The notes below the pieces were generated by a model. It ran no database searches, was not told where the DNA came from, and saw nothing but the letters and a program-made list of their open reading frames with translations. Shown piece by piece: positions 1 through 64,000 of a stretch of DNA of 64,000 nucleotides. The position numbers and the translations under genes were made by a program. The first letter of the stretch is position 1. Each line of letters starts with the position of its first letter. Source of the DNA: Metridium senile (Eukaryota > Cnidaria > Anthozoa > Actiniaria > Metridiidae); contig OX459097.1 in the NCBI GenBank assembly GCA_949775045.1, positions 16,716,210-16,780,209 of the forward strand. The letters run 5' to 3'.

Positions 1-240
1 GCATTGATTTATTAGTGTATGGGGGAGGAGGGGGGGGGGGGGTGCTAATGAACAAAGCCCAACTGAGTCTGCGTATGTTACTCATGTTTATTCTTAGGGG
101 GCATTGATTTATTTGTGTATGGGGGAGGAGGGGGGTGCGAGGGGGGGTGGGGTGCTAATGAACAAAGCCCAACTGAGTCTGCGTATGTTACTCATGTTTA
201 TTCTTAGGGGGCATTGATTTATTTGTGTATGGGGGAGGGG
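1..240. repeat. G-rich tandem repeat, about 110-bp unit
   Basis: The segment starting gcattgatttat recurs at about 1, 101 and 210. Each copy carries a G-rich run, then a shared stretch ending in a short G run. The copies are nearly identical apart from G-run length, and the array probably continues to the left of the window. No coding potential. Confidence 0.85.
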
Positions 241-445
241 GGGATTATGTCTTTCCAAATATGACGCAGCCCCCTTTCCTGGTTGGTAAAAAATATCATG
301 CTCAGTTTATAACTAAAGCTGCATAAAATTAGTAACAAACTCCCCCCTTTATATCTTTTGAAAATAACTTCTCCCCCCCCCTCCCCACCCAGAATACACT
401 GATAAACAAAAGCCCCCTTATGTTGCTTGTGTCAACCATCCTTAA

Positions 446-876
446 AGCTACGGTAATACGAGCAACAAATTGGTCCAACTTGTCTCGCAACATCGCTGCA
501 ACACAAGTTGGAAAGCGATGCTGCTCGTTTTTCCACCCGCGTACCAACTTGTCTCACGTCAAAATGGCTTGTTGCAAGTTGAAAAAGTTTGTTGCAGAAA
601 GTAGAAGATCGTTCTACTTTTTACAACAAAACTAGCTTATAGATGTTGCTCGTATTACCACACCAACCCAACTTGTCTCGCAGCAAATTGGAGTCAAGCA
701 CGCCGCCGCTGTATTAACCAATCAGAAATCAGAATTCAATTCAACTTGCAACAAGCCATTTTGACGCAAGACAAGTTGGTACGCGGGTGGAAAAACGCGC
801 AACATCGCTTTCCAACTTGTTTTGCAGCAATGTTGCGAGACAAGTTGGACGATTTTGCTGCTCGTATTACCGTAGC
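446..876. mobile_element. Foldback MITE with TTAA target duplication
   Basis: Two arms of about 135 bp (446-580 and 742-876) are reverse complements with scattered mismatches. The ends read AGCTACGGTAATACGAGCA on the left and its near-complement on the right. TTAA lies directly outside both ends (442-445 and 877-880), a target choice typical of piggyBac and Kolobok superfamilies. It carries no transposase and is therefore non-autonomous; the mobilising family is inferred from TTAA only. Short ORFs on both strands here are by-products of the palindrome. Confidence 0.8.
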
Positions 877-1087
877 TTAAGACTGTAATGAAGAACTTGG
901 AACTGGTCTATCGACTGTATTTATATTGTGGTTGTTATCTTTCAGTTCCAAACAGGCCTAGTATCATGTGTGAGTGACAGCTATGATATATGGTAAGCAG
1001 CTGAACACTACGTACCAATGTAAATATTATCCACTGCATATGTCAGTAATAGATGCAATTTGAACAACCATTATATATGGTTGGCAT

Positions 1088-1300
1088 GGGTGGCATGAGT
1101 GGCCTAGCGGTGAGAGCATTTGTCTTTCACCACTTTACCTGGGTTTCATTCCCAGTGAATAGAGTTTGTTTGATGTGTTGTTCTCTCTCATGCCACAAGA
1201 GTTTTTCTCCGGGTTATCCAGTTTTCTTCCCTCCATAATAGGTGTGTGTTGTAAATATTGAATGTTGTGACAGGCAGTGTCTAGTCTGTCTACATACAAA
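1088..1300 (+). mobile_element. tRNA-derived SINE
   Basis: The head resembles a tRNA gene. An A-box-like TGGCCTAGCGGTGAGAGC at about 1099-1116 is followed by a B-box-like GGGTTTCATTCCC at about 1141-1153, the usual internal RNA polymerase III promoter layout. A non-tRNA body continues with a CTCCGGGTTATCCAG-type stretch. It is not a functional tRNA, because no acceptor stem closes. The 3' end is uncertain. Confidence 0.65.
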
Positions 1301-1434
1301 CCACGATAACAATTGAAGTCAGACCGTTCATAGAAAAGATTAATGCAATAGTCATGACATGTACTTGTGTTGCAGGGGCTGATGACTAGCTTGGAGTTAA
1401 TTAGTCGCCAGATGCATAGCGAGTAAGCTTTAGT

Positions 1435-1880
1435 CCCCCCCAAGGGGTACTCCCTTGGATAATGGGTAGGTATGCTCGACGGACCTTTTGGGGTCTCAAA
1501 ATGACGCCGTGCCTTTTAGGGTCAGTTGTCGAACATTATACAAGATTATATAGGCCTGAACTATGACAATACTTTGTCAAAGTCTGAAAATCGTTTGGAA
1601 AGCAGATCAAAAATATGTCTATTGTTCTGTTGAAATCTCAACCTTATAAGAAGAAGTTCAAATCTCGTGAGCTATACTGAAGTCTTTCGGTACTTTTCAC
1701 CTACAATACCATATATGGTAATGGCATTGTTTTCAAGATTGCATACGGTATTTCTGATACGGAGAAGTATATTTGATGGAATTAGTGTGTATTTATCAAT
1801 TTTAAATACCAAAAAATGTGTTCGTTCGTGTTCTTTTAGGGTCTGAAATCAGTACCTGAGATAATTTATGCCTACCTTAA
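1435..1880. repeat. GGGGTACTCCC-type interspersed repeat
   Basis: It begins with ggggtactcccttgg and continues with several TTTTAGGGTCTG-type phrases. Related diverged copies lie at about 8480-8770 and 28300-28575. No ORF. I associate this family with anthozoan genomes; that link is from memory and was not searched. Confidence 0.6.
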
Positions 1881-2107
1881 CCCCGGGGTTTAGTCCTCTA
1901 ATATTGTATAAATAGTAGTCTTAACTTATGTTTGCGTGATGGATATTTATTTGAAACAATAAAACTGAACGTATTTTGTTGAGCACTTTCTGGTACCATC
2001 TCCTCTGGGTAAGTTGAATCGCTATGCCTCTGGAAGTACGTTAGCACTTTAAATTACATAGTAAGTAATAGTTGTTTTTGTACATCCAGCAAAAACAAAT
2101 GCTGTTT

Positions 2108-3134
2108 TACATTTACTGTAAAAGATCACAAGTGATGAGCTTGGGCTCCCTGTGGCACAAAATGATGAATTAATCTTATATATTCTTGAAAAATCTTAAT
2201 ATTAAAAAAATGAACAGTAACATGCATTCTATTTAGCACTACCGACACTCAGTGACAGTAACTTTTGTACGTCTCGATAAAATAGTAAAAAGTAGTGACG
2301 TCCTATTTCGAGTGCTAATTCGAACCACATAATGAGAAAGACTGATAAATTTCCTAAGTATATATATGTAGGTTGAGTCAAAATCGGTTATGGCTAGCCG
2401 GACTAAGGATTCGACAAACACGAAAAGTTCGAACGAAAACCACCGAAAACATCCGTTCGACTAGTACCTTGAACACCAAACAGCTCATGTTTTTGACATG
2501 TTCAAAAAAAATTCATCAGCTTCATCTTCAATATGAAGTAGTCCTTTACTTCTGTACTGTCTGTCTTCTGTTGCTCCTAGGCAATACGGAAGTAAAGGAC
2601 TACTTCATATTGAAGATGAAACTGATGAATTTTTTTTGAACATGTCAAAAACTTGACTTAGGGGACCCGGGAGCTGTTTGGTGTCCAAGGTACTAGTCGA
2701 ACGGATGTTTTCGGTGGTTTTCGTTCGAACTTTTCGTGTTTGTCGAATCCTTACTCCGGCTAGCCATAGCTGATTTTGACTCAACCTACATATATATTTA
2801 GGAAATTTATCAGTCTTTCTCATTATGTGGTTCGAATTAGTGTAAAGTTTCATTTAGCACTCGAATTTAGGTGAGAAGTAAGATCGATCGTCTCGGCTCG
2901 GCTCGGCTCGATTCGTTTCCACCCTTGTCTTCTTCTTTGTCTTTCTGGGGTATTTACGTCAAAATCGCTCTAATTGAGCTAAAACTCGGTCACAGACTAG
3001 AAAACAGTTATACACAACTATCTACGTAAAAAAAAGATTTTATTATTGTATATTTAAGGCACAGCGAAAGGATATCTCTCGACTCCATACATTTACTGTA
3101 AAAGATCACAAGTGATGAGCTTGGGCTCCCTGTG
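2108..3134. repeat. Direct repeat pair (about 45 bp) enclosing a foldback
   Basis: A roughly 45-bp stretch from catttactgtaaaag to gggctccctgtg occurs at about 2109-2153 and again at about 3090-3134. The interval between the copies contains the foldback at 2308-2866. No genes are seen here. Confidence 0.8.
2308..2866. mobile_element. Large foldback (palindromic) MITE
   Basis: The left arm (about 2308-2540) and right arm (about 2590-2866) are near-perfect reverse complements around a short loop. The right arm has small insertions, including one near 2645-2670. Outer ends read CGAGTGCTAATTCGAACC and its complement. No clear target duplication. The ORFs seen on both strands are the two arms read in mirror image, not genes. 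Confidence 0.8.
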
Positions 3135-3228
3135 TTTGTGCCTGGTCGCATGCCTCTGTATATATTAAAGGATTGATGCCACAGCCATTTGTAAATACGA
3201 GAAAGAGAAATAGATGTGCTACATGTGA

Positions 3229-3444
3229 AGCCTGGTTTTCACTAGCGACGCAACGCAAGCGCAAACGCAAGCGCAAGCACAAGCATGTGAAAACGAGACG
3301 TGAATAAGCGCAAGCGCAAACAAACTATTCACTAGTGCCACGCGCAAGCACAAGCGCAAACGTAAGAAAAAAGGAAAAGTTTTGATATCTTGCGCTTGCG
3401 CTTGCGTTTGCGCTTGTGCTTGCGTCGCTAGTGAGAACTAGGCT
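3229..3444. mobile_element. MITE, 216 bp, with AGCCTGGTTTTCACTAGCGA-type TIRs
   Basis: The left end AGCCTGGTTTTCACTAGCGA and right end TCGCTAGTGAGAACTAGGCT are reverse complements with two mismatches. The interior is made of GCAAGCGCAA-type short repeats that also pair across the element. Flanks are TGA (left) and TAA (right), compatible with a degraded 3-bp Harbinger-type target duplication, but weakly. Confidence 0.7.
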
Positions 3445-5340
3445 TAACAGATCGAAGAAAAATTATATACTACCCAACATCACATATAACCTACTTTTTG
3501 GAAATTAAACATTAGTGATAATGATTTACTGTAATACATAATAATATATACATATATTATAAACATATTGTAATACTGTATCACATTTAAGATGTCTATT
3601 GTAAATAAGCTCAAACTTTATAGCAGTGAGAACCACGTGACAATACTTAAATTTAATCGCCAAAGCCGAGGTGTATATATTGCAAAAAAGTCATGTCGTA
3701 AAAGTGGAGACTTTTTATTCGCTGATATTGATCAAGTCTGAGCAGAATAATTGTTTAAGTGTAAATACAAAGGTGATTATTTCAAAATTAAAAATAAAAT
3801 AGGTTACTTCCAAAGTATAACCGAATTATTTCCTGTTTCCAAAATAGAGCGCGCAAATGATGTTTTATTTTTTCCAGAGTTAAAGCTGTGCGCGAATTTC
3901 TATTACTATATTAATCACACTAAAGAAAGACTTAAAATATCTACAAATAGTTTTATCGAAAACTTAATTATACTAATTAAAAGCCTTTCAAAAAAATTAA
4001 TCTGTGCTTGGTTTTTAAAACATTACTTTTTACATAATAGTCGACACGGGCTTTCTGTGTTATGTCACGCAGTATTTATTATTGTCTGTCGGCCGTTCTC
4101 ACGGCTCAAAGTTATGCTTGCAAACTCGGTCCGTTAAAATGCCACAAACATCTCCAGAAAGGTAAGAAAGGCCATATTTGTAATAATCAAACACTTTTAG
4201 ATGTCTTTTAAGCCTTTAGCTTCTCATAGAGTTCAATATTTTGATATTTTTTGTGTCTAATTCAGTGCTCAATTTCGACTCAATTCAACTCGTTTCAGAT
4301 CCAGTCAAGTATTGAACACGAAATCTCCTCAAAGACATTTCTCTTGACATCTATTTCTTTAAAATATAAATAAACATTCTTAACTATGATTAAGGATATT
4401 TACTATTTGAATTTCGAGGGAAAAGCTGCGGTTATGGGTGAGTCTTTTAGTACAACGTACACAATAGCCGTACATCAGTTGTATGTCGAATATGAGTGAA
4501 AATAGGGTATGTATTCGGAGCTCTCAAAAATTCAATTATGAATTGCCCCAAAATGTTATTTCATAAAACTGTTCTATAGGGAACAATTGTTCTGCTCTAG
4601 CAATATTTCTGCGCTAGGTAATGTACCAGTGGAGATACAGCCGTTCGCATATGATGTACGAAAAACCTTGCAAAAAGGTATAAAATATTGAAAAATCCAT
4701 AAAATATTCAGTTTGTATCACAATAAAACGAAACACCTCTAAATATTCACTATTACGTATATTTTTGAGTTGGCATATTTTTTGTGTGAAATATTAAAAA
4801 ATTTCAGTAGTTTTGAGTATTGTTTGAAGTACACCCGAAAGACCTCGCCAAACCGGAAATGAGGTCAAATTTTACATTTTGGCATCTATCTCCGAAAATT
4901 GAAATCCGATCAATCTAACTCTTTGCCAGTGTAATCAGTGCATGAAGGCCTTTACTTGAGGCAATTTTGAGAAACTTGATAAAAATTGTATTCTGCAGCC
5001 CATAGATGAAATTTACAGCAAACCGCTCTTAAAGCTCTTAAGAAGCAGTTCATATATATAATTATTCCTGCAAATAATATCAAGACAGCACGAAGGCACC
5101 CAAAAATCATACAAGCGACCACACTGCTGTGGACAGTGATGATAGATATGCCAGATCGTCCAGCCTTCGTTTGATATCCGATACCGCCGAAACGGTCATT
5201 CGTTAAACCGATAAACAGCAGGAGTAGAATCGACAATTAATGGTCGGAGTCAGAATCAGTTAATGTGTGAAACGTTGATTCAGGGACGACGCAGTGGAAC
5301 CTCTCTATACACACCAGACCATAAAATAGAGAGGATTCAA
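3445..5340. other. Gene-poor interval
   Basis: AT-rich sequence without a recognisable gene. One open frame at 3751-4137 lacks an ATG start and matches nothing I know. A 47-codon ATG frame near 3592-3735 is likewise unassignable. Confidence 0.5.
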
Positions 5341-5346
5341 TTTATA

Positions 5347-5454
5347 TAGGCTACCCATAGCCTGCTAGCTACATAGGCTACCCATAGCCTGCTAGCTACA
5401 TAGGCTACCCATAGCCTTCTAGCTACATAGGCTACCCATAGCCTTCTAGCTACA
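5347..5454. repeat. 27-bp tandem repeat, four copies
   Basis: Four consecutive copies of a unit beginning taggctacccatagcc and ending ctagctaca, the last two with one base change (gct to tct). The array ends about 40 bp before the TATA box of the downstream ATPase gene. Confidence 0.9.
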
Positions 5455-5496
5455 AATTGACAGCTTGGTAGCCAAGCTATTGATGTTTAGAAAGTG

Positions 5497-5506
5497 TATA
5501 TAAATA
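5497..5506 (+). promoter_or_regulatory. TATA box of the packaging ATPase gene
   Basis: TATATAAATA lies 43-52 bases before the ATG at 5549, a spacing compatible with a short 5' leader. Having its own core promoter fits a compact, virus-like gene. Assignment is by motif and position only. Confidence 0.6.
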
Positions 5507-5548
5507 GGGCTACAATGATCTATTCATTTATAACTAAAAAGACTCGCT

Positions 5549-7066
5549 ATGACTCGGATGTGTTCATTGTGTCGGAAGTCAGTCAAAAATTTATCATCCC
5601 ATTTGAGTCGAGTCCACAAAATAAATGGACCAGAACGTACATACTGGTATCAGCAAGGAAAAATACCTAATGATGATAGTCATCAAAAACCTACAACCCT
5701 TCAACTTGGAAATGGATCAATAGAGAATTGTGGAAAATTTCAGTTAGAGCACCCATTCACTGCGCTTGTAGCGGGTATGACAGGATCAGGAAAAACATTT
5801 TGGGTCCAAAATCTGCTTAAGCATGCAACTCAAGTTATCACACCTGTGCCACAAAGAATTGTGTGGAGCTACTCACAGTGGCAGCCGGCATACGATAATA
5901 TGTTGAAAACAGTTCCTGGAATTGAATTTATTAAAGGGGTGCCTCACGATATTGACGAAGATTGGTTTTTTGATGCAAAATTCAATAACCTGATTGTCAT
6001 TGATGATCAAATGTCTGAAACCTCTAATGATAAACGCATCCTCAATTTATTTACCAAAGGATCTCACCATCGAAATCTTAGCGTCATTTCCATGGTACAG
6101 AACCTTTATTTTCAAGGGAAAATAATGCGAACTTTAAGTCTAAATACAGCCTATCTTGTATTGTTTAAAAATCCGAGAGATAAACTCCAAATAACTACCT
6201 TGGGCAAACAGATGTACCCCGGAAAAACAGAGCAGTTTATTCAAAAATATGAAGCCGCTGTCCAACGGCCTTACGGATATCTTTTTGTGGATCTCAAACC
6301 CAATACCGCTGAAGAGTGTAGACTGCGGGCTAATGTTTTGCCCGAAGAAAGGGCTCCTACCCAGTCCTCAGCTGAAGCTCACTCAAACACGGCCTTAGAA
6401 AGTTTGGTAAACTATTTTGAGCGTCAGAGTGTTATGCAGCCACCACAGTTAACCATATTGCAGGGATTGAATAAACAAATGCAGAATATCCTCAACGAGC
6501 CAAATGTTTCATCGGAAATAAAAATGAAAAGATATTCTCAGGTGTATCAACGCTATTTAGATCTAGAAAAACAACTAAATAACAATTCTTCAAGAGTTCA
6601 TCTTCCATCTAATATCCCTATGGTCGAAGCATTACCTACGCATGATGACAACCTAGATGAAACTCAACCTACAACCCCTCAAAATGCTCCATCAACTGGA
6701 GTATTCGATAGTGGCTTTGAGAGCTTAACGGCTATGCCTAAAACAAGTGCAGTATCATCAATTCAAACCAACGAATCATTACTACCTCACTCTTCGAGTA
6801 GTCAAATGCTAGAGAAAGCTTCGTCGACACCATTAAAGGCTCCTTCTACTTATGAAGTCAGAAAACCATCAACCTTATTTGATCCTGAAGTTAGTTCATC
6901 ACGACAAACACTATTACTAACGCCACCATCTTCATATAAGAAGCCTGTAAAATGGCTCAATTATGCCGATTCAATGAAACAGAAAGGCATCCCAGAACCT
7001 ATTCGACGTTCGGATAGATTAAGAGCAGTAATCAAGAAGCCTTCAGAAAAGTGGCAGAAATATTAG
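5549..7066 (+). CDS. Polinton/adintovirus-like DNA-packaging ATPase with N-terminal zinc finger
   Basis: An intronless 505-residue ORF. Residues 76-83 (GMTGSGKT) form a Walker A motif and about 148-154 (LIVIDDQ) a Walker B. Around them is the pattern of FtsK/HerA-type genome-packaging ATPases of Polintons/Mavericks and adintoviruses, including a later SLNTAYLVLFKNPRDK stretch. In those families the enzyme pumps DNA into capsids. A CxxC...HxxxxH finger (residues 5-23) precedes it, and a long low-complexity Ser/Thr/Pro tail (about 270-505) follows. A TATA box precedes the gene and AATAAA follows at 7129. No Polinton polymerase, integrase, protease or capsid gene is recognisable nearby, so this is a solitary captured or left-behind gene. 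It could be domesticated; the open frame shows only that it is not yet broken. The family call is by motif. Confidence 0.75.
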   Translation: MTRMCSLCRKSVKNLSSHLSRVHKINGPERTYWYQQGKIPNDDSHQKPTTLQLGNGSIENCGKFQLEHPFTALVAGMTGSGKTFWVQNLLKHATQVITPVPQRIVWSYSQWQPAYDNMLKTVPGIEFIKGVPHDIDEDWFFDAKFNNLIVIDDQMSETSNDKRILNLFTKGSHHRNLSVISMVQNLYFQGKIMRTLSLNTAYLVLFKNPRDKLQITTLGKQMYPGKTEQFIQKYEAAVQRPYGYLFVDLKPNTAEECRLRANVLPEERAPTQSSAEAHSNTALESLVNYFERQSVMQPPQLTILQGLNKQMQNILNEPNVSSEIKMKRYSQVYQRYLDLEKQLNNNSSRVHLPSNIPMVEALPTHDDNLDETQPTTPQNAPSTGVFDSGFESLTAMPKTSAVSSIQTNESLLPHSSSSQMLEKASSTPLKAPSTYEVRKPSTLFDPEVSSSRQTLLLTPPSSYKKPVKWLNYADSMKQKGIPEPIRRSDRLRAVIKKPSEKWQKY

Positions 7067-7128
7067 ACTTTTACCATCCTCTGTAATTGAATAGACCGGA
7101 TGACAATGATTGTAATTGAGAGTTTTAT

Positions 7129-7134
7129 AATAAA
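7129..7134 (+). terminator. Poly(A) signal AATAAA
   Basis: AATAAA lies 63 bases after the stop codon of the packaging ATPase, a normal distance for a compact gene. Confidence 0.55.
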
Positions 7135-8259
7135 AATCAATTTGCTAGCGATCATCAATCTATCGTAGACCAGTCTTTGAACTCATTTACAATTCACAAT
7201 TTTGCACAATTTTGTAGGTTTTAAGATAAACAAAGGATTAAAGGATCATCAAACAATACACCAACTTACATATTACTAAATGAACATGATTACAAAAAAA
7301 GCTAAACTAAACAGCTCTGTAGATATATTTCTATATGTTAGAATTTTGTGTAAGGAAATTATTCTCATACGCGTATATAAAACCATTAATAATGACTAAA
7401 TATAGAACAGATATACCTTTTGTTTCTAACTAATCCCATGGACAATAAACACCCTACTAGGATTTGAATACCCTATAGAAAAGTGCTTTCATCGGATTAT
7501 TTCCGGATTAATATTCAATTCACAAATTCTGAATTCGCCTAAAAAAATAGCTGAGTTTGCGATACAGAAATCAAAAATTGCCTAGCTAAGGAATTAAAAA
7601 AACTGCTTACCTCAGCGAATGGCTGTGAACTCTCATAATAATACTACTCGGGTCATGTTTTTAATGTAGGCGATTGCCTGTCAGTATAGTAATAAGGGTT
7701 CATTTGTACTCAGAAGGAGATAGACTAATCACCGAGTTAGAGGCTGAGTTGAGTTTGAATTCAGCTTGAGCTACAAAAAAAAATGCGAAAAACTCGTGGA
7801 TAAATACGACATCAGGCTCATAACATTTATAAGTTGCATATAACAAATTGGGTTTGTCGACCGTATGAAGAAAGAAGAAATTAAAAATAAGTCGGCTTCT
7901 CGAACAAATTATGGCCAGTTACTGAGTTATTGAACATACACAGCAACGCTTGCAATATGAAACATTAAAAACATACTTATCTATATAGAAGCACATGAAG
8001 AAATAAAAACACTTAAAAGTGCTAGTATTAATTTAATTTAACTGCAGTAATTTACTATTTTCACATCCATACATTCATTCCATCCATCCACCCGCCTTTC
8101 ATTCACTTTCATTCATTTCTTTCCAATTATATTTCATTTCTATACATAATACTCTATTGTCTAACAACTCACACTGTCATTCGTTCAAGTCATTCATTAT
8201 TTTATTTATTGTAGCCCCCCTCCCCTTTGTATTTATATGTTTTGTCCCAACCTCGTTCC
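7135..8259. other. Gene-poor interval
   Basis: AT-rich, no gene recognised. It contains CATTCATT-type simple sequence at about 8065-8140. Confidence 0.5.
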
Positions 8260-8316
8260 CAGGGCCCTCTCCCTTCGCTTTTGGGTGGGGCGGGAAAGCG
8301 AAGGGAGAGGGCCCTG
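8260..8316. repeat. Perfect 21-bp inverted repeat hairpin
   Basis: cagggccctctcccttcg at 8260-8277 and its complement at 8299-8316, extended by CTT/AAG on the inner side, form a GC-rich hairpin with a 15-base loop. It looks like the core of a very short MITE. Confidence 0.75.
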
Positions 8317-8479
8317 AATACGACGTTGGTCAAATGGAGACAGACCTTTTCTCTTTTCTTTCTATAATAAAACGGAGGGATTTTTTTTTTGAAGCTCGAT
8401 TATTGTTTTTACGGTAGTTTCCGCAAACTTATTTTCGACGGCCCTCTCAAACTAGATGCGCAGTAAGAATGAGCATGAA

Positions 8480-8770
8480 CAACACTAGGCTCCATCCTTA
8501 AAGGGAGTTGAAATGTTAAAATCGGGGATTGGGATCCCTAAAGGTTCCAATAATTAACAACCAGAGATAAAATTTGTATCTTTTAGGGTGTTCTTGGTGA
8601 ATATCATACCCTAGATGAGATTTTGAAAACCGGAATGACAGATAAACTGTACATTTTAGGGATAACATTTAGTTGTTGAAAACGCCTTCTTAGATAAGAC
8701 TCGCTGTTACCTTTTGGGTTTTTGTATTGCAAAATGTCGGACCCCTTTGTATATGGGAATCCCCCCTTAG
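8480..8770. repeat. Diverged GGTACTCCC-family interspersed repeat
   Basis: Several TTTTAGGG phrases and the overall layout resemble the repeat at 1435-1880. No ORF. Confidence 0.4.
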
Positions 8771-8991
8771 GTAAATATACTTCAAATCTGAGATATGAAC
8801 TGACACATTATTATTATGATCTATTATTGATTTCTGAGGCAGTTACAAACAAAACTGACCTTTAGCTTCACCTTTTCCCGAAGACGAACAAAGAGCATCA
8901 GGCGTGTTTGTGACGTGTTTCTTCACTTCTTTAGGCTAGAACGAAAAATAAACATCGTCACTGCAGATACGACGCTAAGTTTAAGTATTGT

Positions 8992-11979
8992 TTACATTGC
9001 AAATGAAATACTCCAACCGGGACCGCTTTCTTTAAAGGCCGGGACATAGAAAGCGGCAGACACCGCGACATGACGCAGGGAAAAATCGCTTTTATGTGTT
9101 ACCAGATTGAATTTATGCGGCTTGTCGAAGATTTGCTCATGAACTCTACGTGTCTTAGAGCAAAGACTGTAGCTGAGTCTGCGACAATACTTTTTAAAAT
9201 ACATGTACAATGAAATCACACTAATATCATCCATACTTATTACCTGACTCTTTGTTCTTGAAAACCAGTGTGAGTAGGAAGTATCTGATATAACATTTGG
9301 TTTTGCCGGGTTCTTTTGACACCGAGGTTTATTAGCCTTCAATAGCTCTTTTTCCGATACAAGATGGACACAGGAATCTCGGTAACAGTGGTTTTTGTCG
9401 TGTTCTTTGCAAGAAGTAGGGCAAATAGGACAACGTATACAGAAGTCAAATTCAGCTAAACTTTTCATCCAAGGAAAAGATGTCACCATTTTGTTTAGAG
9501 TTTCACGCAGGAATTCTAGTATGGACTTGCACTGTTGAACATCATCAAGTCGACCTAAGTTCACGTCGTCGATTAAGGCTACTGCAATTGTTGCTGTATC
9601 GGCCATGAAAACCAAGCTAAATTCATAGTCTTCATCAAGCTGGAAGTAAAACCTACAAAAAAAAAAGAGAACAAAAAATATATTGATTAAGGGAAAACAA
9701 TAAAACTATTAAAAAGACTAACACCCTGTCCACATTATCCACATAAATAGTCACCGAAAACGGAATTCCGTCCAAGTGTGGACGGCTTTAAACTTCCGTT
9801 TTCGTGGTCATCAAGAAATCAACTTTACTCGGTATAGAGTGGATGGGGCGTGGAAAGAGTATATACCTTGCAAAATTTCGTAAAGTGAGGTGCGGTGGAG
9901 TGGAACTCTTCCATTTCAAGTTGTACATCTCGTCAACTGCAACTAGAAGTCTTGGAAAGAGGCCCAAAGGAAGATGCAAACTCTTAAATCGAACCACCAG
10001 TGGGGAAGCACAGTTGACACTTTTTACAAGTTTATGCGTCTCATCGATTGTACTATTTGACAACATTGCAGGAACAAGAAACGATCCATCCCGTTGTTTG
10101 CAAACGAGAGAGAACTTTTCCATGATGGTAATTAACGATTCAACTGATGTGTCATCGTTCAGCAAGTCCTTCCACAGGTATTCAGTCGAGAAACTTGACG
10201 TCGATAATTCCTTGATCCTCAAGTTTTCGCCATTCATCTTCATACCCTTCGTGACATTCAAACGGTTGAACAGTTATCACTTTAGCGAACATGTCAAGCA
10301 GCCACTGCGTGTCGATGATTATCATACCAGTTTCTGGAAAATGTATTATCACTTTAAGGTCATGTAAATAGTTCAGTAATGTCTCGAGTTCACCTGATGA
10401 GATATCCACTTCACATTGTAAGGCAATACCTTTGGCTTCTTGAAGTGTAATGTGCTTTCTCTTCTCATCTCGGGCAAGATGCTCCAGTTTCTTCTCAAAG
10501 AGCAGCCATCGAATTGGAATATCCTCATTCTTTTGTGGAAGATTGTTTGCCTTTTTACATATTTGCGTTTTAAGTTGTTTTATGTCCGCATCCTCAGGGC
10601 TTGAGCTTCCTGAAACTGTGTTGTCGACAGTGTATATTTCATGAACGACGTGACGCCCTGGTGCAAAGTCTTTTTCTCTAAGCGTTGCGAGAATCTTTCT
10701 TGCAGTTTTTGTTACTTCTGCTTCAAAAGGTTCATCAGCATGTGTTGAGACTACAAAGACAGGGGAACCTCCTTCCAGCATTGAGTTAGCATCAATCAAG
10801 GACAACCAGAATTTCAAGTGGTCAATATTTGTCATGGGATCTTGATCAATCTTCCTTTCTACTGCTCCAGTCTTTACTATGGGGGTTGCCTGAGCATGTA
10901 GGTCCTTTTTTAAACTATGAACAAGAAGATAGATGCCTTTTGGAGGAAGAAACACTGAATGAGTGACGCTATAGACTGGCTGCCCTGCAAAATCCATTGC
11001 CTGGAAAAATAGGTAGTTTTCCATTTGCTTTTCAGCATCAGGGTTTTGTAAAATTGTCTCTGTATACCTCGAAACTTCATCGGGAAGTAGTTCGGGCTGG
11101 TTGAAGTCTGATTCGTGGTTCTGAACATTGTTCATGTTTTGATGTTCATTATCATCTACCATTTCAGGGTCTTTTTGCAGCTGTAGGACTATTGGTTCTA
11201 CTGAGCGAGCCGTTGCGTGGTTCTCGACGCCACCTTCTTGGTTCTGGATGCTATCTTCCTGAGTAGAATATTCTTGATGATTATTCTCTAAGCTGTTAGT
11301 GTCATCTTCATTGTCTGACTTTGGTTGTGCAATCTTCTTGAACCAATGCTTCACAACTCCCATTGCTGTGCAATGATTGTACAGCAAGTTTTCGTTGCTT
11401 TCGTTTTTCTCCCAGTTACCATCTACCTTTGATAAAGAACGCTCAAGTTTTGCTCCCACAGTGCTGTCTTCAGACAAATTAAATTCCTCCCCTATACAAA
11501 AATAAAAATAAATTATTTATAATAATAATAGTAAGTCTGTTTAGTGTCCCTTCACAGCCGGGGTTTCGTACCTCCTTAGGTCTACGTACGTCCCCTGGTG
11601 CATGCAGTTTGTAAGTTTGTGTGTAAGCGTCCTTATTATCTGAAAAGCCGCCAAAGTCTAACAAATTACAGATAACATTATAGTCTATGTTAGTGCGACG
11701 GTGACACACAACCCGCACTACCATTATAAAAATCGAACGCAATTCCGTAACGATAGATGCATATCAAAATATTAATTAATAAATATATTTGCAATAGATA
11801 CAACGCTTTACCATTAAGAGATCTTAGCAAGCTTGTTTTTCCAGAGCGTGATTGACCAACCAAAACAACTGGCACGCGAGTATTCTTAACGCTTCCACTT
11901 TTTAAAGCATGTTTGTAGGCACTTTGTGCTTGTGGGCCACGCGCAAGAATTTCAGGTGGGACTGTATCGGACTCCTTGT
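8992..11979 (-). pseudogene. Roco-family (ROC-COR) GTPase, 3' part, frameshifted
   Basis: Three exons on the minus strand: 11979-11812, 11491-9867 and 9652-8992, with phase-compatible GT-AG junctions. The first ends in a P-loop (GQSRSGKTSLL). The second carries DFAGQPVYSVTH (the G3-like motif of ROC domains), the STHAD G4-like motif, then a COR domain. Roco proteins are large multidomain GTPases acting in signalling and innate responses. Near 10180-10200 the reading frame ends just after KFLD, while the COR sequence continues at once in another frame as TEYLWKDLLND, so a small indel breaks the gene; an assembly error is possible. 5' exons are not in the window. A cysteine-rich stretch (CIRCPICPTSC) lies in the last exon. 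Confidence 0.7.
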
Positions 11980-11999
11980 CTGTTATGAAATATAAATTA

Positions 12000-12840
12000 G
12001 TGTTAATTCAATATACAGTCACACAATTTGACTTTTTCTATCTATGAGTATGTCCTGAAAGTGGGTATGGATAAATTCATCATATAGGTGAGCATCGTGT
12101 TTGCAATTTTTGCTATTGTGAGGCTTATTTGCCAACCAGTTACACAATAGATTTTTTTTTTGCTCTAATAACAATGGTTGGTTGTCAAAACCATAATAAA
12201 AAATAAGTCACTGTAGTAAAAAGGAGTAACCCTTCAATTCTTATCAGTGTATTTGTATGGATTGAAAATACTCACATTTGTGTAGTGTATGTGATACAAG
12301 TGTGCATCCTGTGTATGATGTGTAATGTGTATATCTGTGCATAGAGGGCTTATCTGTAGAAATAGGACTGTGTCTATATGTGCATGCACACTTGTGTAGT
12401 GTACGTGATACAAGTGTGCATCCTGTGTATAATGTGCAATGTGTACATATTCATTTATTCGTCTATATATCACCCCATAATAATAAATATACTAACAAAC
12501 AAACAAAACCTTTATGTGTGAATGAATGAATGAATATATAATTAATAGGTAACTGACGATTCTTTTAATAAGAATTATACACACCCTTCACAATAAGAGT
12601 TTAAAAATTCTTTGCCATTTAACTAAATACACATATATACACATATATACACAACCACATTTGCAAATTCATGTCGACAAGCCTGTTTTGACATTGAAAT
12701 CTCCAGACGAGTGAGCCTCACAACTCACGAAACAGGCTTGCCGAGATGAATTTGTAGTTGTGTTTACTCCTACCCTCACATATATTTTGCTCTACTTCAT
12801 TCTATCAACCACTCTCAACAGATGATTCGAACCATATACT
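12000..12840. repeat. Interspersed repeat, GTGTATG-rich; second copy near 57.26-58.15 kb
   Basis: The sequence just upstream of the Roco exon at 11979 recurs, diverged, at about 57260-58150. Shared phrases include gtcctgaaagtggg, catcctgtgtat, ttattcgtctatatatcacc and aggtaactgacgattctt. Parts recur inverted at 19600-19840. It contains two imperfect copies of a GTGATACAAGTGTGCATCC segment (12290 and 12406). No coding sequence. Confidence 0.6.
12655..12765. repeat. Hairpin MITE remnant
   Basis: ttcatgtcgacaagcctgttt (about 12668-12687) pairs imperfectly with aaacaggcttgccgagatgaa (about 12729-12749), and the similarity extends outward to the CAAATTC/GAATTTG flanks. Confidence 0.6.
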
Positions 12841-12849
12841 TTACATATA

Positions 12850-14028
12850 CACATATATGGTTTTTGTGACTATTATTACTATTATTAACCAACTGGCGTA
12901 TGGATTCCCTCTAGCTCAAACTAATTAAGCGAAACAAAGATGATATCTAGCATTTTTGATCAATGGTTAATGGCATTGTGACTATCAAACGGTTTTTATA
13001 CTGATTTCTTAATACGCTGATAATTTGGGTCTTGTTAGGGTTTTCCGATTTACCGGCACAAAGGATGCAGCCAGATGATCTATAGTACCAGTGTTAATTT
13101 TTCATTATTTCTGCAATATTGTTCTTATTTTTTTTATTCTTACTCAGAAAATGTAATATTTTGAACGCATGCAACTCCTAGAAATTCTAATAAAGGTAAA
13201 CAGGTAAACATGCACGTATGCTAATTAGTATCTGGTACTATTAGTACTAAAGTCGCTAAATCGGAAAACCCTATTTTGTATTTTGCCGTAGAGGTCACAC
13301 GGAATGCATGTTGGCAAGACATTCTATAAATAAAACGACAAGTCGTCGTCTGTCCCCCTCCCCATACCAAAGAATGTTCAATTACAGTATATCTGTGTTA
13401 CCTCTACGGAGTTCGTCCAAGTAAAATAACATAGAAAACATGATTACAGTACTGCGTCTTTGTACAGGTTTTTCCTGGCAGGAATCAAATAGCACATATC
13501 ACAAATCCACTTTAACACGTTTTGCTATAAATAAGCGAAGAATTGCATCATACAGGTTATCAGTTTTATAAACAAGACTAATAGACACTGATTTATAGGT
13601 TTGTCCCAGGTACCACCTGGGGCTGTCCCATTATCATGGAACTCATGATAAGAACTTATGCATGACAAAATCGCTTGAGCTCATGATAAACTTTGGCTCT
13701 GCCGTCGTGTACCGGTATCCTTTGCCTTTCTATTGTCATTCTAGACAATAGATGGTTCACGAACTATTGTTTAGCCTTTTGTGCAATAGGGGGTCTTCTA
13801 ATTACCAGTACATGACGGCACAACCTAAACTTTGGATCGCCAAAATGTGTTTACAGCGTTTCACTGCGAGTTTTGTTTTAGGCAAAAGATGAATACAAAT
13901 TTGAAGAAATCTTTAATTTGAAATTAATTCATCATCTTTGTTTCGCTTAGTTGCTATAGTTTGAGCTAAAAAAATTCATACGCCAGTTGGTTAATAATAG
14001 TAATAATAGTCACAAGAACCAAGGACTA
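12850..14028. mobile_element. Non-autonomous element with about 100-bp TIRs
   Basis: The left end (about 12858-12960) contains gtgactattattactatta, an ACCAACTGGCGTATG core and GCGAAACAAAGATGAT. The right end (about 13930-14020) carries the reverse complement of all three in order. A left-end-only copy is at about 58180-58300. No transposase is seen. A smaller MITE (13036-13276) is nested inside. The superfamily is not identifiable from the ends. Confidence 0.7.
13036..13276. mobile_element. Nested MITE with TAGGGTTTTCCGATTTA ends
   Basis: TAGGGTTTTCCGATTTA near 13036 is matched by its reverse complement TAAATCGGAAAACCCTA ending near 13274. It lies inside the larger TIR element. No ORF. Confidence 0.75.
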
Positions 14029-14087
14029 TAGTGTATATATAAATAGTTACAGTGCTGCTAATTCAACCGAGGCCACCACGAGTTTAT

Positions 14088-14220
14088 TAGCCAATCACGT
14101 TTGAGCTTAAGAACAAAAGAACCAGACATAGACGATCCGTCAATTCGTGCCAATAATTTGATTGGCTGATAAGGAGAGAAAGTAGATATCTTGTGTTCTT
14201 AAGCTCAAACGTGATTATGA
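14088..14220. repeat. Hairpin MITE
   Basis: AATCACGTTTGAGCTTAAGA (about 14093-14112) and its reverse complement (about 14195-14215) bracket a short AT-rich interior. Confidence 0.7.
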
Positions 14221-14505
14221 TTATGACTATTGTAGAAACAACTAGTTTGTTAGCTTTTTACGAACGACTCAGAACCTTTAACTTCAGTTTCCAGTCTATC
14301 TTTATTGTACTCATTGGCTATACGAGAGGTGTTTTACAAGCTGAGTAAGCTCTAGCTATCGGCGCGGAAATCTTTCCTTGAGTAGGTATTGTAGTCAGAA
14401 GGATTCCTTACTCGACCATTATCCGATCCTTACTTAGGTTAGATTCTTAACCTAAGCTGAGCTTCACTCAGTCCTGTTAGCCAACTAGCTGTCTACACTA
14501 GAAGT

Positions 14506-14535
14506 AGTAAAAGAAGAAGAAGAAGAAGAAGAAAA
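14506..14535. repeat. (AAG)n microsatellite
   Basis: A run of GAA/AAG triplets, about 27 bases long. Confidence 0.9.
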
Positions 14536-14994
14536 CTGGCGTGCAGTCGTTTAAATAATACTCATTAGCATTCTTTCACGTGACATTACGTAATTGGAAT
14601 AAACCAATAAGATTCTTCGACCCTATATAATCAAAACGAGGCTAACCTAATTAACGAATGTTTAAGAAAGAAAATAGAAGATGGAAAAACTAAGTTTTCA
14701 CTACGTTTCTAGTAGCAAACTATTTAGATACACTGTCGTATGGATAGTGTATCCAAAAAGAAACTTAACTGTGATTTTTGTTTTCCTGGACATTACTTTC
14801 TGGCAGAGCAATTCGAGCTGAATTGGCATGACGCAATAAGGCCACGTAATAGAATATTATTCATAATTACTAAGGTGTTCGTTACTGCTGTTGCGCAGTA
14901 GCGCGAACTGATCTGCCTCTGATAGATAGATAGATCGTTTATTTAAATAACTGCACCTAGCAGCCAAAAGCTGAATTACGTGGTGAAATACAAT

Positions 14995-14999
<5 letters not shown>

Positions 15000-15029
<30 letters not shown>

Positions 15030-15153
15030 TCGTTTGCAAAAATTCTGACCGCATCAAAGTATATCGGGTGCATTGTGGGTAATGTTTATTTATGCCTTTG
15101 AGTGCTTTTATGCGCTCTTGGTACTATCAGAACCACCCATAATACTTCAATGA

Positions 15154-15190
<37 letters not shown>
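15000..15190. repeat. Two (TA)n microsatellites around a CAGTCGTTTGCAAAA segment
   Basis: (TA)n at about 15000-15026 and 15158-15190. Between them is about 130 bp beginning CAGTCGTTTGCAAAAATTCT, which resembles a mariner-type terminus, although no matching inverted end is clear. Confidence 0.6.
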
Positions 15191-15195
<5 letters not shown>

Positions 15196-17514
15196 TAACT
15201 ATAATAACTATAATTTATAAAAATTCGATAAATATATTGCATCTATATTGCATCTAGTATTGAATATACTATTTACAATAAATTTTGAAAATTATGGGCT
15301 ACTAAAACGTTCCATTGAATGACTGAGTATAAAATAATTTTTAAATCGATTCGTCCTACAATGGGGAATGTCAAATTGTCTCATCCTCCGTAGTTTTCTG
15401 TTGTTGGAGGCCTTCGGCGGGAGAAGTGAAGCCAGCTTGTGGTCTGAATCATTGGCTATCATCTCGAATAAGTCGTTGGACAATATATCACGCCTGGCAG
15501 ACAGGGTTGTTAATTCAGCTGCCTGAAGTGCCTCTGAGTAGTTGAGCTCTGTGTAAATCGTTCTCATTGCGCGCCTCTGTATTGCCTCAATCTGGGTAGA
15601 TAGGTAGTCAGGGAGGCTGCGATGGAATACCTGGCACGCATATTCTAGTACTGATCTTATCACAGCACAGTAAAACTGCACTAGGTCAGAAGAGTTTATC
15701 CCAGCACGCTTGAGCTGTCGTAGAAGGTATAAACGCTTTGCAGCCTTGGATGTTATTATTCCATTTCAGATTGTTTTGGATCGTCAGACCGAGCACTTTC
15801 ACAGATGAAACTTGGTCGAATTGTATCCCGTCAATCTCCATGGGCATGTGATTGACGGGGTTTCTCTTCAAGGTAGTGAAGATCTCCTTACACTTGGTTG
15901 GATTAATTTGAAGTAAATTCTCGTTGGAATAGCTACTGATGTGGTTAACGGCTTGCTGCAGTATGCTGTGACTAGATAGCGGGATTGCTTCGGAAACGGT
16001 AGTATCATCGGCAAACTTCCACATAAGTGTAGAGGCATTGGGTGTCTCCAGATCATTGATCATGGCCAAAAATAGCCAAGGACCAAGACGGGTCCCCTGA
16101 GGAACCCCAGCAGGAACACTTTGCTAGTCAGAGTAGCTAAGTCCACCAAGCTTTACCCTTTGCTGTCTGTCTCTCAAAAAGTCAATAATCCAATTCAAGG
16201 TAGTAGGTTTTACGCCAAGACTAGAGAGCTTGGCCACTAGCGTCTGGTGGTCAACCAGGTCAAAGGCCTTGCGGAAATCGACTAAGGCAGTTCTTACAGA
16301 CCATCCAGTTCTGTCGGTGGTGCTCAGCCAATGGTGGAGCATGGAGATAAGTGCGAGGCTCGTGGACGAGCCAGGAATGAAGCCATACTGGTTGGGATCG
16401 ATAGATGATAACATAGTAGGTTTTAAGGACTTTTCAATGACAAAGTATTCAGCAATCTTAGACAGCGTGGACGTGAGTGAGATTGGTCTTAGGTCCTTGT
16501 TAAAGTCGCGTACTGTAGTAGCCTTGGGAAGTGGTGGGACGTCGGCAAGCTTCCAGACTAGAGGAACTTTACATTCAGCAAAAGAAGAGAAGGATGTCAG
16601 CGACTGGTGTAGCCAAAATGTCAGCAAATTCCTTCAGCACCCAATTGGGAAGATTGTCAGGGCCACCTGCTCTGGAAGTACTCACAGCTCGAATGTTTAT
16701 AGCTATAGCAAGTGAATACTCGTTGACGGATATTGGTTGATCGTCATATCTAGGAAAGTAGGCACTATCTGGTAGAGGCACATAGTCTTTCATCACGCTA
16801 ACGAACGCATCTTTGATCTTTCTCGGCAAAACAGAATCATCACAAGCTAGGTCAGCGTGGAGTATAGATGATAGATCACGCCCAGTTCGTTTGGCCGTAC
16901 CGCAAAGCTGTTTTACTTCCCGCCTCCAATCACGAGGCTTAGTGTCACCCAAGTTCTTAACTTTAGTTTCGTAGTAAGCTTTGCGACCTCGCTTACGTTC
17001 CCGGTTCACTTTATTTCGTAGAATCAGTTGTAGAAAGAGTCATTATTAGAGGCGAGGGCCTTTTGGCGGCGAGAGATAAGGCTCTTTAGTTGAGCAGTTA
17101 TCCAAGGGCGATCAGTTTCATGGACTCTTACCGACCGTTTAGGCATGATGAAGTCCAATCCGAGGTTGATGATTTCCGTGAGGATTTTGAGTTTCTCTTC
17201 GCTTGACTGCTGGGTGGATAATAAGTTAGACCAGGGCACTTGGAGCAGAAATCAGCCCATACTCGCCACCTTACTTGGTCTCTTGTCTCTTGCCTTGATT
17301 GTCTTGTGCTGAGGTTTGGTTGATTTTTCCCGAGTTCCTGCACTAGCCAAAATCGTCAGATGATCAGAGAGGCCAAACGCATGCAACCTGCGAGGATGAG
17401 AGTAGAATTCAGACATACTGGTGAATATTTGGTCGAGCGTCCGTTCTCCCCTGGTAGGGAAATCAACTAAAGGCTTGAGTTGGAAGGGTCTAGCGGCCAC
17501 TCTAAACAATTCAA

Positions 17515-18292
17515 TTCAATTCAATTCAATTCATCTTTATTTACTACATATATTTACAATTTTATTTAACAATATTTAATTGAAACAGATTCAATAGTAG
17601 TAGCTAATTGTAATAGCTTAATTTATATTATTGAATATGTTTTAATTACTTTGAAAGAGGAGATAATTATTAATTAATAATTGAATAATTTATGAATAAA
17701 TAGATAATTAAATAAAGAATAGAAAGAATAGAAAAAATAGAAAAAAGGTACAAAATGACGGTAATACATGTACAGCTGAAGATAGCATAATAGTATTTGA
17801 TTATTACAAATAAGATAAATTTACAAATGCGAAATTATATAATTTCAGTTATAGATGGCAATATTGGAGGTCTATTATGTACATTATATTCAATATTATA
17901 AGCAAAACTAGATAAGAAAAGAAAAACAAGGCTTAGCTAGCATAAGAATCTATCAGTCTTTTTTTCAGTTCTTTTTTAAACAATGGCCTGCTAAGCATTT
18001 TAAGATCTTCATCAATGGAATTCCAAACCTTTACACCATTAAAACGGATATTAAATTTGCCATAATTAGTTCTAACACGAGGCAAAGAAAGAGAAGATTT
18101 TGATGCAAGTCTGGTATTGTAGTTATGTGTCTCTTTGATTTTTACAAAAAAAGGATCAAATACACTTGGTAATTTACCTGCATGATAGTCATACATGAAT
18201 AATGCATTATGAAAATAGATGAGGTCATGAAGTTTTAGTATCTTTAGATTTATGAAGAGAGGATTAGTATGATCAGTATAGGCAGAAAAGGG
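17515..18292 (-). mobile_element. Nested 5'-truncated LINE 3' end
   Basis: This splits the endonuclease region of the surrounding LINE: the host frame reads DFNKT on the high-coordinate side and resumes with FRVAARPFQLKPL on the low-coordinate side. The insert encodes only a LINE C-terminus (17933-18196, with HNYNTRLASK, RTNYGKFNI and GVKVWNSID motifs). It ends in a (GAATT)n tail on the minus strand (about 17515-17533), as expected for an end-first, truncated retrotransposition. Confidence 0.7.
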
Positions 18293-19130
18293 CAGAAGGG
18301 CAGAAGTGTCTTATTGAAGTCTCCCGCCATGATGATTGCGCTGTTGGGGTACTCTGATTCAACGTTCTCCAGAGATGTTATCAGGTAGTCTTTCATGGTG
18401 ACGTCATTGGCATTAGGGGGTTGATAAACAACACCAACGATGACATTAGAAAAGCCACGCGGCAAACGTTTTGGTCTTTATAAATCTGCCCAAAGAACTT
18501 CATGGTCCGTATGATGAAGACTGGATAAGACTTTGCACTCAATTGACTCTTTAACATACATGCACACACCTTCGTGCTGACCATTGACACGGTCCCGCCT
18601 GTAAAGCTGATAGCCATTAATGGAAATTGGTCCGACCGGAACATTTTCCCGTAGCCAAGTCTCTGTAAAAATAGCGAAGTCTGAGTCGACGCTGTTAACT
18701 GTGTATGCGATCTCATCTACTTTTGGCGCCAGTGACATGGTGTTGGATAACAAAAGCGATGGAACGTAATACGAACTCCCAGGGGTACTGCCATTTACAC
18801 TTCTGAGTTCAGATTGTTTTTGAATATTTAATAAGTTGGCAAAGTTTATGAAATTTTGAGTTTTTTGAGTTCTAGAAGTCAAACCGGCAGGATTATTTCC
18901 TTTAACACTTGACATCAGGGTAGGAATTGGACGAGCGCCGTGTTTATGTACATGATTTGATCCGCCACGCTTTCCTCGAGTAGACTTCAGAATGCCGGCT
19001 GCTTTAAATGCGTTCCATTCAGTAGGCACAACAGGCTGGATCTTTTCGGGTAGATTTTTCCACCAAAATCTCAAAGAAAGTATAAGGGATCGACTGTAGG
19101 TGATTGCCATGATCTTAGGATGAATACCCT

Positions 19131-19600
19131 GCTTGATAGATGTCGATACTATCAGTCAAAACAGAATAAAATATATAATTTCTACAGACTAAATATAGAG
19201 CAGCCAGCAGCGCTCATTACATATTCATCATATAGCTGAGAAACTAAGGGAACAATTAACACGCACTTGTTAATGGTAGCATTCGTGATGGTAATGATAA
19301 CCTAACCGAACATCCTTGATTAACTCAAGCATGTTAAGTTTGCCGACAACTTGTTAACCGGCAAGTGTTTTCTTAATGAAAAACATATTAAAAACAGATC
19401 AGAAGGACGATCAACCAATGACGGAGAGCTTTGCTAATGAATACTATCTAACCCAATTTGTTCTTTAAAACAGAAAACATATTTCAATTAGAAAACTGAA
19501 AGCAAGTGTTGAGCCACTTGGATTAAGTTAATTTATAAGTTTGTGACACCGAAAGCAAAATAATATCTGAAAAGTGTGTTATTTAAACACAACAAAAATG
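19131..19600. other. Gene-poor interval
   Basis: AT-rich; no gene or clear repeat recognised. Confidence 0.4.
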
Positions 19601-19850
19601 AGCCAATTCTTGCCTCATGACACTATGATTATGATGCCGTGTGAACCATGCTTTACCTATTAATTATATATTCATTCATTGATTTATTCATTCATTCACC
19701 CATAAAGTTTTTGTTTGTTTCTTTGTATAGTTATCTATTTATTAATTCATTTGAATTAATTTATTCCTTCATTCATTTTATAGGGTGATATATAAACGAA
19801 TAAAGATCGTAAAAAAATGTAAACGAGACAATATAACAAAGTCAGGGCGA
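19600..19850 (-). repeat. Interspersed repeat, inverted relative to 57.9-58.1 kb
   Basis: The stretch with caaccataaag-like text, attcattcattgatttattc and tagggtgatatataaacga is the reverse complement of about 57900-58110, and also resembles 12450-12560 in reverse. Confidence 0.65.
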
Positions 19851-19889
19851 ATAAGAAGTAAAATTGAAAAAACAAATACAAGTTTTGAT

Positions 19890-20720
19890 AATAATAATAA
19901 TACTTTATTTATATAGCGTAAATTCCTAAAGTCCAAATACGCTTAACAATGTTATAATAATAAGTAAACTAAATACAGACAAAAAGTAAAAAGTAAAACG
20001 ATCATAAAAAAAAGTGACTACAAATTAAGAAAAGCTAAATATAAATAATATAGGAAATAAATTAATTTATAACGTAAGCCTGTCTGAAAAGGTGCGTTTT
20101 AAGAGCGAATGTCCACTAGCACCGAACAAAATCGAGAATACGTGGCACATGATGGAAAAACAAAATCCTTCATATTTCATCCATCGAAACCCTATCATAT
20201 ACTAAGAAACGTGGTGGGGTTTGTTTTCGAAAATTTTATTTTAAACGCGAGAAATTTAGAAAAACGTGACCCATACCGGAAAAGTCTAAAATCGACAAAA
20301 AAATCGCTTGATCATGACTTCTCAAAAACGCCTCATTTGATTAATTCAAAACGAATAAAAACAAAAATCGACTTCATAATCGTGTATAGCAGATAATAAT
20401 GAAGGGCTGGATCTAAATTCTAAACTTTAAGTGTGTGTTTTTAAGCCATAGGAAGCAATCAAAAATTGTATAATTTTGCGAGTTGAAATTTTCTAATTTA
20501 CCACACTTTTTAAATATTACTTTTTCCTGCCCGGTATATTTCTGATTTTCTTGATATTTTGAATTTTAGTAGAGGAAATGTTGTTCTTTAAGATGATATA
20601 AAAATCTTACTCGGGCTTTTTATATTTGTAGAGATATAGCGATTTAAATATCGTGAAAATCACAACAAAAAACTGTCAACAACTCCAGACAATTAGACGC
20701 GTCTCGTATAGCCAGCGCGA
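19890..20720 (-). repeat. LINE 3' end plus conserved repeat shared with 37.7-38.3 kb
   Basis: 19890-20105 looks like the 3' end of a CR1-like LINE read on the minus strand (tttatttatatagcg motif). 20109-20720 is almost identical to the reverse complement of about 37740-38346. An open frame in both copies (20109-20396 plus; 38346-38068 minus) is conserved except for small changes, but this is explained by recent common origin. No protein family is recognised. Confidence 0.65.
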
Positions 20721-21300
20721 ACTCTAATTAATTTGTGATTGTTTTGAAGTATCCTTAAAAATCTTAGAATTTATTTTATAACTTTTATGAACGGCTAAAT
20801 CTTGTGTTTTAATAAATAGTAGTTAGCAAATATAACACCGATTTATGTCAAAATAGTTTTGGCGTTTATAGTAAGGGCTATAAGCTGCTTGACAGCTCGT
20901 TAAAAACTATTCTGTCACCGAAAGTTACTAAATAGAATAAATACTTAAGTGCCTATTATATAGGCGAACAAAACGTTTCATTTCTTTATGAAGTGTCATG
21001 GTAGGTTCGTATAAAAACTACAAGTGCAAGTGAATTAGAGAGCGTGATATTCATAATAAAACAATACCTAAAACATAATAAAATGACGCATAAAGAGACA
21101 CATATTAAAACATTAATGATTTATTGATCGTTGATAATCGCAAGTCACTTCAAGGACTAGATTAAGTAATCTCAGCAGGAGCTGAAGCATTTTAATTGAT
21201 GATTTGCTTGATGTGGTAGAACGACTCCAAGATGCAGGTCAAGGAATGCAGACACGCATACGAGCTGGAAAGCGTTATCTTAAAAGCGATTGAAATCGGC
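20721..21300. other. Gene-poor interval
   Basis: AT-rich; no gene recognised. Confidence 0.4.
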
Positions 21301-22902
21301 GAAAAAAAAAGTTAATCAAAGTACTAATGAAATGTATGATGAGTTCAAAAGGGATAAATAATTGAACGAATGGATGAATAAATAAAATAATGAAAGGACA
21401 AATGGATAAATGAAAGGATGAATGGATAGATAAAAGGGCAAATGGATAACAGTTAAAGGATGAATGGAGAGATGAAAGGACAAATGGATAAATTAAAGGA
21501 TGAATGAAGAGATGAAAGGACAAATGAATAAATGAAAGGATGAATGGATAAATGAAATGACAAATGGATAAATTAAAGGATGAATAGATAGATGAAAGGA
21601 CAAATAGATATAGATATATTATAGCAAAGAAAAATTCCAGGTTGCATACTCATTTTGAAAAAAATAGCAAACTAATGAATTTATATAAAACAGAGTATTA
21701 GTATCCAAAAAGCCCGAAAAAAAAATGCCGTTATTGTAAATTAATTATTGTAAGTAATCTTTGACGTGCTGTATGTAAATATATATGTTTATCGCTTTAA
21801 TTAGATATATTATCCTAAAAGCCCGATAAAAGAATGGCGTTATTGTAAAATTAATTATTGTAAGTTATCTTCTCGTGTTGTATGTCATTATGTATGTTTG
21901 TAGATATAATAATAAAAAAAAAAAATGGATAAATGAAAGGATGGATGGATAAATAAAAGGACGCATGAATATATAAATGAAAAGATGAATGCATAGATGA
22001 AAGGATGAATGGATAGATGAAATGACAAATGAATAAATGAAAGGATGAATGGAGAGATGGAGTACAAATGGATAAATGAAAGTATCAAATGAATAAATTA
22101 AAGGATGAATGGATAGATGAAAGGACAAATGGATAAATGAAAGGATGAATGGATAGATGAAAGGACAAATGAATAAATGAAAGGATGAATGGAAAGGTGA
22201 AAGGACAAATGGATAGATGAAAGGATGAATGGATAGATGAAAGGATGAATAGATAGATGAAAGGACAAATGAATGGAGAGATGAAAGTACAAATGGATAA
22301 ATGAAAGGATGAATGGATAAATGAAAGTACAATTGAATAAATTAAAGGATGAATGGATAGATGAAAGGACAAATGGATAAATGAAAGGATGAATGGATGA
22401 AAGGATGAATAGATAGATGAAAGGACAAATTGATTAATGAAAAAATGAATGGATAGGTGAAAGGACAAATGGATAAATGAAAGGATGAATGGATAGGTGA
22501 AAGGACAAATGGATAAATGAAAGGATGAATGGAGAGATGAAAGGACAAATGAATATTTAAATGAAAAGATGATTGGATAGATGAAAGGATGAATGGATAG
22601 ATGAAAGGATAAATGAATAAATGAAAGGATGAATGGATAGATGGAAGGACAAATGGATAAATGAAAGGATGAATGGAGAGATGAAAGGATAAATGAATAT
22701 ATAAATGAAAAGATGATTGGATAGATGAAAGGATGAATGGAGAGATGAAAGGACAAATGAATAAATGAAAGGATGGATTGATAGATGGAAGGACAAATGG
22801 ATAAATGAAAGGATGAATGGATGGATAGATTAAAGGATGAATTACTAAATGAAAGGATGAATGGATAAATAAAAGGATGAACGGATGAATGAGACTATAA
22901 CG
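21300..22902. repeat. Long tandem array of a GGATGAATGGATAGATGAAA-type unit
   Basis: Degenerate GGATGAATGG / ATAGATGAAAGGACAAATGG units, about 20 and 40 bp, run for about 1.6 kb. The array is interrupted at 21610-21925 by unrelated AT-rich sequence that itself has two copies of a roughly 118-bp unit. Translated on the minus strand the array gives FHLSIHPFIYPFVL repeats in several frames; these are not genes. The last ~410 bp plus the next ~90 bp recur exactly at 37140-37641. Confidence 0.9.
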
Positions 22903-23140
22903 TAACTGGAAGAACTGTAATTTCTTAAAACCCTAGAACCATTTGATATTTCTGTCTTTACCGTTCATGATAGTAACTAGTTGTTCTAGTAATGAGTGAT
23001 TACGCTTCACGTAGGTCTTGTAGTAATTTAGTGCGGGGGCAGTAGCAATCCTACAGTTTCGACCAATCATATTTGATCTCTTCAATGATGTCATAATGCG
23101 ATCAAGTTTCCTTGTTCCTTTTGCTACAACATTTTAAAAA

Positions 23141-26100
23141 ATGGCTTCAGCTTCCAAAAGATCGAATAAAAATTATAAGGGCAAAAGTCCCAACGTTGAA
23201 ACATTTATCGCTAGTGGTGGTAACTGTGAAGATGTTTCAAAACTAGTTGCCCCAAATTTGGCTGCTGGCGCTAAACTGGCAGCCAAAAACCAATCACAAG
23301 GCCTTGACGAGAAGACTGCACGCACGTACGAACTGCGCCTCATGAGTCTTGAGAAATTCGCCAAAGAGAATGGTGATGATGCGGTCCTCTTTGGTCCTGG
23401 ACAAAGACCATTTCTTTCCGTGACTATTCAGACGTTTTTACGTAAGTTTGTAATACGCAGTGTCTATATGTCCGTGGGGCGCCTGACACTAGGTCAGACC
23501 GTCTGAAAATCTCACGACTTACTACGGTCAAAAGAATGATTTGGTAGAGCTAAACAAAGTAAAGTATTTTATACTTAACTAGTATGCTATTCTGCAGTGA
23601 TTTTTTCAAAATAATTCGGCTCCCTGACATGTAGTTTTTCGTGACCTACTGTCAGGCACACGGACATATAGACACGCAATATTAATTAGTAGTAAAAAGA
23701 TCTCGTGAGACCGGTACGAATTGTTATTTCTGTTCGGTTCGTTTCGGTTTATCGGCAAACCGAATAAACTCAGTCAGAGAAACTTTATTGTATTAAGAGG
23801 GTCTCAATGGGGTTTAATTGACTAGCGTATAAGACCGTTTTATCGTATTAAAACGTATAAATATAACGAGCTAACTGTTTATCGTATAAGGGAATGTCCG
23901 ATTTTTAACGTATTTGAATTTAAAACATTCAAATGTCTGTGAAGAATAGTCAGTATGTGATCTGTTTTTAGATATTTTTCATATATTTTTGCATACCAAT
24001 AAATGTAAATGTTTTTCTTCTTGCGTGACAATAGCTTGCGTGGCGTGTGATTGAATCGCGATGTTCAATGGTAAAGTGGACTTGGGTTACCATTGAAACG
24101 ATGCGAGATCTAGAGAAGTACATTTACCGACTATTAAAGATTTCTTTCTACTGTTTACTGACTAAATTGCATTTGTGTAACTGTTTACTGACTAGAGATA
24201 TACCCTATTGAGACCTTCTATTTAAACAAAAAAAATCGAAAGAAAATTGTATTGAGGCCTGAAACTATTTTGTGCCGGTCTGGCGTTCTGATCTCACCAC
24301 TATTTATAAACTTTTTTTAAGCTACTTATTTTTCATATTTTCATTTTAAAATACAGTCAATGTTGCGAAGCACTTGCTAAAAACATCCTGGATCAAATAA
24401 AATGTTTATTCCTAACCCTAATAACACAAATCGTTGTAATTATAACTAAATGTGTTTTTTTTTTTAATTTCTGTTTACTGTTTTTGACTGTATATTTAGC
24501 TTAAGTTACTTTTAATATCCTTTCTAGAAATGTTAGGTGAGCCAGAAGGACAAAAACTCGGCAAGTTGAAATGTAAGGGGTTAAAGCCCCCAGCAATCAA
24601 TGGCCATGTTGCAGCTTTCCGGCACTGGTTTGATACCTTTGGTCACACAGGGCCATATAGCCAGAAAGTTGTAACTCATGAAGATGGTACGAAGTCCTTG
24701 ATACCATCTGGTAATCCCATGCATGACCCAGGTATGTATGTGCATTCCTTCCAACTCTCTATTATGAAGAATTGTTCAAAAACTCATAAATGATTCATAA
24801 CTAATTTACAAAAGAAATCATGACCGTTACATTAAATAAATTTATCATTTTTGTATACATTGTAATTTAACTTTCTTTTGTTAAATATTTGTTTTGCTTT
24901 CTTATTATCATTATTATGCATGATTTTAGCTGTAAAAAAGACTATCAAACAGATGGTGAAGAGGGCTTCTCGTCCAACTAAAAAGGACACAAAAATGGGT
25001 AGAAAGCCCTATGAGCCAAAAAAAGCTCCTCCCTTTTCCTTAGAGCAGCTTATGAGGATGAGGAATTACTGTCTTCAATCAATTCAGGTATCTAAAGCTT
25101 TAATTCATTGATTACATTATAAATTGGTATTTAAAAACCCAGTCAGCAATACCAATTAAACATGTATAGTATGTATATACTTACCATAGTTTTTTTTTAT
25201 TTATGAACTATAGGGTCTCCGTGGTCTTTGGCTGTGGACAGTAACTTTATTTTCATTTTCCCTGTTTCTTAGAGGTGAAGAACCTCTTCGTTTGAAAATG
25301 AAAAATATAAAATGCCCTCCAAACTTTTCCTGTAAGTTTTCTTTTATAATTTTGACTATTAAAATTATTACATGACTATATGCACTGACATGTATTGCCT
25401 GAGTAAAAGTGTTTGCATGAAAAAAATTTGCTTGTACAGAGTTTTCAATAGCAGAGAAGTTTTGGTGAATTGTGAAATACTAAACCCATATACAATAATT
25501 ATGTGAGAGTGCCCCTAGTTCTTTTAATTTTTATGTGTTTATTTTAATAAAAGTTAAAAAATAACTTGTGCATGATTATTTAAACAACTTGCTTAATATG
25601 AATGTCACTTATCTCTTGCATGTACATATGTAGTTGAATCTGGTGAACTTCCCACAAGGCTTGAAATTACAATTCCTTGGTCAAAAGCTGACAAGAAAGC
25701 TAAAGGTTTGTTATCTATGGTTTTCATTTGCAAGCTTATATATATAATATAGGCATATACTGAAAGCCATAGTTTGAGATATTGCAATCTATGGTTTTCA
25801 TATGCAAGCCTATAGACCATGTATTGAAAGCCATAGTTTGAGATATTGCAATCTATGGTTTTTACATGCAAGCCTATAGACCATGTATTGAAAGCCATAG
25901 TTTGAGATATTGCAATCTATGGTTTTTACATGCAAGCCTATAGACCATGTATTGAAAGCCATAGTTTGAGATATTGCAATCTATGGTTTTCATATGCAAG
26001 CCGACCATGTATTGAAAGCCATAGTTTGAGATATTGCAATCTATGGTTTTTACATGCAAGCCTATAGACCATGTATTGAAAGCCATAGTTTGAGATATTG

Positions 26101-27485
26101 CAATCTATGGTTTTCATATGCAAGCCTATAGACCATGTATTGAAAGCCATAGTTTGAGATATTGCAATCTATGGTTTTTACATGCAAGCCTATAGACCAT
26201 GTATTGAAAGCCATAGTTTGAGATATTGCAATCTATGGTTTTCATATGCAAGCCTATAGACCATGTATTGAAAGCCATAGTTTGAGATATTGCAATCTAT
26301 GGTTTTCATATGCAAGCCTATAGACCATGTATTGAAAGCCATAGTTTGAGATATTGCAATCTATGGTTTTCACAACCACTAGAGATAATTTTCACATTCA
26401 AAAGTGACACAATGTATGGCTTATTTATTTTTCCTTTTTTAAGGTGTTACCTTGACACTCTGGTCAAACCCTCTTAATAGAAAGCTTTGTCCTTTGACTG
26501 CACTCTTCACATGGCTTCTCGTGTCAGGTAAAAGATAAAACGTTTTAATCCGATTTCATAAGTCTGTAAAATCTTTATTTATTTATTCTCAGCCTCTATA
26601 AATCCCAGTAAGCAATATGAAGCCACCTTAATGTAGTAAAGTTGTTTTGTTAAAAGGCACATATGTAAAAAATGTAAAACAAGTAACAAAACTTACTGAA
26701 ATCACAGCATTGTCTATTGGCATTATTATCAAAAAAGTATGTGTTACTTATAAATTAAGTTATTCTCTCTCAACATTTAGGCATAAAGAAAGGACATATT
26801 TTCCCCAGAGTTGCCAAAAACAATCGTGTCTGCCTGAGAACATCTAGAGGTGTAACCACTTACAGAAAAGTTTTTCTGAAGGTGAGTTTCTGCTTTGTCA
26901 GAAATTTGTCACCACCAGGGCCGTAGCGCCCATCCCCCCCCCCCCCCCCCCCCCAAAAAAACCATGATTTGAGTGTATTAAATGGTAGTTATTTTCAAGG
27001 GGTTATTTTCAGAAAACAATGGGTGCCCCCCTAATCATTTTGAGGGTGATACGGCCCTGACCACTATCAACAATGTTTACATTTATAACGTTAAATTTTC
27101 ACGTTCTTAACGTCAAAGTGAAGACAACATTTTTGTTATCTTAGATGTCACAGGACTTATTTGAAAAGAGTTTTACAACTCATTCCATTAGAAGATCTGG
27201 AGCCCATTGGGCTGCACGGTGTGGTGCAGACGATAGTACCATCAAGAGAGCAGGACGATGGTAAGACGACAGTTAGTGTGTGAATGAGCTGTTGACTAAG
27301 AACATGTTCACTGTATGTTTTGTCCATTAGCCCTAGCCTTATGTAAGTGTTATTGTATTTTTGTTAGGAAATCAAGTAGCTTTGAGCTTTATACCCACAA
27401 TGCAAGGGCTGAACTAATCAAGCAGCAACACGAAGGCAGTATTTCTCGTGACCATGAATTATGGATGTTTAAGCCACTGAGATAG
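23141..27485 (+). CDS. Crypton-like tyrosine recombinase, nine exons, apparently intact
   Basis: Exons 23141-23441, 24528-24731, 24930-25087, 25214-25331, 25634-25705, 26444-26527, 26781-26881, 27145-27260 and 27368-27485 have GT-AG junctions and matching phases, giving 423 residues without a stop. The N-terminal half (about 50-130) looks like the helical DNA-binding core of tyrosine recombinases. The catalytic half shows a first arginine in LFLRGEEPLRLK (R241), HSIRRSGAHWA (H359, R362), GRW (W385) and nucleophile Y393 in SFELYTH, i.e. the R...HxxR...W...Y layout. Such enzymes cut and rejoin DNA through a 3'-phosphotyrosyl link. The gene starts about 150 bp inside the element. AATAAA near 27594 is a plausible poly(A) signal. 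Intron 5 holds a 64-bp tandem array and introns 1 and 7 hold MITEs. Assignment to Cryptons over DIRS rests on finding no reverse transcriptase. Confidence 0.8.
23460..23675. mobile_element. MITE in intron 1 of the recombinase gene
   Basis: The ends GTGTCTATATGTCCG and CGGACATATAGACAC are perfect inverted repeats, followed inward by GCGCCTGACA / TGTCAGGCAC. It starts 19 bases after the exon 1 splice donor. A sister copy lies at 53781-54000 in intron 1 of the Kolobok transposase, with a long shared interior (AAAGAATGATTTGGTAGAGC). Confidence 0.85.
25712..26372. repeat. 64-bp tandem array, about 10 copies
   Basis: Units of the form agaccatgtattgaaagcc ... ctatggttttcatatgcaag repeat with a 64-bp period and very few differences (Tcatatg versus Ttacatg; one 6-bp deletion near 26001). 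Each unit is itself partly palindromic (AAAACCATAG / CTATGGTTTT). It fills most of intron 5 of the recombinase gene. Minus-strand ORFs through it are repeat artefacts. Confidence 0.95.
26916..27059. mobile_element. MITE, 144 bp, ACCAC duplication, in intron 7 of the recombinase gene
   Basis: CAGGGCCGTAGC at the left end pairs with GATACGGCCCTG at the right. ACCAC flanks both sides (26911-26915 and 27060-27064). The interior has a long C homopolymer (about 26934-26955). Confidence 0.8.
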
Positions 27486-28269
27486 CTTCTATGTCATCTA
27501 GCTTCAAACAAAAATGATTTTAAATTGAATTTTTTTTATAGCTGTGAGGGTGTCACAAAAAATCGAGATATGATATAATTGATGGTGTTTGAAAAATAAA
27601 ATACACAAATTAGATTATTTAATGTACAACCAATTTTTTAATATCAATCTGATAATATACCGAGAATAAATGCCGTTTTAAAAAAAATCAATCTAACAGT
27701 ATAGTCAGTAATACATCAAAAATAATTTTGCTAAATTTTCATTTTTTACTATTATATTATATATTGATGCAGAATTACAAATAGAGTAAAAATATTATAC
27801 CCGTGAAACAAGTAGTACTAATTAGTACTAAGTAGTGCTAATTAAACAATAGAAAACAATAGAATTAGCATAAAATAATCACTATTTAGTACTATTTATT
27901 TTGCACGCTTTTAATTTTTGTACTCTAATAATTATATGTTGTTATATTGTATTTTAAACAATTTTGTTTCTTTCTTTCTATTGAAATTCGTTAATAAAGA
28001 TATTAAAAGACATCTTGTCATGTGTATTTTCAGCGCGCCAGTAAATATAATGGCACGAGTAACCGGAACCATATAATGAAAAACGTACACGTATTTGGCC
28101 CACGTATTTACAACATTTTTGCTGTTTATTACGCACGGGAATTTTCATTCAAGCAAAGAAGCATTGTCTTTGGCGAGAACAACTACTACGAGCCTGACCT
28201 TATTTTAGAAAGTATTTATAGAATTATGATTTTAATGTTTTGTTATCATCACTATCCTTGTCATTAATT

Positions 28270-28575
28270 ATTGGTGGGGGGGGGGGGGGGGGGGGGGGAA
28301 GGTACTCCCCTATATCTGCTATTCTGCTATATCGGTATGTGCCGCCCTATAGGGTATGGTTTTTCGGCTTTTAGGTCTGGGATATGGTATCCTTTTTTGA
28401 CGTTTTGTCTGGAGTAGGGTAAGGATTTTGCCTGGTTAAGGGTTTCGCTGGCGTTTTAGTCTGAAATAAGCTAAGCTTTCAGCTGGAACTAAAACAATTT
28501 AAATTCAATAAAAAAAATGTTCTTTTAAAGGCCTGGATAGGGTGTATAATTCTTAGGTTTAGTCTGGGATAGTGT
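28270..28575. repeat. G homopolymer and GGTACTCCC-type repeat
   Basis: A run of more than 20 G followed by aaggtactcccctatatctg and gtatgtgccgccctat, the same family as at 1435-1880. No ORF. Confidence 0.7.
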
Positions 28576-28580
28576 ACCTT

Positions 28581-29070
28581 ATTCCACTTAATTTTCGCGT
28601 CACTTAAATTTCGCGAATTTTGCGATTTAAAAACAAAACGCGAAAAATAAGTGAAAATTGTCGCGAAAATTTGGAAGAGCGAAAATTAAGTGAGAACACA
28701 TAAAGGCTTTTGTTGAAATATTAACCGTTAGATAGCCTTTATGAACACATCTTTGTCTATTTAGTTTAATTAGCTCTCTGCGCTCTCCACTTCATCGACA
28801 TCATCATCTTCTGCCTCTAGTTCTTCGATGGGCACTTTTGTGTTACAGTTTTGATGATTAAACCACATTTCATTTGGACTTGTTTGTCTTTGTTTCCTAT
28901 TTAATTTCACAGCCAAAGAACATTTAAGATTTGACATGCTTTCACGGAAGAATCGCGAAAATAAAGTGACTTAGTTTTAACGAAAATAGCGAAATGGCGA
29001 AATAAAGTGTCGCGAAATATCGCAAACCAAAAATCGCGAAATTTTGGTGTCGCGAAAATTAAGTGGAATA
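28581..29070. mobile_element. MITE with TTCCACTTAATTTTCGCG ends and TA flanks
   Basis: The left TTCCACTTAATTTTCGCG and right CGCGAAAATTAAGTGGAA are perfect inverted repeats, with TA outside both ends as in Tc1/mariner-type insertions. The interior is rich in TTTCGCGA motifs. Confidence 0.8.
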
Positions 29071-29148
29071 CACACACACACACCCCAGGCAATTCTTACT
29101 TCAATCTTTTAAACAATTGTATAACTTTAATCTAATTTTATAAATAGA

Positions 29149-29400
29149 TTGATGTCTCCTCTTGTGGATGCTCTAGAGCATCTATGTGAGGATATTCCCA
29201 TGGACATGAGTGATCATGAGTCGAGCAGTGAAGAGGGGGATGACAGCATTGATGGAGGTGATCTTCTACGACAATGCATTTCAGAAAATGATCTGGCAAG
29301 TGACAGCTCAAGTGACTCCAGCTTAGAAGAACAGGTTGTAGGGGAAATTGTTCCTAAAAGTACTACTGACCACTCTTCCTCAGAGCATGAATCTGATTAA
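29149..29400 (+). CDS. Small acidic, serine-rich ORF of unknown function
   Basis: An 83-codon frame (second Met at 29152) rich in Asp, Glu and Ser, with SSSEEGDDSIDGGD and DSSSDSSLEE runs. AATAAA occurs at about 29489. An AG at about 29147 could be a splice acceptor, so this may be the last exon of a longer gene whose upstream exons I cannot identify. It lies inside the tyrosine-recombinase element between its two main genes. No domain is recognised; it may not be translated. Confidence 0.35.
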   Translation: MMSPLVDALEHLCEDIPMDMSDHESSSEEGDDSIDGGDLLRQCISENDLASDSSSDSSLEEQVVGEIVPKSTTDHSSSEHESD

Positions 29401-29409
29401 TTCAAATGG

Positions 29410-30107
29410 TATGTGTGATAAAGCCATGATTGTTATATTGATGTTGGTGTTTTAGTGGAAGCTGAAACAACAGTGCTGTTTGACACGAATAAAGAAGTCC
29501 AATATAATAATTTCTATAAACTATTATAATAATATAATAGTTTATGAATCTGGCAATTAAAGTTTTATTATAAGCTAAAGAGATTACTTATGTTAAAATT
29601 TGATCTTTAATTTCAGGATGGGTTGAACGGAAGATGGTGGTGGGCTCATCTTCATCTTTTTAATAATAACACTGAAATCAATGATTTTATTTATTCTTTT
29701 TCTTAAAAAAAAAAAGATTGTAAGCAGCAACAATAGAAATATATTAAAATAAAAAATATCAAATTGTATTTGTTTTTTAATTTGAGTTCTGTATGGTAAA
29801 GGTTCTTGACAGCAAATATAAATACTAAATGTGATAAGAAGCAGCAGCACATTTCAACTTCAACATTAAAATAAATTGCAATCCATGCAAATTATTTGTT
29901 ATTTACATGCAATTAAATGTTCATTGTCCAGGCTTAAATCAAAAATACATAGTAAAATGATAAAAAAAAAATCATAAATATACTTTAAATTGCATAGGTA
30001 TTTGCAATAATTTTTACAGCCAAATGTTTCAATGCCCCATCAGTCCCCGCCCTGACTTGACTTCTTGTCTAGTGCATTAAGACAATGCTTCCTCGCTTGG
30101 TTGAAAA
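29410..30107. other. Gene-poor interval inside the recombinase element
   Basis: AT-rich, poly(A)/poly(T) tracts; no gene seen. Confidence 0.5.
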
Positions 30108-30111
30108 TTAA

Positions 30112-30669
30112 GGTGACTGGCTACTTTTGGAAATAAAATAAACTTTTCTTTAAACTACGATTTCTTAATGTGAAATTTCATGCTGATTTGAAATATGAAT
30201 AGAAAAATGGGGTGTCCCGAGCTCATTTCCGAGATAATTGTTATTTAATGAGTGCCCGTGATGCGCGAGATTTTGAAGCAAAATTTGCGGAAAAAGGAAG
30301 CGATAGAAAGAAAATCACAACTCATAAGAAAATAGTTTTTTTGATACTATATCAAGCACAAATGCCGGCTAATGAAACATTCTAAAATACAACATGGATA
30401 GTTTTGAATAAAAGACAAAGAAATACCTTGATTTGTCATATTTCGTCATTTAAGTGCTTTCAAAACTCGCATGAAGTCGGACAAAAACTCCTACAAAAAT
30501 CTATTTTTTTGTACGTTTGAAAAATGAACTATTTTTAAAAAATTGACATTTTTTCGGTTCTTTCAATTAAGCATAAAGAAAGTATATAGTCCCGCTCGAA
30601 ATTCGAGGGTTTTGCCCTGGGCGGTTTTTGTGCGCGCGCACAGCGTTCAAATTAAAGTAGCCAGTCACC
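30112..30669. mobile_element. MITE, 558 bp, TTAA target duplication
   Basis: The left end GGTGACTGGCTAC and right end GTAGCCAGTCACC are perfect inverted repeats flanked by TTAA at 30108-30111 and 30670-30673. No transposase. TTAA suggests piggyBac- or Kolobok-type mobilisation; the ends differ from those of the Kolobok at 47914. Confidence 0.85.
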
Positions 30670-30884
30670 TTAAAAGCAAATTGTGTAATGAAATTACATT
30701 TAATTGAAGCTGATTTATTCTAACGATTACTTTACGGAACTTTTAAAATTGACTCAAAAGGGAATATTTTTAATTAAAGGCTGCAAATAAGCGCCGGTGA
30801 CATTTGTCCGCTACTGGTTAACAAAATTTAAGAGATGATAACTAACGGTAAACTAGTGTGTGCTGCGTCGGTGTTTCTAAAGAA

Positions 30885-31046
30885 ACAGTTGTGATAAAAA
30901 GGTAAATTTTACACCGTAAAAAAAGTAAGAAAGGTAACTTACTGACTTACGGACGTTTTCGACGAAGGAATAGCCTCCGAAACGTCAGTAAGTTACCTTT
31001 CTTACTTTTTTTTGCGGTGTGAAATACACCTTTTTATCACAACTGT
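30885..31046. mobile_element. Palindromic MITE
   Basis: ACAGTTGTGATAAAAAGG (from 30885) and CCTTTTTATCACAACTGT (to 31046) are perfect ends. Pairing continues inward through AAGTAAGAAAGGTAACTTAC to a short loop near 30970. Confidence 0.85.
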
Positions 31047-33000
31047 AACCAAATTTAATGATTTTCGCCGGCAAAATTGTTTCCTGATGGAACACGTTGA
31101 CTGGAGTTTTAATAGGTTTATCTGTGAATAGGCCTCATCCGTAGTTTTTTTTTTTTTTTGATTAAAAGAAAATGTTAACAAATACTAGGCTCTTAAAAAG
31201 TTTTGTTTAAATATGCAAATTAGTTTATTAGCGCGAAGTTTTAGTAGATTTGGAATTCATTTTTCCTAAAAAGTGTGACCTCTACATTGTTAAATAAAAG
31301 TTCTTTAAAGTGAGAAGTGAGAAAATTCAAAATGTATGTCCCTCCAGTGCTTCCGTAAAAATGTAACTTTGTGAATGTCATAGTTTGCATTGATTGCAAA
31401 ATGTGACTTTGACGAACAATGAGTTACATGATGCATACTATATCTGCTTTCCCAGAGCCATTTTTTGTTAGTAATTTTACACTCAAATATATTTCCAAAA
31501 TGTGACTTTGTGAATGTCATAGTTTGCATTGATTGCAAAATGTGACTTTGACGAAATTATTTAACGAAGTTATTTGTTTATTTTATAAGTACTGAGATTT
31601 CTTTTAAACAATAATAACAAATCAAATATACCATAAATGAGTGTTATGGTTAAACGATTCAATGATTAAAAAAATTCAGTATTCACAAGACGAAAAGTAG
31701 CAACAAAATGATGAAAATTACCGTACGGGTTGTAAAAGGAAAATTTACTCGTCTTCAATGCTTTTCAAAAACCCTAAAATAGTCATAGCTTTCCGTCTTT
31801 GAAAGTAATAAATAAACTGTCTGTACTGCTAGACATTTGTCAACTTTTCTTACTTCTTTCCTGAATTCCAAGACGTTTTTCTATAGCTAAACATCTCATT
31901 GGATATATTTTTTCGAAATAGCAGTTTTCTTGTGTTAAAATAACTTCACCAGTGAAATTTCGTTCGCGTCGCTGGTTGACTGTGACTGAAAACCGTACGA
32001 TTTAAAAATCACTGCAATTTTATGAATAAATCTCAGTACTTATATAGTACAGTTTTTTTGCTGTAATGCACTGTCTGGACATTTGATGGAAACTGAAGAA
32101 TTTAAAATGGGTTTTGCGTATAATGGACTCTGGGAGTTTAATATCCAGCAGGGAATGAAAAATTGAATGGCACTGAGAATGGGATCTCGAAAAAAAAAAA
32201 AAAACCGCAAGGACACATAGAATACTGTTTATTGAAACTACGTATACGCCATCCTGCATGTACAGATCTAACATACATTGACACTAATTGGCTGCACCAT
32301 ATACTGTTGCTCCATTTTGCCATCCGCTGGTTTCTTTTGCTCAATTCCCGATCCCGCCATTTTTTTAAATAAAAAAAATATGAAGACCATCTTGTAAAAA
32401 GATCTACACGACTCTGTACATTTTTTTATTGTAGTTCGATGCGGACTTACCTAAGTAGTTGTTGTCTTTACTACAAGTCTCTTGATGTACCTATCATCAT
32501 GTGACGAAGGGTGGCGATGTTTAGCATTTAAGTCATTAAACTTACTACAGTATTTTTTTAGCGTTCCTTGGTAATAGTGTTGACTCGATTATCAACTCTT
32601 TGCATTTATATGTTCAATATATTTTTTCAGTCCTTGAAAGCGTTCACTGCCTGACCATACTTTTCGTCGTCAGTACCAAGAATAATATTTTTTTAATGAC
32701 TAATGTTTCAAAAATGGCTAATTAAAACATCAATGATTAATACCATCAGCGAGGTATCTTTAGTTATTTTTGAAATATTTCCTCAAATTATCCATGCATT
32801 GATTAACCAATCCCAAAAGTCCTTTTCTAATCAGCACATATAGTCTTGACATAATTGTCATCAAAAGGGAACTCTCTTTACCTCAAGGAACCGTGACTAG
32901 TTATAAAATATGAAATACATGTAAGAAAAAGAGTTTAATTAATCGGTTAACGTCAAATTAACTTCGATCTTACAACAATAAATTTACAAAATATGCAAAC
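31047..33000. other. Gene-poor interval with a duplicated 55-bp segment
   Basis: A segment running from aaatgtgactttgtgaatg to atgtgactttgacga occurs at about 31359-31414 and 31497-31552. Otherwise AT-rich with no gene recognised. This is the intergenic middle of the recombinase element, downstream of both convergent genes. Confidence 0.6.
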
Positions 33001-33013
33001 TAGTTCATGTGAT

Positions 33014-36000
33014 TTATAATGATTTTCTTGAATTTATTAATTTATATAATTTGCCAGGTTTTGATACTCCATATACACGTTGTACATTTTCTTCACAAAA
33101 ATTATACTTTTGAAATACTGAATATATACATTTTCTCTGACTGTAAATCGATGAATTCGATCTTGAATGAGTGACATTCTTGTGAGTTCTCATTTTCTGG
33201 GTCCATTCGCCCAAAGGTGGACAACTTCCCTTTCCAACTTCCCACAGAATTTTAATATCGTCTAGTGATTCCACTCTTCTTGGAATGTCGAGATTGTTTA
33301 TCCAGCAATCAAATGTCTGGTCCTCTATCTTGTACTTAAGGTACATATTATAAGTCTGACTGTCTATTTTTGGTGGTTGCAGGACTATTGATGGTGTCAG
33401 TGCTGTAGCTGCGTGCATGAGTGATGGTGTCAGTGCTGTAGCCTGTACAGGCTGTGTTGCGTGCATGAGTGATGGTGACAGTGTTGTAGCCTGTACAGGC
33501 TGTGTTGCGTGCATGAGTGATGGTGTCAGTGCTGTAGCCTGTACAGGCTGTGTTGTTTCCATTGCTGCATCAGTTAATTGGTTAATCTGTTGGTTGGATG
33601 ATGCCTCATTCCTAACCATGGAAACAAAGACAGATGACCAATAACTAATTTGCCGAGCAACGTTGGCAATAGATGAGGCACTGGCGTGATGAGGAAGTGG
33701 CAATTGTGGGTTTTGATCCAGTTTTGCTGCAAGATCTTTTATTGCATGTAAAATTTCCCCTTCTGATGAGTCTGAGGTGCTGGTGGATGGAAGTGGTTGA
33801 TGTGTAGATACTTGATTTGTGGAAATAAGAAGTGATGAATGAATGGCTTTGTTAATCTTTTCAGCAGATGTTGTTATATTATCAATAGTTTGCTGGCCTT
33901 TTTGAATTTCATTGTCTTCTGGCATTTTAAACTTTGATAACAGTTTTGATAATTCACATTCCTATAATGTAAAAAGAATAAAATAACTACTGGTGATGAA
34001 TAAATTATCTCATTGGATGTTATATATTAGCATTTCCACATTGTAATAAACTTAAATAGACTAGAAATCATGACAAATAACCATTGTCTTTAAGGCTTAT
34101 TTTAGAAAACATTACAAAAGTAAAGCTAATTACACCAGTTACCTCTGTTTCATCATCACTACTATCAGATTCTTCATAGTCATCATCAGTTGAATACTAA
34201 AGGAAGAAATGAAAATTGAATACATTCCATAAAATATCCCAACAGTTAAATTAAAATATGTTGCAGCCAAAGGGGATTAGTTCTCAATGGACTTCCATAT
34301 TTAAAATGGTTGTCACAAATAAGATGCTAAGACAATCAAAGACAGAACCCCCAGAAGTCTTAAAGGTGCGGGTGGATCAATGTATTGTTGGGTGATACTT
34401 TTTAATGGGAGAGCGCATATTAAATATAAAATGCTGTATCTGAAAGCAAGGTATCCTCAAAAATAAGAATAACATTGTAAGAACCAATAAATAAAACAAA
34501 CAAAAGTATCAAATTAACAATAGAAAATAATTTTCTCAATGGAGATGCACTGCACTTTCTATAAGCTTATTCTAAAATTAAAAATTGTGAAGCATGATTA
34601 AGAACTTTATACCTCTTCCTCTTCTGTCACAGTAGGTGGATTATCAGTTTGACTGTCAGAAAGGAAAGCTGTCTGAAAATATAAAGAAGGAAGGTCTTGA
34701 TTTGTATATGAGCGATCGCAAAATAATGGCTTGGACGTGAACAGTGAGGACACGACAAATCAAGTCAATTAATCCGATAAAGCGATAATTTGTTAAACAA
34801 GGTGATTACGTGTCCGTCAGACAAAAATATGTTATTTTGAGCTATTCTTTTAAGTGAACTAATTAAAACTTAATTTTGCTGCGATAATTTGTTTGAACTG
34901 GGCACGAACACTACTTAGAATTTTTTCAACATGTAGTGAACTGCCGGTCAAGATTTGAAATACTTCGTAACCGGCAATCGAGTTTTCTTTTCAAAATACG
35001 GGAATCTTGTTTATTTTGTAGTACTTTTTAATTTTTACAGAAAAAAAGATACAGCAAAAGTCATCAGAAAAAAAAGTAAGACGCCGGAATTACCAACAGT
35101 CATTTCAATAAAGTGATAGTCCAGAAATTTCTAACTTTGACAAGCTGCAGAAAAGATAAATAAGATCATATATTTCATATATTTCAAGCAAGTTTTAGTA
35201 TGACCTGTTTTATGAATATAGCGATTAAATGATAACATGACATATATCTGTCAAGAAGAAGGCTGTGATTCCGGTGTTTTTCGTAGTTTTTAGCACAGTT
35301 TTGTATTAAAGTGAAAACACTGCAAAATTTAAACTAGCTTAACTTTTTTCTGAGGCTGTTTTCACTGTATTTCCGGAATTTCCGAGTTATACTAGCTTAA
35401 AATGTCCTAAACAGAAAATAATTATAATTCAATATAGTCATCGTGTGTCAGATAGAAATGTGCGTGAGGTCAGAGTGGAGTGCAACCAGTTCTACAAACA
35501 GACATGTATTTACAACAATATATATACTGATTACTTTTCACGAGATTTAATTATAAAATGTAGTTATCATTGATAGGTTATTCTCGAAATATTTACTTTT
35601 GTATGGTTTAAACAATCCCGGATCTCGTTGTTTCGTTCGACTCGGACGGACAGTTGTTGAACTTTAAAATATCCAAAATAATGTTTTTCTAAAATATTTC
35701 TAGAATCAATGATCTAGTATTGAAAAACCATAAACACTGTAAAATATGACAACTTTTTAAAATGAAGGCAACCCTCAACTCTATTGACTGCTTTATCAAA
35801 ATAAACTCGGCCTGCGTGACTTACAATAACTACCTCGAGGTAGCGTTTCTCCGCTTACACTTTGAGGCACGAAAAAAAAAGTAAATAATAAAATCATTTT
35901 ACTACGTGTTTCAAATATTTCGTCTGTTCTATATATTGACATTTAGAGAAAATCTATAATTTTTTCGATGTGAATGCCGCATTTTAACGACAGCCTATCA

Positions 36001-36379
36001 AGCTTAAATAATAAAAAAATGAGTTCTCAGGTCACTAAGTATTTCAATTTCTTGACCGGCTATTGCTTATGTAGTAGCCAAGCGCGCTGTTTTCGATGTG
36101 CCGTCAAATAGAGCCGTTCCAATATCATGTGTTTGTTTTTTAAGCAATTTTAAGTACGATGATTCGATCGCATAGGCATAAAGGGGAGCCATATAAAATA
36201 AAAGTCATAATTGAGGCGTTATGTGTCTTGAGTGTTGTGATCAGTGTATCGTTTCAAATGTGCTTAATATTCAATCGTTTTTAGCATATTGATATTTATC
36301 ATTAACCAACATCTACTTGTTTAACACTATTCCTTACCTCGGCATTAGAAGAAGTTGGTTCTGCTCTCTCGTTTGACAT
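33014..36379 (-). CDS. Crypton partner protein, possible GCR1_C-like DNA-binding domain
   Basis: Four minus-strand exons (36379-36338, 34672-34613, 34196-34143, 33961-33014), all phase 0 with GT-AG junctions, give 367 residues. The first 52 residues are acidic (STDDDYEESDSSDDETE). The middle has 16-residue repeats (LMHATQPVQATALTPS) encoded by 48-bp DNA repeats at about 33400-33560. The last ~110 residues are ordered: a leucine/tryptophan-rich SLDDIKILWEVGKG, then PPLGEWT and SNSSIYSQRKCIYSVF, reminiscent of the GCR1_C DNA-binding domain that fungal Cryptons fuse to their recombinase. Here it would be a separate gene, convergent with the recombinase and inside the same element. The domain call is a weak resemblance from memory; a transactivator-like or DNA-targeting role is inference. 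Confidence 0.55.
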
Positions 36380-36472
36380 GATTTTTTCTCCGAAAAAGGA
36401 ACGCAGTCTTGCTAAACAATGATCGTATGGCTTCCGACGAGTGCTGTATTAAATTTCTTCAAGAAGGTGTTA

Positions 36473-36666
36473 AGGCCCGTGCAAACGCACGCAACATTGT
36501 TGGCCAACAACACGCAACAATGCTGGGCCCAACATGTTGCGAGCGTTTGCACACCATGTTGGATGATGTTTGATGAAACTCATCCAACATTTCTTTTGTT
36601 TTCGTGTTCAACAAACCGTATCGCAACAATGTTGGTCCAACATGTTGCGTGCGTTTGCTCGGGCCT
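36473..36666. mobile_element. MITE, 194 bp, TTA duplication
   Basis: The left AGGCCCGTGCAAACGCACGC and right GCGTGCGTTTGCTCGGGCCT are inverted with a one-base mismatch. TTA lies outside both ends (36470-36472 and 36667-36669), fitting Harbinger-type targets. It sits about 100 bp upstream of the start of the minus-strand partner gene. A relative with the same AAGGCCCGGGCAAACG start is at 48758-48905. Confidence 0.75.
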
Positions 36667-37139
36667 TTAGTCTTTGGTTCTTTTGCTGATGCCAGAATCC
36701 GGCAGTTGCGACCAATTTTATGGCTTTTAATAGGCTATTCGATTGTAAATTAAATTTTAAAATAAAATCTTCTGAGTTTGAGATCGTTTGCAGTGAGGTT
36801 TTTTATTATTATTTAATATTATTTAGAGATCCAATGGCAATGCAAAACGTTTGTCTTTATAGGCAGACAAAATACCCAATGTCTAAAGAACAATATCTTC
36901 CGAGTGTTGAGAAAAGAACACCATATTGATCCTTCTCAATTATTTCAGTTGGAAGTCAGTCACTTTGTTACAATATTTATTCGAATTATATAGAAACATC
37001 TCAACCTGGCCTCAGAGCTTTAGTAGCAAAATGACGTCACTTGTAGCAATAGTAGGATTGCTACCGCCCAAATATGGAAACCGGAAAAGTATAATAATAT
37101 TTTTTTGATTTCGTAGTACGTCCGATAATTCTATTTATG

Positions 37140-37641
37140 GATAGGTGAAAGGACAAATGGATAAATGAAAGGATGAATGGAGAGATGAAAGGACAAATGA
37201 ATATTTAAATGAAAAGATGATTGGATAGATGAAAGGATGAATGGATAGATGAAAGGATAAATGAATAAATGAAAGGATGAATGGATAGATGGAAGGACAA
37301 ATGGATAAATGAAAGGATGAATGGAGAGATGAAAGGATAAATGAATATATAAATGAAAAGATGATTGGATAGATGAAAGGATGAATGGAGAGATGAAAGG
37401 ACAAATGAATAAATGAAAGGATGGATTGATAGATGGAAGGACAAATGGATAAATGAAAGGATGAATGGATGGATAGATTAAAGGATGAATTACTAAATGA
37501 AAGGATGAATGGATAAATAAAAGGATGAACGGATGAATGAGACTATAACGTAACTGGAAGAACTGTAATTTCTTAAAACCCTAGAACCATTTGATATTTC
37601 TGTCTTTACCGTTCATGATAGTAACTAGTTGTTCTAGTAAT
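37140..37641. repeat. Perfect 0.5-kb copy of 22492-22993
   Basis: The two segments match without gaps at a constant offset of 14,648 bases. They cover the end of the ~40-bp array plus about 90 bp of unique sequence. TCTATTTATG occurs directly before this copy and directly after its terminal TAAT. The simplest reading is an ancestral tandem duplication of about 516 bp, the first copy of which was later split by the recombinase element. Confidence 0.85.
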
Positions 37642-37739
37642 TCTATTTATGATTTTATTTTTTCTAAGATAATTTTATTTAAAATCAATTCCTACTGTTA
37701 TAATAGGTACGACAATAAATAAATCATCATAGCGTGACA

Positions 37740-38346
37740 TTTAGACGCGTGACAATCAGACACGCGTCTAATTGTCTGGAATTGTTGACACCTTTTTGTT
37801 GTGATTCTCACGATATTTAGATCGCTATATCTCCACAAATATGAAAAGCCCGAGTGAGATTTTTATATCATCTTAAAGAACAACACTTCCTCTATTAAAA
37901 CACAAAAAATCAAGAAAATCAGAAATATACCGGGCAGGAAAAAGTAATATTTAAAAAGTGTGGTAAATTAGAAAATTTTAACTCGCAAAATTATACAATG
38001 TTTGATTGCTTCCTATGGCTTAAAAACACACACTTAAAGTTTAAAATTTAGATCCAGCCCTTCATTATTATCTGCTATACACGATTATGAAGTCGATTTT
38101 TGTTTTTATTCGTTTTGAATTGATCAAATGAGACGTTTTTGAGAAGTTATGATCAAGCGATTTTTTTTTCGATTTTAGACTTTTCCGGTATGGGTCACGT
38201 TTTTCTAAATTTCTCGCGTTTAAAATAAAATTTTCGAAAACAAACCCCACCACGTTTCTTAGTATATGATAGGGTTTCGATGGATGAAATATGAAAAATT
38301 TTGTTTTTCCATCATGTGCCACGCTTTGTTCGGTGTTAGTCGACAT
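37740..38346 (-). repeat. Inverted sister copy of the repeat at 20109-20720
   Basis: Nearly identical to the reverse complement of 20109-20720. At its high-coordinate end it runs into LINE C-terminal coding sequence (38259-38645), so it is probably the 3' end of that LINE. Confidence 0.75.
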
Positions 38347-38962
38347 TCGCTCTTAAGCCTTTTCTTGAAAATACTAATGGAACTACTACTTCTTATATCA
38401 AAAGGAATGCCATTCCAGAGCCTGGGGGCACATACTGAAAAGGCACGTGAACCATACGTTTTAAGATTGTATAAAGGCTCAGTTAATAAGAGCTTAGATG
38501 AAGATCTTAAATTACGACGGGGAACATAGGGTTCCAACAAAGCTACAAGATAATCTGGAGCCATACCATTAAGTACTTTATATGTTAAGAGTAAAATCTT
38601 GAAAATTATACGATAATCAACTGGCAACCAGTGTAATTCCATCAAAATGGGGGTGACATGATCATACTTATGTGAAAGCGTAATTAATCTAGCTGCACAA
38701 TTAAATGTCTAATATTTAGATTTAGTTCACTGGTAGAATGGCAATATCTTCCATAACCTTGTATTGTTGTGATAGGTCTCTGTTTATGTCTTCCAGCTCT
38801 ACAGCCACGTCGAGTAGTAAACTTCGCAATGCCAGCGGCCTTTAAACAATTCCAAGTACCATGTTCCAAACGTGGTATTCCATTGATTGTCGAAAAAATG
38901 TTCCATAAAGCAAAGCTTGAGTATATAAACCTCATCATTACCTTGTAGTAATGTTTAGACAA
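38259..38962 (-). mobile_element. CR1/L2-like LINE fragments (internally deleted)
   Basis: 38645-38259 encodes a typical LINE C-terminus (LHWLPVDYRIIFKIL, APRLWNGIPFDIR, FKKRLKSE). 38962-38684 encodes a start-of-ORF2 linker (GTWNCLKAAGIAKFTTRRG) similar to that of the LINE at 19110. The endonuclease and most of the reverse transcriptase are missing between them, so either a large internal deletion occurred or two fragments lie side by side. Confidence 0.65.
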
Positions 38963-39049
38963 GTACTAAAACTATATGATGGTATAGATAATAAAAATTC
39001 AAGGCATAAGAACTTAAAATTGAAGAGCAACAATAATAGCGACGCAGCC

Positions 39050-39200
39050 AGTGAGGCGCATCTATCTTTTGAATGTAAATTTACATTAGATTTATGCATT
39101 TTTGTAATTTATTTATTTATTATTGTTATTATTTCATTCATACATTTATTTATATTTTAAAATCTGAGTCCGAGTCCGGGTCCGAGCCCAAGTCCTGGTT
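39050..39200 (+). repeat. Interspersed repeat, inverted copy at 57765-57890
   Basis: tgtaaatttacattagattt and gagtccgagtccgggtccga here are matched in reverse complement near 57765-57890. The two copies lie outside, and on opposite sides of, the 17.5-kb transposon. Confidence 0.65.
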
Positions 39201-39534
39201 TTACAGCATGCCCGCGGAGGAAATACTTGCAAACAAACGCCAGGATTTTGAAGGCATCCTGTAAACACTGGACTGGACTTTGGACTGGACTTTAGACTTT
39301 TTGACAAAATTTTGTTTTTGTTCTTTCCTTTTTTCCTTTTACATCATTATATTTCCATATTTCATTTTATTATTATCAAAAATCTTGAATGATATTTTTA
39401 TATATTCAAAAAACATATTTTTTTAGAATTAGTGAATTTGATAATAACCAGCCGATTGGAACGTAGTTGACAGTGTTTTGTAATAAAAAACAAAGAATTT
39501 GCCCGAAATTCTTCTAATTTTTCAGGACTACAGA

Positions 39535-39622
39535 TAGCCTGATTGTCAGAGCGGGCCTGGGTCCGACGCCATCACTTTCTCCCCAAACTCCGTCTGATGG
39601 ACTTCGCCGGATACCGTGTTCT
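39535..39622 (+). repeat. Left 88-bp terminal inverted repeat of the giant transposon
   Basis: Matches the reverse complement of 56914-57001 at 87 of 88 positions; the mismatch is at position 36. Probably includes transposase binding sites and lies upstream of the DUF6589 gene start. Confidence 0.95.
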
Positions 39623-40509
39623 TGACGTCACTGCACTTTGTCTTACCAAGGGCCAATGAGATCGCTTGTAAGAACTAAGTGCAATGACCCGCGAATTTCA
39701 TTAAATATTACGCGCGGTAATTCTCAATTTACATAATGTGATATGCTAAATTCCACTCCTAAAAAGGCCGTAATCTTACCATTAGATAAGTACCATTGCA
39801 TAATTTGCGGCGTGGAAATTTCTTCACAAGAACGTTTATCTATATTTGGAAGGTCCAAGGTCGATTTCAAAGGAGCAATTTCGAAAGTTATTGAGGGAGA
39901 CATACAACTCAACGAAGAAGAACACTATATTTGCACGAAGAAGTGCCGAGCAAGACTTACAAAATTCCTAAAATTGTCATCAGAATTACAGGAACTAAAA
40001 GGCGACTTAAAACAAGAGATTCTAAAATGTAATTCCGTCCGAATCAAGCGAGGAATCTCGGACCTTTCGCCGATCAAGTCAGCTTCTACCCGGGCTTCTA
40101 GAGAAGGAATATCAACATGTACAGGTCGTACAGGACCGAAAAAATCGCTATTTCCTCCAACTTGTTCATCTCTTCTCTTAACTCAAGTTTCAACTCCGTT
40201 GTTTGTTCATTCGTCGCTAGCTGAGTCAAGTGAACCTTCGTCAGTTGAAGTGCCAGTACCATTTCTCACACCTTCACTATCGCTAGGACGAAGCAAAGAA
40301 GCTTCAAACAATCGGGAGCCTTCTGTTCAGGTATTGTACAATTTTTATTTATCTTGAGTGCAACGATTTCATCGGTGCAAATATTTCGATTTAGTAGACT
40401 CCTGCTTAAAATAACGTCTATTGTTTAATATTTATTGTTTAATTTGTCATTTAATTGTTATAAAATTAATGTACTTTACTGGCCTGGCATCTTTTTAGAT
40501 CAAAAACAA

Positions 40510-40742
40510 TAAAACCATGAAATAAAAACATAATAGTTACTAGCTAATAGTTTCTCATTTAATAGTGACTATTTAGTCAGTATCACTCAACCAGAAACAT
40601 CAAAATTTATACAAAGGGAAACAATACCTCATTACAACTTTACTCGTCTTTTATAGTAACTAATAGTCACTAAATAAGAACTATTACAGTACATGCAGTA
40701 GCATTTTGATTTTCTTTCATGAACAAAGTGCTTTTGCTCTAA
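40510..40742. mobile_element. MITE in intron 1 of the DUF6589 gene
   Basis: The right end GTGCTTTTGCTCTA and internal CATAATAGTTACTAG / TAGTAACTAATAG phrases match the MITE at 47405-47622. The left end is less clear. Confidence 0.55.
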
Positions 40743-40838
40743 ATACCAATAAACTTCTAATTATAATTATTTATAAACTCATATATTATGATCTTATTCT
40801 TACATCTGGTAATGAAGTCTTATTTCTTCTTTGATATT

Positions 40839-41115
40839 GGGCCATTCCATTTTTTGTCCGTGGACCCCCGATGGAAGACCACGGATATCCTAGGGGAAGG
40901 GGGCCTCTCAAATAACAAAATCCAAGGGGGTTACACTGTGTTTCCAATGGGAACTACCCCCCTAAAATTGATATATTCCAATAAGTTGCAGGGGTAATGA
41001 GCCAAAATCCCATGGGAAGTAGGCTAAAAACTTAAGTTTCCAATAGGACATAGGGGGGGAAAACATACAATAACTCCTCTATCGGGGGGGGTTTGGATTT
41101 TAAATGGAATGGCCC
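40839..41115. mobile_element. MITE, 277 bp, ATT flanks, intron 1 of the DUF6589 gene
   Basis: The left GGGCCATTCCATTT and right AAATGGAATGGCCC are perfect inverted repeats with ATT on both outer sides (40836-40838 and 41116-41118). Confidence 0.8.
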
Positions 41116-42757
41116 ATTATTATAATCACACAAACTTCATTCATGGTTATCATTATAATAATAATTATGTAATTTACCCTATTCATCGAGTAATAAATGA
41201 ACAATATGTAAGTTATACAAATAAGTGTAATCATTTTTTTTTTATAAAGGTACTTCTAAACTATCCAGAGTGTAATAAAAACTACAGAGCTGTCTTAGAA
41301 GAAGATTTGCAGCCTCTAGGCAAAGCGCTGGCTAGAAAGGCATCTCACCAAAAGATTGCCACAGCTATTTTCCGCTCTCAGAAGTTGAAATATTGGGTGG
41401 TTAAAAAGATACTGGCTAGTGTGACTAGGGAATGCATTGACCTGTGCTCTAAAAAAAACCCATCTCTATTAAGGGTAAATGAACCAGAAGAAATGCTGAA
41501 TTTTACTTTGTCCAAAGTCTGTACTGAATTCAAAGTACGAGCCCCACTGTTTTATTCCTTCCTTAGAAGCTGTGCTACCTCAGATGATAAAAGTGATTGG
41601 CTACCAAGTATTGCTGTTGCTGGATCTGTGCTACTGAAGCAACGAAATGTCCATATGAATGCCACACAATCATTGATATCTTTGATGGTCCGACAAAATG
41701 GAGTTCAGGTAGAAATTTTTTTATGTGATTGATATTACCTGAATCCAAATGTTCTGTCTGTCCGCTGTCATCCATAAATATTGTAAAAAGATGAATAACT
41801 TCTAGTATCCGGACAGGAAGGCCTTACTATTTTTATAAAATTTAATTATTTTCAGGATAGGGGGTCATTTGGCCTGATTTTCATACAGGTCTGGGTCCCA
41901 ATTTTAATCACAATTTTATGTTATTATTTTCCAACCTCTCTGTTCATCTACACACAAAAATGTTTTTTTCTCATATTAATAATATAATAATAATGATAAT
42001 AATAATAGTAATAATAATAAAACTGTCTTTTAAATTTCATAAACAATATGTTGCAACAAATCCACACTACCAATGATCACTTGCATAAAACTCCTTGATT
42101 GTAATTGTGCTTAGTTTTAACTGCTCTGTTTCAAGATAACAGTTGTTGTGCAAGCTATTTACGGCCTTTTTTTATTTTTATCTTATTGCAGAAACTTCTC
42201 AATCGTTTAAACATTATGAAGCTTTCTTTGTCATCAAAAAGTACATTGAAGAGACTTGATACGTATGGATCAAAGTTTGACCAAGAGCTTGAAAAGATGA
42301 AAAGCACCACAGCTACAACAGATGCACAATCAGAGAATAGTTACCAGGGAAACCACAAGGTTGTTCTTGACAACATTGACCTGAAGATTCTAACGAGAGA
42401 TATGACAGCTGACAGACAGAACAAGGATATACATTGGTGTAACCATATAGCTGTAAAGAACCGTGCAGTTGATAGAGAAAGCACTATGGATCATCACGAC
42501 CTTTTAGAACTGGATAATTGCAAAATTATGCCAGAGACCAATGACAATCAACTACTGAGGAAACATTACATACAGCTAATTGCACGCATACTTGTGGAAC
42601 ACCTGCCTTGCTTCAATTTCTTAAAACATGTATGCCTCCAACATATCCAACACAAGTATACCAAGGAAATGTCAGAAAAATCAGAAAAGGTAAATTAAAT
42701 ATTATCATAGATTTTATCATAATTTGTAATAAATTATGAGACTTTTGGCTTAATTGG

Positions 42758-42903
42758 TAGAGTAAACGCACTTAATCCATGAAACAAAAATAGTACAAAA
42801 TAGGTGCTAAATTATGCTAATTCCTTTGTTCTCTAAGGTCTCATCAACACTTTTTAGCAGTAATTAGTAATATTTGTTTCACGGATTTAGTACGTCTACT
42901 CTA
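42758..42903. mobile_element. MITE with TAGAGTARAYGCACTTAATCC-type ends (copy 1)
   Basis: The left TAGAGTAAACGCACTTAATC and right ATTTAGTACGTCTACTCTA pair as inverted ends. In intron 3 of the DUF6589 gene. A sister copy is at 43700-43842. Confidence 0.75.
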
Positions 42904-43379
42904 CCACACCATATATATTTAATATATAATAATATTAATAATTTATTTCTTAAAAACACATGTTTACATAATCCATAATATAAATATAATATGAATATAT
43001 AAAATATTCAATATGTTCAAATAAATAAATGGTAAAATGAGATAAAACTTATGCAAAATAAACAATTATAATATAAATGAAAAATTAAGGAAAAACTATA
43101 TTAAATACAAGATAAATTTCAGTGTCCATAATACTTGGGAAAACAATTTGTTAAATTATATAAAAAATTAATATGATTTTTGAAATGTGTCTTTTATGAG
43201 TATGTTTGATACAATCAATGTCATTAACATTGTAGATTTTAATTAGAGTTCAACACTATAAACACACGGGCACATAAATCTTTGTTTTCAGCAGTAGAAA
43301 TTTCAAATTTTATACTGTATAATCAGTTAACAATATTAACGAGGATTATGATGAGAATCTCATACTTCATTATTTTAAA

Positions 43380-43690
43380 GCGCGCCGATTGGCTGAGAAC
43401 GAAACCGGATGCGAGGGTATTTAGCGTGGAATACCCTCTCATCCGGTTTCTGAATCGCATGGCGGGAACGGCGGAACACGCGCGTCTAGTTTTTGAAGCT
43501 TAAATTGAAGAAATGAGATTCAAGGAAAATTCATTTTTGGACTCGGGAATTCCACGTTGAATTTCACTCGAAAAATCAATATCGCACTCATCGCTCCGCG
43601 GACTCCGCGATTTATGCGATATTGATTTCTCTCGTGAAATTCAACGTGGAATTCCCTCGTCCTCCAATGAATTTACCTATATAATACATA
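43380..43690. repeat. Inverted GC-richer repeat (CCGGATGAGAGGG / GAATTCCACGTTGAATTTCA)
   Basis: Two small hairpins: AAACCGGATGCGAGGGTATT with AATACCCTCTCATCCGGTTT (about 43400-43450), and AATTCCACGTTGAATTTCAC with its complement (about 43546-43660). Less AT-rich than the surrounding intron. The two may be separate MITE remnants. Confidence 0.65.
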
Positions 43691-43699
43691 TCTTCATAC

Positions 43700-43842
43700 T
43701 AGAGTAGATGCACTAAATCTGTGACATATAATTAGTACTAATTAGTACTATTTCAATAAAAAAATGGTTTTCTATTGTTTTATTATCACTATTTAGTACT
43801 AAATTTGAGTATTTGTTTCACGGATTAAGTGCGTCTACTCTA
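43700..43842. mobile_element. MITE with TAGAGTAGATGCACTAAATC ends (copy 2)
   Basis: The left TAGAGTAGATGCACTAAATC and right GATTAAGTGCGTCTACTCTA pair with few mismatches. Same family as 42758-42903, in the same intron. Confidence 0.75.
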
Positions 43843-46219
43843 CCTATATTGCATATGGCTAATGAAGTACCTCTATAATATATAGAGGATATTACATGTT
43901 CTGTTTATTATATAAACTCATGACAAAATAAATAGCAAAAGTTATATCAAGATATGCTTCAAAAAATATTAAAAGTTTTATCAAATAGATGGTAACATGT
44001 TATTTCACATGTGAAATAACATGTTATTTTCACAATGTGAAGATATCACTTTTTTGCGCAGGAAATCACCTGATATTTCATTGAAGTTCATATAATAAAA
44101 TGAAATATTAATTACTTGTGTCAATAGATTCCACTTGGTGTTATCTTCAAAAGTGAAAATAACTCTGAAGAAATGTTGGAAATTTTGTCTCAAATACAAG
44201 GGTATTCTGGTATACAAGTTAATACAAGTGTTCCTGTGGTTGGAGACCAACTGACGATTGAGCGTGGTGTAAATGTTATCGAGGCTCTGTAAACTTCATA
44301 TACACCAGAAGAAAGATTTGATGGTGTACATATGGAAATAGCAGATTGGCATTCTGCTGTTACTTTCTTGAAGGTTATTATAAAACTATGATAACTTGAC
44401 TTTTCAATTCTCTGTTTGTTGTCTCATCAATATGAGAACAAATAACTATTCATTTCATTTATGTTTTCTATCCTCATTTAAACACAGCTACAAACTACAT
44501 TTGACTTGACCAGGCCCAGAAATGATTTACTCCATTTTATTATAAAATAATATATTGTAATTTACCATTTCTTAACTTATTTATTTATGACTTTGTGGGT
44601 GTTTGTCGACTCAAAATTGTTAACTCAATAACCACATACGCCACCTAATAGCCTTATTTTCAGGGCGGTCCTATGCTTACAGAACCTTACTTTAACTTCT
44701 TGTAACATATATTGAACTTGTGAATTCAGATATGTATGTATCTATATGTGTCTATTCTTTACTTTTATTTATTTACTCACATTTTAAAAGTTACATGAAA
44801 TTACAACATTAAAGAAATATATATATATATATTTCTGTCTTAATTGTAATTTTATGTATTATTTTAAAATATGTGTGAATAAACAAAAGTCTAAAAGTCT
44901 TAAAAGTATATGACTGATAGCACAATCCTCACATTAATAGAATGACTTTTAATACTGATACTTGTTTATATGTTTTTAATTTACAGGTCATATTTAACCG
45001 ACATTACTCTGCCAGTTCCGATGCAGACCAAGGAACACTTTATGCTAACAGAAATGTTATTAATAGACGAAATGTTGTTGCGGATGTTACTAGTGCCTGG
45101 GCTCCTTGTAAGGCTTTCATGCTGCTTGATATCAAAGCACGTGTTGTAGCTGCAGCAATGAACATTCTAGACATGAAGGAACTTAATCAACAACCCAAAA
45201 CCTTTGTTATTTCAGAGGAGCTAAAGCATGCACCTGATCTTATTAAACAGTTGTATCTACAAAAAATCTCTATCAAGATAGTAGATAAATTCATATTAGA
45301 TCAGGATCTTCAAAATGATGTCATGAAGAAAGTTCTATCAAATCAAGAGCAGGAGGACATATTAAATAACCAGACCCTTACAGCCGATGGGAGGTTCCCC
45401 TGCAGACACGAAGGATGTACAAAATCATTTAAATATGATGGCCAAAGTAGAGAAAAACATGAGAGGACTCACAATCTACCCCCAAAACCGACAGAAATAC
45501 CAACTTTGAAACCCAAGTATCCTGACCTGTTATCCAGTGAAAAGAAACAAGATGATGCCTACAATTATAACTGCTCTGTGCTGAACCATGGATTATTGTT
45601 CATGAATTTCTTGGATGCCACAGCTGAGGGTGATGGTCCTAGACTGATGATATGCTGGAAGTTTTTTCTACTACACTTCAGAGTTGAAAAATCAACGTAC
45701 AAATATGCCTTGGAAGCTCTTTATTTGCAGTTTCAAGTACAGTCCTTACTCTCTCCTGCTCAAGCATTCAATCTGGTTCACAATCGTACTGTCAGCAATA
45801 AAGGAGGACCTGGTAGAAATGAGTCACTGGATCTTGATTTAGAACATGAAAACAACTATCTAAAACAGCATATTAAGGGTTTGGGACCCAATGTCTCCCC
45901 AGGTCCAGTCACAAGAATCTGCCGTGCACAGAAAGTCACTAAAACTGTACTAAGTAACTTTGATAATGAGTGTTTCGTTGTGACTAAATCAGGAAAGCAC
46001 ACTTCTGCAGATTACAGCAAAGATCTCAAAACAGTTATTGACATACTTGTCAAAGAGTCTGTTTGCATCTTCACTCCAGGGAGGCAATACTCAACTTTTC
46101 CTAACATTAAGAGGGACCCACTTTCTGCAATTGACATGTCCGATATGTACAAGTGGATAAATATGCACAAAGAAAACATTGAGCTTGCTAGGAAAGCACG
46201 CTAATCTTGAAATGGGTAA

Positions 46220-46870
46220 TATATGCTATACAAAACTAAATGTAAAAAAGAAACAAAATAAGATTTAAACCATAGTTGTGTTGAAGAATACAGTTAAAGT
46301 TTGTAAATAGAAAAACATAAGAATGTTAAATGATTTCATATTAGGATGTAAAACTAATAATCATTATTTATTATTTGAAAACAAAATAAGATTAAACCAT
46401 TGTTGTGTTGAAGAATACAGTTAAAGTTTGTAAATATAAAAACATGAGAATGTAAATGATTTCATATTAGGATGTAAAACTAATAATCATTATTTATTAT
46501 TTGAAAACAAAATAAGATTAAACCATTGTTGTGTTGAAGAATACAGTTAAAGTTTGTAAATATAAAAACATGAGAATGTAAATGATTTCATATTAGGATG
46601 TAAAACTAATAATCATTATTTATTATTTGAAAACAAAATAAGATTAAACCATTGTTGTGTTGAAGAATACAGTTAAAGTTTGTAAATATAAAAACATGAG
46701 AATGTAAATGATTTCATATTAGGATGTAAAACTAATAATCATTATTTATTATTTGAAATCAAAATAAGATTAAACCATTGTTGTGTTGAAGAATACAGTT
46801 AAAGTTTGTAAATAGAAAAACATAAGAATGTAAATGATTTCATAATAGATGTAGAAAGGATAATTTATAT
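46220..46870. repeat. 126-bp tandem array, about five copies
   Basis: Units beginning acaaaataagattaaacc repeat with a 126-bp period and few changes, from just after the DUF6589 stop codon. The array sits between the 3' ends of the two convergent genes of the giant element and may supply their 3' sequences. Confidence 0.9.
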
Positions 46871-47255
46871 TTATTATTTAAAAACAAAATAAGGTTTGAA
46901 GCACAGTATATAGGTTGATATTTTTTTTATTTTTTGAATCAGTAAATCAATTTACAAGGCCACTGAACTTTTTATTTTTTGCTTAAAACGCTTATCAATT
47001 TCATTACATGTGTAAGCTTTTATTTATCTAAACCATATTTATTTTCAAATCCATTTGAGTGGCATTTGTGAAAACTAAACTATAGGCCTTGGCAGTCAGT
47101 TTGCTGGTCATGCTTGTTCATATGTTTTGTTTATATATGTTAATGTTCATGTTTTGCTATAAAATTAAAAGGAAATTATATAGCAGCGTTATATAAAGTT
47201 TATCTTCTTGTGTTCAAAAATATTATGTTGTCCATAGACCTTTCCATAGTTTAGC

Positions 47256-47366
47256 TCAGTGACCATGCTTAATAGTTCCAAGTCGAGGTTCCAGCTGCCA
47301 CACAAAACTATAATTTATCATACTACTGGAACCTCGACTTGGAACTATATCATTCATGGTCACTGA
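47256..47366. mobile_element. Hairpin MITE
   Basis: The left TCAGTGACCATG plus TAGTTCCAAGTCGAGGTTCC pairs with the right GGAACCTCGACTTGGAACTA plus CATGGTCACTGA; total about 111 bp. Confidence 0.8.
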
Positions 47367-47404
47367 ACCTATTTAAAGATAACTTTCATATCTTTGCACT
47401 ACCA

Positions 47405-47622
47405 TAGAGCGAAAGCACTAGAACCATGAAACAAAAACAAAATAGTTACTAACTAATAGTTCTTATTTAGCGACTGCTAGTTACTATAAAAGACAAGTTA
47501 AGTTGTAATGAGGTATTGTTTCCTTTTGTATTTGATGTTTCTGGTTGAGTGATACTGACTAAATAGTCACTAAATAGAAACTATTAGTTAGTAACTATTT
47601 TGTTTTTAGTGCTTTTGCTCTA
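47405..47622. mobile_element. MITE with TAGAGCGAAAGCACTA ends
   Basis: The left TAGAGCGAAAGCACTA and right TAGTGCTTTTGCTCTA pair, and the interior pairs through AAATAGTTACTAACTAATAG. It lies just downstream of the original stop codon of the split helicase gene. Confidence 0.75.
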
Positions 47623-48173
47623 GATTCAAAAAATCCATGAGTTCATGTTGCTTTATTGTTGTTGTTGTTGTTTAGTTCATTTGAATGTTATCAATCATAT
47701 CAGCAACAACCTCTGGGATGTTGCATTCATCACCTAGGTCAGTGGAGGCTTCTAAGAAACTCATATCCTCTGGAAATATTCCACTATATGAAAGTTCATT
47801 CCAGTCAATGTCCATTAGTTCTTCGTTGGGGATAACAATGTCCCACATATCATCATCATCAACAAATTCAGTAAATTCATTATCATCACCACTTGATTTG
47901 TTATCACCTTTAAAGGGGGACTAGCACAAGAATACTACGAAAGTGAACTGCAATTTAACATAACCTTTTTAGCTTTAAATGATGAAAAATAAGTAATTCC
48001 TTCTTATTTTGCCAAAAAAAATGGTGTTTTAATGCATTTACCTAACAAAAATTGTCATTAAACCTACTTTGAACACCTATTCGCCATCGCTGGACTGTCG
48101 CCTACTTGGCCCGCATTTTTTTGTACAGCGGTCTGCGCGTGATGTCAGTTACTTGATAGACTTGGCATACAAC

Positions 48174-50549
48174 ATGGCTTCTGATTCAGAAAGTACTGAC
48201 TATTCGAGCGATTCAGAAAGCGTTACTATGAACCCAGGTGAAAACATTCTCTCTCAGGACGATGAGGACATAGAGCCGATCGCTACTGAAGAGGAGAACG
48301 AGTTATATAGACAAACTTTAGCCGCCGAAGAAGAGGAAGAAGCGATGCTAAAGAGACGTTATGAAGAGCAAGACGTTCATTCGTGGTATGTTTATAATAC
48401 TTACCATCGATTTCTTACCTTAAAATGAATGGTTTTGTGTATTTTTTTTGATAATTATTTACAGCAATTTTACTGTTTCACAGGTGCAAGTGTACACACT
48501 GCTCTTTGGAGTTGATAACAAAGCCGGAGGAATGCTTTTGTTGTTGCGACATCGATCGGTGTCAAGAAAGGCTAGCAGAGCTCGTCGAAGAACCGCCAGC
48601 ATGTATAACAGATCACCCTGGCTTCTCATCTGGCTGTCTAGATGAGTGGGTACTCCAGATAGCCGCCATCGGATTGAAAACGCGGAAAAACAAGCGCTAT
48701 ACTGTTATGTACGAGGAAAATCGCGTTGACAAACACAAGTAAGATATATTTGACTTTAAGGCCCGGGCAAACGGTTTCAACATTTGCTTCAACATTCGTT
48801 CAATTTTGTTGATTTAAACTCTTTCAACATTGTCGAAACGTGTTGGATCAGTGTTGAATCAAAATCGAAAGGATGTTGAAGCAAATGTTGAAACCGTCGG
48901 GCCTTTTAGCTTTTAGATATTTGATAAATTTTTTTCGTATTTGTATACTATACCTAATATATAGATTATTCATTATAACTTCATTGTAACTATTAATTTC
49001 AGATTGTAATTGCCATTGTTTCTGTGACCTGTAAATTTTACTGTTTTGTATTTAGAGTAAGGGTGTTTGATACTAGTGTTAACCACTTTCCTATATTATC
49101 TTAATTTCTTGTTTGTAAATTTATTGTGTGGAAAATAAAACCATGAACCAACTTTAGAGTTTTTGTCGAATTTCACATTTCTCTCTCGTGTATTCAAGAG
49201 CAGACACAATAAATTATTTAGGGATTTTGAATTGTTTGAACAATAAATTGATTGTGATCGAGGTCTCTACTGTATTTATTACTTACTTTTTATTATTTAT
49301 TTGTTGTTCATTTGTCAAGAAAAATAATTTATTGTATTTATATAGTGCTTATACACACAACTTGAGATGCCAGTTTCATCTACATGAACATGTCCATTAT
49401 TTTTTTATTTCTTTTTAGTGTGGTCACACTTTATAATCAACCATTTACATTTCTAGGTTCTTACGATCAGTAGCTTACCGCCAGTTTATAAGACTGGTAT
49501 GGGAGTATATTGGCAAATCAAGAAGGCTTCCTTTACCTTGCTGTGCCTATGATAAGATCAGAAAACAGTTCCCATCTGAAGATGGACAATACAAGGGCTT
49601 CGAGGAGGAAGATGATGAAGAACAGAATGACTCAGAGGTAAACATTCATATATTTGATTATAGCTGATATGATATAGTGATGGTGTTGATGAACAGAAAA
49701 AACAAAAACATTTAAAACAACTATTATTCGGTCACAATATCAACAAATCCTCACTGAATAGATATTTCAAAAATTTCAAAAATCAATTTCAAGTTATCAA
49801 TAATTTTTTTTAAACTAATTCCTTGTATTTGTCCCCATGTTATGATTATTATGTCTGTTGCTGACACTGGCTTCTGTTGTGCCCTTTCATTGGCTGTCCA
49901 CATTTTTTGCATGAAGGTGCCTTTCTTTGTTTTGGTCCAATAGTCGTCCATTGTCGAAGTTGTTCATCTACAAAATTAATACACATGAAAAATGTTTATT
50001 GTGGTTATCTATGTATTTTATATATTACATACCTGTACATGTTGGTGGGACTATTGTTGTTGCTTTTGCTTTTCTTTGCCTGTATTTAGCCATGGCATCT
50101 AGTTTGGAATCTTTATCTAATCCAAAGCACATTGGCCCAGGAACACTGTTGTCTAGTTCAATTTCCATCTCTTTTAACTTGTCTCTTGGTGTTGTGATCA
50201 ATGTCATATAAATCTCATCAACATAACCTGTCAATGAATATCAGATATAATTGTAGTACTACCAGCAAGTATTTTTTTAAATGATATTTTTTTTTTTAAA
50301 GTAAATTTACCAAATTTTTGTGGTATTTTTTCTTCCTTGACTGTTGCTTCTCCATACTTGTATTTTGGATAGTGTACTCTGAGGTTGGCTTCACCATGAT
50401 CATTTACTACTGACTCTCTTTTCACATTATAATTAAAATGCAGTGCTGCCAGATATGATCTAAAATAAACGAATCATATCAATGGATTGGAATCAATTAT
50501 CTTTTTTGTTATTCAACAGGATTTGGATGAGGAAGATGATGAACAATAG
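48174..50549 (+). CDS. P2X7-C-terminus-like ('ballast') cysteine-domain protein carried by the Kolobok
   Basis: Exons 48174-48385, 48484-48738, 49457-49637 and 50520-50549 join with correct phases into 225 residues. An upstream in-frame Met at 48069 is possible, but the MASDSESTDYSS start at 48174 has a better context. The first 70 residues are acidic. About 71-200 carry a cysteine cluster (WCKCTHC, ECFCCCDIDRC) followed by VAYRQFIRLVWEYIG and LPLPCCAYDKIRKQFPS, the pattern of the zinc-binding intracellular domain at the C-terminus of vertebrate P2X7 receptors. No membrane segments, so it is not a channel. The tail is again acidic (EEEDDEEQ). A zinc-dependent protein- or DNA-binding accessory role in transposition is inference from its location. 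Confidence 0.8.
48758..48905. mobile_element. MITE in intron 2 of the Kolobok accessory gene
   Basis: The left AAGGCCCGGGCAAACGGTTT and right AAACCGTCGGGCCTT pair, and the interior pairs through CAACATTTGCTTCAACAT. Related to 36473-36666 by its terminal motif. Confidence 0.7.
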
Positions 50550-53500
50550 AAGATCTGGGTGTTATTATTACTGACAGGTAAGTAGTTAGTTGTTTATACA
50601 TTGTATAGTCTAGTACCTGCTTAGCATTCCAAGATAAGAGTACGCCAACATTTTAGGGGCAAATTGATTTATTACCGAGTGGTACCCTTCTAAATAACTT
50701 GTCTGACCATTTGAAGAGGCCTTTTTTATTGCTGTTGTAATATTGGTTGTACTTAGGGCATCAACAAGTTTTCCATATGCTTCTGATCCTGCAATTAATT
50801 TGAACAAACAAACTTCTAATTCTGCCAAAAATGCATTGTAGCTGATACAAATGCATTTTAATATTACCTTTTGTCATCCAGACCCTTTCTTTGGTAAGAG
50901 GATCATGAGCACAAGCATTAAATATGCGATTTGGCAATTCTTTGTGGACATTTATCACATGTGAGAAAAAACTTTGAAATTTTGCTAGTTTAACCTCGCC
51001 CAGAAGTTCCTTGGTTGTTGTTACTGACCAATAAAAGTGTCTGACACACTTTTTTCTCCACCGCCCAATTAGTTCACATGATTTCTCTTTACTTAATTTG
51101 ATAAGTATCTTCTGGATTTCTTATAATAGAAACAAATATATAAGTTTACAATTTTATCTGCGGTATGCAGACATGTAATACGTTAGGGCATATATGTTAC
51201 ACAATGCAAAAATGAATTTGAGCTATCAGGAGGTTGACAAGATCCTTTTTGAAAATTACATCACTGTGATTTATTTGAAACTTTGTTGTTTCTCTGGCCT
51301 ACTATGGGTGTAAATGTAGGTGTGGCATAACTACTTACTTTTTGCAACATGCCAAAGGTCATAGAAATGATGTACTACAGGCTTCCCAAGTTCTTTACAC
51401 ATTTTGGGACATTCTACACGCATCCATTTTCCAATAGACTTATGTCGATCAGAAATGAATGACTTAATTATCATTCCAGTAGTGAACAAGTAGGCAAATG
51501 CCCTTTGGTGCCCTAAAAATTCCATAGCAGTACTGCTACCAGCTTCATTAGCCTGAAAATAAAATCACTTAATAACTTATTTATTCTTAATTCTATATTT
51601 TTTGTTAGGTGATCAGTGAACCATGAATCCAACATCCTTTGTACAACCCAAGAAATGAATCACAGTGACAGTCTTCAGCCACACATAACTACTGGTACTT
51701 TAAAGTGTTGGAGACACACAGGAAGGCCATAGTTTATACTGTTGTATAATTAGTTCACTTTAAACATGACTTTAAAAATCAATGTTAAAATACCTGAATT
51801 AAAAGAACATCAATAATAAGGCCAATAGTGCAGCATAAGATTGAGTATGTACAGTATTTTGCAGAATGCCCCATGGAATCATGCCTCCCATCACCAGCCA
51901 GGTCTACTTCTTTTCCATCTATACTGTCAATCAATTTTTGCTTGTACGAACGCCAAAATGTAACAACACTTGGTATAAGTAAATGGCGCTGATGGTAGTA
52001 ATATGTTGTTTCATGATAAACTAACAGATTCATGTGCTTGAGTACAAGCAAAACTTTTCTTATGGATGCTCCTGCACACAAAACTGCAAAACTCAGCAGT
52101 AAGTTGCCAGCAGGAATCCTTCCAAGTATTTTGGGCTGACTTTCCCAGATATAAACCTTCTCACATTTCTGACATTTGGAAGTTATTACAATGTATGTTC
52201 CACTTTGCTTGATGTCGATATCAGGTTTTGGACAGAAGCAGTACCGACAGAACTGGAAAAGAACTAGTAGCTTAGATAGGAAAACAATTGCTTTTGGTTC
52301 GTTGCGGGCATCCTTTTCTTCTGTGTCCAATCTAAAGATGAAAAGAAAATAGCAGACTACATTGTATTAATTAAATAGAAATGTAACTTTAATTGTAGCA
52401 TGTAAAAGTATTTTATTGCATATCTTAATGCAAGTATTAGATTGCAAACATTAAATGTGGGGAATACTTTGCACTATTCACTACTACATAGTACTGTATA
52501 AACAATAGAAAACAATAGAATTAGCATAATATAGTACTATTTTCTACAATTTATATTGTAGACATTTAGTGTTTGCACTATATATATGTATACTGCTATA
52601 AAGCTAGGGGTTAAACACTGGAACACACAATCATTAATTCTTAATAAATAATCTTGTTTTTAATTTGAATAAATAGCAAACCTGGTGTTACATGTGACTT
52701 TTTGAGCTATAGTTTCATCGTCGTCTCCATAATCTATATACTGTTGGTCATTATCCTCCGGTATTTCTTCTGGCTCTTCTTCAAGGGTATGTTGCCCTTC
52801 CATGTCGAGCAATTCCACGGGACATTCATTGTCACTGGGAACCCATTCTTCATCAGATGTTTGCCTCTTGTTTTCCTTTTCAGGAAAATCATATGGATAA
52901 GTCTGAGTAGCTAGAAAAAGAAATACATTTATTATCATTATTGTCATCATTAATTATATTTTTTCTTGCTGTCATCATAATTATTATAATCCATTTTATT
53001 TTTTTTATCAGTTATTTTTATATCTATTGTCATTATCAATTATGTACTTTGTGTACATTGTTTTCTTACTTTTTGTTGAGACCACTGGGGCTTTTTTTGT
53101 GTTGGTAGCCAATGCACTCAGCAAATCTGATTCACTTTTTTTCATTCTGCGGATTTTGGTTTGCAGGTTTTTTACTTTTGTCTTAAGATCATGCTGATTG
53201 TTATCTACAGGACTGCTGGCACTGCTACATGTAGGACTAGGATTTAGGTTTGATACCTACATGATTAATCAAAGGAATATTTGAGTTTTATGACTGTCAC
53301 AGTGTTATGTTATAAGACTCTATAGCTACAAAGTAAAGTTTGGTCAGTTACTCATGTATGTCTGAATTGTCAACTTACTGACTGTGCAATAGAATTTTGT
53401 TGGTGCTCCAACTCTAGATCTACTGTTGTTGTTGTTTTTGTTAATTCTACAGCTATTGGTTCTTGTGGTGAGGCTATTTGGTCTTGGACTTGGTTTTCTT

Positions 53501-54500
53501 CTGGAGAGGCCACCTTGGGTACTTCCACTGTAGGTCTTCGATCAATTCCCATGTCTTTAAGCATCTAATTGTAAGGAAATTTTTCATCGAAGCAAAACAA
53601 AACAACTACTAACTTAGACTCGTCAGATTTCAAACATCGCCGTATCAGTGCTAAGTACAAAATATAAGTCGTGAATTACAAAAATCATACTTTTCAACTT
53701 GATTTTGTATTTTGTTTATTTCATTTGTTTATTCATTTACGTGTATTTTCCATGTAGTAAGGTTAAATACAACGCAGTACGTGTCTATATGTCCGGGTGC
53801 GTGACAGAATATTGTCAGGGAGTCGAATTATTTTTACGCCTGGAAATCTCGACTTAATACGGTGAAAAGAATGATTTGGTAGAGCTAAACAAAGTAAAGT
53901 ATGTTTTACTAAACTAGTATGCTATTCTGCAGTGATTTTTTAAAAATTAACATGTAGTTATTCGTGACCTAGTGTCAGGCACGCGAACATATACATACAC
54001 TGACACTGCGTAAATACAACATCGATCACAAAACAGCTAGCTTAGCTAGCTCAGAATTAAAGTTTTACAAACGACATGAATAAGTTTTCTATAAATTTCT
54101 GCTCGAAAAACTGTTAAAATTCAGGAGAAGGACTTTAGCTTATAATATTTATAATATTTACACAGTCAGCAAAACCTACCTTGCGGCGTGTCCTGTCACT
54201 GAACTTGTTATCATTTGGACCTTCGTCGCCGGCTGGAAACCAGATTGTGGGTACAGACCCTTTGATTAAGAATCTCTTGATTCCTTGTACGTTCATTACT
54301 CGCTCAAAACAGCTTCCTTCGAAATGCTTTGAGCACACAACAAATCGATTTTGCGGCTCAAAGTTCGCACTGTGAATGTCAACAAAGCGCTTCCATTTGG
54401 CACATTCGGTCTTGTCAGTAGGCGAGAGATGTAACGAAATGCCATTTTTTGGATCGGATTGGTTGCTACAGCCCTGCACAACACATCTATTTGATGGCAT
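49849..54500 (-). CDS. Kolobok transposase (THAP + DDE + zinc knuckle), 11 exons, intact
   Basis: Exons 54500-54180, 53564-53379, 53256-53070, 52910-52682, 52331-51794, 51552-51339, 51119-50868, 50788-50617, 50459-50311, 50227-50033 and 49967-49849 join with matching phases into 853 residues. It would bind the transposon ends and cut and paste it at TTAA. Residues 1-90 are a THAP zinc finger (C6, C11, W36, C56, H59, SVPTIW at 82-87). A basic coiled segment follows (KVKNLQTKIRRMKKSES), then an acidic linker. The catalytic region shows CQKC, VDLAGDGRHDSMGHSAKY (D455), SDRHKSI (D522), HFYDLWHVAK and LEGYHSVINQFAPKM (E676), a likely DDE triad. A C-terminal CKKC...H...C zinc knuckle ends the protein. 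The catalytic residues are assigned by pattern only. Intron 1 contains a MITE. Confidence 0.9.
52475..52560. repeat. Short TAGTACT / AACAATAGAAAACAATAG repeat
   Basis: aacaatagaaaacaatagaa with nearby TAGTAC motifs also occurs near 27850 and, inverted, near 43770 and 60845. A degraded member of the TAGAGT-type MITE group, in intron 4 of the transposase. Confidence 0.5.
53781..54000. mobile_element. MITE in intron 1 of the Kolobok transposase (sister of 23460-23675)
   Basis: The left GTGTCTATATGTCCG is identical to the recombinase-intron MITE. The interior phrases AAAGAATGATTTGGTAGAGC and GTATGCTATTCTGCAGTGAT are shared. The right end is more degraded. Confidence 0.8.
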
Positions 54501-56913
54501 GCTGAAAAAACTATGTTTGTCTGCTTTTATCAGTTATGAAATTATCGCGTGTTTTGCTTCTCACCTACAGATTCTCTCAGGTTGGTTTATTTCTATCAAG
54601 TAACTGACGTCACAGATCTCGGCCCAGGCTCTTTACCGAGTTAATGATCAAGCGACATCTGAAAAATGGCGGGTCAAAAAACACCCGTTGAAATGAAGGT
54701 CTTACGCTTAGATTTAGCAAAAGAAAATCATGTGGCTTTTTAATGATATTATAAAGATTATAACAATCGAGTTTTTAAGCATTTTGAATTAATTTTGAAT
54801 TTTTGGCCCATTTTCGTGCTAGTCCCCCTTTAACATCTATGTCTCCAAAGACCTCTGCAATGATCTTCAAAATGGAAATAGCATGCCTCCTTTTCCAAAT
54901 CTCAACAAATCTGTAGACATCCGTCAAATTGAAAATCTTGTCACAGTTTGTCAAAATTTGATTTATCTGGCTATCAGAAAATCCTAGAAGCAATTCTGGA
55001 ATGGTGATAATAGGGAGCGGTCCATGGGGTGTCTTCTGTATCAGTTGTGCATACATGTTCTTTCTAAAAATTATCAGTCGTTTCTTCAGCTCAGCCACTT
55101 TCTCTTTATCTGTATTGCGTGTTGGTCCATCGTATACTGAGTTATCCTCCAATGTTGGCAAAAACACGCTTACTTCATCACTGCATTTGTCACACTTTTG
55201 ACTGGACTCGCAAGTGCTTGCTCCATGAAAGAAACTTATCAGGTAGTGACGCCTACAGTCAAATTTTCCTCTGACATAATCTCTCATATCTTGTTCAACA
55301 TGCATAAGCATATGAAATTGGTAAAGCAAGATTGCATTACTTGGTTTGCCATCTCTTCCTGCCCTACCACTTTCTTGAATATATGCTTCAACAGATTTTG
55401 AGGGTCCAAAATGAATCACAGTATGGACTCCTTTACAATTAACCCCCATCCCAAATGCAATGGTGCAAGTTAAGATTTTAATGCATCCATCCTCTTCTGA
55501 CATGTCAGACAGGATATTTTTCTTCACACTCTTAGGTGACAAGGAATGTAGCATTTCCACATTTCTTCTTCGTGGGTTTTCCTTGTCAACAACAAATTCA
55601 GTTCCCAGTTCGTTAACAAAAAGAGAGTACAGGCTTGAACATTGCTTGACTGTTTGGCAGTATACTATTGCTCTTTCAGCATTCTCTTTCTTCTCTCTCA
55701 AGTCGTTTAGAAGCCACTTGAAGTAATCAAGGAGAGGAACTTTCTTGTCCATATAAATGACGCTGTATGCAAGATTATCTTTGTTTGGACTTTGTTGTAT
55801 GTCAACAAAACTTCTTAGTCTTAGAACATCAACAATTGTGGACTTTGTCTTCTCTGTTGCAGTAGCAGTGACGGCCATGAATGGTACGTTTTTTGGTACC
55901 AAAGAGCGTAGCTCGCTCAGTTTGTAAAACCACCTTCGAAAGGCCATGGCATTTTGACTTCTTGATGTTCCCCTTCAAAAAAATAAATGCATATGTATAA
56001 ATAAATAGACACGTTTAAATTAAATTTAAATGAGTATATTTCAATAAGACAGTGTTTTAGGAGATTTATATATAGTTAGTATCTTTTTGCAACCTTGAGG
56101 CCGGTGCGATTTTATGTACGCGTCCGTCACGATAAAAAAGAATTGAGTCGATGTTCAAATCTCAAGTGATGATATAGAAAAATAAACAACTTATTGTAAT
56201 TCTCTATTTCGATAAAAAGAACCGCAAATATTGCCGATATAAAACACGTTTTAAAAAATGATAGCATTGTTTCACACAAAATGTTAACAATCCTCTCGAC
56301 ACATAAAAATAAACTTATAACCAAAATATTAATGAATCAATCAATTGTACTTACCACTGACTAATACAATGAGCTTCATCGACCACAATTCCAATCAAAG
56401 ACTCCTGATATGTGCGGGATTTCAGCATGTTTCTCCATTTTGAATTGCCCAGCAACGACTCGGGTGATGTGTAAACCAGGGTGAACTCACCATTTAGAAT
56501 CTTTTTATTTTCTTCGTTATCATCACCTATAGATGCAGCTTTAATTCCTAAACCACGTAGATAGTTAATTTGGTCTGCCATTAGACTTTTCAATGGTGAT
56601 ATCACGATGAGGATCGGTGTGTACGAGTCCTCAGAACAGTTGATCTTTCCTAGTTCGGAGTGAACTGAAGGGGCCATCTGGAATATAATTGACTTGCCAT
56701 AGCCAGTCGGCAAGTTTACAAACACGTCTTTTCTTTCAATCAAACTAGTTATAGCTTTCTTCTGCTCAGGAAATAGATTTGGAATGGCAAATACTTCGCA
56801 ACACTTGCGAAAACACGCTTCTATGTCGTCCGCCATTTTGATGTGCATTCCTGACATATCTTACTTGGCGAAAAACATAAAGTTCGCTCTGATTGGTCAA
56901 TATCAAACAATGC

Positions 56914-57001
56914 AGAACACGGTATCCGGCGAAGTCCATCAGACGGAGTTTGGGGAGAAAGTGATAGCGTCGGACCCAGGCCCGCTCTGACAATCAGGCT
57001 A
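56914..57001 (-). repeat. Right 88-bp terminal inverted repeat of the giant transposon
   Basis: The reverse complement of 39535-39622 with one mismatch. It lies about 60 bp upstream of the helicase start codon. Confidence 0.95.
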
Positions 57002-57259
57002 GACTACAGAAGGTGGTCTGGTTTTTTACTTCTTCAAAATTGGTTTCACTGAACAAAGGCGACACCATTAATCGTGTCACAGGTAGCCCAAGCTCACCGT
57101 TAGTGTTGATTTACTAAAGGATATATGGGTACTTTTCAACCTTCGATTTTTTGCATTAACATTTAATAGAATTCAATAAAACTCTTACAGAGTCTTTTTG
57201 TTGATCTGTAGAATCCTCTGAGTTAATTTCAGCTGATTTCGTTCAGAATAGACTACTCA

Positions 57260-58310
57260 CGCTTCTGCAGTGTATGTGATACAAATGAGCATCCTGTGTA
57301 TGGTATGCAATACGTATATTTCTTGTTGCATTATTAAAATATTTGCAGACTAAAATGGGCAATATGGCCTGTGCATAAAAACTATTTACATACTATGAAT
57401 TATCAAGTTATTTATTTAATATATTCTTAAAATGACACATTAAGTAAATACATTACCAGACGTAGATCTAGATCGAGATACTGCAATGAACTCCGGACCT
57501 GTAATTGTGAATATAAAATAGTGTTAATTTAATGAGACTGAATGACCTTTTCTATCTATAAGTAAGTCCTGAAAGTGGGTGTGTATATATGTATATAGCC
57601 TGCGTAGCAAGCGTTTATTTGGGGGGCATCTGGAACGGGAAAAAGTTGTTTGGGGTTGTTTTGGGATAGCTGTGTTACCAATATATGGGCGCGCGAAACC
57701 TAAGACGAGTGCAAAAAAACACGAAGTTAGGGGGATGGGGAGGGGAGAAGAGCGGAGGAAAGGCATGTTGTAAAACCTGGACCCTGGACCCGGACTCGGA
57801 CTTTGAAATATAAATAAATGTATTAATAAAATAATTACAATAATAAATAAATAAATATCAAAAATGCATAAATGCAATGTAAATTTAAATTCAAAACATG
57901 TATTTGCTGTATTAACAACTCAATTAATTTTACTTCTAATTCACCCTGGCTTTGTTACATTGTCTCGTTTACATTACATTTTTTACGATCGTTTATTCAT
58001 TTATTCGTCTATATATCACCCTATAAAACGAATGAAGGAATTAATTAACTCAAATGAATTAATTGATAAATAAACATACTAACAAACAAACAAAAACTTT
58101 ATGGGTGAATGAATATGTAATTAATTAATAGGTAACTGACGATTCTTAAATTCTTTGCCATTTAACTAAATACACTATAGTTTTTGGTTCTTGTGACTAT
58201 TTTTACTATTATTAACCAACTGGCGTATGAATTCTCTCTAGCTCAAACTAATTAAGCGAAACAAAGATGATATCTAGCATTTTTGATCGAATTGTGACTA
58301 TTTCTGCCGT
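57260..58310. repeat. Copy of the Roco-locus intron and of the TIR element left end
   Basis: 57260-58150 matches 12000-12560 piecewise, and 58180-58300 matches the left TIR at 12858-12960. On the minus strand, a 42-base exon-like stretch bounded by AG and GT lies near 57474-57515, exactly where the Roco exon boundary falls in the other copy, so it may be a relic of a Roco paralogue. 57600-57780 is a GC-richer insertion; 57765-57890 is the inverted partner of 39050-39200. Confidence 0.55.
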
Positions 58311-58375
58311 TTTCCGTTTACTTGGACGACCTCTTAATATGTAAGCAACAATCACAGGAAATGGCTCTATGCAAT

Positions 58376-58910
58376 CACATGTGGTGATTGATCAATGAAT
58401 TGTATAAGTCTATTCAAATATATGTTGGATTGTATAGTTGGGTACAACTATAAAATCCTACATGGTATTGTATAAAGGATTGGATTAGTCCTATAAAATC
58501 CTACATGGTATTGTATAAAGGATTGGATTAGTCCTATGCAATACTAACATGGTATTGTACAGAGTATTGGATAGATCAATTCAATACCACTGTAGGATTG
58601 TACAAAGGATTGTCTAGTTCAATTCAATCACATATGGTATTGTACAAAGTATTGGATAGATCAATTCAATAACACTGTAGTATTGTACAAAGGATTGTCT
58701 AGTTCAATTCAATCATACATGGTATTGTACAAAGGATTGGATAGATCAATTCAATAACACTGTAGTATTGTACAAAGGATTGTCTAGTTCAATTCAATCA
58801 TACATGGTATTGTACAAAGTATTGGATAGATCAATTCAATAACACTGTGGCATTGTACAAAGGATTGCCTAGTTCAATTCAATCATACATGGTATTGTGT
58901 AGTGGGTAGA
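58376..58910. repeat. 85-bp-period satellite array 1
   Basis: Alternating half-units of about 42 bp (ggtattgtacaaaggattgg and attgtctagttcaattcaat) make an 85-bp period. It resembles, in inverted orientation, the array at 63340-64000. Confidence 0.8.
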
Positions 58911-58919
58911 TCAAATCAA

Positions 58920-59515
58920 TCAAATATATGAATTGGTTCAATGCAACAATGGGATATTTAGCAAATTAAGTTAGTCAATGATATAGTAAAATCAAACCTT
59001 TTATTTCAGTTTCAATTATAAAAACACATTCCAATAATATCATGAAGATAGGGAATTGATATTTATGACATTTGTATTGTACATAGTCTTCCAATAATCC
59101 GAGTTGGTCGACATTAAAATCAGTAATTAGCATTTAATGTTATGAAGTTTACAATAATTGTATAGTCGACTGTGAAATTTCAATTCTACTAAAAAAGTGC
59201 ATTTTTAATTACCTATAACACAATGCACGATAAGTCATTTAAAACCATGACTCCCAAGAATACTGCCCACTGGAAGTAACATTAATTTACATGGCTTTCT
59301 GGGGCAAAAATAACCATAAATCACTATGAAATAACCTATACAGTTATGACAGCACTGTTACCTCCCTCGCCTCAATTTATAAATGCTTTCTAAACAACAT
59401 CAGATGTCATATTACTTCCCCGGCCTTCCCAGGTAGTCAAGGTTTTTATTGACCGATGCAAAAAAGTTCCATTTCAAATAAAAATTATATTTTTCTTTAA
59501 GTTGGTTGTAGTGTA
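58920..59515. other. Gene-poor interval
   Basis: AT-rich, no gene recognised. Confidence 0.4.
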
Positions 59516-59521
59516 CGAAAG

Positions 59522-59698
59522 CCGATTAAAATTAACCTAGGATTAGTGTTAATCTACGATTAAAATCCCTGACCCAGGATGAGTAAATCCAGGGTTAGTT
59601 TCCCATTTGATCAATGCATTTTTTAACCTAGGATTTACTCATCCTGGGTCAGGGATTTTAATTGTAGACTAACACTTATCGTAGGTTAAAATTCTCTT
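59522..59698. mobile_element. Hairpin MITE
   Basis: AAAATCCCTGACCCAGGATG and AGTAAATCC pair with GGATTTACT and CATCCTGGGTCAGGGATTTT. The outer parts pair through AACCTAGGATTAGTGTTA and its partly diverged complement. Confidence 0.85.
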
Positions 59699-60089
59699 TA
59701 AACCAGAGATTGATTCAGTGATATTTCAGCTGTTTTTTCAGCAAGAGTTTGGCCCTTTCTTTTCTCAGATTAATGATATCTAATGTGCTACAAGAAAACC
59801 TAAAAATTGAACGCTTTCATTTGCGAGTTGATAAAAAACGTATTTAACTCAAAAAGTACTGCTTTGCCATGATTTTTGGGTTATGTCAACCAGTACATAT
59901 GTATCTTTAAAACTGTGTCTTCTGTTTTGATAAAATGCTTAGTTTTTGAGTAATGGCCCGTGGTGTCAAGAAAAGCATTTACTGATTGAAATAATTCAGA
60001 AATGATGGCAAAGTAGTATGAAGTTTTGGACTTATACGTTTTAAATAAAAATGTTGATTTTGAGGTTTTATGTGGAGCATTGATTATAT

Positions 60090-61335
60090 GCTGCCTGAGA
60101 GCAGGAGTTAAAAATTCAGTGAAAAAGTCAAGAAGTCCAAAATTAAAAATGATTTAGTGGCATATTACAAAGTTGTCTATTTTACCTTTGTCATTGACAC
60201 ATCTGACTTTAGTTAGAATTGATTTTGTCACTTTGTCACAAAACACTTTGCCCCATTGCAACTTGTCACAGAACAATTTCGCTTTTGACGTTTTTCTGTT
60301 GAACATTTTTCTTTTTTCATTTTGACTTTTTTATTGCCACTCTTGTTCACAGTGGCTAAGAGCAACAATAAGTCAAGGTCAGATCCAAAGGTGTTCCTTG
60401 CACACTATAGAGAAAGGACTAGTAACTATAAACAATCCACCACTGTCTTGTATGCATTTTACATGTACCGGTATACCATGAAAAGTGGCTTCTAAAATAA
60501 TTCATTTCTTTGTTTTAAAATATGATGTTCTTGCAGGTAAATATTTCCTCTCTTTTGGATAAAGGTTTAGTGATTGGTTTCCAGCGTTTTCTCTCCAGAA
60601 AGTGATTTGTTTTACATCTTAACTTTAATTTGGCACAGATTACAATGATTAGCCAGTTTTTAAATCAGACTGAATCTATTGTTTTGCGTTGTTCTAAAAG
60701 AGTGCTAACTGTATATCCGAAAGGAACAATTCTTTGCAATATTTGAAAATCACCATCAGTCAGGTTTAATAACTGAATAGAGTGCAAAAAGTATATCTGT
60801 GAAACATTAATAATACTAGTTAGTGCAATTTTATGCAAATTCTATTGTTTTCTATTGTTTTATTAGCACTATTTTACACTATTTAATAATTTGTATTTCA
60901 CAGAATTATTTTTTGCACTAGAATTGTTGTTTTAAATAATCAAAGTTAAGACTAAATAGGTTGCCTTGTGGAGATGAAACTACTTGAAATAAATCAACAA
61001 CCTCAGATATATTTATGTTATATAGTTATTTACATTTCCAGCAAGAATGGATGTTATATTTCATGTAAATATGCATGCACAAAGTGATGGATTGATTGAT
61101 CAAAGCACATGTATATAGTTAACAGTCTTTTCTCTATAGTGCACAAGAAATGCCTTTGAATCTGACTTTGATGTTGTACTGACAAATCTCCTGTAGATAA
61201 AATGTCAAAGCTCAAACGAAGAAACGTCAACAGCGAAAGAGCTTTGTAACAAAGTGACATACTACAGCAAAAAAAAGCCAGATGCATCTATGACAAAAGT
61301 CAAAAAGGCAACTTCATTTTGTAATATGGCCCTAA
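60090..61335. repeat. Long diverged foldback (inverted repeat)
   Basis: The left arm (about 60150-60425) and right arm (about 61110-61335) are diverged reverse complements. Shared landmarks are GTGGCATATTACAAA / GGCCATATTACAAAA, CACTTTGTCACAAA / CACTTTGTTACAAA and CACTATAGAGAAA. The spacer (60430-61110) has a further small MITE (about 60778-60921, TAGAGTGCAAAAAGTA ends). No ORF. Confidence 0.65.
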
Positions 61336-61339
61336 ATCA

Positions 61340-62940
61340 CTTTTACTTTGAGATGTTTTTAATTTTTGAGATTTTTAGATCACAATTTTGGCACCAAAAT
61401 TCAAAATTTTAAAATTCTTTTTGTCATTAATTTGCTACTTTTAGTAACAAAATGGCCAAATTAAGAGGTTTTCTTCAATTTAAAGATCCTTTAGTCAAGG
61501 TATTTCAAATAATAATTGTAGTATTATAGATTACTTTGATCATAAAGCAAATTTTGGCGCCAAAGTTGAGAAGCCTTTTCCTTACCAAAATGACTCCCCT
61601 TTTCCCCTAATGAACTTCTTAGATCAAGTTATCACTTTTTCAATGTCTAATTCATTGATTATCTTAGTTATAGAATAACCAGTCTAGCACAACCTCTACA
61701 AAGTGTGCGCTTTCAAAGAAAAAGCACATATATCAATATGAGCAAGATCACTTATCTCTCGTTGATTGCCTCTGTTTACAAGTTTAGATGCTCTTTTCCT
61801 GTTCAATTTATTTTCGTAGATTTATTAAGGACCCAATAATGTACAACCTAAGTAATAAAAGAAGCAAATTACTGAGTTATTTTACTGTGCTTTTAGTTAG
61901 TAATTTTTCGCAATAATGCAATTTTCAAATATGCAAGGCAAACGTGCAAGATTTGGCTGTATGTACGTGCTTCAATGTTTTAAAACACAGTTGAAATACT
62001 GCTGATGTCCATAATAATGTCAATGGAATGTAATAACACAATAATACTCTGATAATTATGTAAGTAATGCTAAGTTACACTTACCAAAGATTTGAAACTG
62101 TCGATTCGAGCTGACAAATTTTCGAGTCTTGTGAAAGTCTTGTAAATCAGCTGTTGTAACTCAAAAACATACTCTCCCTTCCGCTATGGACATTAAGCAA
62201 TATTTCCCAAGTATTTCTACAATGCTCAATACACTAAAACATCAAAAACGGATGATTTTTAACAGAAAAGTAACTTGTAATTCCCCCAAGGCCACTGAAG
62301 TCATTCAAACGGTTAAAATGGCCGCTCTGCGCCCAAATTTGATTTCAATCACGTGATTCAATATCTCCGCTTTGATTGGCTAATGATTTTTGAGACAGGA
62401 ACCCCAATCATTTACTCGTATAACAACATAAAAGGAAGCAAACAGACAGACCGACTGAAGAGAAAAAAAAGGAAAAAAATCAAAAATAAAACAAACACGC
62501 ACAACAAACTAACAAACAGACATATAGACATATAGACAAACAAACAGACGAACAAATAAAACAAACGAGCCTCACGAACTTACAAACAAGCATATATCAT
62601 TGATTTTGCACCTTTTATACGGTTTTAAAACTTTTAAACATTCTAAAATGTATCTATATCTAGTCATCTCAGTTCAGGGGATCATAAAAGGAACTGGAAT
62701 CCGTACATTTTTTTTCTTTTTTAATTTTTTTTTCATGTGGTATCCCTTTATAGGGTTCAAAATCGTCACGCCATGCCGTTTTTTCAGGGGCCTCTGAGGG
62801 GCAGGGGCTGGGGGCTTAGCCTTGAGGTTATGATCAAAACCGTCTTCGTTTTGATTCAAAAGGCTCAGCCAACCGGATAAAATTGACCTTACTTCTAAAA
62901 CGATCAACTATTGTTGTCAAAATTGCCGTATTCCTTTCGT
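61340..62940. other. Gene-poor interval
   Basis: AT-rich with homopolymer and ACAAAC-type simple sequence (about 62460-62560). No gene recognised. Confidence 0.45.
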
Positions 62941-62974
62941 TAACACTGGAAAATAGCGTATCCAGTTTTAGGTG

Positions 62975-63160
62975 ACCTTAGGTGTCCACACGAATCCGCG
63001 TATCCGGAGGATTCAAAAGTATCCTATCTGGAGAGTGGTTTCAAAAGTATGTGGTTTCGTTGACCGGATTCACTGGATTCGTGTGGACAATAGGCCGATT
63101 CGCATCAAAAAGTATTGCGGTTTCAAAAGTATCCGGATCCGTGTAGATGGGGTCTAAGTT
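62975..63160. mobile_element. MITE/foldback of CCACACGAATCCG-type repeats
   Basis: GTGTCCACACGAATCCGCGT near 62983 pairs with GGATCCGTGTAGATGGGG near 63137. Inside, GGATTCAAAAGTATCC and TTTCAAAAGTAT phrases are repeated in both orientations. Confidence 0.65.
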
Positions 63161-63339
63161 CTGAACAATCACACTATGGTATATTGTACAGAGGCTTTTC
63201 CTGTGATACAATCCATTAATTCAATGGCTGCAGTATATTGCATTAGATGGTATAATAATAGCTGAACAATAACAATAGTAATATAAATAATAGTTATAAG
63301 TATAAGTATGTTTTATATAGTGTCAGTATCATTTCAATG

Positions 63340-64000
63340 TATAGCCAATATCATACAAGTCCAAATGACTTTGTACTGTATTGATTTTATATCCAATCAT
63401 ATGCATTGGTTTGTATAGGTGTTGTATAGATCTATGCAAGCCCTTATCCAAACCAATGTTGTATTGTATAGACTATCCAATCACATGCATGGGTTTGAAT
63501 AAGTGTTGCGTAGATCTATGCAAGCCCTTATCCAAACCAATGTGGTATTGTATAGACTAATCCAATCATATGCATGGGTTTGTATAGGTGTTGCATAGAT
63601 CTATGCAAGCCCTTTCCAAACCAATGTGGTATTGTATAGACTAATCCAATCACATGCATGGGTTTGTATAGGTGTTGCATAGATCTATGCAAACCCTTAT
63701 CCAAACCAATGTGGTATTGTATAGACTAATCCAATCACATGCATGGGTTTGTATAGGTGTTGCATAGATCTATGCAAGCCCTTATCCAAACCAATGTGGT
63801 ATTGTATAGACTAATCCAATCACATGCATGGGTTTGTATAGGTGTTGCATAGATCTATGCAAGCCCTTATCAAACCAATGTGGTATTGTATAGACTAATC
63901 CAATCACATGCATGGGTTTGTATAGGTGTTGCATAGATCTATGCAAGCCCTTATCCAAACCAATGTCGTATTGTATAGACTTATCCAATCACATGCATGG
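63340..64000. repeat. 85-bp-period satellite array 2, running off the window
   Basis: At least seven units beginning tccaatcacatgcatggg, each with a central GCATAGATCTATGC palindrome and ggtattgtatagactaa. The last copies are almost identical (one-base differences). The array continues past the end. ORFs through it are repeat artefacts. Confidence 0.92.

Follow-up and report, generated by a model that had tools for sequence, protein, structure and literature searches.

A mobile element holding two convergent genes

The window, a stretch of 64,000 nucleotides of the Metridium senile genome, holds at 39535-57001 an element bounded by terminal inverted repeats (TIRs), inside which a gene for a DUF6589 protein and a gene for a RecQ-type helicase converge (Table 1). 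An earlier note on this DNA had described TIRs of 88 bp with a single mismatch, an exact target duplication of 9 bp and two convergent multi-exon genes, and had proposed that DUF6589 and a RecQ helicase together make up one mobile unit of about 10.5 kb. All of these were recovered: the two TIRs differ at a single position, GACTACAGA flanks the element on both sides, and the five plus-strand exons of the DUF6589 gene face helicase exons on the minus strand. The size of about 10.5 kb is correct for the element with a nested insertion subtracted, which measures 10,547 bp.

The five-exon plus-strand protein was spliced manually (1,002 aa, with an X at the stop) and matched PF20231 (DUF6589) in Pfam at 143 bits, where the cut-off is 27 (E 1.3e-41). 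In the minus-strand gene the DEAD and Helicase_C matches exceeded the Pfam cut-offs, with the RecQ zinc-binding match under its cut-off. The two helicase exons of a second copy of the element matched RecQ family models (each exon alone scoring under the NCBIfam cut-off), and the helicase of a related family matched Bloom syndrome protein (E 3.5e-47). Because the transposase-like gene holds an in-frame stop and the helicase gene is split by the nested 6,916-bp insertion, the window copy is probably no longer autonomous.

Table 1. Features of the element and of the insertion nested in it, in window positions.
Feature	Position	Strand	Remarks
Left target-site duplication	39526..39534	.	GACTACAGA, exact 9 bp
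Left TIR	39535..39622	+	88 bp, starts TAGCCTG
DUF6589 exon 1	39743..40330	+	Cys-containing N-terminus, weak zf-AD-like match (below cut-off); ORF, GT donor
DUF6589 exon 2	41250..41708	+	AG/GT borders, frame; open in second copy
DUF6589 exon 3	42192..42689	+	First conserved acidic motif (VLDNID...HWCNH)
DUF6589 exon 4	44128..44373	+	Second conserved acidic motif (VVGDQLT.ER), DWH; one in-frame stop in window copy
DUF6589 exon 5	44987..46204	+	Cys/His stretch, conserved glutamate motif (LEHEN), PF20231
Tandem repeat	46251..46893	.	126 bp, 5.1 copies, between both gene ends
Helicase 3' end	47672..47913	-	Acidic C-terminal tail, cut off by nested insertion; holds one TTAA copy
TTAA duplication, left	47910..47913	.	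Nested element
Nested Kolobok-like insertion	47914..54829	.	6,916 bp; TTAA duplications; empty site in second copy
ORF in nested insertion	51785-52366	minus	Weak Mutator-like match
THAP ORF in nested insertion	54135-54533	minus	
TTAA duplication, right	54830..54833	.	Nested element
Helicase exon 2, main part	54834..55972	-	Helicase_C, QESGRAGRDG, weak RecQ zinc-binding match
Helicase exon 1	56355..56857	-	DEAD; LPTGYGKS, DEAHCISQW
Right TIR	56914..57001	-	88 bp
Right target-site duplication	57002..57010	.	GACTACAGA, exact 9 bp

Other copies and related families in the same genome

As at least 42 matches to the TIR were found in the same genome (a lower bound, from scoring 40 of the 488 first-look candidates), with a second full-length copy among them, the TIRs are not a chance pairing. 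Loci were made for 30 of these 42 matches. This second copy is 10,274 bp long, lacks the nested insertion and has both genes open, and its 9-bp duplication, ACTCAAACC, differs from that in the window; it is the one copy found of the kind that the earlier note had proposed to look for, full-length with both genes and another duplication. Twelve TIR-bounded copies had both ends seen, and the contrary case raised in that note, of copies bounded by these TIRs and lacking the genes, applied to the ten short ones (895-1133 bp) but not to the two that hold both genes. Exact 9-bp duplications flanked 9/10 of the short copies (both ends within the fetched locus), two of the nine lying in simple repeats, and L018 had no exact 9-bp duplication. 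The ends of the short copies matched those of the full copy in all four compared, and since these four consist of full-copy ends we read the short copies as non-autonomous derivatives. At 5 of the 17 fetched left-end TIR loci, no partner end was present inside the 3-kb locus.

Duplications of 9 bp occur in four families, the three others being represented by one copy each: AGGGGTAAC with 77-bp TIRs, AGCGATAAA with 106-bp TIRs, and AGTTTGTGT with short TIRs (a reading made by eye, taking TAG as the end). The termini of families L068 and L071+L072 were not found within the fetched stretches. L063, a DUF6589 family in which no helicase was detected, was flanked by 3-bp duplications in 9/9 copies.

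Recurrent pairing and joint divergence of the DUF6589 and helicase genes

Among the matches listed, a RecQ relative lay within 20 kb of DUF6589 at 61 of 85 loci, where uniform placement would give about 0.76; neighbouring matches were merged (distances of 4 kb for DUF6589 and 10 kb for RecQ, with one helicase exon as the probe), and the copies within a family do not represent independent events. The underlying genome searches scored 92/117 and 102/175 first-look candidates, so that the matches are lower bounds. The orientation was convergent in 58 of the 61 pairs as matched. Three pairs were scored as non-convergent, of which those at C1:39617785 and C1:54034895 are truly so as matched, and that at C9:13409469 is an artefact of merging, where a helicase match lies on the minus strand 1.2 kb downstream. 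The remaining 24 of the 85 loci (again among the matches listed) were unpaired, and ten of them belong to the L063 family.

Across the nine families with both sequences in hand (two sequences with one X; partial proteins for C8 in the helicase and for fam4 and fam5 in DUF6589), the protein distances of DUF6589 and helicase were correlated, with r = 0.84, a value reached in 0 of 20,000 permutations. The DUF6589 and helicase trees place three families in a different order (supports 0.73 and 0.85). The RecQ-type helicase is a constant partner of the DUF6589 protein, and in these nine families the two proteins have diverged together. That host genes were accidentally caught between unrelated inverted repeats, for which only the existence of host RecQ genes speaks, is barely conceivable when the second full copy has a different duplication, the convergent pairing recurs and the two proteins co-diverge; chance repeats around host genes were rejected on the TIR matches, the second full copy and the repeated pairing.

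Classification and proposed function

The earlier note had suggested either an undescribed superfamily or a divergent Mutator-like branch, and had proposed a profile check of the plus-strand protein for MULE, hAT and KDZ. In Pfam, the 1,002-aa protein gave no match to any of the three up to E 1, and as the description of AcademH fits, both suggestions are unsupported. The window element shares with Mutator-like elements its long TIRs and its 9-bp duplications, the latter being usual in MULEs, but with no MULE transposase match up to E 1 and with 3-bp duplications made by one of its DUF6589 relatives in this genome, a MULE branch is highly improbable.

Kolobok elements have TTAA as their target duplication. 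The 9-bp GACTACAGA contradicts this, and KolobokH was rejected on that ground; another RecQ-bearing Kolobok is hardly credible either. KolobokH is, like the window element, a DNA transposon with a RecQ helicase, and in the accessible text of PMC9587614 it is given from fungi only; the same text has Kolobok-1_CCri, from a rhodophyte, encoding RecQ on the complementary strand, a layout that the window element shares.

The element very probably represents a fairly recently active family within the AcademH lineage (Academ superfamily), a placement made through the published description of AcademH. This lineage was reportedly described by Kojima in 2020, in Mob DNA 11:15. AcademH belongs to the Academ superfamily according to the portions available of PMC10045372 and PMC10799480, and the former gives it a helicase and 9- or 10-bp target duplications, and gives AcademX 3- or 4-bp duplications and a nuclease instead of the helicase. 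The window element has in common with AcademH, by description, a helicase gene, 9-bp duplications, TIRs and an animal host; the helicase trait is present in its DEAD and Helicase_C domains, and duplications of the expected length are present in the window copy, the second copy, 9/10 short derivatives and three further families. The earlier note had rightly named Academ as helicase-bearing, but had not drawn the link to this element. From AcademX the window element differs in both its helicase and its 9-bp duplications, whereas L063 resembles AcademX in its 3-bp duplications and in having no detected helicase. The AcademX nuclease is of XPG type. Unlike AcademX, L063 had no nuclease, XPG domain included, detected by Pfam; against the flap endonuclease Xni it matched at E 0.75.

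This missing nuclease and the lack of the term 'DUF6589' from the literature searched would both suit an undescribed superfamily apart from Academ, with a DUF6589 transposase and RecQ, that is AcademH-like only in its duplication length and helicase. Such a superfamily is improbable, given that one Pfam family in one genome has both Academ duplication lengths, 9 bp with the helicase and 3 bp with no detected helicase. In the AcademH placement, the element type is already known, and the window element and its relatives are new members of it.

The DUF6589 proteins share conserved motifs (D-N-x-D, G-D-x, D-x-H and E), and the glutamate column holds E in 20/20 aligned rows, a selection from the available sequences that contains near-copies from a single family. 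In the paired family L071+L072, the first acidic motif was not detected. Protein searches returned only three relatives, P0001, P0002 and P0003, and no relative was found in the viral contigs scanned. The predicted structure of P0002, an Oculina relative, had a mean pLDDT of 40.2 with a six-row alignment, too low for a usable model. Academ is counted among the DDD/E superfamilies in the text available of PMC9587614. The DUF6589 protein is most likely the DDE-type transposase, for which we infer catalysis and an RNase H fold, as well as the point in the process at which the helicase comes in. In this model the protein would recognize and bind the long inverted repeats, cleave the element's ends and link these to target DNA across a stagger of 9 bp, the filling of which would leave the 9-bp duplication; the RecQ-type helicase most likely unwinds the DNA at ends that have been excised or joined, which would let the intermediate be released, copied or repaired. 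This suggests a likely job, as transposase core, for a Pfam family of unassigned function.

A wider reading, which we offer tentatively and hold to be rather doubtful, is that DUF6589 might be the catalytic core of Academ transposases generally, with an obligate, co-evolving accessory enzyme that sets the product, a 9-bp stagger with RecQ and 3 bp without. The value of these observations lies in the link of DUF6589 to Academ and in the contrast of 9-bp and 3-bp duplications inside one genome. The same animal genome holds several copies of the 9-bp helicase version and of the 3-bp version with no detected helicase, and helicase-bearing relatives with 9-bp duplications form a natural comparison with the relative without a detected helicase. 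With its two open genes, the second copy allows the part played by a RecQ-type helicase in such transposition to be tested.

Ends, genes and nested insertion of the window element

The window element is adjoined on either side by GACTACAGA as a target-site duplication, and two convergent genes lie between its terminal inverted repeats (TIRs). The 1,002-aa product of the plus-strand gene was found to match Pfam DUF6589 (E 1.3e-41); exon 4 of the gene contains a single in-frame stop. In a second full-length copy of the element, on contig C1 of the same genome, both helicase exons match models of the RecQ family, with neither reaching the cut-off by itself. The helicase of a related family, encoded by a single exon, matched Bloom syndrome protein (E 3.5e-47). 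The element nested within the window helicase gene is absent from the second copy, where the same site is uninterrupted. Pfam searches of the nested ORFs gave a THAP domain above cut-off in one and a weak Mutator-like match in another, and the TTAA duplications suggest that the nested element is Kolobok-like. With this insert and one TTAA excluded, the window element measures 10,547 bp, in agreement with the size of about 10.5 kb proposed in the earlier note.

Features of the window element (window positions) and location of an unpaired relative
Feature	Position	Strand	Basis or remark
TIRs, 88 bp, 1 mismatch	39535-39622 and 56914-57001		inverted repeat search
DUF6589 gene, five exons	39743-46204	plus	splice borders and frame
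Helicase gene	56857 to 47672	minus	Pfam DEAD and Helicase_C, both above cut-off
126-bp tandem repeat, 5.1 copies	46251-46893		between the convergent genes
Nested element, 6,916 bp, TTAA-flanked	47914-54829		interrupts last helicase exon
L063, DUF6589 family without detected helicase	G000:C10:8442301-8452300		long inverted repeats starting TAGTCAGG

The 126-bp tandem repeat is present in the second copy too, as its multiple alignments show. Related stretches (42 and 78 bp) lie in inverted orientation to each other at 40563-40686, within intron 1 of the DUF6589 gene, and at 47454-47572, past the helicase gene end; perhaps they represent small mobile elements.

Full-length and short copies

The window TIR gave at least 42 matches in its own genome (389 Mb), a lower bound from 40 scored of 488 candidates, and 30 of the 42 matching loci were fetched. 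The left end of the element stood at the start of 17 of these 30; two were full-length, ten had the other end inside the locus, and in five no other end was seen inside the locus. The second copy, bounded by one TIR pair, is 10,274 bp long with the duplication ACTCAAACC and is 97.7-99.5% identical to the window copy over the five largest shared stretches; every exon of its two genes, five for the transposase and two for the helicase, is open. The ten two-ended short copies (895-1133 bp) are too short for the two genes; nine carry exact 9-bp duplications, all different, of which CGCGCGCGC and ATAGATAGA sit in simple repeats and are less informative, and in the tenth, L018, the 9-bp duplication is not exact. 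Both ends were common to the full copy and to all four of the ten short copies compared.

Pairing of DUF6589 and helicase genes across the genome

DUF6589 gave at least 103 matches in the same genome and, in the same search, none in 14 control genomes, and a helicase exon used as probe gave at least 94. A helicase relative lay within 20 kb of 61 of the 85 merged DUF6589 loci, where about 0.76 would be expected under uniform placement, and 58 paired loci were counted as convergent. Further families were each delimited from one copy: 11,056 bp with identical 77-bp TIRs and duplication AGGGGTAAC; 10,485 bp with identical 106-bp TIRs and duplication AGCGATAAA; and one with short TIRs and duplication AGTTTGTGT, its end set by eye at TAG. 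Pairwise distances of the two proteins correlated across nine families (r = 0.84, a value reached in 0 of 20,000 permutations), and their trees gave the same groups at support of at least 0.9, with the order of three families differing. Because the distances correlate and the well-supported groups agree, the two genes have most likely long travelled together rather than having been captured repeatedly. Protein search gave two relatives whose source is named, from Exaiptasia diaphana and Oculina patagonica, so an anthozoan is the probable host.

The motifs that recur are DN-x-D, GD-x, D-x-H, usually as DWH, and a glutamate, which the majority of rows show as E-H/Q. DN-x-D was present in five of the six paired families fetched at length and was not found in L071+L072, where the match is only weak; GD-x occurs in those five as well, read in part by eye. 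All 20 aligned rows, among them L063 and P0003 (a relative found by protein search), have E in the glutamate column.

An unpaired family and probable placement in Academ

Twenty-four DUF6589 loci were unpaired, 15 of them forming two repeated families (10 and 5 loci) grouped by equal scores and ORF lengths. L063, from the 10-locus family, has a 926-aa ORF scoring 32.7 bits for DUF6589 against a cut-off of 27, and Pfam found no helicase domain in either of its long ORFs. Exact 3-bp duplications flanked all nine other copies whose ends were fetched, and that of L063 itself was read by eye as TTA. No nuclease was detected in the family by Pfam, and the sole hint from searches was a match to Xni (E 0.75); judged by eye, the C-terminal part resembles XPG/FEN motifs. 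As the ends are near-identical between copies, the sequences indicate that the family was probably active recently.

Both 9-bp and 3-bp duplications occur in one genome and one Pfam family, the longer with the helicase; therefore the window element is provisionally best filed as AcademH, by duplication length and helicase. One paper gives 9 or 10-bp duplications for AcademH and 3 or 4-bp for AcademX, and describes this difference as seemingly tied to the encoded helicase and nuclease (PMC10045372). Within the limited collection of literature searched, no stated link between DUF6589 and Academ was found, and the word DUF6589 was absent.

Elsewhere in the window, a 510-aa ORF at 5534-7066 has a weak poxvirus A32 match (E 2.3e-4; 21.2 bits against a cut-off of 22.8) and possibly derives from an endogenous virus-like element. 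An ORF at 10182-11516, which carries a COR-A domain above cut-off, probably belongs to a host gene of the Roco type.
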